Made by a program: the position numbers and the translations under genes
Source: Caulobacteraceae bacterium
GTDB taxonomy: Bacteria; Pseudomonadota; Alphaproteobacteria; Caulobacterales; Caulobacteraceae
DNA: 64,000 bases
NCBI GenBank assembly: GCA_003164925.1
Contig: PLRV01000036.1
Coordinates: forward strand, 16,227-80,226
Direction: 5' to 3'
The notes under the pieces: model-generated
Database searches by the model: none
What the model saw: the letters and a program-made list of their open reading frames with translations, nothing else
What the model was told of the DNA's origin: nothing
Shown: positions 1 through 64,000 of the stretch, in pieces
Position numbering within the stretch: position 1 is the first letter of the stretch
Layout: the number at the start of each line of letters is the position of its first letter

Positions 1-205
1 CGATTTCCGCCAGCAGGCCCAATTGCGTCTGACGTCTCTTGTGGAGCAGGCCCATATTCTGGTGATCGCCTCGCACGATCCCAACATGATCCGCTCGCTA
101 TGCAACAAGGTCATGCGTATGGACCATGGCCGCGCCTCCGAAGTGGTGGACATCGACGGCATGGAGGCGCTGATGGCGCGCCCGGCGCCCGGTTCGACCC
201 TTTGA
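1..205 (+). CDS. Polysaccharide/O-antigen ABC transporter ATP-binding protein, C-terminal fragment
   Basis: Only the last ~67 codons are present; the frame is open from base 2 to the TGA at 203-205 and the gene begins outside the window. The readable piece contains LVIASHDPNMIRSLCNKV followed by a VMRMDHGR-like segment. This corresponds to the H-loop (switch) region and C-terminal end of Wzt/TagH-type ATPases that energise export of lipid-linked polysaccharides across the inner membrane. The Walker motifs lie upstream and cannot be checked. The context of nucleotide-sugar genes immediately downstream fits an O-antigen or capsule export system. The family assignment rests on a short C-terminal stretch. 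Confidence 0.7.
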   Translation, partial: DFRQQAQLRLTSLVEQAHILVIASHDPNMIRSLCNKVMRMDHGRASEVVDIDGMEALMARPAPGSTL

Positions 206-331
206 GCGGCAAAGTCGCAGCAAACGCTAGGGTTGTGGCGCGGTCAAAAAGAGGTTCACCGCAAGCAGAACACCGTCTATCAGGGCGGTGAGGGGCGCAA
301 CGGATGCTCCCGGCGACGCGGGGTTTGATCG

Positions 332-1204
332 GTGAAGGGCATTCTGCTGGCGGGCGGTAGCGGTACGCGTCTTCATCCCCTGACCGGCGCGCTGTCGAAG
401 CAGATGCTGCCCGTGTACGACAAGCCCATGCTGTACTACCCGCTGTCCGCCCTGATGCTGGCGGGCCTGCGGGATATTCTGATCATCTCAACCCCGGCGC
501 ACACGCCGATCCTGGAGTCGATGCTCGGCGACGGGGGCCAGTGGGGCCTGCGCCTGAGCTACGCCGTGCAGCCCAAGCCCGAGGGCATCGCCCAGGCCTT
601 TCTGATCGCGGCGGAGTTCCTGGACGGCGAGGGCAGTTGCCTAGTGCTGGGCGACAACATCTTCTATGGCCACGGCCTGGAGGATCTGCTGCGCCGCGCC
701 GCGGGCCGCCAAAGCGGAGCGACGGTGTTCGGCTATCAGGTCGCCGATCCCGAACGCTATGGCGTGATCGAGATGGATCGCGAGGGCCGCGCTTTGTCGC
801 TTGAGGAGAAGCCGACGTCGCCCCGGTCGAACATCGCCGTGACCGGGCTCTATTTCTACGACTCACAGGTGGTTGACATCGCGCGAAACCTGAAGCCATC
901 GGCGCGGGGCGAGTTGGAGATCACCGACGTAAATCGCCGTTACATGGACCAGGGCGCGTTGATCGTGGAGAAGATGGGACGCGGCTACGCCTGGCTCGAC
1001 ACCGGCACGCCGGATTCCCTGCTGCAGGCCGCGCAGTTCGTGCAAACGATCGAGCATCGGCAAGGACTGAAGATCGCCTGTCCCGAGGAGATCGGCTATC
1101 GCAATGGCTGGATCAGCGCGCGCGATCTCGCCGCGCAGGTCGAGCGGACTCCGAACTCGGAATATTGCCGATACCTGACACGCCTGCTGAGCGAAACGAT
1201 CTGA
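332..1204 (+). CDS. rfbA: Glucose-1-phosphate thymidylyltransferase
   Basis: RmlA/RfbA makes dTDP-glucose from glucose-1-phosphate and dTTP, the first step to dTDP-L-rhamnose and other dTDP-deoxysugars. The 290-aa product starts at a GTG and is full length for the family. The nucleotidyltransferase signature [11 protein letters not shown] lies at the N-terminus, with the downstream [10 protein letters not shown] segment, [10 protein letters not shown] and the C-terminal [14 protein letters not shown]. rfbC lies convergently downstream. rmlB and rmlD are not in the window, so they are either upstream or elsewhere. Family assignment is very secure; the physiological sugar end product is inferred. 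Confidence 0.95.
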
Positions 1205-1275
1205 TCGGGCGTCATGGACTTGACCACAGAAGGGCCGCCGCCGAGAGCGTCGGCCGGACGAAGACCGTGCTCGTT

Positions 1276-1296
1276 GCCGGCGGGGGCCGGCTTTAT
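1276..1296 (+). terminator. Short GC hairpin after rfbA
   Basis: GCCGGC (1276-1281), a GGGG loop and GCCGGC (1286-1291) are followed by a short T-rich tail. The hairpin sits between the convergent rfbA and rfbC genes. The stem is only 6 bp and the T-run is weak, so termination is plausible rather than certain. Confidence 0.4.
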
Positions 1297-1299
1297 CGG

Positions 1300-1857
1300 C
1301 TAAAGGCTGAAAATCTTTGGCAGGTGCTTGAGCGGCGGGGCCTTGGCGTCCTTGTCCGAGACCAGCGGCTCGGCGCCGTTCAGCGGCCATTGGATGCCCA
1401 GATCCGGATCGGTAGGGGAAACCCCGCCGTCATGCGCGCGCGAATAGTAGGCTGTGACCTTGTAGAGGAACTCGACATCGTCGGTCAGGGTGCAGAAGCC
1501 GTGCAGGAAGCCCGGCGGAATCCACAACTGACGCCAATTGTCCTCGCTCAGCTCCGTGGTGATGTGGCGGCCGAAGGTGGGCGATCCGTGGCGGATATCC
1601 ACGGCCACATCGAACACCGCGCCGCGCGTGACCCGCACTAGCTTACCCTGGGCGAAAGGCGGCGCCTGGTAGTGCAGGCCGCGGATCACCCCGCGCCGGG
1701 TCGAGCGGGAGTGATTGTCCTGGACGAAGACGATAGGGCCGACGGCCGCGTCGAACGTGTCCTGACGGAAGGTCTCCGAGAAAAAGCCGCGGGCGTCGCC
1801 ATGGCGGGCCGGCGTGAACAACAGCGGACCTTGGATATCGAAGGTGTCGACCTGCAT
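1300..1857 (-). CDS. rfbC: dTDP-4-dehydrorhamnose 3,5-epimerase
   Basis: RmlC converts dTDP-4-keto-6-deoxyglucose to dTDP-4-keto-L-rhamnose. I start it at the ATG at 1857 (MQVDTFDIQGPLLFTPARHG), giving 185 aa, the usual RmlC size. An upstream in-frame extension would run into the neighbouring dehydratase gene and looks non-coding. Visible family features are GDARGFFSETF, the FVQDNHSRS and RGLHYQ segments of the cupin core (the HY/H region carries the catalytic His) and the IPPGFLHGF turn. The gene follows the PseB-type gene with a 13-bp gap on the same strand, suggesting cotranscription. Confidence 0.95.
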   Translation of the reverse strand: MQVDTFDIQGPLLFTPARHGDARGFFSETFRQDTFDAAVGPIVFVQDNHSRSTRRGVIRGLHYQAPPFAQGKLVRVTRGAVFDVAVDIRHGSPTFGRHITTELSEDNWRQLWIPPGFLHGFCTLTDDVEFLYKVTAYYSRAHDGGVSPTDPDLGIQWPLNGAEPLVSDKDAKAPPLKHLPKIFSL

Positions 1858-1870
1858 CGGGGCTCCCGCC

Positions 1871-2932
1871 TCAACCCTTGAGGGCTGAGGCCAGTAGCAG
1901 TTGCAAGCCGCGCGCGTCCAGGCCTTCGGGGTTGCGGTCCGAGGCGTAGGAGAAGCCCTCCGGCGCCGCCCGGCCGCCGTGATCCAGATAGTGGCGCCGC
2001 CGCGCCACATAGGCATCGGGCAGGATCACATAGCGATCGTCCAGTTCCACGGTGGAGCGGGCGTCGTCCTCGGGCACCATAATCTCATGCAGCTTCTCGC
2101 CCGGACGGATGCCCACCACCTTATGCGGCAGATGCGGCGCGATGGCGGTGGCCAGCTCGGTGGTCTTCATCGACGGAATCTTCGGGACGAAGATCTCGCA
2201 GCCCTGCATCAGCTCCAGGCTGGACAGGACGAAGTTCACCCCCTGCTCCAGGGTGATCCAGAAGCGCGTCATGCGCTCGTCCGTGATGGGCAGGGACGTC
2301 GCGCCTTCGGCCGCCAGCTTCTGGAAGTAGGGCGCCACCGATCCGCGCGATCCCACCACATTGCCGTAGCGCACCACGCAAAACCGCGTGCCCGCGTCCC
2401 CGGCCATGGCCTCGGCCGCGCAGAAGATCTTGTCCGAAGCCAGCTTGGAGGCGCCGTAGAGGTTGATCGGATTGGCCGCCTTGTCGGTGGACAGGGCCAC
2501 GACCTTCTTCACCCGTTGGGCGATGGCCGCATTGACCACGTTCTCGGCGCCCATGACGTTGGTTTTGATGCACTCGAAGGGATTGTACTCGGCGACGGTC
2601 ACATGCTTGAGCGCCGCGGCGTGGATCACATAGTCCACCCCCCGCATGGCCGTCTCCAGTCGCGCTTGGTCGCGCACATCGCCTATGAAGTAGCGCATGA
2701 ACGGGTAGTGTTCTGTCCCGAACACCTGGGCCATCTCGTATTGCTTGAGCTCGTCGCGGCTGTAGATGATCAGCTTCTTGGGCGTGAACTGGCGGCAGAC
2801 CATCTCGACCATGGCCCGGCCGAACGAGCCGGTGCCCCCCGTGATCAACACGGTCTTGCCATCGAGATTCGCCATCGGCGAGCGGAAGTCGCGCATGGGA
2901 ATGGCGGCGGGCAGCGGCAGAGCGGCCGACAT
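1871..2932 (-). CDS. pseB: UDP-N-acetylglucosamine 4,6-dehydratase (inverting), PseB/FlmA type
   Basis: This NAD(P)-dependent extended SDR catalyses C5-inverting 4,6-dehydration of UDP-GlcNAc. That is the first step toward pseudaminic acid, and in Caulobacter the equivalent FlmA serves flagellin glycosylation. The product shows the TGGTGSFG nucleotide-binding loop, YSRDELKQYEM, HAAALKHV, LSTDKAANPINLYGASK with its YxxxK pair, VVRYGNVVGSRGSV and IRPGEKLHE, all characteristic of PseB. The ATG at 2932 has a GAGG ribosome-binding site 5 nt upstream. Homologues begin nearer MANLDGKTVLITGG (ATG at 2875), so ~19 N-terminal residues are uncertain. The next PseB-pathway enzyme is not obviously adjacent. 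Confidence 0.92.
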   Translation of the reverse strand: MSAALPLPAAIPMRDFRSPMANLDGKTVLITGGTGSFGRAMVEMVCRQFTPKKLIIYSRDELKQYEMAQVFGTEHYPFMRYFIGDVRDQARLETAMRGVDYVIHAAALKHVTVAEYNPFECIKTNVMGAENVVNAAIAQRVKKVVALSTDKAANPINLYGASKLASDKIFCAAEAMAGDAGTRFCVVRYGNVVGSRGSVAPYFQKLAAEGATSLPITDERMTRFWITLEQGVNFVLSSLELMQGCEIFVPKIPSMKTTELATAIAPHLPHKVVGIRPGEKLHEIMVPEDDARSTVELDDRYVILPDAYVARRRHYLDHGGRAAPEGFSYASDRNPEGLDARGLQLLLASALKG

Positions 2933-2947
2933 GGCGATCCTCGAATC

Positions 2948-3052
2948 CCAGAGCCTGATGGCTTCATCTTGAAGCCTGAATCAGGCCCTGAATATTGGCT
3001 TCCAGAGCACGATTCAGCGTTCAGGCGATTCGCCTAAAGCCATCGTGCTCTA
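2948..3052 (-). repeat. Dispersed palindromic intergenic repeat, GANTC-rich family (copy R1)
   Basis: This two-module element lies between the divergent pseB and aminotransferase genes. The first module (2948-3002) contains CAGAGCCTGATGGCTTCA. The second is bounded by a perfect inverted repeat, AGAGCACGAT (3004-3013) and ATCGTGCTCT (3042-3051). The same two modules occur in reverse order and orientation at 33549-33653, with partial copies near 21467 and 31251. GANTC occurs at 2943, 2978, 3011 and 3027. Confidence 0.8.
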
Positions 3053-3196
3053 GACCCATGGTCGCGAGAACATGGTTAACCACGCCCTAAGGTTCTGCGG
3101 TTTGGGTTTTGTTAAAAATCGGGAGGCGTCGGCCCAGGCTGTGCTAATCGGGGCCGCCGCCTTGGCCCGTACGGCGCGCATGCGAGGACCCAACCC

Positions 3197-4312
3197 ATGG
3201 ATTTCATCGATCTCAAGGCTCAGCAACGCCGGATCCGCAAGGAATTGGATGCCGCCATCGGTCGGGTGCTGGATCATGGAGCCTATGTCATGGGCCCCGA
3301 AGTGCGCGCCTTCGAGGCTGCGCTGGCCCATTTCGGCCAGGCCAAGCTGGCCTTATCGTGCGCCAACGGCACCGACGCGGTGGTGTTGCCGCTGATGGCC
3401 TGGGGCGTGGGGCCGGGCGACGCGGTGTTTTGCCCCAGCTTCACCTTTGCCGCCACTGCCGAGGTGGTGCCCTGGACCGGCGCGACGCCGGTATTCGTCG
3501 ACATCCTGCCGGACACCTACAACCTCGATCCGGCGCATCTCGAGCTTGCTATCGAGGAAACGCTCAAGGCCGGCAAGCTCAAGCCCAAGGCCGTGATCGC
3601 CGTGGACCTGTTCGGCCAACCCGCCGACTATCCCAAGATCGCGCAGATCTGCCGCAAACACGGGCTGAAGCTTTTGGCCGACAGCGCCCAGGGCTTCGGC
3701 TGCACGCTGGGCGGTCAACACCCGCTGCATTGGGCCGACGCCACGGCCACCAGCTTCTTTCCGGCCAAGCCGCTCGGCTGCTACGGCGACGGCGGGGCTG
3801 TGCTGGTCAATGACCAGGGCCTGTGGGACGTGATGGATTCCCTGCGCATCCACGGCAAGGGGACCGACAAGTACGACAATGTGCGCATCGGCATGAACAG
3901 CCGGCTCGACACCCTGCAGGCGGCGGTGCTGCTGGAAAAGCTGAAGCTGTTCGCCGAGGAGATCGTGCTGAGAAACCAGGTCGCCGACCGCTATGCGCGC
4001 GGCCTGACGGGCCTGGCGGTATGGCCCAAGGTGATCGAAGGCGGCGTTTCCACCTGGGCCCAGTACACCATCGAGCACCCCGACCGCGACGGTTTGGCGG
4101 CGCACCTCAAGGCGCAAGGCATCCCCACGGCCGCCTACTATCCGCGCCCGACGCACATGCAGTCGGCCTATGTGGATTTCCCCGTGGCGGGCGGTCATCT
4201 GCCGGTGACCGAGGCTAAGGCCAAGCTCGTGCTGTCGCTGCCCATGCACCCCTATTTGAGCCACGTCGACCAGGACCTGATCGTCGAAGCGATCCGGGGG
4301 TATGGCGGGTAG
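3197..4312 (+). CDS. DegT/DnrJ/EryC1/StrS-family sugar aminotransferase, WbpE/WlbC-like
   Basis: This PLP-dependent transaminase acts on nucleotide-linked keto-sugars. The 371-aa sequence begins MDFIDLKAQQRRI and carries CANGTDAV, the PLP aspartate in LLADSAQGFG (D162), and SFFPAKPLGCYGDGGA with the likely Schiff-base lysine at K191. Other segments are NSRLDTLQAA and LSLPMHPYL. These resemble WbpE/WlbC, the UDP-2-acetamido-3-oxo-glucuronate aminotransferase, more closely than PseC. It lies divergently from pseB across a repeat-bearing intergenic region, so it need not use the PseB product. The fold and reaction class are secure; the exact substrate is not. Confidence 0.9.
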   Translation: MDFIDLKAQQRRIRKELDAAIGRVLDHGAYVMGPEVRAFEAALAHFGQAKLALSCANGTDAVVLPLMAWGVGPGDAVFCPSFTFAATAEVVPWTGATPVFVDILPDTYNLDPAHLELAIEETLKAGKLKPKAVIAVDLFGQPADYPKIAQICRKHGLKLLADSAQGFGCTLGGQHPLHWADATATSFFPAKPLGCYGDGGAVLVNDQGLWDVMDSLRIHGKGTDKYDNVRIGMNSRLDTLQAAVLLEKLKLFAEEIVLRNQVADRYARGLTGLAVWPKVIEGGVSTWAQYTIEHPDRDGLAAHLKAQGIPTAAYYPRPTHMQSAYVDFPVAGGHLPVTEAKAKLVLSLPMHPYLSHVDQDLIVEAIRGYGG

Positions 4313-4356
4313 CCTCTATCCGCACATCCTGACGCGCGCCGCCCCCAAGAAAGATA

Positions 4357-4425
4357 TGAACCACGAAGATCACCAAGGACACGAAGGAAACACCGAGCTC
4401 TTGGTGCTCTTCGTGGTTCAATTTT
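4357..4425. terminator. Long inverted repeat acting as convergent terminator
   Basis: A 21-bp arm at 4357-4377 (TGAACCACGAAGATCACC...) pairs with 4400-4420 (...GCTCTTCGTGGTTCA) with a single mismatch, followed by ATTTTC. It lies between the aminotransferase on the plus strand and a small exported-protein gene on the minus strand, so it could terminate both. Confidence 0.65.
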
Positions 4426-4461
4426 CTGGCCGCAGAATCCTATGATCTGGGTCTCAGCCCT

Positions 4462-4686
4462 CTAGTGGCCTGGCGGCGGGACCCGTTCCACGTGCGGGCC
4501 TCCGCAGCGCGCGAACTCCTTTGTGTACGTATCGCGGCAGTACTTCAGCACCATGGGCTGGACGCATTTTATGGGCTGTCCCAGCCTGTCGCGGCAGGGC
4601 GCGGCTGCGGAGGATGGACTTGAGACGTCGGCGGCGCCGACGAACGCCAGGATGGTCGCGAAAACGAGGGTCAGGCGCGTGTTCAT
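4462..4686 (-). CDS. Small exported cysteine-containing protein of unknown function
   Basis: This is a 74-aa protein starting at the ATG at 4686. An N-terminal signal peptide (MNTRLTLVFATILAFVGA...) ends near SSPSSAAA and is followed by a ~45-residue mature part with four cysteines (CRDRLGQPIKC, KYC, ARCGG). Short exported proteins with CRD-x-KGxxIKC-like segments are common in Caulobacter relatives, but no function is known to me. The frame remains open upstream to 4866, but that extension only reads through dispersed repeat copy A and should not be annotated. No strong ribosome-binding site precedes the chosen ATG. Confidence 0.55.
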   Translation of the reverse strand: MNTRLTLVFATILAFVGAADVSSPSSAAAPCRDRLGQPIKCVQPMVLKYCRDTYTKEFARCGGPHVERVPPPGH

Positions 4687-4740
4687 GCGGCTGATGTTGA
4701 CGGGAGTCTGGCGGCGAGACAATCGCGGCCTGGACGTGCC

Positions 4741-4904
4741 CTTAAGTCCATGGCGAGCAGTTTTGCTCTGGCGCTCCGACAGCTCAAGGCTCGCCTTCGG
4801 CGACCGCGCAGCGGCGGCTCCGCAGGAGCCGGCCTTGACCTGCCGGACTGCCAGAGCTTGGATCATCCATGGAATTCAGGGCGGGGTGGCTTTCGGGGAA
4901 AGCT
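4741..4904 (+). repeat. Dispersed intergenic repeat, CTTAAG family (copy A)
   Basis: A ~100-bp core (4741-4840) begins CTTAAG, contains GCTCAAGGCTCGCCTTCGGC and GACCGCGCAGCGGCGGC, and ends CCTTGACC. A distal part ends in the hairpin GCTTTC-GGG-GAAAGC (4889-4903). Related copies are at 63673-63835 in the same orientation and 45118-45214 inverted. Confidence 0.85.
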
Positions 4905-4981
4905 AAATGAGCGCGGACTCCGATAGGTGTCCGATGAATGATCCGTAGCGGGCCGCGTCCGCGACTATGTAGGTTTGAGCG

Positions 4982-5473
4982 ATGAACTCAACCAAACCGC
5001 AAATAATGATCCGCGAGTACAGGGCGGACGATGCGCCAGCCATGGCGCAGCTCTTTTATGATTCTACGCATAGCCTCGGCCCTCGTCGTTACACGCCGGA
5101 GCAGGTGTCGGCCTGGGCTCCGGCTCCGGCCGATCCGGGCGACGTACACACACGCGCCAGCGACGGGCGAACAACGTTTGTGGCCATCGACGCCGCCGAG
5201 GAGGTTGTGGCTTATGGAGACCTGGAGGTCGACGGGCACATCGACCACCTCTACTGCCGGCCCGATGCGGCGGGCGCGGGCGTGGCGTCGGTCCTCCTCG
5301 ATGAGCTGATTTCGCGGGCTAGGTTGGCGGGGGTTCCTAAGCTTTATGTCGAGGCCAGCGAATTGGCCCGGTCCCTCTTCGAGCGGAAAGGGTTCACGCT
5401 GCTTCGCCGATGCAACTTTGAAGTCCGCGGCGTCCCCATCCACAACTACGCGATGCAGCGTTTCTTAAATTAA
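4982..5473 (+). CDS. GNAT-family N-acetyltransferase
   Basis: This 163-aa protein has the GNAT fold pattern. The N-terminal IREYRADDAPAMAQLF strand-helix is followed by the central strands TTFVAIDAAEEVVAYGDLEVDGHIDHLYCRP in outline. The acetyl-CoA pyrophosphate loop is degenerate (AAGAGVASVLLDEL, in place of Q/RxxGxG/A), and the C-terminal LYVEASELARSLFERKGF is the usual GNAT ending. It resembles the E. coli YafP-like subgroup. The substrate cannot be deduced and no functional partner is adjacent. The gene begins immediately downstream of repeat copy A. Confidence 0.85.
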   Translation: MNSTKPQIMIREYRADDAPAMAQLFYDSTHSLGPRRYTPEQVSAWAPAPADPGDVHTRASDGRTTFVAIDAAEEVVAYGDLEVDGHIDHLYCRPDAAGAGVASVLLDELISRARLAGVPKLYVEASELARSLFERKGFTLLRRCNFEVRGVPIHNYAMQRFLN

Positions 5474-5598
5474 CGGGGGTATCGCCTTTTTCACCCAATC
5501 CCACATTCCCCTCCCGCGCACCCTGCCTAGGGTTTCCCCTAAACTTCGCCTATATAGTCTCACTCTGAGCATAAGTCAGGCGCGGCCAGGACAGCCGG

Positions 5599-7647
5599 AT
5601 GGAACCGTTCTTTTCGCTCTATAGCCACGGCATGTTGCGCGTGGGCGCTGCGCCGATCCGCATCAGCCTGGCTGATCCGGCGGCCAACGCCCGGCAGGTA
5701 ATCGCCACCCTCGCCGAGGCCGACACGGCGGGCGTGGGTCTGGCGGTGTTTCCCGAGCTGTGCCTGTCGGGCTACGCCATCGACGACCTGTTGCAGCAGA
5801 CCGTGGTGCTGGACGGCGTGCTGGAGGCCGTCGAGCAGGTGCGGGCGGCCAGCGCGGACCTGGGTCTTGTCTGCGTGGTCGGCGCGCCGCTGCGTCATGG
5901 CCAGAAGCTGTACAACTGCGCCGTGGTGATCGCTGGCGGCCAGGTGCTGGGGGTGGTTCCCAAGTCCTATCTGCCGTCCTATCGCGAATTCTATGAGCGG
6001 CGCCATTTCACGCCGGGGCTGGGTGTGGAAGGCCAGAGCATCGCCCTGAAAAGCGGCTCCGCGCCCTTCGGAACGGACCTGATCTTCGCCGCCGCCGACT
6101 ATCCCGACTTCGTGCTGGGCGTGGAGATCTGCGAGGACCTGTGGGCGCCCGAGCCGCCGTCGGGCCGCCTGGCCATGGCCGGGGCCACGGTGATCGCCAA
6201 CCTGTCGGCCTCCAACATCATCATCGGCAAGGCCGAGGTGCGGCGGACCCTGTGCCGGGCCCAGTCGATGCGCGGGATCGGCGCCTATGTCTACGCCGCC
6301 TCCGGCTGGGGCGAGTCGACCACCGACCTGGCGTGGGACGGCCATGCCCTGGTCTATGAGAACGGCGCCCTGCTGGCCGAGTCCGAGCGTTTCGCCCGTG
6401 AGCCCAAGCTGCTCACCGCCGACGTGGACCTGGAGCGATTGGTCGCCGAGCGCCTGCGGGTGCAGACCTTCCACGAAGGCGCCGAGCGTTCGGGCGCGGG
6501 GCGGGTGCGGCGTGTGGAGTTCGCCTTCAAGCCTGCCGATCGCCGCGTGGCCTTGGAGCGCGCCGTCGAGCGCTTCCCCTTCGTCCCGTCAGACCCGGCG
6601 CGTCTGTATGACGACTGCTACGAGGCCTATAACATCCAGGTGCAGGGCCTGGTGCGGCGCCTGGACGCCACAAGCGGGGGTCGTGGCGGCGGCAAGGTCG
6701 TGATCGGGGTGTCGGGCGGGCTGGATTCCACCCAGGCGCTGATCGTGGCGGCCCGCGCCTTCGATCTTCTGGGCTGGCCGCGCTCGCATATCCATGCCGT
6801 GACCCTGCCCGGCTTCGCCACCGGGGAGGCGAGCAAGGGCTACGCCTGGGCCCTGATGCGGGCGCTCGGCGTCTCGGCCCAGGAAATCGATATCCGCCCC
6901 GCGGCGATGCAGATGTTCAAGGACATCGGCCATCCGTTCGGCGAAGGCGAGGCGGTCTACGACCTGACCTTCGAGAATGTGCAGGCGGGATTGCGCACAG
7001 ACTATCTGTTCCGCCTGGCCGGGCAGATCGGCGGCTTCGTCGTGGGCACGGGTGATTTGTCGGAGCTGGCGCTCGGCTGGTGCACCTATGGCGTGGGCGA
7101 CCACATGAGCCACTACAACGTCAATGCGTCGGTTCCCAAGACCCTGATCCAGCATCTGATCCGCTGGGTGGCGGCCGAGGGCTTGCTGGGCGACGCGGCC
7201 GGGCCGATCCTGCTCGACATCGCCGGCGCGCAGATCAGCCCCGAACTGATTCCCGCTGACGCCCAGGGCCAGACCCAGTCCACCGAGGCCGTGGTCGGCC
7301 CCTATGCCCTGCAGGATTTCACGCTCTACTATGTGCTGCGTTATGGGCTGAAGCCGGCCAAGATCGCCTTTCTGGCCCAGCACGCCTGGGCCGACGCGGG
7401 GAGGGGCGCTTGGCCGCCGAACTTCCCATTGGGCGCGCGCGAGGCCTATGATCTGGCGACGATCAAATCCTGGATGAAGGTGTTCCTGTTCCGCTTCTTC
7501 ACCATCAGCCAATACAAACGCTCGGCGGTTCCCAACGGGCCGAAGATCTCGTCGGGCGGCTCGCTGTCGCCGCGCGGCGACTGGCGTGCGCCCTCGGACG
7601 GAGCGGCGGCGGCGTGGATCGCGGCGCTCGATGAAATCCCGGACTGA
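5599..7647 (+). CDS. nadE: Glutamine-dependent NAD+ synthetase
   Basis: NadE amidates nicotinic acid adenine dinucleotide to NAD+ using glutamine. The 682-aa product is the long actinobacterial-type enzyme. Its N-terminal CN-hydrolase (glutaminase) domain shows the triad E53 (FPELCLSGY), K122 ([12 protein letters not shown]) and C178 (GVEICEDLW). The C-terminal ATP-pyrophosphatase domain shows the PP-loop SGGLDST at 372-378 and later [16 protein letters not shown]. The intergenic region upstream contains TATATAG near 5551 that could be a -10 element, but no convincing -35 was found. The 3' end overlaps the next gene by 17 nt. Confidence 0.96.
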
Positions 7648-8632
7648 GACCTCATTCTTCGGGCGATGGCCGGCGCGCCTGGCCGGCGCCGTGCGCTTGC
7701 CCGCTTCGCCCGCCGCCACGGACAAGACCCATGACCGGACCGTGGACGGCTTCTCCGATCGGTTCTGGATCTCCGCCGAAGGGCTGGACCTGCACGCGCG
7801 CGACTATGCGCCGGCGTCCGGCCCCGCCTGCCTGCCCGTGATCTGCCTGCACGGCCTGACGCGCAACGCCCGCGATTTCGAGGCCTTGGCGCCGCATCTG
7901 GCGGCTCGGGGCCGGCGGGTGCTGGCGTTGGACGTGCGCGGGCGCGGGCGGTCGGCCCGGGACCCTGAGCCCATGCGCTATCAGCCGGCGGTCTATGCCG
8001 CCGATGTGCTGGCCCTGATGGACGGCGCCGGGATCGCGCGGGCCTGTTTCATCGGCACCAGCATGGGCGGGCTGATCACCATGGCGCTGGCGGCTCTGCG
8101 GCCCTTGGCCGTAGCGGCGGCGGCGCTGAACGATGTGGGGCCTGAGTTGGCGCCGGAGGGCTTGGCGCGGATCGCCGGCTATGCCGGCAAGGGACCTGAG
8201 GCGCACGATTGGGCCGGGGCGGCCGACTATGCCCGTTTCGTCAATGCGTCGGCCTTTCCCGACTATGGGCCCGAACAATGGGGCGCTTTCGCCCGGCGTC
8301 TATTCACGTCGAAGGACGGGGTTCCGGTGCTGGACTACGATCCGGCCATCGCCCAGGCGTTCAAGGCCCCCGAAGGGGGCAAGGCCGCGCCGCCGGTGAA
8401 CCTGTGGCCCTTGTTCCAGGGCCTGGCCTTCACGCCCCAGGCTCAGGCGCGGCCGCTTTTGACCCTCCGCGGCGCCCTGTCCGACCTTCTGGCGCCGGGA
8501 ACGGTGCAGAAAATGAAGCTCATGGCCCCGCACATGGCCTTCGCCGAGGTTCCTCGCGTGGGCCACGCACCCATGTTGGACGAGCCAGAAGCGCTGGCGG
8601 CGCTGGACGCCTGGTTGGACGCCGCGCCTTAG
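7631..8632 (+). CDS. Alpha/beta-fold hydrolase
   Basis: This serine hydrolase of the alpha/beta superfamily carries the oxyanion region ICLHGLTRNARDFE, the nucleophile elbow GTSMGG, an acidic residue in TLRGALSDLLAPG and the catalytic His in RVGHAPMLDEPEA. I start it at the ATG at 7631, which overlaps nadE and gives ~333 aa. A GTG at 7742 (VDGFSDRFWISAEGLDLHA) fits family N-termini better if the first ~37 residues are not made. The overlap suggests translational coupling with nadE. The substrate is unknown; homologues are usually annotated as generic hydrolases or esterases. Confidence 0.85.
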   Translation: MKSRTETSFFGRWPARLAGAVRLPASPAATDKTHDRTVDGFSDRFWISAEGLDLHARDYAPASGPACLPVICLHGLTRNARDFEALAPHLAARGRRVLALDVRGRGRSARDPEPMRYQPAVYAADVLALMDGAGIARACFIGTSMGGLITMALAALRPLAVAAAALNDVGPELAPEGLARIAGYAGKGPEAHDWAGAADYARFVNASAFPDYGPEQWGAFARRLFTSKDGVPVLDYDPAIAQAFKAPEGGKAAPPVNLWPLFQGLAFTPQAQARPLLTLRGALSDLLAPGTVQKMKLMAPHMAFAEVPRVGHAPMLDEPEALAALDAWLDAAP

Positions 8633-8803
8633 GATGATCGCCTCTGCAGGGCGGGGGGCGATTCCTTCGGCGATTCCCCGCTCAAGCCCGCCGCCTTGTC
8701 ACGCCGGCGCCCATCGCTTCCCCGTCCCGCTCATTCATGGGATCGTCACCGGCGGCCGGATAGTCTCTGCTAAATCCAGGCTCAGCCGACTCAGGAAACG
8801 CTC

Positions 8804-8986
8804 ATGAAGCCGCCCATTAAACGCCTGGCCGATATCAAGCCGTCATCGGCGAAGGGGGCTGACCAAACCGGCGCCTATGCGCGGCCCACGCCGAAGGTGT
8901 CGAGACTGAAGACCGGCAAGGTGCTGACCGATGCCGAGAAGGCTGCGTTCCTGGCGTCGCGGCCGGACTTGATCTCGAAATCCTAA
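8804..8986 (+). CDS. Small basic hypothetical protein (60 aa)
   Basis: The ATG is preceded by AGGA at a suitable distance (CAGGAAACGCTC-ATG). The product is lysine-rich and proline-containing (MKPPIKRLADIKPSS...) and ends LASRPDLISKS, with no signal peptide, membrane segment or cysteine. The segment KVLTDAEKAAFLASRPDL looks helical. Lone position between the hydrolase and the convergent MFS gene, codon use like neighbours and the good ribosome-binding site support a real gene. I do not recognise the family. Confidence 0.55.
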   Translation: MKPPIKRLADIKPSSAKGADQTGAYARPTPKVSRLKTGKVLTDAEKAAFLASRPDLISKS

Positions 8987-8996
8987 ACATCGGGGT

Positions 8997-10478
8997 TTAG
9001 GCGGCCGAAACGCCCCGGCTTGGCTTGCGGCCGCTCATCTCATGGCCGACGTCGCGGGCCAGGGTGGCGAAGGGCCAGGCCGACAAGGCGCACAGCAGAC
9101 CCGACAGCACGATCGCGATCTTGAAGTCGAGCAGGCCGAGGGAAGTGGCGCCGCGCAGGGCCTGGCTGACGCTCAGCATCAGGGCCCCGAGCGCTACGCC
9201 CATGCTGATGCCGATCTGCAGGCACAGGGAAGACAGCACCGAGGCCGAGGAGCGCTGTTCGGGCGTCACCTCGGCGAAACTGGTCATGCTGGTGGCGCTT
9301 AGCTGCAAGGAGCGGCTGCCGCCGGCGGCGCATAGCAGCAGGCCCGTAAAGACGAGCGGGAGGCCCGGCGAGATAATCGCGCACGCCGCCAGCGCCAATC
9401 CGGCGATCACCGCATTCCATGTGAGCACGGAGCGCAGGCCAAACCGGCGAATAATCGGCGTGGTGACCGTTTTGGCGATCAGGTTGGCGGCCATATAGAG
9501 CAGCAGCATCAGGCCCGACTGCACTGGGCTGAGGCCGTAGCCGATCTGGAACATCAGGGGCAGCAGGAACGGGCCGGCGGAGATAGCGGCGCGGGCAGGC
9601 AGGCCGCCGATCACGGCGCTGATGAAGAAGGTGTGCTGGCGCAGGATCTCCAAATCGACCAGCGGGTGGGCCGCGCGGTCCAGATGGCGGATCGCCGCCC
9701 AGCCGACGGCCAGGCCCAGCCCCAAAAGGCCCAGCCCTTCCCACAACGTCATCAGGCCAGGACCTTGGCGGGCGCTGATCAGGTCCACCGCGCTGGTCAG
9801 GCTGGCCAGCGCCACGGCCATCAAGGCAAAGCCCCGCCCGTCGAAAGGCCGCCGTTCCTCCGGTTTTTGGTCGGGCAGGAGGGCGAGCACCAGGACGATC
9901 CAGATCAGGCCCAGCGGCAGGTTGACATAGAACACCCAGCGCCAGGAGGCGGCCTCGGTGATGAAGCCGCCGAGCGGCGGGCCCAGCACCGGGGCGAACA
10001 GAGCAGGCCACACCAGGGTCGACAGGGCGAGCATCAGCTCGCTCTTCTGCGCCGTGCGCAACACCACCAGTCGCCCCACCGGCGACATCATGGCCGCGGC
10101 GGCGCCCTGCAGGATGCGGGCGGCCACGAAGGCGGAGAAGTTGGGGGCCAGGCCGCACAGCATGGAGGCGATCACGAACACGCCGATGGCCCCGACGAAC
10201 AGATTGCGCGCGCCCCACCGGTCGGCCAGCCAGGCGCTGGCGGGCAGGCAGGCCGCCATGGCCAGGACATAGGACGTCACCCCCAGGCTCATGCGGGCGG
10301 GATTGAGATGGAAGGTGGAGGCCATCTGGGGCAGAGCGGTGACGATGATCGTCGCGTCCAACTGCTCCATGAAGAAGGCGCCGGCCACGATCAGGGCGAT
10401 CAGAATGGCGCGCCCGCCCACCAGGGGCGCGAGGCGATCGGCCAAGCTCGAAGGAGATTTGTGTTCGGCTACAGCCAT
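8997..10478 (-). CDS. MFS multidrug exporter, DHA2 (EmrB/QacA-like) family
   Basis: This is a 493-aa inner-membrane protein with about 14 hydrophobic segments, the size and topology of 14-TM drug:H+ antiporters. The N-terminal FFMEQLDATIIVTALPQMA is the classic DHA2 motif D1-like start. ASAWLADRWGARNLF is motif A, and LGPPLGGFITEAASWRWVF contains the antiporter motif C/PxxGG signature. No adjacent EmrA-type membrane-fusion gene or regulator is visible. It is divergent from ilvA across 55 bp, which must hold both promoters. The substrate is unknown. Confidence 0.92.
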   Translation of the reverse strand: MAVAEHKSPSSLADRLAPLVGGRAILIALIVAGAFFMEQLDATIIVTALPQMASTFHLNPARMSLGVTSYVLAMAACLPASAWLADRWGARNLFVGAIGVFVIASMLCGLAPNFSAFVAARILQGAAAAMMSPVGRLVVLRTAQKSELMLALSTLVWPALFAPVLGPPLGGFITEAASWRWVFYVNLPLGLIWIVLVLALLPDQKPEERRPFDGRGFALMAVALASLTSAVDLISARQGPGLMTLWEGLGLLGLGLAVGWAAIRHLDRAAHPLVDLEILRQHTFFISAVIGGLPARAAISAGPFLLPLMFQIGYGLSPVQSGLMLLLYMAANLIAKTVTTPIIRRFGLRSVLTWNAVIAGLALAACAIISPGLPLVFTGLLLCAAGGSRSLQLSATSMTSFAEVTPEQRSSASVLSSLCLQIGISMGVALGALMLSVSQALRGATSLGLLDFKIAIVLSGLLCALSAWPFATLARDVGHEMSGRKPSRGVSAA

Positions 10479-10533
10479 GATTGCCCTAAGGCCTCGCCAT
10501 CGTTAGGTTGCGCGACTTTTTCCGGCTTAGCCA

Positions 10534-11736
10534 ATGAACCTGACCTTTGAATCGATCAAGGCCGCCGCCGCGCGGTTGGACGGGCATATCGAAAAGACGC
10601 CCCTGCGCCGGTCGCGGACCTTGTCCGAGATCACCGGCGCGGACGTGTGGGTGAAGTTCGAAAACCAGCAGTTCACCGCCGCTTATAAGGAGCGCGGGGC
10701 GCTCAACAAGCTGCTGCAACTGAGTGAGACCGAAAAGCGGCGCGGCGTGATCGCCGCCTCGGCGGGCAACCATGCCCAGGGCCTGGCCTATCACGGCGCC
10801 CGTCTGGGCATCCCGGTGACGATCATCATGCCGCGCACGACCCCCTTCGTGAAGGTGGAGCAGACCCGCAACTTCGGGGCGGACGTGGTGCTGCACGCGG
10901 ATACCTACGACGAGGCCTCCGAATACGCCATGACGCTGGGCGAAGAGCGCCAGATGGTGTTCGTCCACCCTTTCAACGACGTGGACGTGATGGCCGGCCA
11001 GGGCACCATCGCCCTTGAGATGCTGGAGCAGGCGCCGGACCTCGAGATGCTGCCCGTGCCCATCGGCGGCGGCGGACTGATCTCGGGGGTGGCCACCGCA
11101 GCCAAGGCGATCAAGCCCGATATCCGCATCATCGGCGTGGAGCCGGCGATGTATCCCTCGTTCCAGGCGCGCATGCGCGGGCAGACGGCCGTGGCCGGCG
11201 GCCAGACCATCGCCGAGGGCATCGCGGTCAAGACCGTGGGCGAGCTGACCTTCGCCATCGCGCGGCCCTTGATCGAGGACGTGCTGTTGATCGAGGAGCC
11301 GGCGTTCGAGCGGGCCATCGCCCTGTACTGCAACGTGGAAAAGACCATCGCCGAGGGCGCCGGCGCGGCCTCGCTGGCGGCGCTATTGTCCTATCCCGAG
11401 CTGTTCAAGGGCCGGTCCTGCGGCCTGATCCTGACCGGCGGCAATATCGACACGCGTCTCCTGGCCTCGGTGCTGACGCGCGAGCTGGTGCGCGCCCAGC
11501 GCATTGTCAGCCTGCGGTTCGTGGGCGACGACCGTCCCGGCCTGTTGGCCACCGTGTCGCTGACCATCGGAACCCATGGGGCCAACATCATCGAGGTGGC
11601 GCACAATCGCCTGTCCCTGGACGTGCCCGCCAAGGGCGCGGAGTTCGATGTGATGATCGAGACGCGCGATGCGCGCCACACCGAGGAGATCATCAACGCC
11701 CTGACCGCGGCGGGCTGTCCGCCGCGCATGCTGTGA
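10534..11736 (+). CDS. ilvA: Threonine ammonia-lyase (threonine deaminase) with C-terminal ACT domain
   Basis: This PLP enzyme converts threonine to 2-oxobutanoate and ammonia. The 400-aa protein shows the PLP-lysine motif in FTAAYKERGALNKL (K52), the ASAGNHAQG substrate loop and the glycine-rich phosphate loop PIGGGGLISG. A C-terminal ACT domain begins near RFVGDDRPGLLATVS. This single-ACT architecture is the TdcB/IlvA short form seen in alphaproteobacteria, not the two-ACT E. coli IlvA. It could therefore serve isoleucine synthesis or threonine catabolism. The FKBP lipoprotein gene follows after 8 bp. Confidence 0.93.
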   Translation: MNLTFESIKAAAARLDGHIEKTPLRRSRTLSEITGADVWVKFENQQFTAAYKERGALNKLLQLSETEKRRGVIAASAGNHAQGLAYHGARLGIPVTIIMPRTTPFVKVEQTRNFGADVVLHADTYDEASEYAMTLGEERQMVFVHPFNDVDVMAGQGTIALEMLEQAPDLEMLPVPIGGGGLISGVATAAKAIKPDIRIIGVEPAMYPSFQARMRGQTAVAGGQTIAEGIAVKTVGELTFAIARPLIEDVLLIEEPAFERAIALYCNVEKTIAEGAGAASLAALLSYPELFKGRSCGLILTGGNIDTRLLASVLTRELVRAQRIVSLRFVGDDRPGLLATVSLTIGTHGANIIEVAHNRLSLDVPAKGAEFDVMIETRDARHTEEIINALTAAGCPPRML

Positions 11737-11744
11737 GGCCCCGC

Positions 11745-12266
11745 ATGACATTTCGCACGCTTCTCGTCCCCGGCTTGGCGCTCTTGGTCTTGTCCGCCTG
11801 CGGCCCAGCCATGAAGCCCCAGCTCAAGGCGACGGACGTCCAGGCCGGCCAGGCCTTCCTGGCGGCCAACGCCAAGGATCCCGCCGTGCATACCCTGGCC
11901 GATGGGCTCGAGTACAAGATCGTGACGACGGGCCCGGCGGATGGCGCCCATCCGCGTCCGCAGGACGAGGTGAAGGTCAATTACGAGGGCCGCCTCTTGG
12001 GTCCCGCCGGCGCACCCCTCACGGGGCGCGTGTTCGATAGCTCCTTCGCGCGCGGCCAGCCGGCTGACTTCCCCCTGCAGGGTCTGGTGGCGGGCTGGGT
12101 GGAGGCGCTGCAGCTGATGCGGCCGGGCGACGAATGGATGCTCTATATCCCGGCCAAGCTGGCCTATGGCGACGATCCGCCCCCCGGCGCGCCCATCCCG
12201 CCCGGCGCCGTGCTGATCTTCCGCATCCAGCTCTTGGGCGTTCTGCAGCATGAGGGTGCGCAATAG
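11745..12266 (+). CDS. FKBP-type peptidyl-prolyl cis-trans isomerase, lipoprotein
   Basis: This is a periplasm-facing folding catalyst. Starting at the ATG at 11745 gives 173 aa, beginning MTFRTLLVPGLALLVLSAC, with a lipobox LSAC (lipidated Cys19). The FKBP domain shows DEVKVNYEGRL, GRVFDSSFARGQPADFPL, VAGWVEALQLMRPGDEW, IPAKLAYGDDPPPG and IPPGAVLIFRIQLLGV, the substrate-binding and C-terminal signatures. A GTG at 11733 is in frame but would overlap the ilvA stop and spoil the signal peptide. It is probably cotranscribed with ilvA, with no functional link evident. Confidence 0.92.
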   Translation: MTFRTLLVPGLALLVLSACGPAMKPQLKATDVQAGQAFLAANAKDPAVHTLADGLEYKIVTTGPADGAHPRPQDEVKVNYEGRLLGPAGAPLTGRVFDSSFARGQPADFPLQGLVAGWVEALQLMRPGDEWMLYIPAKLAYGDDPPPGAPIPPGAVLIFRIQLLGVLQHEGAQ

Positions 12267-12323
12267 GACGCCTGGCCTCCAAAGGCTTTGGTTCGTGCAC
12301 TGTTTTTGATCTAGGCTCGAGCC

Positions 12324-13496
12324 ATGATCGACGCGGAGGCCATTGCGGCCCGCAGCCTTGAGGTGCTCGAGCGCCTGGTGGGATTCGACACCACCTCGCG
12401 CCTCTCCAACTTGCCGTTGATCGCCTATGTCGAGGCGCAACTCGCAGAGCTCGGAATCGCGAGCACGCGCGTGCCGAGCGCGGACGGGACCAAGGCCAAC
12501 CTCTACGCCCGCGTCGGGCCGGCGGCGCCGGGCGGGGTGGTGCTGTCGGGCCATACGGATGTCGTGCCGGTGGACGGCCAGGCCTGGGACTCCGATCCCT
12601 TCGTCCTGGCCCGCCGGGGCGAGCGGCTGTACGGGCGGGGAACCTGCGACATGAAGGGCTTTCTCGCCCTGGCCCTGGCCGCCGCTCCCGCCCTGGCCCG
12701 GGCCGACCTCAAACGCCCTGCATGGCTGGCCTTTTCCTATGACGAGGAGGTTGGCTGCCTCGGCGCGCCGGACATGATCGCGGTGCTGGCCCGTGAGGAG
12801 CCGCGGCCCGCCACGGTGGTGGTGGGCGAGCCGACCAACATGCAGGCGGTGCGCGGGCACAAGGGCATCGCGGTGTTCAAGGTGACCGTGACCGGACGCG
12901 AGGCCCATTCCAGCCTAACCCACCTGGGCGTCTCGGCGGTGATGGCGGCGGTTTCGCTGATGGCTTCGCTGAAGGCCTTGGCCGAGCGGCTGGAGCTTGA
13001 GGCCAATCCGGCCTCGCCCTTCTCGCCTCGCTGGCCCACCTTGACCATCGGCCAGGTGCAGGGCGGCACGGCGGTCAACATTCTGGCGCGGGAGTGCCAG
13101 TTCGTGTTCGACCTCAGATGCCCGCCGGGCATCGATCCCTTGGCGGTGCTGGGGCCCTTCTTCGAAGAAGCGCGCGGGCTGGACGCCGAGCTCAAGGCCC
13201 AGGCGCCCGAGGCGGGGGTGGCCGTCGCCCGCCGCTCGCTGACGCCCGCCTTCGCCCCGGAAGAGGACGGCCAGGCCGAACGTCTGGCCCGTAGCCTGGC
13301 CGGCGACAACGGCCCAGCGCGTGTGGTGTCCTACGCCGCCGAGGCCGGGCAGTTTCAGCAGGCCGGCTTTTCCACCGTGATCTGCGGCCCGGGCTCCATC
13401 GACCAGGCCCATCAGCCCAATGAATATGTCGAGATCAGCCAGATGCAGCGGGGCGCCGCCTTCATGGCGCGGCTGGTGCAGGCGCTGGAGGATTAG
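12324..13496 (+). CDS. argE: Acetylornithine deacetylase (M20 metallohydrolase)
   Basis: ArgE releases ornithine from N2-acetylornithine in arginine synthesis. The 390-aa M20 protein has the zinc ligands in SGHTDVVPVDGQAW and GRGTCDMKGFLALAL, the catalytic/bridging acidic pair in YDEEVGCLGAP, GEPTNMQAVRGHKG before the dimerisation domain (GREAHSSLTHLG) and the C-terminal His in SIDQAHQPNEY. Substrate assignment rests on overall similarity to ArgE; related M20 deacylases such as DapE cannot be excluded by eye. The last 35 bp overlap the convergent glycosyltransferase gene. Confidence 0.88.
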   Translation: MIDAEAIAARSLEVLERLVGFDTTSRLSNLPLIAYVEAQLAELGIASTRVPSADGTKANLYARVGPAAPGGVVLSGHTDVVPVDGQAWDSDPFVLARRGERLYGRGTCDMKGFLALALAAAPALARADLKRPAWLAFSYDEEVGCLGAPDMIAVLAREEPRPATVVVGEPTNMQAVRGHKGIAVFKVTVTGREAHSSLTHLGVSAVMAAVSLMASLKALAERLELEANPASPFSPRWPTLTIGQVQGGTAVNILARECQFVFDLRCPPGIDPLAVLGPFFEEARGLDAELKAQAPEAGVAVARRSLTPAFAPEEDGQAERLARSLAGDNGPARVVSYAAEAGQFQQAGFSTVICGPGSIDQAHQPNEYVEISQMQRGAAFMARLVQALED

Positions 13497-14508
13497 GACC
13501 CGCAGGAAGAGCCAACGCGTCCCGCACGGCTTCGAAAGCCTGATCGGGCGATATGGCCATCACGCCGCGCATATCGTGCAGGATGCGGTGGCGCTCGCCC
13601 AGCGGGTGCCATTTCTTGGGGACGTTATGATCGCCGAACACCGCGACGCAGGGTAGTCCGCAGGACGCCGCCAGGTGCAAGGGTCCGCTGTCATGGCCGA
13701 TGAAGAGCGCGCCGCGGCGCATGACCGCGCCGCTGCCGCGCGGAGAGAGCCGGCCGCATTGGTCGAGCGTCGGCCCACTCCAGGCCCCCGCCAGGCGTCC
13801 GGCCCGCTCGGAATCCTCGGCCGCGCCGATGAATACTAGTCCATGGCCGGGCAGGGCCTGCGAGACCTTGGTCAGCAGCGCGGTCCAGTTGGCTTCGCCC
13901 CAGTCCTTGGTCTTGACCTTGCCGCCGGTATTGATGGCGATGAACGGCGCGCCGCCCAGGGGTTCAAGCGCGACGTCTCCGGCCGCCTTTTCCTTGCCGG
14001 TCAGGTTCAGGTCCCAATTGGCCTTGTCCTGCAGATCCAGCGGGCCCAGGGGCGCCAGGCAACGGGCCAGGCGTTCGACTTCACGCTCCACCTCGCCGGT
14101 GCGCCGGTCGCGCCGTCCGTGCGCCAGATCGGGCCGCAGAGGCACGCCCATGAGCCGCTTGAAGCCGCACAGCCGAAAGAACATCCAGTCGCGCCAGTTG
14201 GACCACAGCGAGCGGCCCTCGGTCAGGTAGATCAGGGTGTCCGCGTTCAAGGCCTTCAGCGCGCGCCGCAGCGCCGCCAGCGCGCGCAGGTCACGCTCTC
14301 CCACGGCATAGCGAACCACGTCGTGAATAAATCCACCGTCGCGCAGGATGGATTCGGACGGCGCGGCGATGCTCGAGACGGGGATATTGGTGAGCAGGAT
14401 TCTCCGTGCGTCCGGAAACGCCCTCACAATCTGATGAAAGCAAGGCAGGCAATTGACCGTGTCGCCCAGGCTGCCCAGACGGAAGATGACAATCGTGTCG
14501 CGCGCCAT
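13462..14508 (-). CDS. Glycosyltransferase family 9 (ADP-heptose:LPS heptosyltransferase-like)
   Basis: This is a 348-aa GT-B fold protein with the GT9 N-terminal pattern IVIFRLGSLGDTVNCLPCF, where the G-x-x-GD acceptor loop matches heptosyltransferases. The C-terminal half contains INTGGKVKTKDW, a FIGAAEDSERAG segment and FIGHDSGPLHLAASCGLPCVAVFG, the donor-binding signature. Heptose is the classic donor but GT9 members use others. It starts the polysaccharide locus, divergent from the GT4 gene. The tail is Pro/Ala-rich (GPNPPAPAPAAP) and overlaps argE antisense by 35 bp. Confidence 0.88.
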   Translation of the reverse strand: MARDTIVIFRLGSLGDTVNCLPCFHQIVRAFPDARRILLTNIPVSSIAAPSESILRDGGFIHDVVRYAVGERDLRALAALRRALKALNADTLIYLTEGRSLWSNWRDWMFFRLCGFKRLMGVPLRPDLAHGRRDRRTGEVEREVERLARCLAPLGPLDLQDKANWDLNLTGKEKAAGDVALEPLGGAPFIAINTGGKVKTKDWGEANWTALLTKVSQALPGHGLVFIGAAEDSERAGRLAGAWSGPTLDQCGRLSPRGSGAVMRRGALFIGHDSGPLHLAASCGLPCVAVFGDHNVPKKWHPLGERHRILHDMRGVMAISPDQAFEAVRDALALPAGPNPPAPAPAAP

Positions 14509-14829
14509 CGTTTAGGCTCCGGCCAACGACCGGTCAGCCCGCTGAAATGAAAATGCCCGGAGGGATGGGAGGCAAGAGTTCTCCTGTGCTTTTCATCCCG
14601 ATGATCAATCCGTGCGCATTATCCCGCAAATGCGAGAATTTTGTGGGTCGGGTGATGGTTGATCTTTTTTGGGGGGCCGCGCCAGGTTTGTATGGATTGG
14701 AGTGCGCGGTTCATTTGGATGGAGTTTGCCGAGTATGGCGGTTAGTTGCTCCGCCCCGCATTTTCGCAGGCCCTGGCCGAAGAGCGCCGCGGCCATAATC
14801 CGATCCGTCCCGGCTTGCGGAGCGGCGTG
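14509..14829. other. Divergent intergenic region of the exopolysaccharide locus
   Basis: This ~320-bp stretch lies between the GT9 gene (minus) and the GT4 gene (plus). It is visibly richer in A/T than its neighbours around 14580-14720, including a run of six T after GATC at about 14660. It must carry both promoters, but I found no convincing -35/-10 pair. An 83-codon reading frame at 14547-14798 lacks any recognisable feature and I do not call it. Confidence 0.5.
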
Positions 14830-16056
14830 ATGGCCCGCACCACGGCGTCAGGCAGCCGATTACTGCACCTCATAGGCTCGATCGACCCGGCGCAGGGCGG
14901 CCCGGTCGAGGCCTTGACCCAGCTTTACCGGGTTTATCTGCCACAGGGCGTGGACATAGAGGTGGCGACGCTCGATCAACCGGATGCGCCTTTTCTCAAG
15001 AGCTATCCTTTCAAGGTTCACGCCCTTGGGCGCGCCGGCGCCACTGAACAATGGGCGACGACCAAACTGCCGTGGGTCCGGTATCGCTATTCACCCCTTT
15101 ATGCGCGCTGGCTGAGGCAGAACCTGCACCGGTTTTCCGCGGTCATCGTGCATGGCCTTTGGACCTACACCACCTCGGGCGCCGTCGGTCCCATGCTCGA
15201 GGCCAAGACGCCGTACCTTGTCTTTACCCACGGCGCGCTGGATCCCTGGTTTCGGCGGGCCTATCCCCTCAAGCATGCGATCAAGCAACTGGTCTGGTGG
15301 ATAGGCGATGGGCGGCTGCTCAATCACGCCCGGCGCGTACTGTTCACGACCGAGGAGGAGAGGCTCCTCTCCCGCGACGCCTTTTTCCCCTACGCTGTCC
15401 ACGAAAGGGTTGTGGGCTATGGCATCGCCGATCCCCCGCCGCCCTCGCCCGCGCAGGCGGAGGCCTTCCGGCAAATCACGCCCGAACTCGCCGGCCGCCG
15501 TTATCTGCTCTATCTCAGCCGCATTCATCCCAAAAAGGGCTGCGATCTTTTGATCCAGGCCTTCGCCGACATCGCCCGCCGCGATCCGGGCCTCGATCTG
15601 GTCATGGCCGGACCCGACGGGACAGGCTGGAGCGGCGCGTTGAAGGCGATCGCTGCGCGCGAGGGGATTGGCGACCGCATTCACTGGCCCGGCTCCTTGC
15701 ACGGAGACGCCAAATGGGGCGCCTATAGGGGGTGCGAAGCCTTTGTCCTGCCCTCGCATCAGGAGAACTTCGGCATCGTCGTGGCCGAGGCCCTGGCCTG
15801 CGGCAAGCCGGTCCTCGTCAGCAACAAGGTCAACATCTGGCGTGAGGTGGAGGCGGACGGCGCCGGCCTAGTGGAGGACGACACCTTGGCCGGAACCCGG
15901 GCGCTGCTGAACGCCTGGGCGGATCAGGGCGAGGAGGCGCAGCGCGCGCGGGGATTGGCCGCCCGGGCCTGTTTTGTTGAGCGGTTCGACATCCGCAAGA
16001 CGTCCGAGGACATACTCAGCGTGATCAGCGAGGTCCTGCCCGATGTCGATCCTTGA
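14830..16056 (+). CDS. Glycosyltransferase family 4
   Basis: This retaining GT-B glycosyltransferase is likely to act on a lipid-linked polysaccharide precursor at the inner face of the membrane. I start at the ATG at 14830 (MARTTASGSRLLHLIGSIDPAQGGP), giving 408 aa; a longer frame upstream lacks support. The N-terminal acceptor domain has GSIDPAQGGPVEAL. The C-terminal donor domain has YLSRIHPKKGCDLLI, VMAGPDGTGW and SHQENFGIVVAEALACGKPVL with the EX7E motif. The 3' end overlaps the next gene by 14 nt, implying coupling in an operon with the acetyltransferase. Confidence 0.92.
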   Translation: MARTTASGSRLLHLIGSIDPAQGGPVEALTQLYRVYLPQGVDIEVATLDQPDAPFLKSYPFKVHALGRAGATEQWATTKLPWVRYRYSPLYARWLRQNLHRFSAVIVHGLWTYTTSGAVGPMLEAKTPYLVFTHGALDPWFRRAYPLKHAIKQLVWWIGDGRLLNHARRVLFTTEEERLLSRDAFFPYAVHERVVGYGIADPPPPSPAQAEAFRQITPELAGRRYLLYLSRIHPKKGCDLLIQAFADIARRDPGLDLVMAGPDGTGWSGALKAIAAREGIGDRIHWPGSLHGDAKWGAYRGCEAFVLPSHQENFGIVVAEALACGKPVLVSNKVNIWREVEADGAGLVEDDTLAGTRALLNAWADQGEEAQRARGLAARACFVERFDIRKTSEDILSVISEVLPDVDP

Positions 16057-16600
16057 AGCCCGCGCCGCCTACGACGGCGGACCGAGCTTTTCCCTCGGGC
16101 ATCGGCTCTACCGCGCCATTTGGGCGATCGCCTGGGGCCTGCTGGCGTCATGGACCCCGCCGCCCTTGCACCGATGGCGTATTTTCCTCCTGAACCTCTT
16201 CGGCGCCAGGGTGCATCCGAGCTGCCATATCTATGGCAGCACGCGGGTCTGGCGCCCCAAGCTGCTGCACATGGAGGCGGGCTCGACCCTCGGGCCGCGC
16301 GTGAACTGCTATTGCATGGCCCAGATCACCCTGAAGGCGCGGGCGATCGTCTCTCAGGACGCCACGCTGTGCGCGGGAACCCACGATGTGGCCGATCCCC
16401 ATTTTCAACTGCAGGCCCGTCCCATCACGATCGGCCAGGGGGCCTGGGTGGCGGCCGAGGCCTTCGTCGGTCCGGGCGTAAGCGTGGGCGCCGGCGCGGT
16501 CCTGGGGGCCAGGGCCGTGGCGTTCAAGGATCTCGCGGCCTGGACGATCTACGTCGGCAACCCGTGTGCGGCGCTCAAGCCGCGCACCATCCGCACCTGA
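16043..16600 (+). CDS. WcaF-like acetyltransferase (left-handed beta-helix)
   Basis: This 185-aa O-acetyltransferase belongs to the hexapeptide-repeat superfamily, in the colanic-acid acetyltransferase WcaF group. It has an N-terminal hydrophobic helix region (YRAIWAIAWGLLASWTPPPLHRW) and RIFLLNLFGARV. Hexapeptide rungs follow (VHPSCHIYGSTRVWRPKLL, AGSTLGPRVNCYCMAQITL). The active-site His lies in CAGTHDVADPHFQL, and ITIGQGAWVAAEAFVGPGVSVG and YVGNPCAALKPR close the domain. It probably acetylates a sugar of the exported polymer. Confidence 0.9.
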   Translation: MSILEARAAYDGGPSFSLGHRLYRAIWAIAWGLLASWTPPPLHRWRIFLLNLFGARVHPSCHIYGSTRVWRPKLLHMEAGSTLGPRVNCYCMAQITLKARAIVSQDATLCAGTHDVADPHFQLQARPITIGQGAWVAAEAFVGPGVSVGAGAVLGARAVAFKDLAAWTIYVGNPCAALKPRTIRT

Positions 16601-16616
16601 GCTTGAGGGGCGCGCC

Positions 16617-17399
16617 GTGACGCAATCTCCTCGCCTGGCCGCGGTCATCCTGACCAAGAACGAGGAGCGTAACCTGGCGACCTGCCTGGCCGCGGTCACG
16701 CAGGGCGTTGCTGTGGTGGTGGTCGACTCCGGGAGTACGGACGCAACCCTCGACATCGCCCGGGCTCACGGCTGCGAAATCCTGACGCGGGATTGGACCG
16801 GTTTTGCAGACCAGCGCAATTTTGCGTTGCGCGCGCTTGCGAGCCGGTTCGACTGGCTGGTTTTCATCGATGCTGACGAGACTTTTCCGCCGGCCATATG
16901 GGATTGGGCCGAGGCCAACCTGGATGAGCCTAAGGCCGCCGACGTAGTTTATTTGTCCCAGCGCATCCACATAGGCGGGCGCATGCTCCGGCGCGCGCCG
17001 CACTATCCCATATACCACCCCCGCATCGTCCGGCTTCGCCCCGACGTGTTCGTCAATAATCGAAGCGGCCACGGGGAAACCGTGCGCGAAGGTTTATCCC
17101 TGCGTTATCTGGACATTCCCTATCACCACCACATCATCGGCCGGGACCTGGGCTCCTGGCTGCACAAACATGTGGGCCTGGCGCTTATGGAGGCCCGGGC
17201 GCAGCCGTCCACCGGAATGCTCACGGCGCGCGCGCGCCTCAACGCCATGATGCCGACGGGTCCCCTGCGCCCGCCCGCCCGGTTCTTTTTTCACTACGTC
17301 GTGTGCGGCGGATGGCGTGATGGAAGGCCAGGCTTCATCTATTCGGCGCTCTACGCCTGGTATGAATTGACGAAGTGGCTCGCCGCCCTGCAGGTCTAG
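16617..17399 (+). CDS. Glycosyltransferase family 2, WaaE/KdtX-like
   Basis: This 260-aa inverting GT-A glycosyltransferase starts at the GTG at 16617, with a GAGGGG ribosome-binding site 6 nt upstream. It shows AAVILTKNEERNLATCL, VVVDSGSTDATLDIA, DWTGFADQRNFAL and the metal-binding FIDADE (DxD equivalent). These features together match the WaaE/KdtX beta-glucosyltransferase-like subgroup. The C-terminus is amphipathic (RPPARFFFHYVVCGGWRDG) and may associate with the membrane. It follows the acetyltransferase by 16 bp in the same operon. Confidence 0.9.
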   Translation: MTQSPRLAAVILTKNEERNLATCLAAVTQGVAVVVVDSGSTDATLDIARAHGCEILTRDWTGFADQRNFALRALASRFDWLVFIDADETFPPAIWDWAEANLDEPKAADVVYLSQRIHIGGRMLRRAPHYPIYHPRIVRLRPDVFVNNRSGHGETVREGLSLRYLDIPYHHHIIGRDLGSWLHKHVGLALMEARAQPSTGMLTARARLNAMMPTGPLRPPARFFFHYVVCGGWRDGRPGFIYSALYAWYELTKWLAALQV

Positions 17400-17438
17400 C
17401 GGGCGGCGGGGCGAGATCGGCATGTTCGGGGCTAGGAT

Positions 17439-17885
17439 ATGATGGTGCGGCTGCAAGGGCTACTGTCTTCACAGCTGGCGTTGTTCCTGCTGGTCGGCGG
17501 GACGGCGGCCGGGGTCCAGTGGTTGGCGCGTTTTCCGCTTAACCGGGTGATGCCCTTCGCCGCCGCGGTCGTGGTGGCTTACGCGATCGGCATGTTCATC
17601 GCCTTCGAGCTGAACCGCCGCTTCGTGTTCCCTGAAGGGGGCGACGCCAGGCACAGGCAATTTGTCCGCTTCTTCCTGGTCAACATCTTGTCCTTCGCCA
17701 CGGTGTGGGCTGTGTCTGTCGTGCTGGGGTCCGTGATCCTGCCGCGGTTCATGAGCCTGCAGGCGGCCGAGGCTGTGGGGCACGGCCTGGGGGTGCTGTC
17801 GCCGGCCCTGGCCAGCTACTTCCTGCACAAACACTTCACTTTCCGGGCGACGCCGGCGGCCGCGAGCGCGGGAACAGGGCCATGA
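17439..17885 (+). CDS. GtrA-family four-TM membrane protein
   Basis: This 148-aa protein has four hydrophobic segments and the GtrA pattern: LFLLVGGTAAGVQWL, IGMFIAFELNRRFVFPEGG, FVRFFLVNILSFATVWAV and LASYFLHKHFTF. GtrA proteins are linked to transport or handling of polyprenyl-phosphate sugars. In mycobacteria the GtrA protein Rv3789 is encoded next to DprE1 and DprE2 and affects use of decaprenyl-phospho-arabinose. Its stop overlaps the start of the HAD-UbiA gene (ATGA), so the two are translationally coupled. Role inferred: flipping or presenting the prenyl-phospho-pentose made by the next three genes. Confidence 0.88.
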   Translation: MMVRLQGLLSSQLALFLLVGGTAAGVQWLARFPLNRVMPFAAAVVVAYAIGMFIAFELNRRFVFPEGGDARHRQFVRFFLVNILSFATVWAVSVVLGSVILPRFMSLQAAEAVGHGLGVLSPALASYFLHKHFTFRATPAAASAGTGP

Positions 17886-19336
17886 CCGGACCGTCCCGAG
17901 GCGCGTCGCCCTTGATCGTGGACCTGGACTTCACCCTGCTGCGCACCGACAGTCTGTGGGAGCAGTTCACCGCCTTGTTCTTTCGCCGCCCGTGGGACGC
18001 TCTGTGCGCTCTGTGCGCCCTGGCGACGCTGGGCCGCGGCCGGGCGCAGTTCAAGGCGCGGATCGTCGAGCTGGTCGACCTGGACCCGGCCGCCCTGCCT
18101 TACCGCCAGGAGCTGGTCGACTACCTCAAGGCGCAAAAGGCGCAGGGTCGCCGCGTGCACCTGGCCACGGCCGCCGATCGCCGCACCGCCGAGGCGGTGG
18201 CTGCCCACGTGGGCCTGTTCGATACGGTGGAAGCCAGCGACGGCGCCCACAATCTCAAGGGCCAGGGCAAGGCCGAGCGTCTGGCTGAGCGGTTTCCCTC
18301 CGGTTTCGTGTACGCTGGCGACCATGCCGCCGATCTCAAGGTGTGGGCTGGCGCCGAGGCCATCGTCCTGGCCGGCGCCAGCCCAAGCGTGGCGCGCCGA
18401 GCTCGGGCCCTGGGCAAGCCGATCGAGGCGGAATTCAAGGGCCCCCGGGCCGGCTTGAAGGTATGGCGCAAGGCCCTGCGGCTGCACCAATGGGCCAAGA
18501 ACATCCTGGTGTTCGTGCCCCTGCTCCTGGCCCATCGCTACCGAGACCTCCACGCCGACGCCATGGTCGCGGCCGCATTTGTGGCCATGGGGCTGGTCGC
18601 CTCGGCCACCTATGTCATCAACGACCTGGCCGATCTGGCCGCCGACCGGCGCCACGCCGCCAAGCGGCGGCGGCCGTTCGCCGCGGGCGACCTCAGCATC
18701 GCCCAGGGCGCGGGCGCGGTGGCTTGCCTGTTCGCGGCCGGCTTCGGCCTGGCGGCGGCGCTGTCGCCCGCGCTGCTGCTCGGGCTGGCCGCCTACACCG
18801 TGCTGACGCTGAGCTACACCTTCCGGCTCAAGCGCCTGGCGCTGATCGATGTGGCCACCCTGGGCCTGCTCTACACCACCCGCATCGTGATCGGCGGTTT
18901 GGTGGCCCAGGTGCCGCTGTCGGTGTGGCTGTTGACCTTCTCGATGTTCTTTTTCTTCTCGATCTCCCTGGCCAAGCGCTACGCCGAGATCTTCGCCATG
19001 GCGGCCAAGGCGCGCGTCGGGGCTATCGCCGGGCGCGGCTATCGGGCCGACGACGGACCGGCCGTCCTGGCGCTGGGCGTCGGGGCCACGGTCGCCTCGG
19101 TGCTGATCGTGGTCATCTACCTGACCGACGAGGCTTTTCCGTCGAAGATCTATCATCATCCCAACTGGCTGTGGGCGGCCCCGTTCCTGTTGATGCTGTG
19201 GTCCAGCCGGGTCTGGCTGCTGGCGGGCCGCGGCGAGATGGACGAGGACCCTGTGGCCTTCGCCCTGCGCGATCGGTTCAGTTGGGCCCTGGCGGTCCCG
19301 CTGCTGCTGGCGTTTGCGCGCGCCGTCATTCGATGA
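17882..19336 (+). CDS. HAD phosphatase - UbiA-type polyprenyl phosphate phosphoribosyltransferase fusion
   Basis: This 484-aa protein has two parts. Residues ~1-185 are a HAD-like phosphatase with motif I DLDFTLL (D14, D16, T18) and motif IV GDHAAD (D147, D151). From ~193 there is a polytopic UbiA prenyltransferase (LHQWAKNILVFVPLLLAHR) with NDLADLAADRRHAAKRRRP (N247, D248, D251, D255) and about eight membrane segments. The second Asp motif closely resembles decaprenyl-phosphate phosphoribosyltransferase Rv3806c. Predicted roles are transfer of 5-phosphoribose from PRPP to polyprenyl phosphate, and removal of the 5-phosphate. The gene overlaps gtrA and dprE1 by ATGA at each end. Confidence 0.88.
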   Translation: MTGPSRGASPLIVDLDFTLLRTDSLWEQFTALFFRRPWDALCALCALATLGRGRAQFKARIVELVDLDPAALPYRQELVDYLKAQKAQGRRVHLATAADRRTAEAVAAHVGLFDTVEASDGAHNLKGQGKAERLAERFPSGFVYAGDHAADLKVWAGAEAIVLAGASPSVARRARALGKPIEAEFKGPRAGLKVWRKALRLHQWAKNILVFVPLLLAHRYRDLHADAMVAAAFVAMGLVASATYVINDLADLAADRRHAAKRRRPFAAGDLSIAQGAGAVACLFAAGFGLAAALSPALLLGLAAYTVLTLSYTFRLKRLALIDVATLGLLYTTRIVIGGLVAQVPLSVWLLTFSMFFFFSISLAKRYAEIFAMAAKARVGAIAGRGYRADDGPAVLALGVGATVASVLIVVIYLTDEAFPSKIYHHPNWLWAAPFLLMLWSSRVWLLAGRGEMDEDPVAFALRDRFSWALAVPLLLAFARAVIR

Positions 19337-20667
19337 GCGCGCCGTTCGTCTCTCAGTCCTACCGTTCCTGGGGCGGCGTGACCCGCACGGCGCGCCCGGT
19401 CGCGCATCCGAAGTGGCGCCAGGAGCTGGCCGGCCTTCTCGGAGGGGCCAGAGACCGGGGCGACGTGCTCGGGGTGGGCCTGGGGCGCTCCTATGGCGAC
19501 AGTGGGCTGGATGCGGGCGGGCGCCTGATCTGCGGCCGGGGCTTGGACCGGTTCATGGCCTTCGACCCGCAAACCGGAGTCCTTCGCGCCGAGGCCGGCG
19601 CCAGCTTGGACGACATCCTGCAGCTGGTGGCGCCGCGCGGGTGGTTCTTGCCCACCACGCCAGGGACGCGCTTTGTCACCCTGGGCGGGGCGGTGGCCAA
19701 CGACGTGCATGGCAAGAACCACCACCGGGCCGGCTCGTTCGGCCTGCATGTGCGCCGGCTTGGCCTGATCCGTTCGGACCGGGGGGCCCTGGAGCTGTCC
19801 AGAGAGCAGGAGCCCCAGCTGTTCTTCGCCACTCTGGGCGGGTTGGGCCTGACGGGCTTCATCGCGTGGGTGGAGCTGCAGTTGGCGCCCACGCCGAGCA
19901 GCTTTCTGGATCAGGAGGCCATCGGTTTCTCCGGCTTGGACGGTTATTTCGACCTGCTGGCCGACAGCCACGACCGATTCGAGCATGTGGCGGCCTGGAT
20001 CGATTGCTCGGCCACAGGCGGCGGCCTCGGCCGCGGCGTCATGTTCCGCGCCAACTGGTCGGCCGAGGGCGGCCTTGTTACCCATGAGCGACGCCTGAAG
20101 CTGACCCTGCCGCTGGAGGCTCCGGGCTGGGTGCTGAACCGATGGTCGGTGGGGGCGTTCAACAGCCTTTATTACAGCGTGCATGGCTCGCGCCACGGCT
20201 TGCGGCGCATACCCTACGCCGCCGGCTTCTATCCGCTGGACGCCATCGGCGGTTGGAATCGGCTGTACGGGCGGGCCGGATTTTTCCAGCATCAGAGCGT
20301 CATTCCCGAGGGGGTCGCGCGGGAAGCCGTGCGCAAAATGCTCGAGCGAATCTCCGCCTCGGGCCAGGGCTCCTTCCTGGCGGTGCTCAAGAGCTTCGGC
20401 GGTAAGGATTCCGGCGGCCTGGTCAGCTTTCCCAGACCCGGCGCCTCCCTGGCGCTGGACTTCCCCAATCGCGGGGCCGAGACCCTGGATCTGCTCGACC
20501 GGCTCGACGCCATCGTGGCGGACGCCGGCGGCCGTATCTACCCGGCCAAGGACGGACGCATGTCCGCCGCCATGTTCCAGCAGGGCTATCCGCGCTGGCG
20601 CGCGCTGGAAGCCCTGCGCGATCCATCCTTTCAATCCGCCTTCTGGCGCCGGGTCACCCAATCATGA
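19333..20667 (+). CDS. dprE1: Polyprenyl-phospho-beta-D-ribose 2-oxidase (DprE1-like FAD enzyme)
   Basis: DprE1 oxidises the 2-OH of polyprenyl-phosphoryl-ribose, the first half of 2-epimerisation to the arabinose form. The 444-aa protein has the FAD-binding PCMH-type segments GLGRSYGDSGLDAGG and PTTPGTRFVTLGGAVANDVHG followed by KNHHRAGSFG. It has the substrate-side GGWNRLYGRAGFFQHQSVIP and the conserved lysine in YPAKDGR. The position of the mycobacterial inhibitor-reactive cysteine (…CVDFP) reads LALDFP, that is Ala374. Translational coupling to the flanking genes by 4-nt overlaps supports a shared pathway. Family assignment is strong; the substrate is inferred from context. Confidence 0.92.
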   Translation: MSAPFVSQSYRSWGGVTRTARPVAHPKWRQELAGLLGGARDRGDVLGVGLGRSYGDSGLDAGGRLICGRGLDRFMAFDPQTGVLRAEAGASLDDILQLVAPRGWFLPTTPGTRFVTLGGAVANDVHGKNHHRAGSFGLHVRRLGLIRSDRGALELSREQEPQLFFATLGGLGLTGFIAWVELQLAPTPSSFLDQEAIGFSGLDGYFDLLADSHDRFEHVAAWIDCSATGGGLGRGVMFRANWSAEGGLVTHERRLKLTLPLEAPGWVLNRWSVGAFNSLYYSVHGSRHGLRRIPYAAGFYPLDAIGGWNRLYGRAGFFQHQSVIPEGVAREAVRKMLERISASGQGSFLAVLKSFGGKDSGGLVSFPRPGASLALDFPNRGAETLDLLDRLDAIVADAGGRIYPAKDGRMSAAMFQQGYPRWRALEALRDPSFQSAFWRRVTQS

Positions 20668-21431
20668 AAAGCAGCAACGCGGCCCCCATGGGCGTGATCA
20701 TTCTCGGCGCGAGCTCCGCCATAGCCGAGGCGGTCGCTCGTAGGCTGGCGACCAAGGGCGTGCGGCTGGGCCTCGTGGCGCGCGACGCCGTCAAGCTCGC
20801 CGCCATAGGGGACGATCTGCGCATACGCGGCGCGCCGCAGATCGCGGTGCGGGCCTGGGATCTGGCGGCCGGTCCCGCTCCGGGCGCCTTGGCCGAACTG
20901 GCCCAGGAGATGGGCGGCGCCGATACGGTGCTGATCGCCTACGGCCTCCTGGGCGACCAGGCCCTAGCCGAGGCCGACGGGGCAGCGGCGCTGGAGCTGC
21001 TCCAGGTCAATTTCACCAGCGCCGTGTCGTGGGCGCTGGAGTCCAGCCGCGTGCTGGCGACGATATGCGGCGCGCACGGGCTGGTGGTGGGCCTGGGCAG
21101 CGTGGCTGGGGACAGGGGCCGCAAATCCAACTTCGTCTATGGCGCGGCCAAGGGCGGATTGGCCCTGGCGTTGCAGGGCATGGCTCACCGCTCCGCCCTG
21201 ACTGGCGCCCCTCGCGGGATGGTGGTCAAGCTCGGCTTCGTGGATACGCCGATGACGGCGGGCTTCAAGAAAGGCGGTCCGCTTTGGTCTACGCCAGATC
21301 AGGCGGCGGCGGCGATCGTGCAGGCGATGGCCCGGCCCAAGGCCATCGTCTATGCGCCATGGTTCTGGCGCTGGATCGCCTTGATCATCCGCCTTCTGCC
21401 CGAGGCGGTGTTCAATCGCGCGGACCTCTGA
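20664..21431 (+). CDS. dprE2: Polyprenyl-phospho-2-keto-pentose reductase (DprE2-like SDR)
   Basis: DprE2 reduces the 2-keto intermediate made by DprE1 with NADH, completing ribo-to-arabino epimerisation. The 255-aa short-chain dehydrogenase has the cofactor loop GVIILGASSAIAEAVAR, a catalytic Ser region LGSVAGDRGRKSN and the YGAAK (YxxxK) motif. A C-terminal hydrophobic stretch (FWRWIALIIRLLP) is typical of membrane-associated DprE2 proteins. It overlaps dprE1 by ATGA and closes the four-gene set. Many SDRs look alike, but adjacency to dprE1 makes this call firm. Confidence 0.9.
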   Translation: MKSSNAAPMGVIILGASSAIAEAVARRLATKGVRLGLVARDAVKLAAIGDDLRIRGAPQIAVRAWDLAAGPAPGALAELAQEMGGADTVLIAYGLLGDQALAEADGAAALELLQVNFTSAVSWALESSRVLATICGAHGLVVGLGSVAGDRGRKSNFVYGAAKGGLALALQGMAHRSALTGAPRGMVVKLGFVDTPMTAGFKKGGPLWSTPDQAAAAIVQAMARPKAIVYAPWFWRWIALIIRLLPEAVFNRADL

Positions 21432-21466
21432 GGCGAATTACGCAAATGTCCGCAAACCCCATCAGG

Positions 21467-21526
21467 CCCTGGCTTCAAATCTGTGGAGCCTGATCAGGCT
21501 TCGAGATGAAGCCATCAGATTCTAGG
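21467..21526 (+). repeat. Dispersed intergenic repeat, GANTC-rich family (partial copy R2)
   Basis: The segment CCTGATCAGGCTTCGAGATG, then AAGCCATCAGATTCTAGG, matches the first module of R1 in reverse complement and the second half of R3. It lies between convergent dprE2 and the 194-aa gene and supplies the CTA that is that gene's TAG stop. GANTC occurs at 21518 and 21526. Confidence 0.7.
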
Positions 21527-22106
21527 AATCGAGGCCGGGCAGGGGCAATACTCCGAATAGAGCCGCTGTGATCCGCCCGTTAGGGTCCGTGACCGTGGGG
21601 GTCTGCTGCCTCAACATAAATTTGTGGTCCGGGTCGCTCTTGAGGATGGTGATCTCTTCGATGGCGTCTTGCTTCACCCGGTCCGGCGCACCCGTCCAGT
21701 TGTTCAAGATGAACATGACGCGCCAGATCGCGCGCGGGCCCGCGTAGGGCGTGATGGAATAGCTGATGTCTAAGGCGTTCTGGCCCTCGGCCGTGAGATG
21801 GCCGTGCAGCAGCCGGTCGGCGTAGGCCAGCCGCAGCCAGCCGCTCACCTCGCCAGGCTGCGATCGCACAAGGTTGAGGGCGGCGGCTCTTTGCCGGGCG
21901 CCGTCGCGACCCTGAGGGTCCTGTTGTTCGATCAGACGTTCCTGCTGCATGGGATTGGGCAGCGGCCAGGTCGCCCCGCAGCATCCCGCGGGCGCGACGA
22001 AACTTTCGGCGAAGAGCCAAATTCCATAAGCGGCCCCGAGGGCGCCAATTGCGCCCAGGACCCAGATATTGCCGCGTGCCGGCGCCATTTTTTGAGGCGT
22101 TCCCAT
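21522..22106 (-). CDS. Membrane-anchored hypothetical protein of the exopolysaccharide locus
   Basis: This 194-aa protein has one N-terminal transmembrane helix (IWVLGAIGALGAAYGIWLF, roughly residues 14-34) and a periplasmic remainder. The remainder contains a CCG pair just after the membrane (APAGCCGATWPLPNP) and a helical region rich in Arg/Gln/Ala (GARQRAAALNLVRSQPGEVSGW) resembling tetratricopeptide-like helices. It resembles the small anchored proteins found beside wza/wzc genes in alphaproteobacterial EPS loci, but I do not recognise a named family. It is encoded opposite to the operon and divergent from the OPX gene across 110 bp. Confidence 0.7.
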   Translation of the reverse strand: MGTPQKMAPARGNIWVLGAIGALGAAYGIWLFAESFVAPAGCCGATWPLPNPMQQERLIEQQDPQGRDGARQRAAALNLVRSQPGEVSGWLRLAYADRLLHGHLTAEGQNALDISYSITPYAGPRAIWRVMFILNNWTGAPDRVKQDAIEEITILKSDPDHKFMLRQQTPTVTDPNGRITAALFGVLPLPGLDS

Positions 22107-22216
22107 GTGGATGGCGTCTCAGCTGTAAATAAACGGTTTTATGGACGGCGTCGCGAGCGTTCTTTCTGCATCGTACAGGTTAGGGCCTTGATGTCACATC
22201 ATTATCAGGAGGGGCG

Positions 22217-22807
22217 ATGACGCGCCACATTGTGTTCCGTGCGCTGATTTTGGCCTTTTTGGGACTGTTTTTCGCGGGCGCAGTCCTGGCCGCCGCCCCT
22301 TCGCCCGTCTCAGAAGGATCGCCAGCGGCGACTGAGGCGGACGCTCAATTCGAATATCATCTTGGGGCGGGCGACAAGCTGCGCATCGTGGTGTTCGGCG
22401 AGGACTCCCTTTCGGGAGAATTCTTCGTGTCCGGCGGCGGCAAGGTGTCCCTTCCGTTGATCGGCGACGTCGACGCAACCGGCCTGACCATTCCGCAACT
22501 GCAAAAGGCGATCGAACAGAAGCTGGCGGATGGCTATCTAAAGCAGCCACAAGTCAGCGCCGAGGTGGAGAACTATCGGCCCTTCTACATTCTCGGCGAG
22601 GTGATGAAGCCGGGCGAATACCCCTACACCAACGGCCTTACGGTGCTGAACGCCGTCGCCACCGCCGAGGGCTTCACCTACCGCGCGGACACACGCAAGG
22701 TGTACATCAAGCGCGCCACCAGCCTTGGCGAGACCCAAATGCCGTTGACGACGGCCACGCCGGTGCTGCCCGGCGACACTATCAGGATCGGCGAACGGTT
22801 CTTCTAG
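22217..22807 (+). CDS. Polysaccharide export protein, short OPX (Wza/GumB-like)
   Basis: This 196-aa exported protein has a cleavable signal peptide ending near GAVLAAAPSP and no lipobox cysteine. A Poly_export domain follows (YHLGAGDKLRIVVFGEDSLSG, VSGGGKVSLPLIGDVDATG), then one SLBB-like domain (FYILGEVMKPGEYPYTNGLT, VLNAVATAEGFTYRAD). It is about half the length of E. coli Wza and lacks the C-terminal outer-membrane helix. This corresponds to the short OPX class that depends on a separate beta-barrel porin. The barrel encoded at 23792 is the obvious partner. It would form the periplasmic channel above the Wzc-type copolymerase. Confidence 0.92.
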   Translation: MTRHIVFRALILAFLGLFFAGAVLAAAPSPVSEGSPAATEADAQFEYHLGAGDKLRIVVFGEDSLSGEFFVSGGGKVSLPLIGDVDATGLTIPQLQKAIEQKLADGYLKQPQVSAEVENYRPFYILGEVMKPGEYPYTNGLTVLNAVATAEGFTYRADTRKVYIKRATSLGETQMPLTTATPVLPGDTIRIGERFF

Positions 22808-23278
22808 GATTGAATCCTCCAGCTCCGGCATTTGACCCCCTCAGAAGCGATGGCCGGCGGGCCGCCGCAGTCGATACGGCTGAAGATCAAATGCAGCCCC
22901 AATTCGGGGTGGAATAGACCTAGCTGTACCGTAGCGCCGCGGACGTGAGCCGCCGCCGACTGACGGCTGAAACGCGGGACGCACCGTCTGATTCAGGTAG
23001 CTGGCCGTTCTGTGCACGTGTATGTGCCCGAGTTGTGGGCGCTGCACCGCGATAATGGCCGATGATCATGTATATTATTCGAGCATTGAGTCTTTTCAGG
23101 CTCTGACATCTTTTTCCAGGCGATACATTGATCCGGTGAAGCGCTAATGTCACAGGCGAATGCATGACCAGCGCGGCGTTAATTGTGATGTATGCTTGGT
23201 CATTCGCTCGAGGCAGATGAATATTTTTTGCACAACAATGGCCATTAGGCCGAATGTTGTGTTTGGAGGGCTCGAATA
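22808..23278 (+). promoter_or_regulatory. Long non-coding leader with inverted repeats upstream of the Gly-rich secreted protein gene
   Basis: This 471-bp stretch has no credible gene and is A/T-rich in its last 250 bp. It contains an imperfect inverted repeat GCGAATGCATGACCA (23156-23170) versus TTGGTCATTCGC (23196-23207). A second hairpin, CACAACA..GGCC-ATTA-GGCC..TGTTGTG (23231-23261), sits just before the GGAG ribosome-binding site of the next gene. It probably carries a separate promoter and a structured 5' leader or operator; which of these is unresolved. Confidence 0.55.
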
Positions 23279-23719
23279 ATGGCTATTCACAAAACCGCCT
23301 TGGCGGCTGCGATGATTGTGGGGATGGCGTCCGCCGGATCCGCTGCTCTGGCCGAACCCAGTTCAGCAGAGACCAGTCTGACCGCCTCTTTGGAGGCCGC
23401 GCTCAAGAGTTTGGATAGTGCGGCGCCCGAAGAGAAGACCAAGGACAAGCTCCAGCAGGTGATCGCTCGAATTCTCGCGCTGTCGGACGCCACGCCTGTT
23501 GAAAAGCAGGCGGCGCTCGAAGCGGTGGCCGCGGCGGACGCCCACGACGAGTCAGGCTTCCCAGCCGAAACTCGGCCTGCGCTGACGGTTGAACTCGCCG
23601 CCATTTTGGGAAGCGACGTCACCGCTTCCGGCGGCGGCGCAGGCGGCAGCGCCGGCTTTGGCACGGCCGGCTTGGGCGGTGGCGGCGGCGGCGGGACGAG
23701 CGTCTACAGCCACAGTTAA
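23279..23719 (+). CDS. Secreted protein with glycine-rich C-terminus, unknown function
   Basis: This 146-aa protein has a clear signal peptide (MAIHKTALAAAMIVGMASAG...ALAEP). An Ala/Glu/Lys helical middle (EAALKSLDSAAPEEKTKDKL, ARILALSDATPVEKQAALEAV) precedes a low-complexity Gly/Ser/Ala tail with a seven-glycine run ending TSVYSHS. There are no cysteines in the mature part. It lies between the OPX and beta-barrel genes behind a long leader with two inverted repeats, and has the ribosome-binding site GGAGGG. The location suggests a structural or accessory part of the secreted matrix, but this is inference; I recognise no family. Confidence 0.75.
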   Translation: MAIHKTALAAAMIVGMASAGSAALAEPSSAETSLTASLEAALKSLDSAAPEEKTKDKLQQVIARILALSDATPVEKQAALEAVAAADAHDESGFPAETRPALTVELAAILGSDVTASGGGAGGSAGFGTAGLGGGGGGGTSVYSHS

Positions 23720-23791
23720 GGCGAAATGGCGCTCGGGGCTCGTCGAGGGGACGGCTCTGAGCTAGCGCCGCGTAACGAGAAGGGGATAGGC

Positions 23792-25084
23792 ATGGCGTTC
23801 AAAGCCCTGTCTGGTGTTGTGGCGTATGCCGCCGCTTTGTTGATGGCGGGTCAGGCCTTAGCCCAGGCGCAAGACAATTACTTTTCGCGAGATCGAAACA
23901 TCAGCGTTCGCGAGCGAGCGCGGCCCGGATATGACGCTCTGGGCATGCCGCTAAGCGGCTTCATCGCCTATCCAAAGATCGAGCTGGGCGTTCAGGAGAA
24001 CACCAACATCTATGGCGCGGCCGCCAACCCGACGGCCGACACGGTTGGGATAATCAGTCCTGAGATCAACCTAGCCTCACGTTGGTCGCGCAATAGCCTT
24101 ACGTTCTTCGCGCGCACCCAGACCCGCGCCTATGCCTCCCATTCCGGGGAAGACACCACCGATTGGCAAACCGGTGGGACAGGTCGGCTGGATCTTGGCG
24201 CTTCGACAATCTCTTTCCAGGGCGACTACGGCTATCTGGCCGAACCGCGGACGGCCGTCATCAGCCAGACCTCGACCAGTTTCGCGACGCTGCACCCTAT
24301 CGAATATTACCTGGGCGAGACCGATTTGGACGCCCGCCACACCTTCAACCGGCTGCAGATTGAAGGCGAGGCCTCGTACAAGAGCTACCAGTTCCAGAAC
24401 GGAACCAATGCAGCAGACCAGCTCGTTCTTGAAAGCCCGCTGGACTATGACCGCATGGTCGCCTCGGCCAAGGCAGGATATGCGGTCAGCCCCGACACGG
24501 CGATCTACGCCTCGTTCCGCTATAATACGATCTCCTATCCGAATAACTCCGCCACGGTCACGACCAACGGCGCGAGCCGCAATTCCAGCGGTGAGAGCTA
24601 TGACGTTGGCGCCAATTTCGACCTTACCCAGCTTATCCGCGGCGACGCCCAGTTCGGCTATTTGCACCAGCAGTTCGACTCCCCGCTGTTCAAGCCGCTG
24701 GACGGATTCCATGCCCTGGCCAAGGTGGAGTGGTTCCCCACCGAGTTGGCCACGGTGACCGTCAGCGGAGAGCGCGACGTCAACGCCGCAACCTTGCCCG
24801 GCTCGGCCTCGATGATCAGCGGAGTCGCCTCAGGACAGGTCGATTACGAACTGCTCCGCAACGTCATCCTCACGGGAATCGCGCGCTATCAGGACGACGC
24901 CTTTCAGGGCGTCGATCGTGATGACCACATCGTCGATGTGGCGATCAGCGCGGACTATCTGCTTAACCGCGGCGTCGGCGTCCACTTGGCGTACGACTAT
25001 CTGACCCAGGATTCATACGGCGTGAATCGGGGCGTAACTTTCAACGACAACCGGGTCACCCTCTCGACGACCCTTCAGTATTGA
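23792..25084 (+). CDS. Outer-membrane beta-barrel protein of the polysaccharide export system
   Basis: The 430-aa product starts at the ATG at 23792 with a signal peptide ending LLMAGQALAQAQD. The mature part has alternating hydrophobic/polar strands with aromatic girdles: LTFFARTQTRAYASH, DLGASTISFQGDYGYLAEP, ASYKSYQFQNG, TAIYASFRYNTISYP and VRVTLSTTLQY-like closing residues (NRVTLSTTLQY). The C-terminal residue is an aromatic-containing strand end, typical of BAM substrates. Such BBP2-type barrels accompany short OPX proteins and are proposed to be the outer-membrane polysaccharide channel. The gene lies between the OPX/secreted-protein genes and wzc. Confidence 0.85.
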   Translation: MAFKALSGVVAYAAALLMAGQALAQAQDNYFSRDRNISVRERARPGYDALGMPLSGFIAYPKIELGVQENTNIYGAAANPTADTVGIISPEINLASRWSRNSLTFFARTQTRAYASHSGEDTTDWQTGGTGRLDLGASTISFQGDYGYLAEPRTAVISQTSTSFATLHPIEYYLGETDLDARHTFNRLQIEGEASYKSYQFQNGTNAADQLVLESPLDYDRMVASAKAGYAVSPDTAIYASFRYNTISYPNNSATVTTNGASRNSSGESYDVGANFDLTQLIRGDAQFGYLHQQFDSPLFKPLDGFHALAKVEWFPTELATVTVSGERDVNAATLPGSASMISGVASGQVDYELLRNVILTGIARYQDDAFQGVDRDDHIVDVAISADYLLNRGVGVHLAYDYLTQDSYGVNRGVTFNDNRVTLSTTLQY

Positions 25085-25130
25085 CCCGAGCTTACCCGTC
25101 GGTGGCTGGCCCAGACTAGGTTTGATCTCA

Positions 25131-27389
25131 ATGAACATCCAAAGCCTGGATAGAAGGCGCGACCCGGTGGAGCAGCCCCAGGGCGGAGATCTCGATCTCC
25201 TCCAGCTGATCTCCACCTTTCGTCGGCGGTTGCGGCTGTATGCGGCTGTTGTCGCCGCGGTTGTCGTTGGCGCGGTGGTGTTCAGCTACGAACAGACTCC
25301 TCGCTATACGGCCACGTCCTACGTGATGATCGATACGCGCAAGCATGACGTGTCCAGCGTCAATGCCGTGCTGTCGGGACTGCCGCCCGACTCCAGCGCG
25401 GTCGACACCGAGGTGGAGGTCCTGAAGTCGCGCTCCCTGGCGACCCGCGTCGCCCAAGCGCTCAAACTGGACCAGGATCCCGAGTTCAATCCCAGGCTCG
25501 CCAAGCGGCCTCTGATTGGCGAAATTCTGGGCGCGCCGAGTTCCGCGATTCACGCCCTGTTCAAGGCCACGGTTCCGCAGCAGCAGTCTCTGATCGCCAA
25601 TACCGCCGCCGTCGATCTCGAGAACCGGCGCGTCCTGGACAGCGTGGTGGATTCGCTGTTGAGGCGGCTGACGATTCGTCGATCGGGCCTCACCTATGTG
25701 ATCGGCATCAACTTCGAGTCCGAAAATCCGACCAAGGCGGCGCTGATCGCTAACACCTTCGCCGACGACTACCTGCTGCAGCAGCTCGAAGCCAAGTTCG
25801 ACGCGACCAAGCAAGCCAGCGTCTGGCTGCAGGAGCGGCTTGGCGATCTGCGCAACCAGGTCGAAACGGCGGAGGAGGCGGTCGCCCAGTATCGCGCCGC
25901 TAACGGGCTGATGAGCGCCGTGGGTTCGAACCTGACCGAACAGGAAGTGTCGAACCTGAACCAGCAACTCGCCGTTGCTCAGGCCGACGCCGCCGAGCAA
26001 GAGGCCAAGGTTCGCACCGCCAAGCAGCAGATGGCGAATGGCTCCAACGGCGAAGACGTCGCCGCGGCGCTCGATTCCGAGGTGGTGAAGGGCCTCCGCG
26101 CCCAGCGCGCCGATATCAGCGGCAAGCTGGCGGATCTGCAAACCAAGTACGGATCGCGCCACCCCGAGGTGCAGCGCATCCAACGCCAACTGGCCGATAT
26201 CGACAACCAGATTCAGCTCGAGATCAACCGCAACGTTTCCAACCTGGACGCCCAGGCCCAGGTCGCCCGCCAGCGCATGGCGTCGATCCAGGGCAGCCTC
26301 GCCCAGGCCCGCGGCACGCTCGCGGGCAACAACGTGGCTACGGTCAAACTCAACGAGCTTGAGCGCAACGCCGAATCCGTACGCACCCTCTATGAGAGCT
26401 TCCTCGGCCGGTTCAAGGAAACCACGAGCGAGCAGGGCATGGAGGAATCCGACGCCCAGGTCGTATCCCGCGCCAAGATCCCGACGTCGCCGAGCTATCC
26501 CAAGAAAGGCATGAATGCCGTCCTGGGTCTGCTGTTCGGCATGCTGGTCGGAACCGGCGTGATCTTCCTGGCGGAGGCTCTGGACAATGGCATTGCCACG
26601 TCCGAGGACGTCGAGCGGTTCTTCAACGTCGCCAGCCTCGGTTCTGTGCCGCTACTGTCATCGACTGGAACGACGCGCGAGACGGGCCTGTCGCCGGCGG
26701 AATCCATCATTGAAAAGCCCCTGTCGGCGTTCGCGGAAGCCTTCCGTAACTTGCGGACATCGATCATCTATTCCCGCGTCGACAAGCCGATCCGCATTAT
26801 CGCGATCACCTCCGCCCTACCGGGGGAAGGGAAGACCACCACTGCGTTCTGTCTGGGCCGCACCATGGCCATGTCGGGCAGCCGCACCGTGGTGGTGGAC
26901 TGCGACGTTCGTCGCCGAAATATCAACCGCCTCCTGGGCGAAGAGCCGACAGTGGGTCTGATGGAAGTCCTAACCGGGGCCGCCACCTTGGACGAGGCCC
27001 TCGTCGCCGATCGCGCGTCCGGCGCCTGGTTCCTGCCTCTGGCCCGCAGCGCCTTCACGCCGAAGGATCTGTTCGGTGGGGCCGCCATGAACAATCTGCT
27101 GATCGAGTTGCAGAAGCGCTTCGAGTTCGTCATTCTGGATACCGCGCCGGTCATTCCCGTGGCCGATACCCGCTCCTTGGCCCCTAAGGCGGACGTGGTC
27201 GTGGTGCTCGCCCGGTGGCGCAGTACGCCGCGCAAGGCGGTGCAGGCGGCCTTCGACATGTTGAACTCGGTCGGAGCCGACATCGCCGGCATCGCCATGA
27301 CCCAGGTGGATATGCGTCAACAGGCCAAGTACGGCTACGGCGACGCGGGCTATTATTATCGCGCTTACCGCAAGTACTATGCACAATGA
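25131..27389 (+). CDS. Wzc-type polysaccharide copolymerase / tyrosine autokinase
   Basis: This 752-aa inner-membrane protein controls chain length and export. The first TM segment is near residues 35-55 (LYAAVVAAVVVGAVVFSY), followed by a Wzz domain and long periplasmic coiled coil (~200-430, for example QLAVAQADAAEQEAKVRTAK). The second TM lies after YPKKGMNAVLGLLFGM. The cytoplasmic BY-kinase has Walker A SALPGEGKTTT (K568), VVVDCDVRRR, FVILDTAPVIPVAD and a tyrosine-rich tail (YGYGDAGYYYRAYRKYYAQ), the autophosphorylation cluster. The upstream in-frame TTG at 25122 is less likely than the ATG at 25131. The stop overlaps the next gene's ATG. Confidence 0.95.
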   Translation: MNIQSLDRRRDPVEQPQGGDLDLLQLISTFRRRLRLYAAVVAAVVVGAVVFSYEQTPRYTATSYVMIDTRKHDVSSVNAVLSGLPPDSSAVDTEVEVLKSRSLATRVAQALKLDQDPEFNPRLAKRPLIGEILGAPSSAIHALFKATVPQQQSLIANTAAVDLENRRVLDSVVDSLLRRLTIRRSGLTYVIGINFESENPTKAALIANTFADDYLLQQLEAKFDATKQASVWLQERLGDLRNQVETAEEAVAQYRAANGLMSAVGSNLTEQEVSNLNQQLAVAQADAAEQEAKVRTAKQQMANGSNGEDVAAALDSEVVKGLRAQRADISGKLADLQTKYGSRHPEVQRIQRQLADIDNQIQLEINRNVSNLDAQAQVARQRMASIQGSLAQARGTLAGNNVATVKLNELERNAESVRTLYESFLGRFKETTSEQGMEESDAQVVSRAKIPTSPSYPKKGMNAVLGLLFGMLVGTGVIFLAEALDNGIATSEDVERFFNVASLGSVPLLSSTGTTRETGLSPAESIIEKPLSAFAEAFRNLRTSIIYSRVDKPIRIIAITSALPGEGKTTTAFCLGRTMAMSGSRTVVVDCDVRRRNINRLLGEEPTVGLMEVLTGAATLDEALVADRASGAWFLPLARSAFTPKDLFGGAAMNNLLIELQKRFEFVILDTAPVIPVADTRSLAPKADVVVVLARWRSTPRKAVQAAFDMLNSVGADIAGIAMTQVDMRQQAKYGYGDAGYYYRAYRKYYAQ

Positions 27390-28840
27390 GGCTGGAGCCT
27401 GAGGGCTCCGCCCTGAAGTCAGAATCACGCTCTACATATTTAAATCCTGAGCACGAGCCGGCGTTTCGGCGATCCCACCCAGACCAATCATGGTCCAGGC
27501 TCAGCCGGTTAATGCCCTCCGCGGACGATGCGGCAGTCTTCAGCTTTGTCATTCTGCTCTACGTCGAGCACTTGATCTTCGGGGCGAACAGGGGCGACCT
27601 TTCCCTGTTTTTCGCCATTCTGCACCTGCTCATTCTGCTTGCCGCCCTGGCGACGCGGGCCAGCCGTCGGGCCCTGGACGCCGCGCCGCTGGTTGTTCCC
27701 GGAGGGCTCTTTGCTCTTGTTCTGGCCGGCGCCTTCTTCACCCTGCTGCCGCTGGGCGGGCGGATCGGCCACCCCCTATGGAGCTATGTATCCGCGTCCG
27801 GCGGCAGCGTGTCCCTGGATCCGGCGGCTACGCGGGTTGAGATCGTCAAGCTGTTGGGGCTCGCGGCGGTGTTCGCCGTGGGCATCGTCTTCGGGGCCAA
27901 GCGCGAACGGGCCGAGGCCATGATCCGGGCTTTGTCCTATGTCGGCGGAGCGTTCGCCGTCTGGGCTTTCCTCAGTTGGTCAAACGATCCCGACACCATA
28001 TTCGGCACAGCTCGCTTCTACGGCAGCGGTCGGCTGGCGGCCGCCTTCCTGAGCGCAAACAGCGCAGCCACCTTGTTCGCCTGCCAGAGCGTGCTGCAAT
28101 TGTGCCTGGCGATCCGCGCCGTCCAGCGCGCGCCCAAACCGTTCTTTTCAAAGCGGGCCTGGATGGAAATGAAGGGCCTGCCCGCGGCGTTGATTTTGCT
28201 GTTCATTAACGTCAGTTGCCTGCTCCTTACCCAGTCACGCGCCGGGGTGACGGCCGCCTTCGCCGCCATGGCCCTGGCCATCGCCCTGTTCGCCCTGGTG
28301 CGCACCGATCGCCGCAGCGCCGTGGGCGGTGTCATGGGCGTGGGTGGATTGCTGCTCTGCGCCGCCGCAGGCCTTGTATTGTTGAAAGGCCAATCCCTTC
28401 TGGGCCGCATGTCCGACAATCCCCTGATGGACGGGCGGCTGGCCTATTTCGGAGCCTATTGGCGCACGGTGCAAGCCTCGCCCTGGTGGGGTTATGGCCT
28501 CGGGGCGTTCGCTTCGGTCAAATATCAGAGCATCACTGCGCCTACGGCGGTCCTGATGGGCGCCCTAGGCGCCGCTCACAATGTCTATCTGCAATGGCTT
28601 CTGCAAACCGGCGTCATCGGCTTTGTCCCGATGATGGGCTGTCTGGCCGTCATCCTCGCCACGATCCTGAACGGTTTTCGGCGCCGATCCCGGCAACAGG
28701 TGGTGATGATCGTCGCCCTCGCCGTCACGGTCGTTTTTGCCTTCCACGGCATGACCGACTACGCCTTGGAGGAGCCGTCTCTAGCGGTCTCCTTCGCGGC
28801 GTTGCTGGGCTTGGCCTATGGCGTCGCCACCCGGACCTAG
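27386..28840 (+). CDS. O-antigen polymerase/ligase family membrane protein (Wzy/WaaL-like)
   Basis: This 484-aa protein starts at the ATG at 27386 (ATGA overlap with the kinase gene); an internal ATG at 27512 is an alternative that drops ~42 hydrophilic residues. About ten to twelve hydrophobic segments follow, with the PF04932-type region LLLTQSRAGVTAAFAAMALAI and a large periplasmic loop containing LMDGRLAYFGAYWRTVQ and WWGYGLGAFASVKYQ. HNVYLQWLLQTGVIGF is the conserved HNxxLQ-like motif of Wzy/ligases. It most likely polymerises the repeat units. Without structural comparison, polymerase and ligase cannot be separated. Confidence 0.88.
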   Translation: MRLEPEGSALKSESRSTYLNPEHEPAFRRSHPDQSWSRLSRLMPSADDAAVFSFVILLYVEHLIFGANRGDLSLFFAILHLLILLAALATRASRRALDAAPLVVPGGLFALVLAGAFFTLLPLGGRIGHPLWSYVSASGGSVSLDPAATRVEIVKLLGLAAVFAVGIVFGAKRERAEAMIRALSYVGGAFAVWAFLSWSNDPDTIFGTARFYGSGRLAAAFLSANSAATLFACQSVLQLCLAIRAVQRAPKPFFSKRAWMEMKGLPAALILLFINVSCLLLTQSRAGVTAAFAAMALAIALFALVRTDRRSAVGGVMGVGGLLLCAAAGLVLLKGQSLLGRMSDNPLMDGRLAYFGAYWRTVQASPWWGYGLGAFASVKYQSITAPTAVLMGALGAAHNVYLQWLLQTGVIGFVPMMGCLAVILATILNGFRRRSRQQVVMIVALAVTVVFAFHGMTDYALEEPSLAVSFAALLGLAYGVATRT

Positions 28841-28847
28841 TTTGGCT

Positions 28848-28999
28848 CAGAAATTCGCCTGCGGCTTGTGGAGAGCACGGAGCGAATTTCTGAATCTCAA
28901 GCCGCACTAGAAATGTACGATTCTAGTGTGCTTTTTGGATCTGAAGGTCGCTCCTCGGTCTACCCAAAGTGCGGGCGAACTTCAGATCCAGCACACTAG
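28848..28999. repeat. Compound dispersed repeat, CTAGTGTGCT family (copy 1)
   Basis: Two adjacent palindromes. CAGAAATTCGC (28848-28858) pairs with GCGAATTTCTG (28882-28892). A long hairpin begins CTAGTGTGCT (28923-28932) with GGATCTGAAGGTCGC and closes with GCGAACTTCAGATCC and AGCACACTAG (28990-28999). A related single-hairpin copy is at 32745-32818. It may terminate transcription of the EPS operon. Confidence 0.8.
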
Positions 29000-29019
29000 G
29001 CCAATCACGCCCGCGCCGC

Positions 29020-29697
29020 TCAGTAGGATCCGCGACTGAAAATCACCGCGGGAACGGTCGCGATCAGTATTTTGATGTCGAGCAAAGGGCCGCGGTTTTG
29101 GGCGTAGATTACATCCATGGCAACCCGTGAGCGGTAAGACGCGTCGTTTCTTCCGCTTACCTGCCAAAGACCCGTCAGGCCCGGCCGAACTGAGCAATAG
29201 TGACAGAACCTGCGCCCATAGCGCCAAACCTCCGCCTGGATGATCGGGCGCGGACCCACGAGGGTCATGTCGCCTATCAATACATTGAAAAGCTGAGGTA
29301 ATTCGTCGAGGCTCAACTTGCGGAGCACCCCGCCGATCGAGGTTATCCGCGGATCAACCCTTAGCTTGTGGTCGCGCTCCCATTCGGCCCGAGCGCTGGG
29401 CGAACTGTCCAATAGCGCCATGAGCCGCGCCTCGGCGTCGACACACATCGAACGGAATTTGAAGCAGCGGAACACCTTTCCGCCAAAGCCCAGACGGGAT
29501 TGGGAAAACAGGATCGGCCCGCCGTCCTCAAGATAGACGAGAAGAGCCGTCGCCGCGATCACCGGAGCCAGGAAGACGATCATCAGGGCGCTGAGGCCAA
29601 TGTCGAACAGTCTGCCCCGCCAGGACTTGCCCAGCCGAAGGGTCCTCGGGCTCAACACCCGTGATCGCGGCCTATGGAATAATTGTACTTGCAGCAT
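29020..29697 (-). CDS. Initiating sugar-phosphate transferase (ExoY/WbaP C-terminal type)
   Basis: This enzyme transfers a hexose-1-phosphate from a nucleotide sugar to undecaprenyl phosphate, starting repeat-unit synthesis. I use the ATG at 29697, giving 225 aa, the size of ExoY-type monotopic transferases. A TTG-initiated frame to 29745 is possible. The product shows an N-terminal membrane hairpin (LFDIGLSALMIVFLAPVIAA), SQSRLGFGGKVFRCFKFRSM, KLSLDELPQLFNVL, GDMTLVGPRPI, VRPGLTGLWQVSGRND and the C-terminal Asp/Tyr region. It is opposite to the main operon but clearly part of the locus. Confidence 0.93.
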   Translation of the reverse strand: MLQVQLFHRPRSRVLSPRTLRLGKSWRGRLFDIGLSALMIVFLAPVIAATALLVYLEDGGPILFSQSRLGFGGKVFRCFKFRSMCVDAEARLMALLDSSPSARAEWERDHKLRVDPRITSIGGVLRKLSLDELPQLFNVLIGDMTLVGPRPIIQAEVWRYGRRFCHYCSVRPGLTGLWQVSGRNDASYRSRVAMDVIYAQNRGPLLDIKILIATVPAVIFSRGSY

Positions 29698-30057
29698 CAG
29701 TTTCCAAGCCCGTTGCTCGGCACAATCAAAGGACACCTTCGCCAAAAGGGTGTCTATCCGATTCAGGCGTTGGCCGATTTCTTGTCATCCAAACGTGAGG
29801 GATCGGCCTTATTACAGAGCTATTGCCGGAATTTGCGGCGCCAAGCTCGGCATCGTTTGTACAAGCAAAGACATGGCCGTCCGCCAGCCGTTCGGAAAAT
29901 GGAGGATTGAGGCCACGCCAGCCGTGGGCGATGGGCGTCAAAGCTGGCGCCGGACGATGTCTCGCCCGGTCTAAAAACCGCTCTAACCTTGTGATTTAAA
30001 GTCAGATTCAGCGGCCAGCCCAGCACAAGCCGTTGCGCTCTAGGCTTGGCGCTGGGT
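29698..30057. other. Intergenic region with terminator-like hairpin after the VanZ gene
   Basis: This 360-bp region holds no credible gene. Near its right edge CCCAGCACAAGCC (30019-30031) pairs imperfectly with GGCTTGGCGCTGGG (30043-30056), just past the VanZ-like gene's stop on the minus strand, and may terminate it. A fragment around 29975-30011 (AAAACCGCTCTAACC ... AGTCAGATTCAG) looks like a decayed intergenic repeat and carries a GANTC. The promoter of the sugar transferase is expected near 29700-29760; nothing specific was seen. Confidence 0.5.
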
Positions 30058-30444
30058 CTACGGCGAGCGGGGGAACGCCTGTCGAAACCCGGTGACGATC
30101 AGGGGGGCCGCGACGGCCAGAATGCCGCCCAGATCCGCCACCCAATGGTCGAAATTGCCTTTGCGCGGGCCGGGCAACAGCCAACGTACAGCTTCCAACA
30201 GAGTCGCGAGCAAGGCGGTGTCGCGCAGCACGCGCAGCACAGGCGCGCGGTATCGCGCCGCGCAAAACGCCAAAGCGACCAGGTAAAAGGCGGCGAAGTG
30301 CTCCAGATTGTTCGAATAGAGGAGACGCGGCAACCACGCGGAGGGCCCAAGAGACGCCAAGGTCACGGCGGCGATGAACGTCACGCAGATCGCCCTTACG
30401 GCGATTGCCTGGGGATGGTTGTGGGGAAGCTTGGGTCCGTCCAT
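30058..30444 (-). CDS. VanZ-like small membrane protein
   Basis: This 128-aa protein has about four hydrophobic segments (AICVTFIAAVTLASLG, FAAFYLVALAFCAARY, GGILAVAAPLIVTGF). It shows the VanZ-family pattern LEHFAAFYLVALAF and NFDHWVADLGGILAV, which contains the conserved D..DN..G-like region. VanZ-like proteins are small membrane proteins of poorly known function, common at the ends of EPS loci in alphaproteobacteria. It follows regA in the same direction after 119 bp and precedes the sugar transferase. Confidence 0.8.
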   Translation of the reverse strand: MDGPKLPHNHPQAIAVRAICVTFIAAVTLASLGPSAWLPRLLYSNNLEHFAAFYLVALAFCAARYRAPVLRVLRDTALLATLLEAVRWLLPGPRKGNFDHWVADLGGILAVAAPLIVTGFRQAFPRSP

Positions 30445-30563
30445 TCACCCTCCCGCGCGCCGAGTCATCGATCGCAAGCCAGACCCCGAATCCGGCCGCA
30501 AAACAAGACGATCCGTCGAGGCCTCCAACGCGTCGGGTGGCCGGAAGGTCCGGCCAGGGCGGC

Positions 30564-31121
30564 CTATTTGGGCGCCCGTTTGGCCAGGATGCGTTGCAGG
30601 GTGCGTCGATGCATATTCAATCGACGGGCCGTCTCGGACACATTGTGCCCGCACAGTTCATACACCCGTTGGATATGCTCCCATCGCACCCTGTCCGCCG
30701 ACATGGGATTCTCAGGCGGGGCCGGTATATCGTCTCCGCGGGCCAGAAGGGCCCGCACCACGTCGTCGGCGTCCGCGGGTTTGGGCAGGTAATTGACCGC
30801 ACCGGCCTTCACCGCCGCCACTGCGCTGGCTATGTTCCCATAGCCCGTCAGCATGATGACGCGCGCGTCCGGCCGAGCGGCGTGGATGGCTTCCACAACC
30901 GCCAGGCCGTTTCCATCCTCCAGCCGCATGTCCACCACGGCGAAGGCCGGCGCGCCGGCCCTGACGGCGGCCATCGCCTCGTGCAAGCTGCCGGCCAGCG
31001 TGACCTGAAACCCCCGGCCTTCGAGCGCCCGTCCCAGGCGCGTTCGCAGGGGCGCATCGTCGTCCAGTAAAAGCAGGGTCTTGTCCGTGAGGTCCGCGAC
31101 TGCGGCGGCCAGTTCGGTCAT
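30564..31121 (-). CDS. regA: Redox response regulator RegA/ActR/PrrA
   Basis: The 185-aa regulator starts at the ATG at 31121 (MTELAAAVADLTDK), matching the ~184-aa family size. The frame is open upstream to a TTG at 31187 but that is unlikely. The receiver has LLLDDDAPLR (acidic pocket), phospho-acceptor D64 in VVDMRLEDGNG and K114 in YLPKPAD. A short Pro-containing linker leads to the Fis-type helix-turn-helix HNVSETARRLNMHRRTLQRI, nearly invariant in RegA/PrrA. It is controlled by RegB and regulates respiration and energy genes in response to redox state. Confidence 0.95.
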   Translation of the reverse strand: MTELAAAVADLTDKTLLLLDDDAPLRTRLGRALEGRGFQVTLAGSLHEAMAAVRAGAPAFAVVDMRLEDGNGLAVVEAIHAARPDARVIMLTGYGNIASAVAAVKAGAVNYLPKPADADDVVRALLARGDDIPAPPENPMSADRVRWEHIQRVYELCGHNVSETARRLNMHRRTLQRILAKRAPK

Positions 31122-31250
31122 GTGATTAATTCGCTGTGCAACTCGAACGCGCGCCCCATCATGATCCGCACCCGATGGATTACTCAAGGCCGCGTTTCGT
31201 CAAAGTCCAATAAAGCGCCCGCGAAGCCGTCTCGCGGCCGTCCGACCGGT

Positions 31251-31373
31251 TCTGGAGCAGGATCGTTTCAGGCTGAATCAGCCTGAACCGTGAATCCCAT
31301 TCTAAATCAAAAATGTAGAGCCTGATTCACGCCCCGAACCGTTCAGGTTCGAGGCGATCGGGCTTTAGGCCCT
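31251..31373 (-). repeat. Dispersed intergenic repeat, GANTC-rich family (copy R4)
   Basis: TCTGGAGCAGGATCGTTTCA, then GGCTGAATCAGCCTGAACC, is followed by the module AATGTAGAGCCTGATTCACG and GTTCAGGTTCGAGGCGATCG. It lies between regB and regA and ends at the regB stop codon. GAATC/GATTC sites are at 31275, 31292 and 31324. It is the most divergent of the four copies. Confidence 0.65.
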
Positions 31374-32712
31374 AATAGGCTGGCGGCGCCTCTATGTCGT
31401 CGCGCGCCCAGCGGACCGTCACCACAGCGCCTCCGGACCGATGGTTGCGGAACTCCACATGCGCGCCGGTCCGCTCCAGCAGCGTCTTGGCGATGAAGAA
31501 GCCCAGGCCCATGCCCAAGCGGCCGGTGGGTGAGCCTTCTCCGCCCGGGCGGCTGGTGACATAGGGCTCGCCGAGCTTGGCGAAGATGTCCGGCGAGAAC
31601 CCCGGGCCGTCGTCGCGCACCTCGATCACCACACTGTCGTCATCGTAACGTCCGATCAGGCGCACCTCCGAGCGGGCGAAATCGACTGCGTTGTCGATGA
31701 AGGACGTCAGGGCGCGCGACAGCTCGGGCCGCCGGACCAGTTCGATCGGCTCGGCGCCCGGCGGCCCGACCACGCTCCATTCCACATGCACCCGCTCGCC
31801 GTCGATATGCGGCTCCAGCGCCTGCTCCAACAGTTGCGCCAAGCTTACCCGGGCGTGGACCGCGTCGCCGGTCTCGGGCGCCGCGGCCAGGCGGTGCAGG
31901 ATGTCCCGGCAGCGTCTGGCCTGGGACGAGACCAATTCAGCGTCCTCCCGCAGCGGGCCTTCGGGACTGGCCAGCGCCATCTCCTTGGCCACCACCGCGA
32001 TGGTCGCCAACGGCGTGCCCAGTTCATGGGCCGCCGCCGCCGCCAGGGCGCCCAGCGCCGAGATGCGTTGCTCGCGATGCAGCACCGTCTCGGCCTCATG
32101 CAGCGCCAGCTCCATGCGCGCCGCGTCCGCCGCGGAACCCCAGGCGTAGGCCGACGTCAGGATGACCCCCACGGCGATGGCCGCCGCCTCTCCAATCCGG
32201 TACAGCCGCGGTGTTTCCATTATCTGGCCCGCCAGCCAGGGCAGGGGCTCGCGGAATACGCTCAGGGTTAGGGCCACGCCGATGGCGAGGGCCGCCAGCA
32301 TCACCGTGAAGCGACCCTGTAAGGTCACCGCCGCCAGGATGACGGGCCCGATCAGCAGGACCGCGAAGGGGTTGTCGATCCCGCCCGTCAGATAGAGCAT
32401 CCCGCCCAATTGGGCGATGTCGAAGGTGAGCTGCAGCACCGCCTCCCATTGGCTCGACACCCTTTGCGGCGGCACGCACAGAACTAGGGCCAGGTTCGCC
32501 ACGGTGGACAGGCCGATCAGGCCCAGGCACCCCAGGAGGGGAAAATCAAAGCCCAGGCCGAAGCGCACGATGACCAGGGCGGCGAGCTGGCCGCCGATAG
32601 CCAGCCAGCGCAGCAGGATCAGGGTGCGCGGCCTCAGACGCTCGCGCGGCTGCACATCTTGCCGTAACGGGGCGAGAGCCTTATCCAAGCGGACCATGTC
32701 CTCGAGCGGCAT
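31372..32712 (-). CDS. regB: Redox sensor histidine kinase RegB/ActS/PrrB
   Basis: This 446-aa membrane kinase has about six N-terminal TM segments (residues 28-195). They contain the ubiquinone-binding GGIDNPF heptapeptide (110-116). The cytoplasmic DHp has the H-box AAAAHELGTPLA (H229) and a cysteine in QARRCRDILHRL (C268) at the position of the redox-active Cys of Rhodobacter RegB. The HATPase shows SFIDNAVDFA, EVRDDGPGFSPD and GRLGMGLGFFIAK. It phosphorylates RegA. senC is divergent upstream, as in the rhodobacterial reg/prr locus, but here regB and regA are co-directional with a repeat between them. Confidence 0.95.
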   Translation of the reverse strand: MPLEDMVRLDKALAPLRQDVQPRERLRPRTLILLRWLAIGGQLAALVIVRFGLGFDFPLLGCLGLIGLSTVANLALVLCVPPQRVSSQWEAVLQLTFDIAQLGGMLYLTGGIDNPFAVLLIGPVILAAVTLQGRFTVMLAALAIGVALTLSVFREPLPWLAGQIMETPRLYRIGEAAAIAVGVILTSAYAWGSAADAARMELALHEAETVLHREQRISALGALAAAAAHELGTPLATIAVVAKEMALASPEGPLREDAELVSSQARRCRDILHRLAAAPETGDAVHARVSLAQLLEQALEPHIDGERVHVEWSVVGPPGAEPIELVRRPELSRALTSFIDNAVDFARSEVRLIGRYDDDSVVIEVRDDGPGFSPDIFAKLGEPYVTSRPGGEGSPTGRLGMGLGFFIAKTLLERTGAHVEFRNHRSGGAVVTVRWARDDIEAPPAY

Positions 32713-32744
32713 CGATCAGAAATGAATCCCGACGGTTGTTGGAG

Positions 32745-32818
32745 TCTAGTGTGCTGGATCTGAAGTTCGCTCCGCGCTCCCCACAAGCCGGGGGCGAATT
32801 TCTCAATCGCCACACTAG
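32745..32818. repeat. Dispersed repeat, CTAGTGTGCT family (copy 2)
   Basis: CTAGTGTGCTGGATCTGAAG ... GGGCGAATTTCTCAATCGCC ... CACACTAG has terminal inverted repeats CTAGTGTG/CACACTAG. It lies between divergent regB and senC and shares TGGATCTGAAGTTCGCTCC and GCGAATTTCT with copy 1 at 28848-28999. GANTC sites are nearby at 32724 and 32742. Confidence 0.75.
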
Positions 32819-32945
32819 CCCGAACCGGCGCGACGGCTCAGCGCATCCTTGAATTTAAGATGAGATTGGCGGATCGGAAGTTGCATAAGGCCGTCATTCG
32901 TTCGCGCCGCCCCGGCGGCGGCTCCCAAACCGAGGCTAAGCTCAC

Positions 32946-33551
32946 ATGAAGCCTGCGCGCACCCCTTTGTTGTTAGCCGCGGTATGCGTCGCGCTGCTGG
33001 CCGCCAGCGCCTGTGGCCCCATCGGACCGCCCGGCGGGCAGGGCGCGGCGTCGGGCCAGCCCCTGGTCGGGGGACCCTTCCAGCTCGTGGACCAGAACAA
33101 CCGGCCGGTCGACCAGCATTTGCTGGACGGCAAGTGGACGGCCGTTTTCTTCGGCTACACCTTCTGCCCGGATGTGTGTCCCACCACCTTGACCACCCTG
33201 GGCCAAGCTCAGTCGCTGCTGGGCGAGAAGGCCGGCCGGCTGCAGGTGGTGTTCATCTCGGTGGACCCCGGCCGCGACACGCCCAGCCAATTGAAGGCTT
33301 ATCTGTCGAGCCCGGTGTTCCCCAAGGGGACCGTGGGCCTGACCGGCTCGCCCGCCCAGGTCGCCCAAGCCGCCAAGGCTTACAAGGTGTTCTATCAGCA
33401 GGAGGGCTCCGGCGACGGCTATTCGGTCGACCACACGGCGGCCATCTATTTGATGGACCCCCACGGAAAATTTAATCGCGGGCTTGCCGAGAACCTTAAA
33501 CCGGACGAGTTCGCGCACCAGATATCTGAGGCGATGGCCCAAGGCGCGTAG
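32946..33551 (+). CDS. senC: SCO1/SenC/PrrC copper-binding lipoprotein
   Basis: This 201-aa periplasmic thioredoxin-fold protein helps assemble the CuA centre of cytochrome oxidase and, in reg/prr systems, relates oxidase activity to RegB signalling. It has a lipoprotein signal ending LAASAC (Cys23). The copper-binding FCPDVCP supplies C74 and C78, with ISVDPGRDTPSQLKAYL and the third ligand H164 in SVDHTAAIYL. It is divergent from regB. Its TAG stop is the first base triplet of the adjoining repeat R3 (TAGAGCACGATGG). Confidence 0.95.
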   Translation: MKPARTPLLLAAVCVALLAASACGPIGPPGGQGAASGQPLVGGPFQLVDQNNRPVDQHLLDGKWTAVFFGYTFCPDVCPTTLTTLGQAQSLLGEKAGRLQVVFISVDPGRDTPSQLKAYLSSPVFPKGTVGLTGSPAQVAQAAKAYKVFYQQEGSGDGYSVDHTAAIYLMDPHGKFNRGLAENLKPDEFAHQISEAMAQGA

Positions 33552-33653
33552 AGCACGATGGTTTGGACACAATCGCCTGAGCACTAAATCGCGCCCTTGA
33601 TTCAAGCAATGTGGAGTCTGATTCAGCCTTCAAGACGAAACCGTCAGGCTCCG
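33549..33653 (+). repeat. Dispersed intergenic repeat, GANTC-rich family (copy R3)
   Basis: TAGAGCACGATGG...CAATCGCCTGAGCACTAAATC is followed by TGGAGTCTGATTCAGCCTTC and AAGACGAAACCGTCAGGCTC. It is the reverse complement layout of R1 (2948-3052) with both modules present. It overlaps the senC stop codon. GANTC sites are at 33599, 33614 and 33620. Confidence 0.8.
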
Positions 33654-33754
33654 GCGCCCCCTGCCCCTCGCCCTCGGAACCTCGTTCACGTTTTTGTACT
33701 AACCTTGTTCAGCGTCGCGACCCTGCGGCGCGGGCGCGCGCGGACCGGACAACC

Positions 33755-35023
33755 ATGCTGTATGCTCTCCACGAAGCCGCTTATTACGCCGCAGAACCGC
33801 TGAACCGCATGGCCGGGGCGGCCAGCCGGTTCTGGAGTTCGCCGCTCAATCCCGCCGCCTCCACCGAGGGCGGCCGAACCCTCTACGCCGCCGCCTCGGT
33901 CCTGGGCAACATGACGCGCCGTTACGGCAAGCCGGACTGGCGCATCGACGATGTGCAGGTCGATGGCCGCACCGTCGGCGTACAGATGCAGACCGCCTGG
34001 AAGTCGCCCTGGGTGAAGATGCAGCACTTCGTCAAGAGCGGCGCCGACCTGGCCGCCGCCGGCCGTTCGGGGCCTGGCCCCGCCGTATTGATCGTCGCGC
34101 CCCTGTCGGGCCACTACGCCACCCTGCTGCGCGGCACGGTGCGGGCCTTCCTGCAGGACCACGACGTGTACATCTCCGACTGGTCCAACGCCCGCAACGT
34201 GTCCCTGATGGAGGGCCGTTTCGACTTTCACGACTTTGTCGACCACGTCAGGGCCATGATCTCGGCCATTGGACCCAACACCCATGTGCTGGCGGTGTGT
34301 CAGCCCGGACCGCCGGTGATGGCCGCCGCCGCGCTGATGGCCGAGGACAAGGACCCGCTGCGCCCGGCGTCCATGATCTTCATGGGCTCGCCCATCGACG
34401 CTCGCCTGTCGCCCACCGTGACCAACAAGATCGCCGAGGACCGGCCGTTCACCTGGTTCCAGCAGCAGATGATCTACACCGTGCCGCCGCCCTACATGGG
34501 CATGATGCGCCGGGTCTATCCGGGCTTTGTACAGCTCTACAGCTTCATGAAGATGAACGAGGCCCAGCACGTGAACGCCCACTGGCGTTATTTCGAGGAT
34601 TTGGTGAAGGACGACGGCGAAAGCACCGACAAGCACCGGGAGTTCTACGACGAGTACCTCTCGGTGCTGGACCTGACCGAGGAGTTCTACCTGCAGACCG
34701 TCGACATCGTGTTCCAGAAACATCTGCTGCCCAAGGGCGAGCTGGTCCATCGGGGACGGGCGGTGAAGCCGGCCGTCATCACCGACATCGCCCTGATGAC
34801 CATCGAAGGCGCCCATGACGATATTTCCGGCGTCGGCCAGACCCAGGCCGCGCATGCCCTGTGTCCCTCCATCCCCGACTCGATGAAGGCGCTCTATGTC
34901 CATCCGGAAGTGGGCCACTACGGGGTGTTCAACGGCAGCCGCTTCCGCAACGACATCTATCCGCAGGCCAGGGACTTCATCGCCCGCAACGATGCGGCGG
35001 CCAGCCGCGCCGTGGCGGCTTGA
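33755..35023 (+). CDS. phaZ: Intracellular poly(3-hydroxybutyrate) depolymerase
   Basis: PhaZ hydrolyses native intracellular PHB granules. The 422-aa protein starts at the ATG at 33755 (MLYALHEAAYYAAEPLNRMA), the family's typical beginning. It has IVAPLSGHYATLLRGTV, YISDWSNARNVSLMEGRFDF, the catalytic-cysteine elbow VLAVCQPGPPVMA (C182, equivalent to the nucleophilic Cys of Ralstonia PhaZa1) and the C-terminal EVGHYGVFNGSRFRNDIYP with the catalytic His. The long in-frame 5' extension from 33611 comes out of repeat R3 and is not coding. No phaC is present in the window. Confidence 0.95.
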   Translation: MLYALHEAAYYAAEPLNRMAGAASRFWSSPLNPAASTEGGRTLYAAASVLGNMTRRYGKPDWRIDDVQVDGRTVGVQMQTAWKSPWVKMQHFVKSGADLAAAGRSGPGPAVLIVAPLSGHYATLLRGTVRAFLQDHDVYISDWSNARNVSLMEGRFDFHDFVDHVRAMISAIGPNTHVLAVCQPGPPVMAAAALMAEDKDPLRPASMIFMGSPIDARLSPTVTNKIAEDRPFTWFQQQMIYTVPPPYMGMMRRVYPGFVQLYSFMKMNEAQHVNAHWRYFEDLVKDDGESTDKHREFYDEYLSVLDLTEEFYLQTVDIVFQKHLLPKGELVHRGRAVKPAVITDIALMTIEGAHDDISGVGQTQAAHALCPSIPDSMKALYVHPEVGHYGVFNGSRFRNDIYPQARDFIARNDAAASRAVAA

Positions 35024-35055
35024 TCGCAACGCCGGACTGGTCTCTTAGCTAAGGC

Positions 35056-35808
35056 ATGGGCCTCTTTCGCGCACCCAGCCTCACGCCCGGCGACCTGATC
35101 GAGGTGGCCGGCTCGCCTGTGCGTCTGAAGGTCAACGCCAGGGCGCGCAGGGTCAGCCTGCGCGTGGATCCGCGCAAGCGGGAGGTGGTGGCCACGGCGC
35201 CCAGCCAGCGGCGCCTGGGCGAGGCCGTCGCCTTCGCCGGCCAGCGCGCCGACTGGATCGCCCAGCAACTGCGCGCCTTGCCGCAAGCCGAGCCTGTGAG
35301 CCCCGGCGACGTGCTGGAGGTGCTGGGCGAGACGCATCGGCTGGTCGCGGCCCGCACGCGGCTGGAGGCGGGCTTCCGCGAGGACGCGCAGCTCGGCCCG
35401 GTGCTGGCCGCCTTTGGCTCGGGCGACGCCTTCGGCCGCGCGGCCCTGCGCCTGCTGAAGCGCCAGGCGCTGGAGGTGCTGAGCGAGCGCACGGCCCATT
35501 ACGCCGCGACGCTGGGCCGGCCGACCCCACAGGTGAGCATCGGCGACGCCAAGGCCCGCTGGGGTTCTTGCCGGCCGCCGCGCACGGGGCTCAAGGCCGA
35601 CACGGGAGCGATCCGCTACAACTGGCGTCTGGTGCTGGCGCCCTATGCGGTGGCCGACTACGTCGCCGCCCACGAATGCGCCCACCTGATCGAGGCCAAC
35701 CACGGCCCGAAGTTCTGGGCGGTGGTGGAGGCCATCTACGGCTCGCAGAAGGGCCCGCGCGACTGGCTCAAGCGCCATGGCAACCGGCTGCATGGGTTCG
35801 GGCGGTGA
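35056..35808 (+). CDS. YgjP-like zinc metallopeptidase (DUF45/SprT-like)
   Basis: This 250-aa protein has N-terminal beta strands characteristic of YgjP-family proteins (PVRLKVNARARRVSLRVDPR), WGSCRPPRTG, and the zincin motif AAHECAHLIEANHGPKFW (HExxH variant HECAH with a downstream His). These proteins are predicted cytosolic metallopeptidases, one fold class with SprT/WLM. The biological substrate is unknown. The gene follows phaZ by 32 bp on the same strand. Confidence 0.9.
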   Translation: MGLFRAPSLTPGDLIEVAGSPVRLKVNARARRVSLRVDPRKREVVATAPSQRRLGEAVAFAGQRADWIAQQLRALPQAEPVSPGDVLEVLGETHRLVAARTRLEAGFREDAQLGPVLAAFGSGDAFGRAALRLLKRQALEVLSERTAHYAATLGRPTPQVSIGDAKARWGSCRPPRTGLKADTGAIRYNWRLVLAPYAVADYVAAHECAHLIEANHGPKFWAVVEAIYGSQKGPRDWLKRHGNRLHGFGR

Positions 35809-35837
35809 GACCGGTTCAGTCGCCTGACGTCGGCGCG

Positions 35838-35919
35838 AGCTCCCCTGCCTGCGGGGGAGCTGTCCCGAAGGGACTGAGGGGGCGTTGATCAAGCGCCGCG
35901 CCTTGGTGCGCGCCCCCTC
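35838..35919. terminator. Triple-hairpin intergenic palindrome between convergent genes
   Basis: Three stems occur in series: AGCTCCCC/GGGGAGCT (35838-35861), GTCCC-GAA-GGGAC (35862-35874), and a long-range stem GAGGGGGCG (35876-35884) with CGCCCCCTC (35911-35919). The last arm reaches into the stop codon region of the PBP gene. This layout resembles the GAGGGGGCG-type palindromic repeats common in Caulobacterales intergenic regions and can end transcription from both sides. Confidence 0.65.
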
Positions 35920-37957
35920 AGAAAAACTCAGGCGCCGGCTTTTTCTGCGCGGGGTCCACCGGCGCGGCGTCCGGCTTGGGCGTTTGGGGATCCGGTTGCG
36001 GGGGCGCGCCGTTTTGCAGGAGGTCGCCGATGGCGTCCTGGCCCGAGGCGGCGGTTTCGTCCGGCGTGGCGGGGGGCGGGGCGCCGCCGGGGATGGCCTG
36101 GGCCTTCAGGCGCGGCAGGGCCTGGCTCATGAAAGTCTTCCAGATACGCGCGGGCATGGTTCCGCCGGTGACGCCGCGCATGGGGGTGTTGTCGTCGCGC
36201 CCGGTCCAGACGGCGGTCACGAAACCGCCGGTGTAGCCCACGAACCAGGCGTCGCGGTAATCGCTGGTGGTGCCGGTCTTGCCGGCCAGGTCGTAGCCCG
36301 CAATGCGCGCGCCGGCGCCGGTGCCCGAGATCAGCACCTCGCGCAGCATCTGGTTCATGTACTGCAGGGCGGGCGAGCCGATCACCTGGGTGCGGGCCTG
36401 CTTTTCCACATTGCGGTCGTACAGCACCTGGCCGGTGGTGGTGCGGATGCGCTCGATGCCATAGGCCTTCACTCCCATTCCGCCATTGGCGAAGGCGTCG
36501 TAGGCCTGGGCCATTTCAAGGGGGCTGACCTCCACCGCGCCCAGGGCCATGGACGGGTCGGTCTGGATCGGCGAGGTGATGCCCAGGCGGTGGGCGGTGC
36601 GGGCCACATTGCCGGTGCCCACTTCATTGGCCAGGCGCACGGCCACGGTGTTGATCGAGTGGGCCAGGGCGATCTGCAGGGTGATCGGCCCCATGAACTC
36701 CTTCTCGAAGTTCTTGGGCTGCCAGTTGCCGATCGTGATCGGTTCGTCCACCACCGGCGTATCGGGTCTCCGGCCATTCTCCATGGCCGTCAAGTAAACG
36801 AAGGGCTTGAAGGAGGAGCCGGCCTGGCGTTTGGCGTCCGCGGCCCGGTCGAACTGGCTGTCGGCGTAGTCGACCCCGCCGACGTAGGCCCGCACCCGTC
36901 CCTCGCCGTCCAGGGCCACCAGGGCGGTCTGCTGGATGCCGTGGGCCTTGCCCTCGGGCGATTGCACTTGGCGCTCGGCGGCCTCGGCGGCGGCCTGGAT
37001 CGGCAGGTCCAAGGTGGTCTCCACCACCAGGTCCTGCTGCAGGGGATTGTCCTTGGTCTGGCCGACGATGGAGCGGACTTCCGCGTCGACCCAGTCGACG
37101 AAGTATTGCGCCCTTTGGCTGGACAAGGTGCGCGACACCCGCACCGGCTGGGCGAAGGCGGCGTCGCGCTGGGCCGGCGTGATGGCGCCGGTGGCGACCA
37201 TATTGTCCAGCACCACGGTGGCGCGCCGCTCAGCGCGGGCGGTGTCGGAAATGGGGCTGTAGCGCGCCGGACCCTTCATCAGCCCGGCCAGCAGGGCCGC
37301 CTCGCCGACGGTGAGCTGGGAGGCGGGCTTGTCGAAGTAGCGCTGGGATGCGGCCTCGATGCCGTAGGCGCCCGCGCCGAAATAGACCCGGTTCAGATAG
37401 AGGCTGAGGATCTCCTTCTTGGAGAACTTCATCTCCAGCCACACCGCCAGGATCAGCTCCTGCACCTTGCGGCGGATGGTCTGCTGCGGGCTGAGGAACA
37501 GGTTGCGCGCCAGCTGCTGGGTGATGGTGGAGGCGCCCTGGGCGAAGCGGCGTTCGCGCGCGTCCACGAACACCATGCGCACCATGCCGATCGGGTCGAA
37601 GCCGAAGTGATGGTAGAAACGCTTGTCCTCGATGGCGATGAAGGCGTCCGGCACATAGGTCGGCAGTTCGTCCAGGTTCACCGGCGGCGTGAATTGGCTG
37701 CCGCGCACGGCCACCAGGGCGCCCGAGCGATCGAGATAGGAGATCGAGGGGGTGCGCTGGACCTGATAAAGCTTGGAGGTGTCGGGCAGGCCGGTGGCGA
37801 ACACCGCCAGGAATCCGACCAGGAAGATCAGGCCCCATACGCCCGCGACGACGCCCCAATACAGGATCGATTGGGTCCGGGTGCGTCCGGCTCCGCCCTT
37901 GGAGCCGCCGCCATTGCCCCCGCCCGGGGTCCCGCCGCCTGATCGCCCGTTCGCCAT
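35918..37957 (-). CDS. Class A penicillin-binding protein (PBP1A family)
   Basis: This bifunctional peptidoglycan glycosyltransferase/transpeptidase is ~679 aa from the ATG at 37957 (MANGRSGGG); an ATG at 37990 is also in frame. A Gly/Ser/Arg-rich cytoplasmic tail and one TM (VVAGVWGLIFLVGFLAVFAT) come first. The GT51 domain follows with EDKRFYHHFGFDPIGMVR and GASTITQQLARNLFLS, KEILSLYLNRVYFG. The transpeptidase domain has AGSSFKPFVYL (SxxK), a HSINTVAVRLA region (SxN) and AGKTGTTSDYRDAWFVGYTG (KTG). The tail is acidic/Pro-rich. Confidence 0.95.
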   Translation of the reverse strand: MANGRSGGGTPGGGNGGGSKGGAGRTRTQSILYWGVVAGVWGLIFLVGFLAVFATGLPDTSKLYQVQRTPSISYLDRSGALVAVRGSQFTPPVNLDELPTYVPDAFIAIEDKRFYHHFGFDPIGMVRMVFVDARERRFAQGASTITQQLARNLFLSPQQTIRRKVQELILAVWLEMKFSKKEILSLYLNRVYFGAGAYGIEAASQRYFDKPASQLTVGEAALLAGLMKGPARYSPISDTARAERRATVVLDNMVATGAITPAQRDAAFAQPVRVSRTLSSQRAQYFVDWVDAEVRSIVGQTKDNPLQQDLVVETTLDLPIQAAAEAAERQVQSPEGKAHGIQQTALVALDGEGRVRAYVGGVDYADSQFDRAADAKRQAGSSFKPFVYLTAMENGRRPDTPVVDEPITIGNWQPKNFEKEFMGPITLQIALAHSINTVAVRLANEVGTGNVARTAHRLGITSPIQTDPSMALGAVEVSPLEMAQAYDAFANGGMGVKAYGIERIRTTTGQVLYDRNVEKQARTQVIGSPALQYMNQMLREVLISGTGAGARIAGYDLAGKTGTTSDYRDAWFVGYTGGFVTAVWTGRDDNTPMRGVTGGTMPARIWKTFMSQALPRLKAQAIPGGAPPPATPDETAASGQDAIGDLLQNGAPPQPDPQTPKPDAAPVDPAQKKPAPEFF

Positions 37958-38087
37958 GTTCAGAAAGTCTCCCGGCGCGGCCCCGCCCATGGCGCGCTGT
38001 TTATCCTAATCCAAAGGCCCTGCTCCAGCGATTAAAGCCCGCTCTGGTTTGACTCAAAGTTAAGCGAGGCTCGGTTAGGGTGCAGCC

Positions 38088-39842
38088 ATGACCGGGATAG
38101 TCGACGTTCTGGAAGGTTTGGACCGCCCCGCCGCCGTGATGGCCGCGGATGGCGTGCTCGTCTGCGCCAACGAGGCCTGGCGCAAGAGTGAGCCGCCCGC
38201 GCATCTGCTGGCCCGGCTTGGCTCCGGCGGGCGCCTGGAAGCGGACGGCGGCCTGGTGTGGACCGTTCGCGCCCTGCCAGGGGGCGAACGCCTGATGCTG
38301 GCCGAACCCGCCGTGGTCCAGGGCCTGCATGGGCGCGAGCGTTACCTGGCGGCCCTCAGTCACGAGCTGCGCACGCCCCTGAGCGGGGTGATCGGCATGG
38401 CCGGCCTTCTGGCCGACACGCCCCTGAACGCGGATCAGAGAACCTACGTCCAGGCCCTGCGCCAGACCGGCGCGCACCTCTTGGGCCTGGTCAACGACGT
38501 GCTCGACCTGGCCAAGCTGGAAAGCGGCCAGATAGACCTGGAGCCAGCGCCGCTGGACATCGAGCTTTTGCTGCAGGGCGTGTGCGAGCTGCTCAGCCCC
38601 CGCGCCCACGAAAAGGGTCTGGAAATCGCTTGGGCCGCCACGGGCTGCCCCGCACGCATCATGGCCGACGAAGGCCGGTTGCGTCAGATTCTGTTCAACC
38701 TCGCCGGCAACGCCGTCAAGTTCACCGAACAGGGCGGGGTGCTGATCCTCGCCGAGGCGATGGGCGAGGAGGACGGCGAGACCACGCTTCGTTTCAGCGT
38801 GCGCGACACCGGCCCTGGCGTGCCCTCCCATGAGCAGGCGCGCATCTTCGAGGAGTATGTACGCGCGCCTGGCCATACCGCCCGCCTGGAGGGCACCGGC
38901 CTGGGCCTGGCCATCGTTCGCCGCCTGGCGACCGCGCACGACGGCGCCATCGGCCTGGACAGCCCCGCCGAGGGCGGCGCGGAATTCTGGTTTCAGGCGC
39001 GCTTTCCCATTGCCGTCGCCGCCCCCGCGCGCCGCCCCCTGGAGGGGCTGACGGTGCTGGTGGTCTCGCCCAGCGTCATCGTGCGCACCGCCGCCGCGGC
39101 GCAGATCGAGGCCAGCGGCGGACGGGCCAGGGTCTGCGAGCGGGCGCCCGAAGACCTTGAGGCCGATCTCGTCTTGCTGGATCGCGCCTTGGCTCAGGCG
39201 CCGCCGCCCGCCCGTCCGACCCTGGTGCTGCTCAAGCCCGAACGACGGGGCGAGCTGGAGAGCCTAAGAGCGCGCGGCTTTGCCGGCTATCTGATCAAGC
39301 CGCTGCGGCGGGCGTCCCTGGCCGAGCGGATCCTGGCGGCGGTCGGGCGCGGCGCGCAGGCGGCCGAACCGGCGCGTCCGGCGGAGGACGATCGGTTGGC
39401 GCCGGCCTGCGCGGCGGGCGTGCGCGTGCTGTTGGCCGAGGACAATCCCATCAACGCCCTCCTGGCGCGCACCCTGCTGGAGCGCGAGGGCTGCGCGGTG
39501 GACTGCGTGGTCAACGGGCTGGATGCGCTGGAGGCCGGCAAGAACGGGACGCACGACCTGATCCTCATGGACCAGCGGATGCCGGGCATGGACGGGGTGC
39601 AGGCGGCCAAGGCCTTGCGCGCCGCGGGCGTCAAGACGCCGATCGTGGCCCTGACCGCCGACGCTTTCGAGGACGACCGCAAGGCGTGCCTTAACGCCGG
39701 CATGAACGATTTCCTGGCCAAGCCGTTGGAGGCGGGCGCCCTGCGCGGGGTGCTGGGCCGCTGGGCCAGGCCCCAGGCTCCTGCGACCCAGGCTCCTGCG
39801 GCCTTTACGCCAGAGGGACAGCAGGACAAGCTCGCCTCCTGA
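38088..39842 (+). CDS. Hybrid histidine kinase with pseudo-receiver and receiver, ShkA-like
   Basis: This 584-aa soluble hybrid kinase has a short PAS-like N-terminus (residues ~1-75), DHp H-box LSHELRTPLSG (H92) and HATPase (FNLAGNAVKFTEQGG, RDTGPGVPSHEQ, GTGLGLAIVRRLA). A first receiver-like domain (~320-420) has a degenerate acidic pocket (VVSPSV instead of two acidics). The true receiver (~446-575) has AEDNPINALLA, D495 in LILMDQRMPG and a conserved Lys in FLAKPLEAG. The linker between the two receivers has EDDR (433-436). This order matches Caulobacter ShkA, whose pseudo-receiver binds c-di-GMP. No cognate phosphotransferase is adjacent. Confidence 0.9.
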   Translation: MTGIVDVLEGLDRPAAVMAADGVLVCANEAWRKSEPPAHLLARLGSGGRLEADGGLVWTVRALPGGERLMLAEPAVVQGLHGRERYLAALSHELRTPLSGVIGMAGLLADTPLNADQRTYVQALRQTGAHLLGLVNDVLDLAKLESGQIDLEPAPLDIELLLQGVCELLSPRAHEKGLEIAWAATGCPARIMADEGRLRQILFNLAGNAVKFTEQGGVLILAEAMGEEDGETTLRFSVRDTGPGVPSHEQARIFEEYVRAPGHTARLEGTGLGLAIVRRLATAHDGAIGLDSPAEGGAEFWFQARFPIAVAAPARRPLEGLTVLVVSPSVIVRTAAAAQIEASGGRARVCERAPEDLEADLVLLDRALAQAPPPARPTLVLLKPERRGELESLRARGFAGYLIKPLRRASLAERILAAVGRGAQAAEPARPAEDDRLAPACAAGVRVLLAEDNPINALLARTLLEREGCAVDCVVNGLDALEAGKNGTHDLILMDQRMPGMDGVQAAKALRAAGVKTPIVALTADAFEDDRKACLNAGMNDFLAKPLEAGALRGVLGRWARPQAPATQAPAAFTPEGQQDKLAS

Positions 39843-39872
39843 TTTGCGCGGCTCCCGCGCGCGGGACGCCCG

Positions 39873-41252
39873 ATGACCACTGCCGTTCAAGCCGAACCCA
39901 ATAAGCCCCGCGCCAAGCTGCACGACATGGGCGCGGTGATCAAAGCCCTGCGCCGGCCACGGGTGCTGATCATGCTGATGCTCGGCTTCTCCTCGGGCAT
40001 CCCCTTCATGCTCACGGCCAATACCCTGGGCTTCTGGCTGCGCGACGCGGGACTAAAGTTGGGCGCGATCAGCGCCCTGTCCTGGGTGGGTCTGGCCTAT
40101 TCGCTGAAGTTTTTGTGGGCGCCGGTGGTCGACCGGGCGGATCTGCCCTTTCTGGGCCGGCTCGGCCGGCGGCGGGGCTGGATCGTCGCCGCCCAGGTGC
40201 TGGTGGGCGCGGGCCTTTTGGCCATGGCCCTCACCGGGCCGCAAAGGAACATCCTGGCCTTCGCCGGCCTGGCCCTGCTCGTGGCCTTCGCCTCGGCCAC
40301 CCAGGACATCGTGCTGGACGCCTGGCGCATCGAGATGGCCGAAACCGCCGAGGAGCTGGGCCTGCTCACCGCCGCCTATCAGCTAGGCTATCGGATAGCT
40401 CTGCTGGCCACGGTGTCATGGGTTCTGATCCTGGCCCAGTTCGCGGGGTGGAATCTGTCCTATGGGGTGATGGCGGCCTGCATGCTGGTGGGGGTGGCCG
40501 CGATCCTGATGGCCCAGGAGCCGGCGCGGGCCGATGCCGTGATGCACGCCAAGTCCGACGCCGCGCCCTTGTGGACGCCGCGCGGCTTCTTCGATGCGGT
40601 GGCCGGGCCCTTCGTCGAATTCTTCAAGACCCACAGGCTGTTCGGCTTGGTGATGCTCTTGACCATCACCCTGTACCATCTGTCCGACTATCTGCGCGGG
40701 CCGATCGTCAACCCGTTCTACCATGACGTGGGCTATTCCAAGGTCGTGGTGGGCCTGATGCGCACCAGCGTGGGCCTGTGGGCCAGCGTGGCCGGTGTGG
40801 CCGCGGGCGGCCTCTGTTCCCTGCGCATCGGATTCTTCAAGACCCTGATCATCGGGGCGGTGCTGCAGCCCATCGGCATCGGCGCCTTCGCCCTGGTGGC
40901 CCTGCGCGGCGCCCCGGACCTGCCGCTGTTCGCCGCCGTCAACGCCATGGACGACTTCGCCATCGGCTTTTCGGGCGTCGCGCTCGTGGCCTACATGTCG
41001 AGCTTGACCAACCTGGGCTATGTGGCCAGCCAGTATGCCGTGATGAGCTCGGCGCTGGCCTGGACCGGCAAGACGCTGAAGGGCTTTTCCGGCTTCGTCA
41101 TCGAGGCCCTGCAGCAGGGCCGCGACCTGATGCACGCCTACGCCCTGTTCTACCTGGGCGTGGCCGCGCTGGGCCTGCCGGCCGTGGCACTGTGCTTCGT
41201 GCTGGCCCACGTCGCCCAGACCCGCGCAGCCAAGGTCGCCGCGCAGGCCTGA
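39873..41252 (+). CDS. AmpG-like MFS transporter
   Basis: This 459-aa polytopic protein has about twelve hydrophobic segments. RRPRVLIMLMLGFSSGIPFM, GLAYSLKFLWAPVVDR, GRLGRRRGWIVAAQV and ASATQDIVLDAWRIEM are hallmarks of AmpG-family muropeptide permeases, with the QD..D-like motif in TM4-5. AmpG imports anhydromuropeptides for peptidoglycan recycling. With the PBP 1.9 kb away this is reasonable, but other acetyl-CoA or BCD-type transporters share the pattern. It follows the hybrid kinase after 30 bp and converges on maeB with only 6 bp between stops. Confidence 0.85.
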   Translation: MTTAVQAEPNKPRAKLHDMGAVIKALRRPRVLIMLMLGFSSGIPFMLTANTLGFWLRDAGLKLGAISALSWVGLAYSLKFLWAPVVDRADLPFLGRLGRRRGWIVAAQVLVGAGLLAMALTGPQRNILAFAGLALLVAFASATQDIVLDAWRIEMAETAEELGLLTAAYQLGYRIALLATVSWVLILAQFAGWNLSYGVMAACMLVGVAAILMAQEPARADAVMHAKSDAAPLWTPRGFFDAVAGPFVEFFKTHRLFGLVMLLTITLYHLSDYLRGPIVNPFYHDVGYSKVVVGLMRTSVGLWASVAGVAAGGLCSLRIGFFKTLIIGAVLQPIGIGAFALVALRGAPDLPLFAAVNAMDDFAIGFSGVALVAYMSSLTNLGYVASQYAVMSSALAWTGKTLKGFSGFVIEALQQGRDLMHAYALFYLGVAALGLPAVALCFVLAHVAQTRAAKVAAQA

Positions 41253-41258
41253 TCGGCG

Positions 41259-43577
<2,319 letters not shown>

Positions 43578-43750
43578 GAGGGATCGTCGGGCCTTGTAAA
43601 ACTGGGCCCCAACCTAGCCAGCGGGGCGTGGCGCCACAACGGGCTTGCGGTGTAAAACGACCTCGTCAGTCCGATTGCATGGCGCCGCTCCGGTTGATTT
43701 TCCCGTTCAGGGCAGGCAAGCCGGAGCAGAACGCAGGAAAGACGGGCCAA

Positions 43751-44539
43751 GTGGCGTCAATCAACATCAGAATCGGCGTGGCCGGCGCCTCGGGGCGCAT
43801 GGGCCAGGCGGTGACGGCCCTGGCCTCGGCGCGCCCGGGTTTGGAGATCGCCGCCCTGTTCGACCGGCCCGACGCGGCGGGCGGCGCGTCGGCCGGCGGG
43901 ATCCTGACCGACCGAGACCATGCGCTGGAGACCTGCGACGTGATCGTGGATTTCACCAGCGGCTCGGCCTCGGCCGAACTGGCCGCCCTGTGCGCTAAGC
44001 GCGGCGGCCCAGCCCTGGTGATCGGGTCCACCGGCTTTTCCGAGGCGGATGAGGCGATGGTGCGCGCGGCGGCCGAGCGGACCGCCATCGTCAAGTCCGG
44101 CAACTATTCCCTGGGCGTGAACGTGCTGCTCGGCCTGGTGGCCCAGGCGGCGGCGGCGCTGAAGGCGCGCGACTTCGACATCGAGGTGTTTGAGGCCCAC
44201 CACAAGCGCAAGGTCGACGCGCCCTCGGGTACGGCGCTGATGCTGGGCCAGGCGGCGGCCCAGGCGCGCGGATCGGACCTGAAGGCGCTGGAGGTGCGCG
44301 CGCGCGACGGCATTACAGGGCCGCGCGAGGAAGGGACCATCGGCTTTTCGGTGGTTCGCGGCGGTGGGATCGTGGGCGAACACAGCGTGATCTTCGCCGG
44401 CGAGGAGGAGATCCTCACCCTGTCGCATTCGGCCCGCGACCGCGGTCTGTTCGCCCGGGGCGCGCTCGAGGCCGCCCTGTGGGTCGCCGGGCGAGGACCT
44501 GGGCTCTACGACATGCAGGACGTGCTGGGGTTTAAATAG
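43751..44539 (+). CDS. dapB: 4-hydroxy-tetrahydrodipicolinate reductase
   Basis: DapB catalyses the NAD(P)H reduction step toward diaminopimelate and lysine. The 262-aa product starts at the GTG at 43751 ([21 protein letters not shown]). An in-frame ATG at 43679 adds ~24 residues of unlikely sequence. The Rossmann loop [39 protein letters not shown] and the substrate signature [16 protein letters not shown] with its conserved His/Lys identify the enzyme. C-terminal [21 protein letters not shown] is standard. Confidence 0.95.
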
Positions 44540-44576
44540 CGCGGATTAACCGCGGGTCCTTCGTGGTTGGATTTTT

Positions 44577-45029
44577 CTACCGTCCCGTCGACCCGAACCC
44601 GCCCGCGCCGCGCGCCGTCTCGTCCAGGCTGTCGGTCTCCAGCCAGCTCGCCTGCAGCAGCGGCGCCACGATCATCTGGGCGATGCGTTCGCCGCGCTGG
44701 ATGACGAAGTCCTCCTGGCCGAGGTTGATCAGGATCACTTTCACCTCGCCGCGATAGTCGCTGTCGATGGTGCCGGGCGTATTGAGGCAGGTGACGCCGT
44801 GCTTGACCGCCAGGCCCGAGCGGGGCCGCACCTGCACCTCGAACCCCTGAGGAATGGCCATGCACAGGCCCGTGGGAACCAGGGCCCTCGCGCCGGGCGC
44901 CAAGATTATGGGCTCATGCTGCGGCGGCGCCGCGCGCAGGTCCATGCCCGCCGAGCCATGAGTTTCATAGGCCGGCAGGGGCAGGCCCTCGGCGTGGGGC
45001 AGGCGGAGGACGGCGATCTGAGGGGTCAT
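44577..45029 (-). CDS. dut: Deoxyuridine 5'-triphosphate nucleotidohydrolase (dUTPase)
   Basis: This 150-aa trimeric dUTPase hydrolyses dUTP to dUMP, limiting uracil in DNA. All five motifs are present: [34 protein letters not shown] (catalytic Asp), [10 protein letters not shown] and the C-terminal arginine-finger segment [11 protein letters not shown]. It lies convergent to dapB (37 bp) and on the same strand as coaBC, separated by repeat copy C. Confidence 0.96.
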
Positions 45030-45117
45030 GTGTTTCCGTGGTTTGGGTGGATCAGCATCTTCAGATGCTGAATCGGCTGTGAGGCCTTGCCGAGATTGGA
45101 GCTTTGGACTTGGTCTT

Positions 45118-45214
45118 GGTCAAGGACGGCGCGTCGCGCCGCCGCTGCGCGGTCGCCACAGGCGATCCTTGAGCAAGGCCAAGCCCAAAGCGATGCTGGC
45201 TGGCATGGCTTAAG
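45118..45214 (-). repeat. Dispersed intergenic repeat, CTTAAG family (copy C, inverted)
   Basis: Read on the minus strand it begins CTTAAGCCATG at 45214, contains GCTCAAGGATCGCCTGTGGC and GACCGCGCAGCGGCGGC, and ends CCTTGACC at 45118. It is related to copies A (4741) and B (63673). It fills most of the gap between coaBC and dut. Confidence 0.8.
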
Positions 45215-45230
45215 GCAGCGTGCGCCGATT

Positions 45231-46427
45231 TCAGACCAGCGCTTGGACGATTCTCTCGGCCAGCCTGCGCGCCACCTCGGCCTTGGAGGCCATGGGCCAG
45301 GATTCAGCCCCCTCGTGGGTGATCAGGTTGACCGTGTTCTCGTCTCCCCCCATCACCCCGGCCTGGCTCACGTCGTTGGCTATGATCCAGTCGCAGCCCT
45401 TGCGCGCCAGCTTGGCGCGGGCGTTGGCCTCAAGGTCGTTGGTCTCCGCCGCGAAGCCCACCACCAGGCGCGGTCTTTGCGCGCCGGCCTTGGACAGGGT
45501 CGCGAGGATGTCCGGGGTCTCGACAAGTTGCAGGGTCGGCGCTCCGGTCTGGCCTTTCTTCAGCTTCAGGCCCTCGGTCTGCGCCGGCTTCCAGTCGGCC
45601 ACGGCGGCGGTGAGAACCGCCACATCCGCGGGCAGGGCGGCCTGGCAGGCGGCCAGCATCTGGTCGGCCGTCTCCACCTGCACGCGCTTGACGGCCGGCG
45701 GCGCGGCAAGGCCGGTGGGGCCGGACACCAGGGTCACATCCGCCCCCAGCCGGGCCAGGGCCTCGGCAATGGCGTAGCCCTGCTTGCCGCTGGAGCGGTT
45801 GGTGAGCAGGCGCACCGGATCGATCGGCTCCACGGTGGGGCCGGCGGTGACCAGGGCGCGCTTTCCCAGCAGGGGCCGGGCGGCGGGACCGGCCAGGGCG
45901 GCCATGAAGGCCTCGAAGATGACTGGCGGCTCGGCCAGGCGTCCCGGCCCGAACTCGCCGCAGGCCATGGCGCCCTCGTCCGGCCCCACGAACAGCACCC
46001 CGCGCGCCTTAAGGGTCGCCAGATTGGCCTGGGTGGCCGCATGCAGCCACATGCGCAGGTTCATGGCCGGCGCCATCAGCACCGGCTTGTCGGTGGCCAG
46101 AAGGGTGGTGGAGGCCAGATCGTCGGCCAGGCCGGCGGCGGCCTTGGCCATCAGGTCGGCGGTGGCCGGGGCGACGACCACCAGATCGGCCGAGCGCGAC
46201 AGCTCGATATGGCCCATGCCGGAGTCGTCGGTAAGGGCGAACAGGTCCTGATAGACTTTGTCCTCGCACAGGGCCTCCAGCGACAGGGGCGTGACGAACT
46301 GGGCGCCCGCGCGGGTGAGGATCGGGCGCACGGCGACGCCCGCCTTGCGCAGCAGGCGCACGAGCTCCAGCGCCTTATAGGCCGCCACGCCGCCGCCGAC
46401 GATCAGAAGCACCCTTTGGCCGGACAC
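45231..46427 (-). CDS. coaBC: Bifunctional phosphopantothenoylcysteine decarboxylase / phosphopantothenate-cysteine ligase
   Basis: CoaBC (Dfp) catalyses two consecutive steps of coenzyme A synthesis. The 398-aa protein has an N-terminal flavin-dependent decarboxylase (RVLLIVGGGVAAYKALELV, MGHIELSRSADLVVVAPATA, the active-site PAMNLRMW, MACGEFGPGRLAEP). The C-terminal synthetase domain has ALVTAGPTVEPIDPVR, TNRSSGKQGYAIAEAL, AAVADWKPA and GCDWIIANDVS. It sits next to dut, a common pairing in alphaproteobacteria. Confidence 0.96.
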   Translation of the reverse strand: MSGQRVLLIVGGGVAAYKALELVRLLRKAGVAVRPILTRAGAQFVTPLSLEALCEDKVYQDLFALTDDSGMGHIELSRSADLVVVAPATADLMAKAAAGLADDLASTTLLATDKPVLMAPAMNLRMWLHAATQANLATLKARGVLFVGPDEGAMACGEFGPGRLAEPPVIFEAFMAALAGPAARPLLGKRALVTAGPTVEPIDPVRLLTNRSSGKQGYAIAEALARLGADVTLVSGPTGLAAPPAVKRVQVETADQMLAACQAALPADVAVLTAAVADWKPAQTEGLKLKKGQTGAPTLQLVETPDILATLSKAGAQRPRLVVGFAAETNDLEANARAKLARKGCDWIIANDVSQAGVMGGDENTVNLITHEGAESWPMASKAEVARRLAERIVQALV

Positions 46428-46576
46428 GCTTTTTCCTCAACCGCTCAGGCTTTCCCTCAAGCGTACAGGGCGCGTCATAGCGTTTTTCGAGGGGTATGGA
46501 CAAATGCCGCCTTTTGTTCTTTATTTGTTCCAGGTGTGTGAGCGGTCGGAAGGGACCGCAGGTGGAGGGCTAGGCA

Positions 46577-47242
46577 ATGTCTTGGAGTGTGATGTTCGGG
46601 TGCGCGCGAGCCGGACGTTCGGCGGGCCGCGATTGGGGCCTTGGCGTAAGTCTTCTGGCGATTGTTTCGTTGAGTTTGGGCGCATGCGATGCGGCGCCGT
46701 CGGCCAGTCCGGCGCGGACGCACACGGCCAACGAGGGTTCAGGCCCGCTTTATGCGGACGGCGGCGCCCAGCCGGTCGCCTATAGCTCCACCGTCCGCCC
46801 GCAGACGAGCGCGGCCTATGGCGGGGCGTCCGCGTCCACGGCCGATCTGGACGCCGATGCGCCGCGCTATCATGGCAAGCCGATCTGGGCGGCCAATCGC
46901 AACCACTCCAGCCAGGACAACGCCGACTATCAGTTCAAGAAAAACGGGGCGGACCTGGACGCGGACAGCGAGGATGCGTTCATCGCCAAGGCGCACGCCT
47001 TTGTGGATCATCCGCCGCAAGGGGCTGAGACGCTCAAGCGGTCCAACGGCGACACCCTGGTCTATGACGCCAAGAGCAATCTGTTCGCGGTGGTGGCCAA
47101 GGACGGCGCCCCGCGCACCATCTTCAAGCCGCGCGATGGGGCCAGCTATTGGGCCCAACAGAAGGCCGATCTGGACAAGCCCTATACCGGCTATCGCACA
47201 GCGGCGCGCAAGGCCCCCGGCGGGGGGGACGACAATGGTTAG
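46577..47242 (+). CDS. Putative lipoprotein with a BECR/barnase-like C-terminal region
   Basis: This 221-aa protein has a good ribosome-binding site (GGAGGG). An N-terminal signal ends in the lipobox LSLGAC, followed by ~60 residues of low-complexity Ser/Thr/Ala sequence. A C-terminal ~90-residue region contains AKAHAFVDHPPQGAETLKRS, NGDTLVYDAKSNLFAVV and KDGAPRTIFKPRDGASYW. That pattern (D.L.Y....N.FAV...G.PRT.F) resembles C-terminal nuclease domains of the BECR fold found in polymorphic toxins and phage proteins. This is my recollection of a pattern, not a search result. Function is otherwise unknown. Its end overlaps the next gene by 8 bp. Confidence 0.7.
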   Translation: MSWSVMFGCARAGRSAGRDWGLGVSLLAIVSLSLGACDAAPSASPARTHTANEGSGPLYADGGAQPVAYSSTVRPQTSAAYGGASASTADLDADAPRYHGKPIWAANRNHSSQDNADYQFKKNGADLDADSEDAFIAKAHAFVDHPPQGAETLKRSNGDTLVYDAKSNLFAVVAKDGAPRTIFKPRDGASYWAQQKADLDKPYTGYRTAARKAPGGGDDNG

Positions 47243-47633
47243 GGCGGGCGCAATGTTGAGGACTGGATGGATGTTATTACTGTCAGGGTCTTTGGCGGCG
47301 GCGGCCATTGGCGGGATCGCGCACGCCCAGGTCCACTACAGTTGCAACGAACCCTTGGGCAATATGCAAATCTGCCGGGATTCGGACGGCAATAGCTACA
47401 CGGTCATGCGCGACGCCGTGGGCGCGACGATCAGCGACAGTCAAGGCCGCACCGCTCACGTCCAGACCGATCCGATCGGCGGGACGACCATCCAACAGGA
47501 GGATGGCTCGGTGGTGCGTGGCCGCACCGACGCCTTTGGCAATACCACCTATGAAGACGAGCAGGGTCGGCAAACCCAATGCCATAGATCGCCCATCGCC
47601 TTGCCGGGGCAGACTGAGGAGGACTGCCAGTAG
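47235..47633 (+). CDS. Secreted hypothetical protein
   Basis: This 132-aa protein starts at the ATG at 47235, overlapping the previous gene's 3' end by 8 bp; an alternative ATG is at 47253. The signal peptide (MLRTGWMLLLSGSLAAAAIGG) ends near AHAQV. The mature part is beta-rich with repeated D-G-x-x turns (CRDSDGNSYTVMRDAVG, ISDSQGRTAHVQTDPIGG, QEDGSVVRGRTDAFGNTTYE), four cysteines (YSCNEPLG, ICRD, QCHR, final CQ) and no TM segment. Translational coupling suggests it works with the lipoprotein. No family recognised. Confidence 0.7.
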   Translation: MVRAGAMLRTGWMLLLSGSLAAAAIGGIAHAQVHYSCNEPLGNMQICRDSDGNSYTVMRDAVGATISDSQGRTAHVQTDPIGGTTIQQEDGSVVRGRTDAFGNTTYEDEQGRQTQCHRSPIALPGQTEEDCQ

Positions 47634-47760
47634 GAGCCGGGGCGCCGGGGGCGGTGATGGGCCTGACCCAGCTAAGCCGCCCTCTATCGGGTAAGAACCG
47701 TTCGGCGCGGGGCGAAGGCGGCCGTGGGCGCATAGGGCTGAAAACCGGTCGCCAGGCCGA

Positions 47761-49278
47761 TCATGTCCGCCCCCACACCGCTGCAATCGCCGCCGCCAGC
47801 CCCGCCACGGCCATGCCCAGCGCGAACCAACCCGCGCGCGAGCCTCGCCTCGACGGCTCCACCGCGGGCGGCAGCGGCGCCGGCGGGGTCTCCAGCCGGT
47901 GGACCAGGGTCTCCAGGATATCCAGCCCTTCGTCCGCCAGGCGCTTCAGGCGGCTGGCGGGTGACAGCTCGCGCATGATCCAGCGGCGCACCACGGGGTC
48001 AGCGGCGGCCCAGATGTCGTGAGCCGGATCGATGCGGCGCGCCACGCCTTCCACCGTGACCATGGTTTTCTGCAGCAGCACCAGTTCCGGGCGCAGACGC
48101 ATGTCGAACAGGGCGGTGATCTCGAACAGCTGGGTCAGCACCCGGCCCATGGACACCTCGCCGGCGTGGTGGCCGAAGATCGGCTCGCCTACCGCCCGAA
48201 TGGCCTGGGCGAAGGCCTCAACCGAATGGCGCTCCGGCACGTAGCCGGCGCGGAAATGCACCTTGGCCACCCGCAGATAGTCACGCTCGATAAAGCCCCA
48301 CAGGATTTCGGCCAGGTAGCGGCGCTCGGCGTGACCCAGGCGGCCGAGGATGCCGAAGTCCACCGCCATCAGCTTGTCGGGCGCGGCGGCGAACAGATTG
48401 CCCTCGTGCAGATCGGCGTGGAACACGCCGTGGTCCAGGGCCTGGGCGAGGAAGGCGCGGGTGAGCTGCACGGCCAGGGCCGGGCGGTCCAGGCCTTCCT
48501 GCTCCAGGGCGGCGGGACTGGACAGGGGCTCGCCCTCGGCCCACGCCAGGGTCAGCACCCGCTTGGCCACCCCATCCCACACAACCTGGGGCGCGCGCAT
48601 ATAGGGATCGCGGGCCATGACCTCGCCCAGCTCGCTGGCGCCCGCCGCCTCCAGGCGCAGGTCCAGCTCCAGCTCCAGCGAGCGGGCCACGGCGGCGGTC
48701 AGGGCGCGCGGCTCCAGCCGCCGGGCTGTGGCGCCCAGCCGCTCGGCCAGGCGTCCGGCCAGGATCAAGGCGGCGATGTCGGCGCGCACCTGCGCCTCGA
48801 TGCCCGGCCGCAGCACCTTCACCGCTACCTTGCGCCCGTCGATCAGGGTGGCCGGATGGGCCTGCGCCAGGGAGGCGGCGGCGATGGCCGGGCCGAACGC
48901 GCTGAACAGGGCCTCCAGCGGCTGGCCGAGCGCCTTGACCACCTGGGCCTTGGCTTGATCCAGGGGGAAGGGCGCCAGCTGGTCCTTCAACCGCGCCAGA
49001 TCCTCGGCGAAGGGCTCGCCGAAAATGTCCGCCCGCGTCGACAGCAGTTGGCCCAGCTTGATCGCCGCCGGACCCAGCGTCTCCAGCGCGCCAGCCAACC
49101 GCTCGCCGGGCCGTCCCCGTCGGGCCTTGCCGCCGCGCAGCAGGCGCACGGCCTTGGCCAGGACCCGGGCGGAGGGCGGCAGATAGGGGTCGAGCGGCTC
49201 AGGCAGCAGGGCGTCAGCCCGGATCAGCACCCAGAGCGCGCCAGTCAGGCGGCCGAAAGAGGCGATGTCTCCGGCCAA
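47761..49278 (-). CDS. ubiB: UbiB (ABC1/ADCK-family protein of ubiquinone synthesis)
   Basis: This 505-aa atypical kinase-like ATPase is required for ubiquinone synthesis. It has the family's KxGQ motif in GPAAIKLGQLLSTRADIF, AAASLAQAHPATL (the A-rich loop replacing the glycine loop), VAVKVLRPGIEAQV (ATP-binding Lys), VFHADLHEGNLF (catalytic loop) and AVDFGILGRL (DFG equivalent). A C-terminal hydrophobic helix (AGWFALGMAVAGLAAAIAAV) anchors it. The only in-frame start next to the ubiE stop is TTG at 49278, 3 nt after the TAG of ubiE, implying coupled translation. Confidence 0.94.
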   Translation of the reverse strand: MAGDIASFGRLTGALWVLIRADALLPEPLDPYLPPSARVLAKAVRLLRGGKARRGRPGERLAGALETLGPAAIKLGQLLSTRADIFGEPFAEDLARLKDQLAPFPLDQAKAQVVKALGQPLEALFSAFGPAIAAASLAQAHPATLIDGRKVAVKVLRPGIEAQVRADIAALILAGRLAERLGATARRLEPRALTAAVARSLELELDLRLEAAGASELGEVMARDPYMRAPQVVWDGVAKRVLTLAWAEGEPLSSPAALEQEGLDRPALAVQLTRAFLAQALDHGVFHADLHEGNLFAAAPDKLMAVDFGILGRLGHAERRYLAEILWGFIERDYLRVAKVHFRAGYVPERHSVEAFAQAIRAVGEPIFGHHAGEVSMGRVLTQLFEITALFDMRLRPELVLLQKTMVTVEGVARRIDPAHDIWAAADPVVRRWIMRELSPASRLKRLADEGLDILETLVHRLETPPAPLPPAVEPSRRGSRAGWFALGMAVAGLAAAIAAVWGRT

Positions 49279-49281
49279 AAT

Positions 49282-50040
49282 CTAAACCGCCCAGCCGTGG
49301 TGCAGCGCCGCCACGCCGCCGGTGAAATTGGTGAAGCCCGCGCGGCCAAAGCCGGCCTTGGTCATCATGGCGGCCAGCTCCGCTTGGGGCGGAAAGCGGC
49401 GGATGCTCTCCACCAGATATTGGTAGGCGGCCCGGTCGCCCGTCACCTTCTCGCCGATGGCCGGAATGACCTTGAAGCTGTAGGCGTCGTAGGCGCTTTG
49501 CAGAGCCTCGGTCACCGGGCGCGAGAATTCCAGGCACAGAAAGCGCCCGCCCGGCCGCAGCACCCGCCGCGCCTCGTTCAGGGCGGCCTGGATATCGGTC
49601 ACATTGCGCAGGCCGAAGGAGATGGAATAGGCGTCGGCGCTGGCGTCGGGCAGGGGTAGGGCCTGGGCGTCGCCCACGGCCCAGGCGATCTCGGGCTCCG
49701 ATCCCTTGCGCCGCCCGGCGGCGATCATCTCGCCGTTATAGTCGATCACCAGCACCGTGGCGGGCGCTCCGCCCCGGCGCTGGCGCGCGCGGCGGGCCAG
49801 GCGGGCATAGCGGCGGGCCATATCGCCGGTGCCGCCGGCCACGTCGACGACGGTTTCGCCGGGCTGGGGGTTGAGGCGCGCGGCGGCCATGTCCTTCCAC
49901 AGGCGGTGCACGCCGCCGCTCATCAGGTCGTTCATCAGGTCGTAGCGCGCGGCCACCTTGTCGAACACGCCGCGCACCAGCCCCGCCTTGGCGGAAGCCT
50001 CCACGTCCTGAAAGCCGAATGTGGCCTTGGGGCCGTCCAT
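49282..50040 (-). CDS. ubiE: Ubiquinone/menaquinone C-methyltransferase
   Basis: UbiE methylates the C2 ring position during ubiquinone synthesis. The 252-aa protein begins at the ATG at 50040 ([13 protein letters not shown]). It has the start signature [26 protein letters not shown] in segments, the SAM motif [47 protein letters not shown] and [17 protein letters not shown]. Divergent from mutM; ubiB follows directly. The long in-frame extension upstream of 50040 is the mutM antisense strand. Confidence 0.96.
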
Positions 50041-50149
50041 GCCTGATCCTCTCCAAATACGCCGTGAGGGGTTTGGCGCAAAAACGGCGTTTAGGCCAGC
50101 GTTGGCGGGCGGTGATTGGCTAGGCGTCCGGCGCAGGCTATGGGAGGCC

Positions 50150-51013
50150 ATGCCCGAGTTGCCCGAGGTCGAGACCGTTCGGCGAGGTCTGCAGCCCACC
50201 CTGGAGGGCGCGCGCCTCGTGCATGTGCTGGCGCGCCGGCCGGACCTGCGTTTTCCCCTGCCGCAGGATTTCGCGCATAGGCTGACCGGCGCGGTCATCC
50301 TCGCCCTGCGCCGACGAGCCAAGTATCTGCGCGCGGAACTGGACAGCGGCGAGACCCTGGTGATGCACCTGGGCATGACCGGCCGTTTCGAGATCGAGCA
50401 GGGGCAGGCCGTTTCGGCGGCGGGCCCATTCCACTTTGCTGCGCCGGTGGGGGGCAAACACGCCCATGTGGTGTTCGAGACCGATGGGGGCCGGCGGGTG
50501 ATCTATTCGGACGCACGCCGCTTCGGCTTCATGGACCTGATCCCCACCGACGCCTTGGATGCGCATGCCTGGTTCAAGGGCATGGGTCCCGAGCCGCTCG
50601 GTCCGGATTTCACCGCCGCGGGTCTGAAAACAGCGATGGCCGGGCGCACCCAGGCGATCAAGCTGTTGCTGCTCGATCAGAAGATCGTGGCCGGCCTGGG
50701 CAATATCTATGTGTGCGAGGCCCTGCACCGCGCCGGCATTTCCCCCTTCGCGCCGGGCGGGGCGGTCGGGCTGGCGCAGCTGGAAAAGCTTGTGCGGGCG
50801 GTGCGCCAGGTGCTGGAGGCCGCCATCGCCGCCGGAGGATCGACACTGCGCGACTATGTGGCCGCCGACGGCTCGCTGGGCTATTTTCAGCACAGTTTCC
50901 GCTGCTACGGCCGCGAGGACCAGCCGTGCTTGGGGCCCGACTGCGCGGGTGTGATCGCGCGCAAGGTCCAGGGCGGGCGTTCCACCTTCTATTGTCCTGT
51001 CTGCCAAGGCTGA
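50150..51013 (+). CDS. mutM: Formamidopyrimidine-DNA glycosylase
   Basis: MutM/Fpg excises 8-oxoguanine and nicks the DNA. The 287-aa protein starts [14 protein letters not shown], where the N-terminal Pro (after Met removal) and Glu are catalytic. The conserved Lys lies in [13 protein letters not shown], the NIYVCEAL Asn/Glu region is at ~185, and the C-terminal zinc finger is [14 protein letters not shown]...CPVCQG with four cysteines. The longer frame upstream is not coding. TraB/GumN gene follows after 9 bp. Confidence 0.97.
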
Positions 51014-51022
51014 TCGCCCGCT

Positions 51023-51886
51023 ATGCGCCGCCTCGCCCTCGCCGTCCTCGCGCTGCTGCTCCTGGCCCGCCCGGCCCTCGCCTTGCCATCCCTGTGGGTG
51101 GTCCATGGGCCGGACTGCGACATCACCCTGTTCGGGTCGGTCCACGTCCTGCCCGAGGGGACAATCTGGGAGCCGCCCGCCTTGGCCACGGCTCTGGATC
51201 AGGCCGACGAGCTATGGTTCGAGATTCCGGTGGACGATGGCGGCCTGCAACAGGCGGTCCAGGCCGCCCGGGCCCGCGCCCTCCTCCCGCCCGGCCAGAG
51301 CCTCACCCAGCTGATGTCCGCGGCGGCCGAGCGACGCCTTGAGGCCATCGCCCGGACGAACAAGTTGTCGATGCCGACCCTTGATCGCATGCAGCCCTGG
51401 TTCGCTGACATGCTGGTCTCCTCCTTCGCCTACGCCAAGCTCGGCGCCAAGCAGGACGCGGGGGTGGAGGAGAGCCTGGCCAAGGCCGCGCCAAAAGCAC
51501 GCCGCATGGCCTTCGAAACCGCGCAGCAGCAGATCGGCATGGTGGCCGACGCGCCCCTGGCCGTTCAGGTCGCCTCCCTGGAGTCCAGCCTGAAAGAGGC
51601 CGACCAGGACCCGGACGAATACCGCAATCTGGTCGCCGACTGGCTGAAGGGCGACGGGAAAGCCCTTTATCGTCACGAGGTGCTGACCTTGAAGCGGGAG
51701 ACGCCGGAGCTGTTCGACCGCCTGATCGTTCAGCGCAACGCCGCCTGGACCGACATTCTGACGGAGCGCCTGAAAGGCCGCGGTCACGTCGTCGTGGTGG
51801 TCGGCGCGGGCCATCTGGTCGGCCCGGAGGGGGTTCCCGCCCGGCTGAGGGCCCTGGGCTTCGTTGTGGACGGTCCCAAGGATTGA
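51023..51886 (+). CDS. TraB/GumN-family exported protein
   Basis: This 287-aa protein has a signal peptide (MRRLALAVLALLLLARPALA). The TraB/GumN fold is marked by ITLFGSVHVLPEGTIW (GxxH motif), ELWFEIPVDDG (conserved Glu), LGAKQDAGVEESLAKAA and the C-terminal VVVVGAGHLVGPEGVPARLR (GxGH..G). Members are proposed to be periplasmic metal-dependent hydrolases related to TIKI proteases, but the cellular role in bacteria is unclear. It is coupled to mutM (9-bp gap) and followed by an enoyl-CoA hydratase. Confidence 0.88.
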   Translation: MRRLALAVLALLLLARPALALPSLWVVHGPDCDITLFGSVHVLPEGTIWEPPALATALDQADELWFEIPVDDGGLQQAVQAARARALLPPGQSLTQLMSAAAERRLEAIARTNKLSMPTLDRMQPWFADMLVSSFAYAKLGAKQDAGVEESLAKAAPKARRMAFETAQQQIGMVADAPLAVQVASLESSLKEADQDPDEYRNLVADWLKGDGKALYRHEVLTLKRETPELFDRLIVQRNAAWTDILTERLKGRGHVVVVVGAGHLVGPEGVPARLRALGFVVDGPKD

Positions 51887-51918
51887 CGCTCCCGTGATTG
51901 TGACGCCGTGAGATTGCC

Positions 51919-52710
51919 ATGACCCAAACCGCATCGACCTTTCAGACTCTGATCCTGGAGCCGCATCCCGGCGTCCTGGTGATCCGCCTGAACCGGCTCG
52001 CCGCCCTGAACGCCCTCAACGACCGGCTCATGGACGAACTGCAGGTCGCGCTCGATCAGGCCGAGGCCGATCCGGAGGTCCGCGCCATCGTCCTCGCCGG
52101 GTCCGACAAGGCCTTCGCCGCCGGGGCCGATATCAAGGAAATGGCCGACAAGACCGCGGCCCAGGCGATGGCCGAGAACTTCATCACCCGCAACTGGGAG
52201 CGCGCCGCCGATTGCCGCAAGCCCCTGGTGGCCGCCGTGGCCGGCTATGCGCTGGGCGGCGGATGCGAGCTGGCCATGATGTGCGACATCGTCATCGCGG
52301 CGGATAACGCCCGCTTCGGCCAGCCGGAGATCACCATCGGCGTCATCCCGGGGGCCGGAGGCAGCCAGAGACTGACCCGCTCGGTCGGCAAGGCCAAGGC
52401 GATGGACATGGTGCTGACCGGGCGGACGATCGATGCCGTGGAGGCGGAGCGCTGCGGCCTGGTCAGCCGCGTGGTCCCCCTGGCCTCGCTGATGGACGAG
52501 GCCCTGGCCGTGGCGGATAAGCTGGCGACCCTGCCGCCCCTGGCCTTGATGGCGGCCAAGGCCCTGGTGCAGGCCGCTTTCGAGACCCCGCTGGCCCAGG
52601 GGATCAAGCAGGAGCGGCAAGCGTTTCACGCCATGTTCGCCCTGGAAGACCAAAAGGAGGGGATGGCGGCCTTCCTCGAAAAGCGCAAACCGGCATTCAA
52701 AGGCCGTTGA
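51919..52710 (+). CDS. Enoyl-CoA hydratase
   Basis: This 263-aa crotonase-family enzyme hydrates 2-trans-enoyl-CoA in beta-oxidation. Active-site glutamates lie in GGGCELAMMCDIVIA and GQPEITIGVIPGAGGSQRL, and the oxyanion-hole backbone positions are at AAGADIKEM and AGYALGGG. The C-terminal region (MAAKALVQAAFETPL, EGMAAFLEKRKPAFKG) is the mitochondrial ECHS1/short-chain type. It immediately precedes the rpsT promoter. Confidence 0.95.
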   Translation: MTQTASTFQTLILEPHPGVLVIRLNRLAALNALNDRLMDELQVALDQAEADPEVRAIVLAGSDKAFAAGADIKEMADKTAAQAMAENFITRNWERAADCRKPLVAAVAGYALGGGCELAMMCDIVIAADNARFGQPEITIGVIPGAGGSQRLTRSVGKAKAMDMVLTGRTIDAVEAERCGLVSRVVPLASLMDEALAVADKLATLPPLALMAAKALVQAAFETPLAQGIKQERQAFHAMFALEDQKEGMAAFLEKRKPAFKGR

Positions 52711-52744
52711 CGGCCGTAAAAGTCTCGGCCGAGTCGGCCTCGCG

Positions 52745-52773
52745 TTGACGCGGGGGCCGGGTTTCAGTATACC
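52745..52773 (+). promoter_or_regulatory. Sigma70-type promoter for rpsT
   Basis: TTGACG (52745-52750), a 17-nt spacer and TATACC (52768-52773) lie about 80 bp before the rpsT ATG. This is the clearest housekeeping promoter in the window, well placed for the ribosomal protein gene. Confidence 0.7.
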
Positions 52774-52853
52774 CGCGCCTCCTGAAATACAGCGTCCAGC
52801 AGCCCGTTGTGGTTTCGCCGCGGCGCCGAACGCAAACCAAAGGGTCCAAGACC

Positions 52854-53126
52854 ATGGCCAATAACCCCGGCGCCAAGAAGGCGATCCGCAAGATCGCGCG
52901 CCGCACCGAAGTGAACAAGGCGCGCCGCTCGCGTGTGCGCACCTATGTGCGCAAGTTCGAGGAGGCCCTCGCCGGGGGTGACGTCAGCGTCGCACGCACG
53001 GCTTTTACGGAGGCTCAATCGGAGCTGATGAGGGCTGTTTCCAAGGGCGTCGTGCATAAAAATACCGGCGCGCGCAAAGTGTCGCGGCTCGCGGCGCAAT
53101 TGAAGAAGGTGTCCCTCGCTCACTAG
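52854..53126 (+). CDS. rpsT: 30S ribosomal protein S20
   Basis: This 90-aa, very basic small-subunit protein binds 16S rRNA. It begins [20 protein letters not shown], contains [19 protein letters not shown] and ends [11 protein letters not shown], all typical of S20. The start is the ATG at 52854; upstream in-frame codons from 52809 are leader. It is transcribed from its own promoter at 52745 and followed by a strong terminator, as is usual for monocistronic rpsT. It neighbours dnaA as in Caulobacter. Confidence 0.97.
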
Positions 53127-53177
53127 CTGAGAGCCTGCGCCACTTCGCCTTGTTGCGACAAATCCTTGAAAATTAAG

Positions 53178-53209
53178 AGCTGATCGGAGTATCTCCGGTC
53201 AGCTTTTTT
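53178..53209 (+). terminator. Rho-independent terminator of rpsT
   Basis: AGCTGATCGGAG - TAT - CTCCGGTCAGCT followed by six T. The 12-bp stem has one G-U wobble, 52 bp after the rpsT stop: a textbook intrinsic terminator separating rpsT from dnaA. Confidence 0.92.
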
Positions 53210-53520
53210 GATATCCGCCGAACGGCGGCATGTCGCCGTCCTTGTCCGTCCACAGATGGGCATTTTGCAGTTTTCCCAGCCCGATGAAGGCCCTCGACGA
53301 GTCAACAAATTTATCCGCAGCGCTCGTTAAGAATCCCCGTTGACGCTCATCCGGCCGGGGCTACTCTGGGCTGGTAAACGATCTTCCATCTTATCACGGA
53401 TGAATAAAAATCATCGGCGCGCCACACCTGTGGACGCCGAATAAGCTCTTGTTTTTCTTGAAGTTACTAAACGCCATGCGGATGGCGACTGCTTTGAGCG
53501 GGTTTGGGGGAACGGGGAAA
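53210..53520 (+). promoter_or_regulatory. dnaA upstream regulatory region
   Basis: This ~310-bp region has no gene. It holds TTATCCGCA (53311-53319, one mismatch from the DnaA box TTATCCACA), a GAATC (GANTC, CcrM site) at 53331 and a candidate -35 TTGACG at 53340 with TACTCT near 53362 as a weak -10. TTATCACGG is at 53391 and TGTGGACGC at 53430. This fits DnaA autocontrol and methylation control as described for Caulobacter dnaA. Too few boxes are visible to call an origin. Confidence 0.55.
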
Positions 53521-54939
53521 ATGAAATTGGCGGGAGTTGCGGGAACGATCATGACGGTCCCCCCTGGGGCTGTGTGGATCAAGGCGTGCGCGGCGCTCAA
53601 GAGCGAGCTCGGCGAAGGGGCGTTCGGCTCCTGGTTGGCGCAGGCGGCCTTGCGTGAATGCGACGGCGGGTTGGTGTTGGTGACGCAGACGGGCATTGCG
53701 CGGGATTGGATTCGCCGCAACGCTTGGCGCCGTATCTCCGAGTTGTGGGCCCAGCACGATCCTCAGGGCCGCGCTCTGGATTTGAAGTCGCGTTTCGAGC
53801 TCGACGACGCGACGCCGCCCGCCCCGGCTTCAACCGTCTCCATTCCGTCGGCGGCCGTCTCGGCCCCGGCCGAAGAGCGCAAGATGGCCCGCCCCTCGGG
53901 CCTGCAAGATCGCTACACCCTGGACAGCTTCGTCACCGGTCCGTCCAACGAGTTCGCCTTCGCCGTGGCGCGCCGCGTGGCTTCATGGGCCGACGGGCAC
54001 TTCAATCCGGTGGTGTTCCACGGCCCTTACGGCTTCGGCAAGACGCACCTGCTCAACGCCATCGCATGGGAAGCCACCCGCGCCGCGCCGGAAAAGAAGG
54101 TGGTCTACCTGACCGCCGAGCGTTTTTTGTCGACCTTTGTGCGCGCCATCCAGGACAAGGCCACGGCGGCTTTCAAGGATGACCTGCGCACCGCCGACCT
54201 GCTCCTGATCGATGACGTGCACTTCATCGGCGGCAAGCAGACCAGCCAGGAAGAGTTGTTCCACACGCTAATGTCCCTGACCGCCGAGGGCCGACGGGTG
54301 GTGCTCAGCGCCGACCGCCCCCCCGCAGGCCTGGCCGAGGTGGACGCCCGCCTGCGCTCGCACCTGTCCGCGGGCCTGGTCTGCGGCATTGAATCGGCCG
54401 ACCGGGACCTGCGCCTGGGCATTCTGGAGCGAAAGCTGCAGCTTCTGGCCCGCCAGCACGACTTCCGCCGCTCGCCCGCCGCCCGGCCCGAAGTGCTCGA
54501 ATTCCTCGCCGATCGTTTCACCGACTCCGTGCGGGAGTTGGAAGGCGCTCTCAACACTCTGGTGGCGCGGCTGCATGAGGGCGTGTGCGGGGTCGGTCTG
54601 GACGAGGCTCAGGCGATCTTGCGCCCGCATCTGCGGGGCGGCGCCGAGAAGCGTGTGACCGTGGATGACATCCAGAAGGCGACGGCTGAGCACTTTGGCC
54701 TGACCCAGGCCGATCTGGTGTCCGAGCGCCGCAACCGCGCTGTGGCGCGTCCGCGCCAAGCCGCCATGTGGCTGACCAAGCAGCTCACGACGCGGTCCTT
54801 GCCGGATATTGGGCGCCGCTTCGGAGGGCGCGATCACACCACCGTTCTGCACGCGGTGCGCCGGATCGAGGAGCTGAAAGCCTTGGACGCCCAGCTCACC
54901 GGCGATTTGGAGGCCCTGATCCGCAAGCTGCGGGGGTAG
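53521..54939 (+). CDS. dnaA: Chromosomal replication initiator protein DnaA
   Basis: DnaA binds origin boxes and loads the replisome. Domain I (VWIKACAALKSELGEGAFGSW, ARDWIRRNAWRRISELW) closely resembles Caulobacter DnaA. A short linker precedes AAA+ domain III with Walker A GPYGFGKTHLLN (168-175) and Walker B LLLIDDVHFIGGK. Domain IV ends with the box-binding SLPDIGRRFGGRDHTTVLHA. Start choice is uncertain: the ATG at 53521 (472 aa) has a GGGGGAA ribosome-binding site 8 nt upstream, and the ATG at 53551 (462 aa) has GGGA 6 nt upstream. An earlier TTG at 53449 is unlikely. Confidence 0.96.
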   Translation: MKLAGVAGTIMTVPPGAVWIKACAALKSELGEGAFGSWLAQAALRECDGGLVLVTQTGIARDWIRRNAWRRISELWAQHDPQGRALDLKSRFELDDATPPAPASTVSIPSAAVSAPAEERKMARPSGLQDRYTLDSFVTGPSNEFAFAVARRVASWADGHFNPVVFHGPYGFGKTHLLNAIAWEATRAAPEKKVVYLTAERFLSTFVRAIQDKATAAFKDDLRTADLLLIDDVHFIGGKQTSQEELFHTLMSLTAEGRRVVLSADRPPAGLAEVDARLRSHLSAGLVCGIESADRDLRLGILERKLQLLARQHDFRRSPAARPEVLEFLADRFTDSVRELEGALNTLVARLHEGVCGVGLDEAQAILRPHLRGGAEKRVTVDDIQKATAEHFGLTQADLVSERRNRAVARPRQAAMWLTKQLTTRSLPDIGRRFGGRDHTTVLHAVRRIEELKALDAQLTGDLEALIRKLRG

Positions 54940-55084
54940 GTGGACGGTCATGCGGCGCGATCGTCATCGGTTGTGCGCGCGGGCTCTTCCACCTCGTGGG
55001 TTTTGAGATAATCTCACCACCCCTTTATCAGGCGTGGCCGCCGCGGGGCATCGATTCGGCGGCGCTGCAATACCGGATGAGCCA

Positions 55085-56203
55085 ATGAAGTTCACCATCG
55101 AGCGCGCTGGGTTGCTCAAGGCCCTGGGGCACGTGCAGAGCGTCGTCGAACGACGCAACACCATACCCATCCTGTCCAACGTGCTGATCTCGGCCGAGCG
55201 GGGCGGCGTGGCTCTATCGGCCACCGACCTCGACATGGAGATCGTGGACTTCGCGGCCGCCCAGGTGGACACGCCGGGCCAGATCACCGCCTCGGCGCAC
55301 ACCCTGTATGAGATCGCGCGCAAGCTGCCCGAAGGGGCTGACGTTGAGCTGCGCTATTCGGGCGAAGACCCGCGCCTGCAGGTATCGGCCGGGCGCTCGC
55401 GCTTCAACTTGCCGGTGCTGCCGGCCGGCGATTTCCCGGTCATGTCCTCCGACGGCATGTCGGGCCGCATCACCGTGGACGTGAACGAACTCATCCGCCT
55501 GATCGACAAGACCCGTTTCGCCATCTCCAATGAGGAGACGCGCTATTATCTGAACGGGCTTTACCTGCACACCGTGGGCGAGGGGGCGGGCGCCAAGCTG
55601 CGTGCGGTCGCCACGGACGGCCACCGCCTGGCCCTGGCGGAGATGCCGGCGCCGGAAGGTTCGAGCGGCCTGCCCGGCGTAATCATCCCGCGTAAGACGG
55701 TGCAGGAGGTGCGCCGCCTGATCGAGGACGCCGGCGAAACCGTCGAACTGCAGGTGTCCGCCTCCAAGGTGCGCCTGGCGTTCGGGCGGGCGTCCTTGAC
55801 CTCCAAGGTGATCGACGGCTCCTTCCCCGACTATGGCCGCGTGATCCCCAAGGACAACAACCGCATCCTGACGGTGGACAACGCCGTGTTCGCCGCCGCC
55901 GTGGACCGGGTCGCGACCATCTCGGCGGAGAAGTCGCGCTCGGTGAAGCTGGCGATCGAACCTGGGCGCATGACCCTGACGGTGCGCAACATGGAAGCCG
56001 GCCAGGCGGTCGAAGAGCTGGAGTCGGAATACGACGGCGAGGCCTTTGAGATCGGCTTCAACGCCCGCTATCTGCTGGACGTGGCCGGCCAGATCCAGGG
56101 TGAGGCGGCGGAGTTCCGCTTCGCCGATCCGGCTTCGCCGACCCTGGTGCTGGACGCCTCCGACCCAGCCGTGCAGTACGTGCTGATGCCGCTGCGCGTA
56201 TGA
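55085..56203 (+). CDS. dnaN: DNA polymerase III sliding clamp (beta subunit)
   Basis: This 372-aa ring clamp begins MKFTIERAGLLKALGHVQSV (ATG at 55085). It has the three-domain clamp pattern: RRNTIPILSNVLI and RSRFNLPVLPAGDFP in domain I, RFAISNEETRYYLNGLYLH and VATDGHRLALAEM in domain [15 protein letters not shown] at the C-terminus. The 146-bp gap after dnaA probably contains its own promoter. The stop overlaps the ATG of the small membrane-protein gene. Confidence 0.97.
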   Translation: MKFTIERAGLLKALGHVQSVVERRNTIPILSNVLISAERGGVALSATDLDMEIVDFAAAQVDTPGQITASAHTLYEIARKLPEGADVELRYSGEDPRLQVSAGRSRFNLPVLPAGDFPVMSSDGMSGRITVDVNELIRLIDKTRFAISNEETRYYLNGLYLHTVGEGAGAKLRAVATDGHRLALAEMPAPEGSSGLPGVIIPRKTVQEVRRLIEDAGETVELQVSASKVRLAFGRASLTSKVIDGSFPDYGRVIPKDNNRILTVDNAVFAAAVDRVATISAEKSRSVKLAIEPGRMTLTVRNMEAGQAVEELESEYDGEAFEIGFNARYLLDVAGQIQGEAAEFRFADPASPTLVLDASDPAVQYVLMPLRV

Positions 56204-56454
56204 CGTCGTCGCGCCGGCGGCGTCGGCTGGGCCGGACGCTGGTGTTCGCCGGCGTGGTGCTGTGGATCCCGGAACTCTATTTCGTCTGGGCCCTGCTGCG
56301 GGCCCTGTTCACGCCGATCCGGGCGTCTAATGGCCAGCTGGCCCAGATCCATCTGCACCTGAACGGCTCGGCCTGGGCCGCGAGCATCGGTTGGACCGGC
56401 CTGTGCTGGGTTTTGATCGGATGGGGTATGTGGGTGGTAAAACGCTCCAAATAG
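56200..56454 (+). CDS. Small two-TM membrane protein between dnaN and recF
   Basis: This 84-aa protein has a very basic N-terminus ([14 protein letters not shown]) and two hydrophobic segments ([20 protein letters not shown] and [19 protein letters not shown]) joined by a polar loop. It ends KRSK, predicting an N-in/C-in hairpin. ATGA overlap with dnaN and a 22-bp gap to recF place it inside the replication operon. I do not know a function; it may be lineage-specific. It is short, but the overlap and clear topology make a real gene likely. Confidence 0.65.
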
Positions 56455-56476
56455 CCGCTCATCCCCGCGGAAGATA

Positions 56477-60090
<3,614 letters not shown>

Positions 60091-60262
60091 CAATAATAGG
60101 CCTTCCGCCAGGGTCGCCCTCATGAACGCTGGATGAATGGCGACTTTTGCGCGCCGTTCAGATTAACTCTGCCATGAAGACGTCATGGTCGAACGGCCTT
60201 ATCTTCAATCTGAAGCTGACGGCGCCTCCAGCGACGGCAGCGCCAACCGAAAGGACTACTCC

Positions 60263-60892
60263 ATGCACAACCGTCTGCTTATGGCGAGCTTGCTCGCTTT
60301 AGCCGTGCCCGGCGCTGCCTTGGCCCAGCCCTACGATCCGGGCTGCGTGCGCGCCAACCAGGACAACCGGGTGGCCGGAACCGTCGCGGGGGCCATCGGC
60401 GGCGCCCTGCTGGGCGGCGCCATCGCCGGCCGTGGCCACCAAGGGGACGGCGCGGCCGTCGGCGCCCTGGGCGGCGCGGTCGTCGGCAACGCCGTCGCCG
60501 GCGCCAACAACCATCCCTGCCCGGCTGGCTATCGCTATGATGGCCCGCCTCCGCCCCCGCCGCGTGACGGCTATGGGCCGCCGCGCCACGACGATGACCA
60601 CTATGGCCCGCCCCCCGGCGATCGGCGCGACTTCTGGTACGGCGGCCCTCAAGGCATCCACGAACGAATCGATTTCCTGCAGGACCGGATCAACCGCGCA
60701 ATCAGCGGCGGCTGGCTGTCGCGCCACGAACAGCGCGACATCACCATCCAGATGCGCCGTCTGCGCCGGGAAGATCAGCGCCTGGAATACCAGGACGGCG
60801 GCCGCCTGAGCCCGCCAGACCGCGACTACCTGCAGAGCCTGCTCGACAACCTGAGCCAGCGCCTGCACTGGGCGGAACACGACGGCCGCTAA
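60263..60892 (+). CDS. Exported protein with glycine-zipper 2TM-like segment
   Basis: This 209-aa protein starts at the ATG at 60263 behind AAGGA. A signal peptide (LLMASLLALAVPGAALAQ) is followed by a YMGG/2TM-type glycine zipper (GTVAGAIGGALLGGAIAGRG, AAVGALGGAVVGNAVAG). Next come a Pro/His/Asp-rich low-complexity spacer and a C-terminal charged helical part (RRDFWYGGPQGIHERIDFLQ, RRLRREDQRLEYQ) like many periplasmic RcnB-type or OmpA-associated proteins. The zipper suggests outer-membrane association or oligomerisation. Function unknown. Confidence 0.8.
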   Translation: MHNRLLMASLLALAVPGAALAQPYDPGCVRANQDNRVAGTVAGAIGGALLGGAIAGRGHQGDGAAVGALGGAVVGNAVAGANNHPCPAGYRYDGPPPPPPRDGYGPPRHDDDHYGPPPGDRRDFWYGGPQGIHERIDFLQDRINRAISGGWLSRHEQRDITIQMRRLRREDQRLEYQDGGRLSPPDRDYLQSLLDNLSQRLHWAEHDGR

Positions 60893-60913
60893 CACCGCGC
60901 CTGACTGAAGACC

Positions 60914-60950
60914 GCGCCTCCGACCCCGCCAAGGGATCGGAGGCGCTTTC
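60914..60950. terminator. Convergent bidirectional terminator
   Basis: GCGCCTCCGA (60914-60923) and TCGGAGGCGC (60937-60946) form a perfect 10-bp stem followed by TTTC, between the glycine-zipper gene and the convergent DUF gene. Confidence 0.75.
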
Positions 60951-60953
60951 GAT

Positions 60954-61604
60954 CTAATCGTCCTTGCGGATCAAGCTCACCTCAATGCGGTTGTCCGTCA
61001 GAGAGGGCAGCCACGGCGCGAAGAAGCAGGTTTTGCACTGCATGACATCAAGCCAAGCGGTATAGGGGCCGGCTTGCCAGCCCAGCCCCGCGCGGGCTTG
61101 GGCGCGAATGAGGCTGCTCTCCCACGTCAGGCCCGCGGGGGACCATCCGGACGGACCCAGGTGCGCGAAGTTAAAGCCGATCTGGCGATCTCCGGTGGCG
61201 ACGAACACATAGAACCGGTTGGCTTGGGGATTTGTGAGGTTGACTACCTGTCCCAGCGCCTCGCGGACGCGCGCCTGAATCGGTTTGCCGGCCAGATCGT
61301 AGGTGAGGATCTGCAGGGGCGCCGGCCTCACCGGCGCTGGCTCGGCGCCCGTATCGCGGGGGCCCGCGCCAGTTTCGCCGCCCGCGTCGGGCGGGGGTCG
61401 GCCCAGGACATATCGTTGAAGTCCATAGCCCGGAATAAAGCGCAGCACCGTGACGCCCGTGAGCGGGCTCAGATCGGACCTTGAGAAGGCCGCGCCGGCA
61501 AGCATGGGATCGTATTCGGCCCAGGCGGGTGCAGCTTGGCCCAGAACAGCCAGGCAAAGCGCCGCGGCAAACCCAAACAACCCCCTGCGAGACGCGCTCA
61601 GCAC
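60954..61604 (-). CDS. Exported hypothetical protein with Tat-like signal
   Basis: This 216-aa protein has the N-terminus MLSASRRGLFGFAAALCLAVL, containing the RR pair and hydrophobic core of a Tat or strong Sec signal, with probable cleavage near APAWAEYD. The mature domain is beta-rich (VTVLRFIPGYGLQRYVLGRP, GKPIQARVREALGQVVNLT, NRFYVFVATGDRQIGFNF) with a C-terminal CKTCFF pair in MQCKTCFFAPWLP. Not recognised; possibly an enzyme or ligand-binding protein with the CxxC near its C-terminus. Confidence 0.7.
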   Translation of the reverse strand: MLSASRRGLFGFAAALCLAVLGQAAPAWAEYDPMLAGAAFSRSDLSPLTGVTVLRFIPGYGLQRYVLGRPPPDAGGETGAGPRDTGAEPAPVRPAPLQILTYDLAGKPIQARVREALGQVVNLTNPQANRFYVFVATGDRQIGFNFAHLGPSGWSPAGLTWESSLIRAQARAGLGWQAGPYTAWLDVMQCKTCFFAPWLPSLTDNRIEVSLIRKDD

Positions 61605-61749
61605 TGCCGGCCCCCCTGTCGCCCGTCTTCAGGTCGCCCATCTCAGCGTCCTGAATATCCCCTTCAACAACCTTAACCATATCCCGGCGGGCCGATCACC
61701 TTAGATCGCTCGGTGGGCGTACGGGGGGCGGTCCACAAAGGCTGGCGCC

Positions 61750-63621
61750 TCAGTTCTCCCGAACCACCTTCAGCACCGCCGCGCCGTAGTGGTCGAGCTT
61801 GGATTGGCCCACGCCGTTGGCCAGGGCCAGGTCGGTCAGGGTGGCGGGGCGGAAAAGCGCGATCTCGGCCAAGGTGCGGTCCTGGAAGATGACGTAGGGC
61901 GGCACGCCCTGGTCGGCGGCGGCCTGGCGGCGCCAGGCGCGCAGGGCCTCGAACAGCGGCTGGCTTTGCGGGGGCAGGGCTGCTTCCTCGCGTCCGCGCC
62001 GACGTTGCCGGGCGGCGGCGGCCGGGGCCGCCTTGCGCAGCTGGAGTTTGCGCGTTCCGCGATAAACCTCGCGCACGGCCTCGCCGTCGCCCAGACCGAT
62101 CAGCGGTCTGCCATCATTCGGGTCTTCACGCAAAAGCCCCTCGAACAGGAGCTGGTCGATCAGATCGCGCCAGCCCTTGGCGTCCAGCTCGCGCCCAATG
62201 CCGAAGGTGGACAGGGCCGCCTCCGCCGGCGAAGGGTCTTTGGTCTTGCCGATCAGGTGGTCGACGATGCGCGCGCGTCCCACCCGTCCGCCCAGGCGAT
62301 GGGCGGCCGCCAGGGCCTTCTGCGCGGGGACGGTGGCGTCGAGCGACTGAGGCGGATCCAGACAGTTGTCGCACTGGCCGCAGGACTGCACCGCGTCCTC
62401 GCCGAAATAGCGGCGCACCCCCGCCGCCCGGCAGCTTACGCCATCCAGCAGGGCGTAAAGCTGGCGCAGCTTGCGCGTCTGACCGCGTTTGACCTCCTCG
62501 GGCGCCTCGCGCTGATCGATGCGGCGCAGGGCCCAGGCCATGTCCGACGAGCTGTAAAGGGTGATCCCCTCCGCCGGTTCGCCGTCGCGCCCGGCCCGGC
62601 CGATCTCCTGCCAGTAAGCCTCGATGGCGGGGGGCGGATCGGCGTGAATCACATAGCGCACGTCCGGCTTGTCCACCCCCATGCCGAAGGCGATGGTGGC
62701 CACGATCACCGCCTCGTCCGCCTCCATGAAACGGATCAACCGCTCGGCGCGGGTCTTGCGATCCAGGCCCGCATGATAGGCGAAGGCCGGAACGCCCTCG
62801 CCTTTCAGCGCATCGGCCAGACGGTCGGCGCCGTCGCGCGAGCCGCAGTAGACCACGCCCGAGCGGCCAGGCCGGGCCTTGACCAGCTCGAGCACCCGCT
62901 TGTCGCCTCTGCCCTGCTTGCGCTCGGCCGACAGGCGCAGCTCGGGCCGGGCGAAGGAGGCGACGAATTCGCGCGCGCCCTGCAGGTTCAGCGCCTGACG
63001 AATGTCCTCGCGGGTGCGCGCGTCCGCCGTGGCGGTGACCGCCAGCCGCGGAATCCCCGGAAACAGCTCGGCCAGGCGACCCAGCATGCGGTATTCGGGA
63101 CGGAAATCATGGCCCCACTGGCTGACGCAATGGGCCTCGTCGATGGCGATCAGGGCGATGGGATGGCGGGCCAGCCGCTCCAGCATGGCGCCCTGCATCA
63201 GCCCCTCGGGGGACAGATAGAGCAGATCGAGCTCGCCCGCCTCCATCCGGCGCCAGACGGCCGAGCGCTGGTCGAGGCTCGCATCGGAGTCCAGGCGGGC
63301 GGCGGCCACGCCCGATTGTTCCAGCCCTGCCACCTGGTCGGCCATCAGGGCGATCAGCGGCGAGATGACCAGTCCCACGCCCGCGCGCATCATGGCCGGG
63401 ATCTGGTAGCAGACGCTTTTGCCCCCGCCGGTGGGCAGCACGGCCAGGGCGTCGCGCCCGGCCAGCATCTCGCCAATCACCTCCGCTTGCAGGCCGCGAA
63501 AGTCGGCGTGGCCGAAGGTGTGGCGCAGAATCTGGCGCGCGCGGTCCAGGCCGGAGGCGGGCGGGGCGTCAGATTCGGCGAATTGGAGGGAATCGGCGAT
63601 CACGCCCCAAGAATGAGGCAT
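61750..63621 (-). CDS. recQ: ATP-dependent DNA helicase RecQ
   Basis: RecQ is a 3'-5' helicase in recombination and replication restart. The 623-aa protein has an N-terminal helicase core with PTGGGKSVCYQIPAMM (motif I), IDEAHCVSQWGHDFRPEY (DEAH) and YVIHADPPPAIEAYWQEIGRA with GRDG. A zinc-binding RQC region with cysteines follows (CRAAGVRRYFG, CGQCDNCLDPPQ), and an HRDC domain lies at the C-terminus (FEALRAWRRQAAADQGVP, LANGVGQSKLDHYG). The order is the canonical RecQ architecture. The N-terminal MPHSWGVIADSLQFAESDA is variable. Confidence 0.96.
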   Translation of the reverse strand: MPHSWGVIADSLQFAESDAPPASGLDRARQILRHTFGHADFRGLQAEVIGEMLAGRDALAVLPTGGGKSVCYQIPAMMRAGVGLVISPLIALMADQVAGLEQSGVAAARLDSDASLDQRSAVWRRMEAGELDLLYLSPEGLMQGAMLERLARHPIALIAIDEAHCVSQWGHDFRPEYRMLGRLAELFPGIPRLAVTATADARTREDIRQALNLQGAREFVASFARPELRLSAERKQGRGDKRVLELVKARPGRSGVVYCGSRDGADRLADALKGEGVPAFAYHAGLDRKTRAERLIRFMEADEAVIVATIAFGMGVDKPDVRYVIHADPPPAIEAYWQEIGRAGRDGEPAEGITLYSSSDMAWALRRIDQREAPEEVKRGQTRKLRQLYALLDGVSCRAAGVRRYFGEDAVQSCGQCDNCLDPPQSLDATVPAQKALAAAHRLGGRVGRARIVDHLIGKTKDPSPAEAALSTFGIGRELDAKGWRDLIDQLLFEGLLREDPNDGRPLIGLGDGEAVREVYRGTRKLQLRKAAPAAAARQRRRGREEAALPPQSQPLFEALRAWRRQAAADQGVPPYVIFQDRTLAEIALFRPATLTDLALANGVGQSKLDHYGAAVLKVVREN

Positions 63622-63672
63622 CGTGGACAGGTGCGCGAGGGGTCGGAATCGAATGCGTTAGGCGAATTTACC

Positions 63673-63835
63673 CTTAAGGTCATGGCGAGCAGTTTTGCTA
63701 CGACTGTTGACCAGCTCAAGGTTCGCCTTTGGCGACCGCGTAGCGGCGGCCCATGGGGGCGACCTTGACCTGATCGATAGCCATAGCCCCAATCTCACCA
63801 AGGACTTCAGGGCTAGCCAGCTTTCAGAGAAAGCT
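63673..63835 (+). repeat. Dispersed intergenic repeat, CTTAAG family (copy B)
   Basis: CTTAAGGTCATGGCGAGCAG at 63673 is followed by GCTCAAGGTTCGCCTTTGGC and GACCGCGTAGCGGCGGC, CCTTGACC at 63763-63770, and a distal hairpin AGCTTTC-AGA-GAAAGCT (63819-63835). It is nearly colinear with copy A (4741-4904), and inverted copy C is at 45118-45214. Confidence 0.85.
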
Positions 63836-63845
63836 ATCTCCCAAC

Positions 63846-64000
63846 CTAAGTCGGCTGGCCGGTGGTTCGCAGGTAGGGCTTGTGGGTGACGAAACCGGGG
63901 AACAGGGTCTTGGCGTCCTCGTCGCTCACCGCGGTGGTGATGATCACGTCCTGGCCCTGCTTCCAGTCTGCCGGGGTGGCCACCTTGTGCTTGGCGGTGA
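63846..64000 (-). CDS. 1-Cys peroxiredoxin (Prx6 family), C-terminal fragment
   Basis: The last ~51 codons on the minus strand encode [20 protein letters not shown], then [25 protein letters not shown], ending at a TAG read at 63848-63846. [15 protein letters not shown] and a C-terminal FPGF..KPYLR segment are the ending of Prx6-type thiol peroxidases that reduce peroxides. The catalytic cysteine lies outside the window. The gene enters from the right edge; its stop lies 11 bp beyond repeat copy B. Confidence 0.85.

Follow-up and report, generated by a model that had tools for sequence, protein, structure and literature searches.

Lipid-linked D-arabinofuranose synthesis can be compared with the DPA pathway of mycobacteria, which consists of Rv3806c, Rv3807c, Rv3790 (DprE1), Rv3791 (DprE2) and Rv3789; an initial annotation of the DNA studied here had listed Rv3789, Rv3790 and Rv3791 in this order as GtrA, DprE1 and DprE2. 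For a HAD-UbiA type donor enzyme the biochemistry has been published (Kelly et al. 2024; PMC11127046); that paper also places DprE1/E2 homologues in the candidate systems for glycans with Araf and describes the route as widespread. In Azorhizobium, noeC, noeH and noeO have been proposed to provide a D-arabinose precursor (PMC2443382). To this known and widespread pathway the locus described below, of which we found no published report in the open-access literature, adds a further example.

We analysed a stretch of 64,000 nucleotides from a Caulobacteraceae bacterium (contig PLRV01000036.1), hereafter the window, in which a cassette of four genes (17439-21431) lies inside an exopolysaccharide (EPS) locus (table 1). 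The genes overlap by ATGA at all three junctions, and only 39 bases lie between the GT2 gene and GtrA. The coordinates and overlaps that the initial annotation had given for these ATGA-coupled genes (gtrA, fusion, dprE1 and dprE2) were confirmed, and family and PDB matches bore out their assignments. The GT4, WcaF-type and GT2 genes lie upstream of the cassette on the same strand, and the genes for Wza, the BBP2-type porin, Wzc, Wzy_C and the sugar-phosphate transferase span 22217-29745, 3' of it. Promoter-like sites numbered three against 0.9 expected from shuffles, and terminator-like sites six against 6.7.

Table 1. Genes of the cassette and of the surrounding EPS locus, in window positions
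Feature	Positions	Strand	Evidence
GT4 glycosyltransferase, first of a closely spaced seven-gene run	14830..16056	+	PF00534 103 bits; NF038295 HpsP 144 bits, below cut-off 550
WcaF-type acetyltransferase	16043..16600	+	NF007797 157 bits, below cut-off 192
GT2 glycosyltransferase	16617..17399	+	PF00535 60.6 bits
Membrane protein of the GtrA family, probably a flippase or a partner protein for lipid-linked pentose	17439..17885	+	PF04138 62.1 bits (cut-off 26); 62% identity to L007 GtrA, same place
Fusion of HAD phosphatase (N-terminal) and UbiA-type polyprenyl-phosphate phosphoribosyltransferase (C-terminal)	17882..19336	+	NF006088; PDB 8j8j; motifs; PRPP-site residues
DprE1-like FAD oxidase	19333..20667	+	NF053785 (below cut-off); PDB DprE1; motifs
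DprE2-like SDR reductase	20664..21431	+	PRK07102, NF053786 (both below cut-off); PDB DprE2 is best match; motifs
Wza-type export protein	22217..22807	+	PF02563 79.3 bits
BBP2-type outer-membrane porin	23792..25084	+	PF10082 274 bits
Wzc-type co-polymerase	25131..27389	+	PF02706, PF13614, PF13807; 72-76% identity in three same-genus genomes
Wzy_C polymerase/ligase	27512..28840	+	PF04932 65 bits; orthologue 43-46% identical in two same-genus genomes without dprE1
Initiating sugar-phosphate transferase (Bac_transf)	29020..29745	-	PF02397 201 bits

The HAD-UbiA fusion scored 590 bits against NF006088, passing the curated cut-off of 351 of a model whose own name is merely 'UbiA family prenyltransferase'. 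Its UbiA half is nearest to the decaprenyl-phosphate phosphoribosyltransferases, under the cut-offs of those equivalog models (131 bits against 207 for NF008978, 117 against 234 for NF008977 and 105 against 474 for NF008976), and the nearest solved structure by sequence is a phosphoribosyltransferase of the Rv3806c type (PDB 8j8j, E 1.7e-24). The fusion contains the HAD motifs DLDFT at 14 and GDHAAD at 146 and the UbiA motif NDLADLAAD at 247. PMC10994848 names twelve Rv3806c residues as binding PRPP, Mg or pyrophosphate, and states that the UbiA superfamily does not conserve the phosphoribose-binding sites of Rv3806c. By a hand count on the sequence alignment, after which the window residues were checked, ten of the twelve are identical in the fusion (R22, K28, Y70, N73, D77, K87, R90, Y138, K143 and Y157), K28, Y70 and Y157 thus being kept, and the other two differ, with Thr for Q135 and, in a gapped part of the alignment, Arg for K208.

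The oxidase scored 325 bits against NF053785 (DprE1; cut-off 500) and the reductase 149 bits against NF053786 (DprE2; cut-off 250), and since neither cut-off was reached we name the two proteins DprE1-like and DprE2-like. The reductase also fell below the cut-off of PRK07102 (220 bits against 267). By sequence, the solved structure nearest to the oxidase is DprE1 (E 4.8e-70), and the best PDB match of the reductase is DprE2 (E 2.1e-23), followed by a FabG (1e-12). The DprE1 motifs GLGRSYGD, HGKNHH, FFQHQSVIP and AKDGR are all found in the oxidase, which keeps the site residues Y60, HGKNHH, Q334/Q336 and K418 (numbering hand-counted on the PDB chain) and has Ala at DprE1 position 387, a Cys. 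The reductase carries the SDR motifs GASSAI and YGAAK. A DprE1-like search of the genome to which the window belongs matched this gene alone. The two missed equivalog cut-offs (NF053785 and NF053786) would suit a pair that works on another lipid-linked or free sugar and makes a product other than arabinofuranose. We consider this very improbable. The initial annotation had asked whether the oxidoreductase and the SDR are closer to unrelated families, and their best solved structures proved to be DprE1 and DprE2, with other families far behind; moreover, a phosphoribosyltransferase-type gene adjoins in most of the 80 loci described below (best 80 of at least 577).

The cassette thus read would quite likely provide the donor polyprenyl-P-D-arabinofuranose, to be added to the exopolysaccharide of the surrounding locus. 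The UbiA half would transfer the phosphoribose of PRPP to a polyprenyl phosphate that is probably undecaprenyl phosphate; the HAD half would remove the 5-phosphate, leaving polyprenyl-P-ribofuranose; and the DprE1-like oxidase and DprE2-like reductase would together epimerise C2, yielding polyprenyl-P-D-arabinofuranose. GtrA may then help to carry the donor to the periplasmic face by flipping, where a periplasmic transferase of the GT-C type, encoded elsewhere, would add arabinofuranose to the exopolysaccharide, most likely as a side branch. The other genes for this exopolysaccharide would be those around the cassette (GT4, WcaF-type, GT2, Wza, Wzc and Wzy). The direct basis of the proposal lies in gene identity, coupling, conserved sites, context and distribution; judged from sequence, the enzyme reading of the four genes is probably right, and it is reasonable to suppose that the polymer carries arabinofuranose. 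Against the donor reading stand the missed equivalog cut-offs for DprE1, DprE2 and the decaprenyl-phosphate phosphoribosyltransferases and the absence of a linked GT-C. The initial annotation had credited the four genes with every step to the lipid-linked donor, which holds; for the transfer step no gene was found in the cluster.

We compared the locus with three other genomes of the same genus (G004, G026 and G039). Wzc and the genes to its right are present in all three, and none of the three has a match to DprE1 or to HAD-UbiA. In G004, in which about 17 kb are in view to the left of Wzc, there is a Wza match and, beyond it, one GT4-like gene (31%) and no gene like the cassette, WcaF-type or GT2 genes of the window. 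The roughly 4 kb in view to the left of Wzc in G026 hold no window match, and the contig of G039 holds there a BBP2-like gene only. Since these genomes keep Wzc and its right flank without the cassette, the cassette is part of a variable segment of the EPS locus, seen in full in one genome and in part in two.

The nearest relatives of the cassette, in Phenylobacterium L007 and three family genomes (G193, G123 and G098), have GtrA, HAD-UbiA, DprE1 and DprE2 in identical order. The four window proteins are, in that order, 62, 64, 62 and 60% identical to those of L007, and the corresponding values for the three family genomes are 61-62, 62-64, 63 and 60-61%. Directly upstream of GtrA, these relatives have a large polytopic gene (its L007 product has 888 aa and no Pfam match), an SDR (PF01370) and an amine-oxidase-like flavoprotein (PF01593), and near the cassette none of the four gave a match for EPS export genes, whereas the window has the EPS locus and lacks those three genes. 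The three L007 proteins had no significant match in the window; in its whole genome, the polytopic protein had no match, in a search that ran without a control, and the flavoprotein had a 50-residue match only. Because the GtrA of the relatives goes with the SDR and the flavoprotein, both missing in the window, the role of the window GtrA may differ from theirs. In the best 80 of at least 577 DprE1 loci, GtrA and the flavoprotein occur together 24 times, against totals of 28 for GtrA and 25 for the flavoprotein.

Such a pattern might be expected from a remnant, a cassette that has shed or left behind its transferase, SDR and flavoprotein and whose donor genes are idle or decaying. In favor of this are the missing matches to the three upstream genes in the window and, in the genome, the lack of a match to the polytopic protein and of any but the 50-residue match to the flavoprotein. 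Nevertheless, it is improbable: all four reading frames are intact and keep their catalytic residues by the motif check, the GC3 of the cassette genes (0.85-0.89) resembles that of the measured core genes (0.87-0.91) and not that of the EPS export genes (0.71-0.82), and an unlinked candidate transferase is present. A second alternative, rather unlikely but the more plausible of these two, is that the same donor serves another acceptor, such as a pilin, LPS, S-layer or other glycan, its position in the EPS locus being incidental. The same donor has been proposed for a Pseudomonas pilin and related genes for the Azorhizobium Nod factor; L007 and the three similar family loci have no EPS export match, the L007 cassette lying near pyruvate-ferredoxin oxidoreductase-like genes; and no GT-C is linked in the window. 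On the other hand, the cassette is tightly spaced with the GT4, WcaF-type and GT2 genes, the fully visible same-genus locus differs in the cassette segment, and in the family members L114, L116 and L118, HAD-UbiA, DprE1 and DprE2 lie near Wza-, Wzc- or exosortase-type genes. We favor delivery to the exopolysaccharide.

As the initial annotation had already noted, no GT-C arabinosyltransferase is linked to the cassette: a Pfam scan of 34 distinct ORFs in the window (those up to 41.3 kb, minus a few small ones; some are probably not genes) gave no match to a PMT-type or other GT-C family. The sole polymerase/ligase-type match among them was Wzy_C, which we rejected as a specific arabinosyltransferase partner, its orthologue being kept in two same-genus genomes without dprE1. 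A genome search for GT-C candidates found two PF13231 proteins elsewhere. One is encoded directly 3' of a gene with a GtrA domain and, by eye, a GT2 start, and probably has a donor of its own for that reason; the second lies among other genes, and both are weak possibilities as the arabinosyltransferase. In total, four genes of the genome encode a GtrA domain.

Polytopic proteins near DprE1 offered further candidates. By a crude count, a large polytopic protein (at least 380 aa and at least six predicted membrane helices) lies near DprE1 in 39 of the 55 loci that extend 6 kb to either side of it (among the best 80 of at least 577). This figure includes plain non-transferases, as seen for a sodium-solute symporter and a TgpA-type protein, and scores L058 as none, although a protein of this kind is present there, with five helices counted. 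A 417-aa polytopic protein of the L118 type is present in G172, its source, and in G202, and absent from G193 and from the genome of the window. Four locus proteins (L013, L053, L011 and L058) and L112, from a family genome, belong to a polytopic family that shares an HNEH motif. Pfam scans of L013 and L112 gave no match, and the family profile, A1, matches 10 of the 80 loci (best 80 of at least 577). It also matched one gene in the genome of the window, on contig C7 (E 2.1e-18; 456 aa, about 10 helices, NEHH motif), but no gene of the three same-genus genomes.

At E 1e-10, relatives of this C7 gene occur in 11 of 300 family genomes. Four of the 11 have DprE1 (hypergeometric p 0.0014; three of 10, p 0.010, with the genome itself removed), and the same four have HAD-UbiA (p 0.006, or 0.030 with that removal), all with kinship ignored. 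With the genome of the window set aside, seven of the remaining 10 carriers lack both DprE1 and HAD-UbiA under the thresholds applied. Eight further contexts of C7 relatives held no gene with a C7 neighbor as its best match, and neighbors of 358 and 371 aa are common to those of G184, G208 and G169. The wider profile A2, in a search that scored the three best candidates per genome and missed G274 (found by the earlier E 1e-10 search), matched 26 of 300 genomes, 15 of them only in the C-terminal part; DprE1 is present in four of the remaining 11, and in three of the four strongest. The C7 protein is therefore a weak candidate arabinosyltransferase, unlinked to the cassette, since most other carriers lack DprE1 and HAD-UbiA and the contexts compared are not shared with C7. 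We would give little credence to the fuller scenario in which the EPS locus took the donor half only and a remote transferase of the C7 polytopic family decorates a variable exopolysaccharide; if true, one donor cassette would be re-usable with different transferases.

A scan of genome contigs confirmed at least 577 DprE1 relatives, of which the best 80 were kept; being the closest to this query, they give no measure of overall spread. Their titles include Alpha-, Beta-, Gamma- and other Proteobacteria, Acidobacteria, Verrucomicrobia, Chloroflexi, Myxococcales and others, with one actinobacterial title (Streptomyces) among these best 80 of at least 577. The initial annotation had regarded the pathway as rare outside actinobacteria, an idea contradicted, and here corrected, by these relatives and by the Gram-negative route described in PMC11127046. 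Within the 80 loci, again the best of at least 577, a HAD-UbiA or UbiA match lies within 8 kb of DprE1 in 63, and no more than 100 bp away in 62; DprE2 is matched in 76 (74 within 150 bp), in 60 of them together with HAD-UbiA/UbiA; GtrA is found in 28, an LPG_synthase_TM-type protein in 16 (PF03706 in the one scanned) and either one in 40. The profiles for these counts were built from the same loci, and that for DprE2 catches other SDRs too. In the 300 family genomes, DprE1 is matched at E 1e-20 in 16, that of the window included, HAD-UbiA or UbiA at E 1e-50 in 23 (20 over the cut-off), and both together in 14, so the cassette is sporadic within the family. DprE1 relatives occur in 64 of 72,556 plasmid records, every one under 60% identity.

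This locus offers a clear example of genes for lipid-linked arabinofuranose synthesis inside an alphaproteobacterial exopolysaccharide locus, evidence from a single genus that the cassette belongs to the variable portion of the locus, and polytopic families without Pfam match that may be flagged as possible pentofuranosyltransferases. Among known systems, the likeness to the mycobacterial set pointed out in the initial annotation is sustained, with GtrA, DprE1 and DprE2 in the same relative order and the same reactions expected. Mycobacteria, however, have a separate phosphatase and Emb/Aft transferases, whereas in the window HAD is fused to UbiA, the fused gene is placed after GtrA and before DprE1, and no linked Emb or Aft transferase was found. 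The alphaproteobacterial noeCHOP genes of Azorhizobium, likened here by description, differ in their Nod factor acceptor and in lying within the nod operon. The D-Araf pathway of Pseudomonas (P. aeruginosa PA7 type; P. syringae B728a) is a Gram-negative donor pathway like that of the window, with pilin as acceptor; according to PMC11127046, the B728a enzyme also has a phosphatase domain, but at its C-terminus, and the PA7 phosphatase is a separate protein. The three-component system of Citrobacter youngae O1/O2, as described in PMC11127046, shares with the window a single protein with an N-terminal HAD phosphatase and a C-terminal UbiA synthase, and polyprenyl-P-ribofuranose as the entry point, from which the epimerase step sets the sugar. 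That system has one SDR epimerase and a MATE protein, whereas the window has a DprE1/E2-type pair and no linked GT-C; of the system's parts, the donor synthase with its phosphatase domain is present in the window, and GtrA stands in place of MATE.

A family of polytopic proteins sharing an HNEH motif was found beside DprE1 loci, with five members located (table), several of which carry a C-terminal soluble part. The two members scanned against Pfam, one of them from a genome of the window's family (L112), gave no match, and the family may represent a new group of GT-C enzymes, the transferase type expected to use lipid-linked pentose. Near DprE1 on a Caulobacteraceae contig (L017:3026-4855), an HNEH-type polytopic gene is split into two pieces with one internal TAG: either the gene itself is broken or the assembly is wrong at this point. 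At another locus, in a genome of the window's bacterial family (L118:5872-12843), HAD-UbiA, GtrA, DprE1, DprE2 and a 417-aa polytopic protein with no Pfam match adjoin an exosortase gene.

Among the best 80 of at least 577 DprE1 relatives, 24 loci combine an SDR epimerase, an amine-oxidase-like flavoprotein and GtrA beside DprE1/DprE2. An LPG_synthase_TM-type protein lies near DprE1 at 16 of these 80 loci, 12 of them without GtrA; the single such protein scanned matched PF03706, and it is possible that these proteins act as an alternative flippase.

Genes located at or near DprE1 loci
Feature	Location	Remark
HNEH-family polytopic protein	L112:4321-5955	Pfam scan: no match
HNEH-family polytopic protein	L013:14722-16767	Pfam scan: no match
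HNEH-family polytopic protein	L053:14745-16886	Beside DprE1 locus
HNEH-family polytopic protein	L011:14759-16891	Beside DprE1 locus
HNEH-family polytopic protein	L058:12198-13721	Beside DprE1 locus
LPG_synthase_TM-type protein	L027:615-1601	Near DprE1; 15 more loci alike
SDR epimerase and amine-oxidase-like flavoprotein	L007:5893-8123	With GtrA, beside DprE1/DprE2; 23 more loci alike

Among the 300 family genomes searched, those with a HAD-UbiA but no DprE1 match include L182, L183 and L184, where HAD-UbiA lies near other polytopic genes; these loci may be ribofuranose systems.

The DprE1-like protein of the window (19333-20667) aligns an Ala with Cys387 of DprE1, the target of covalent benzothiazinone inhibitors.
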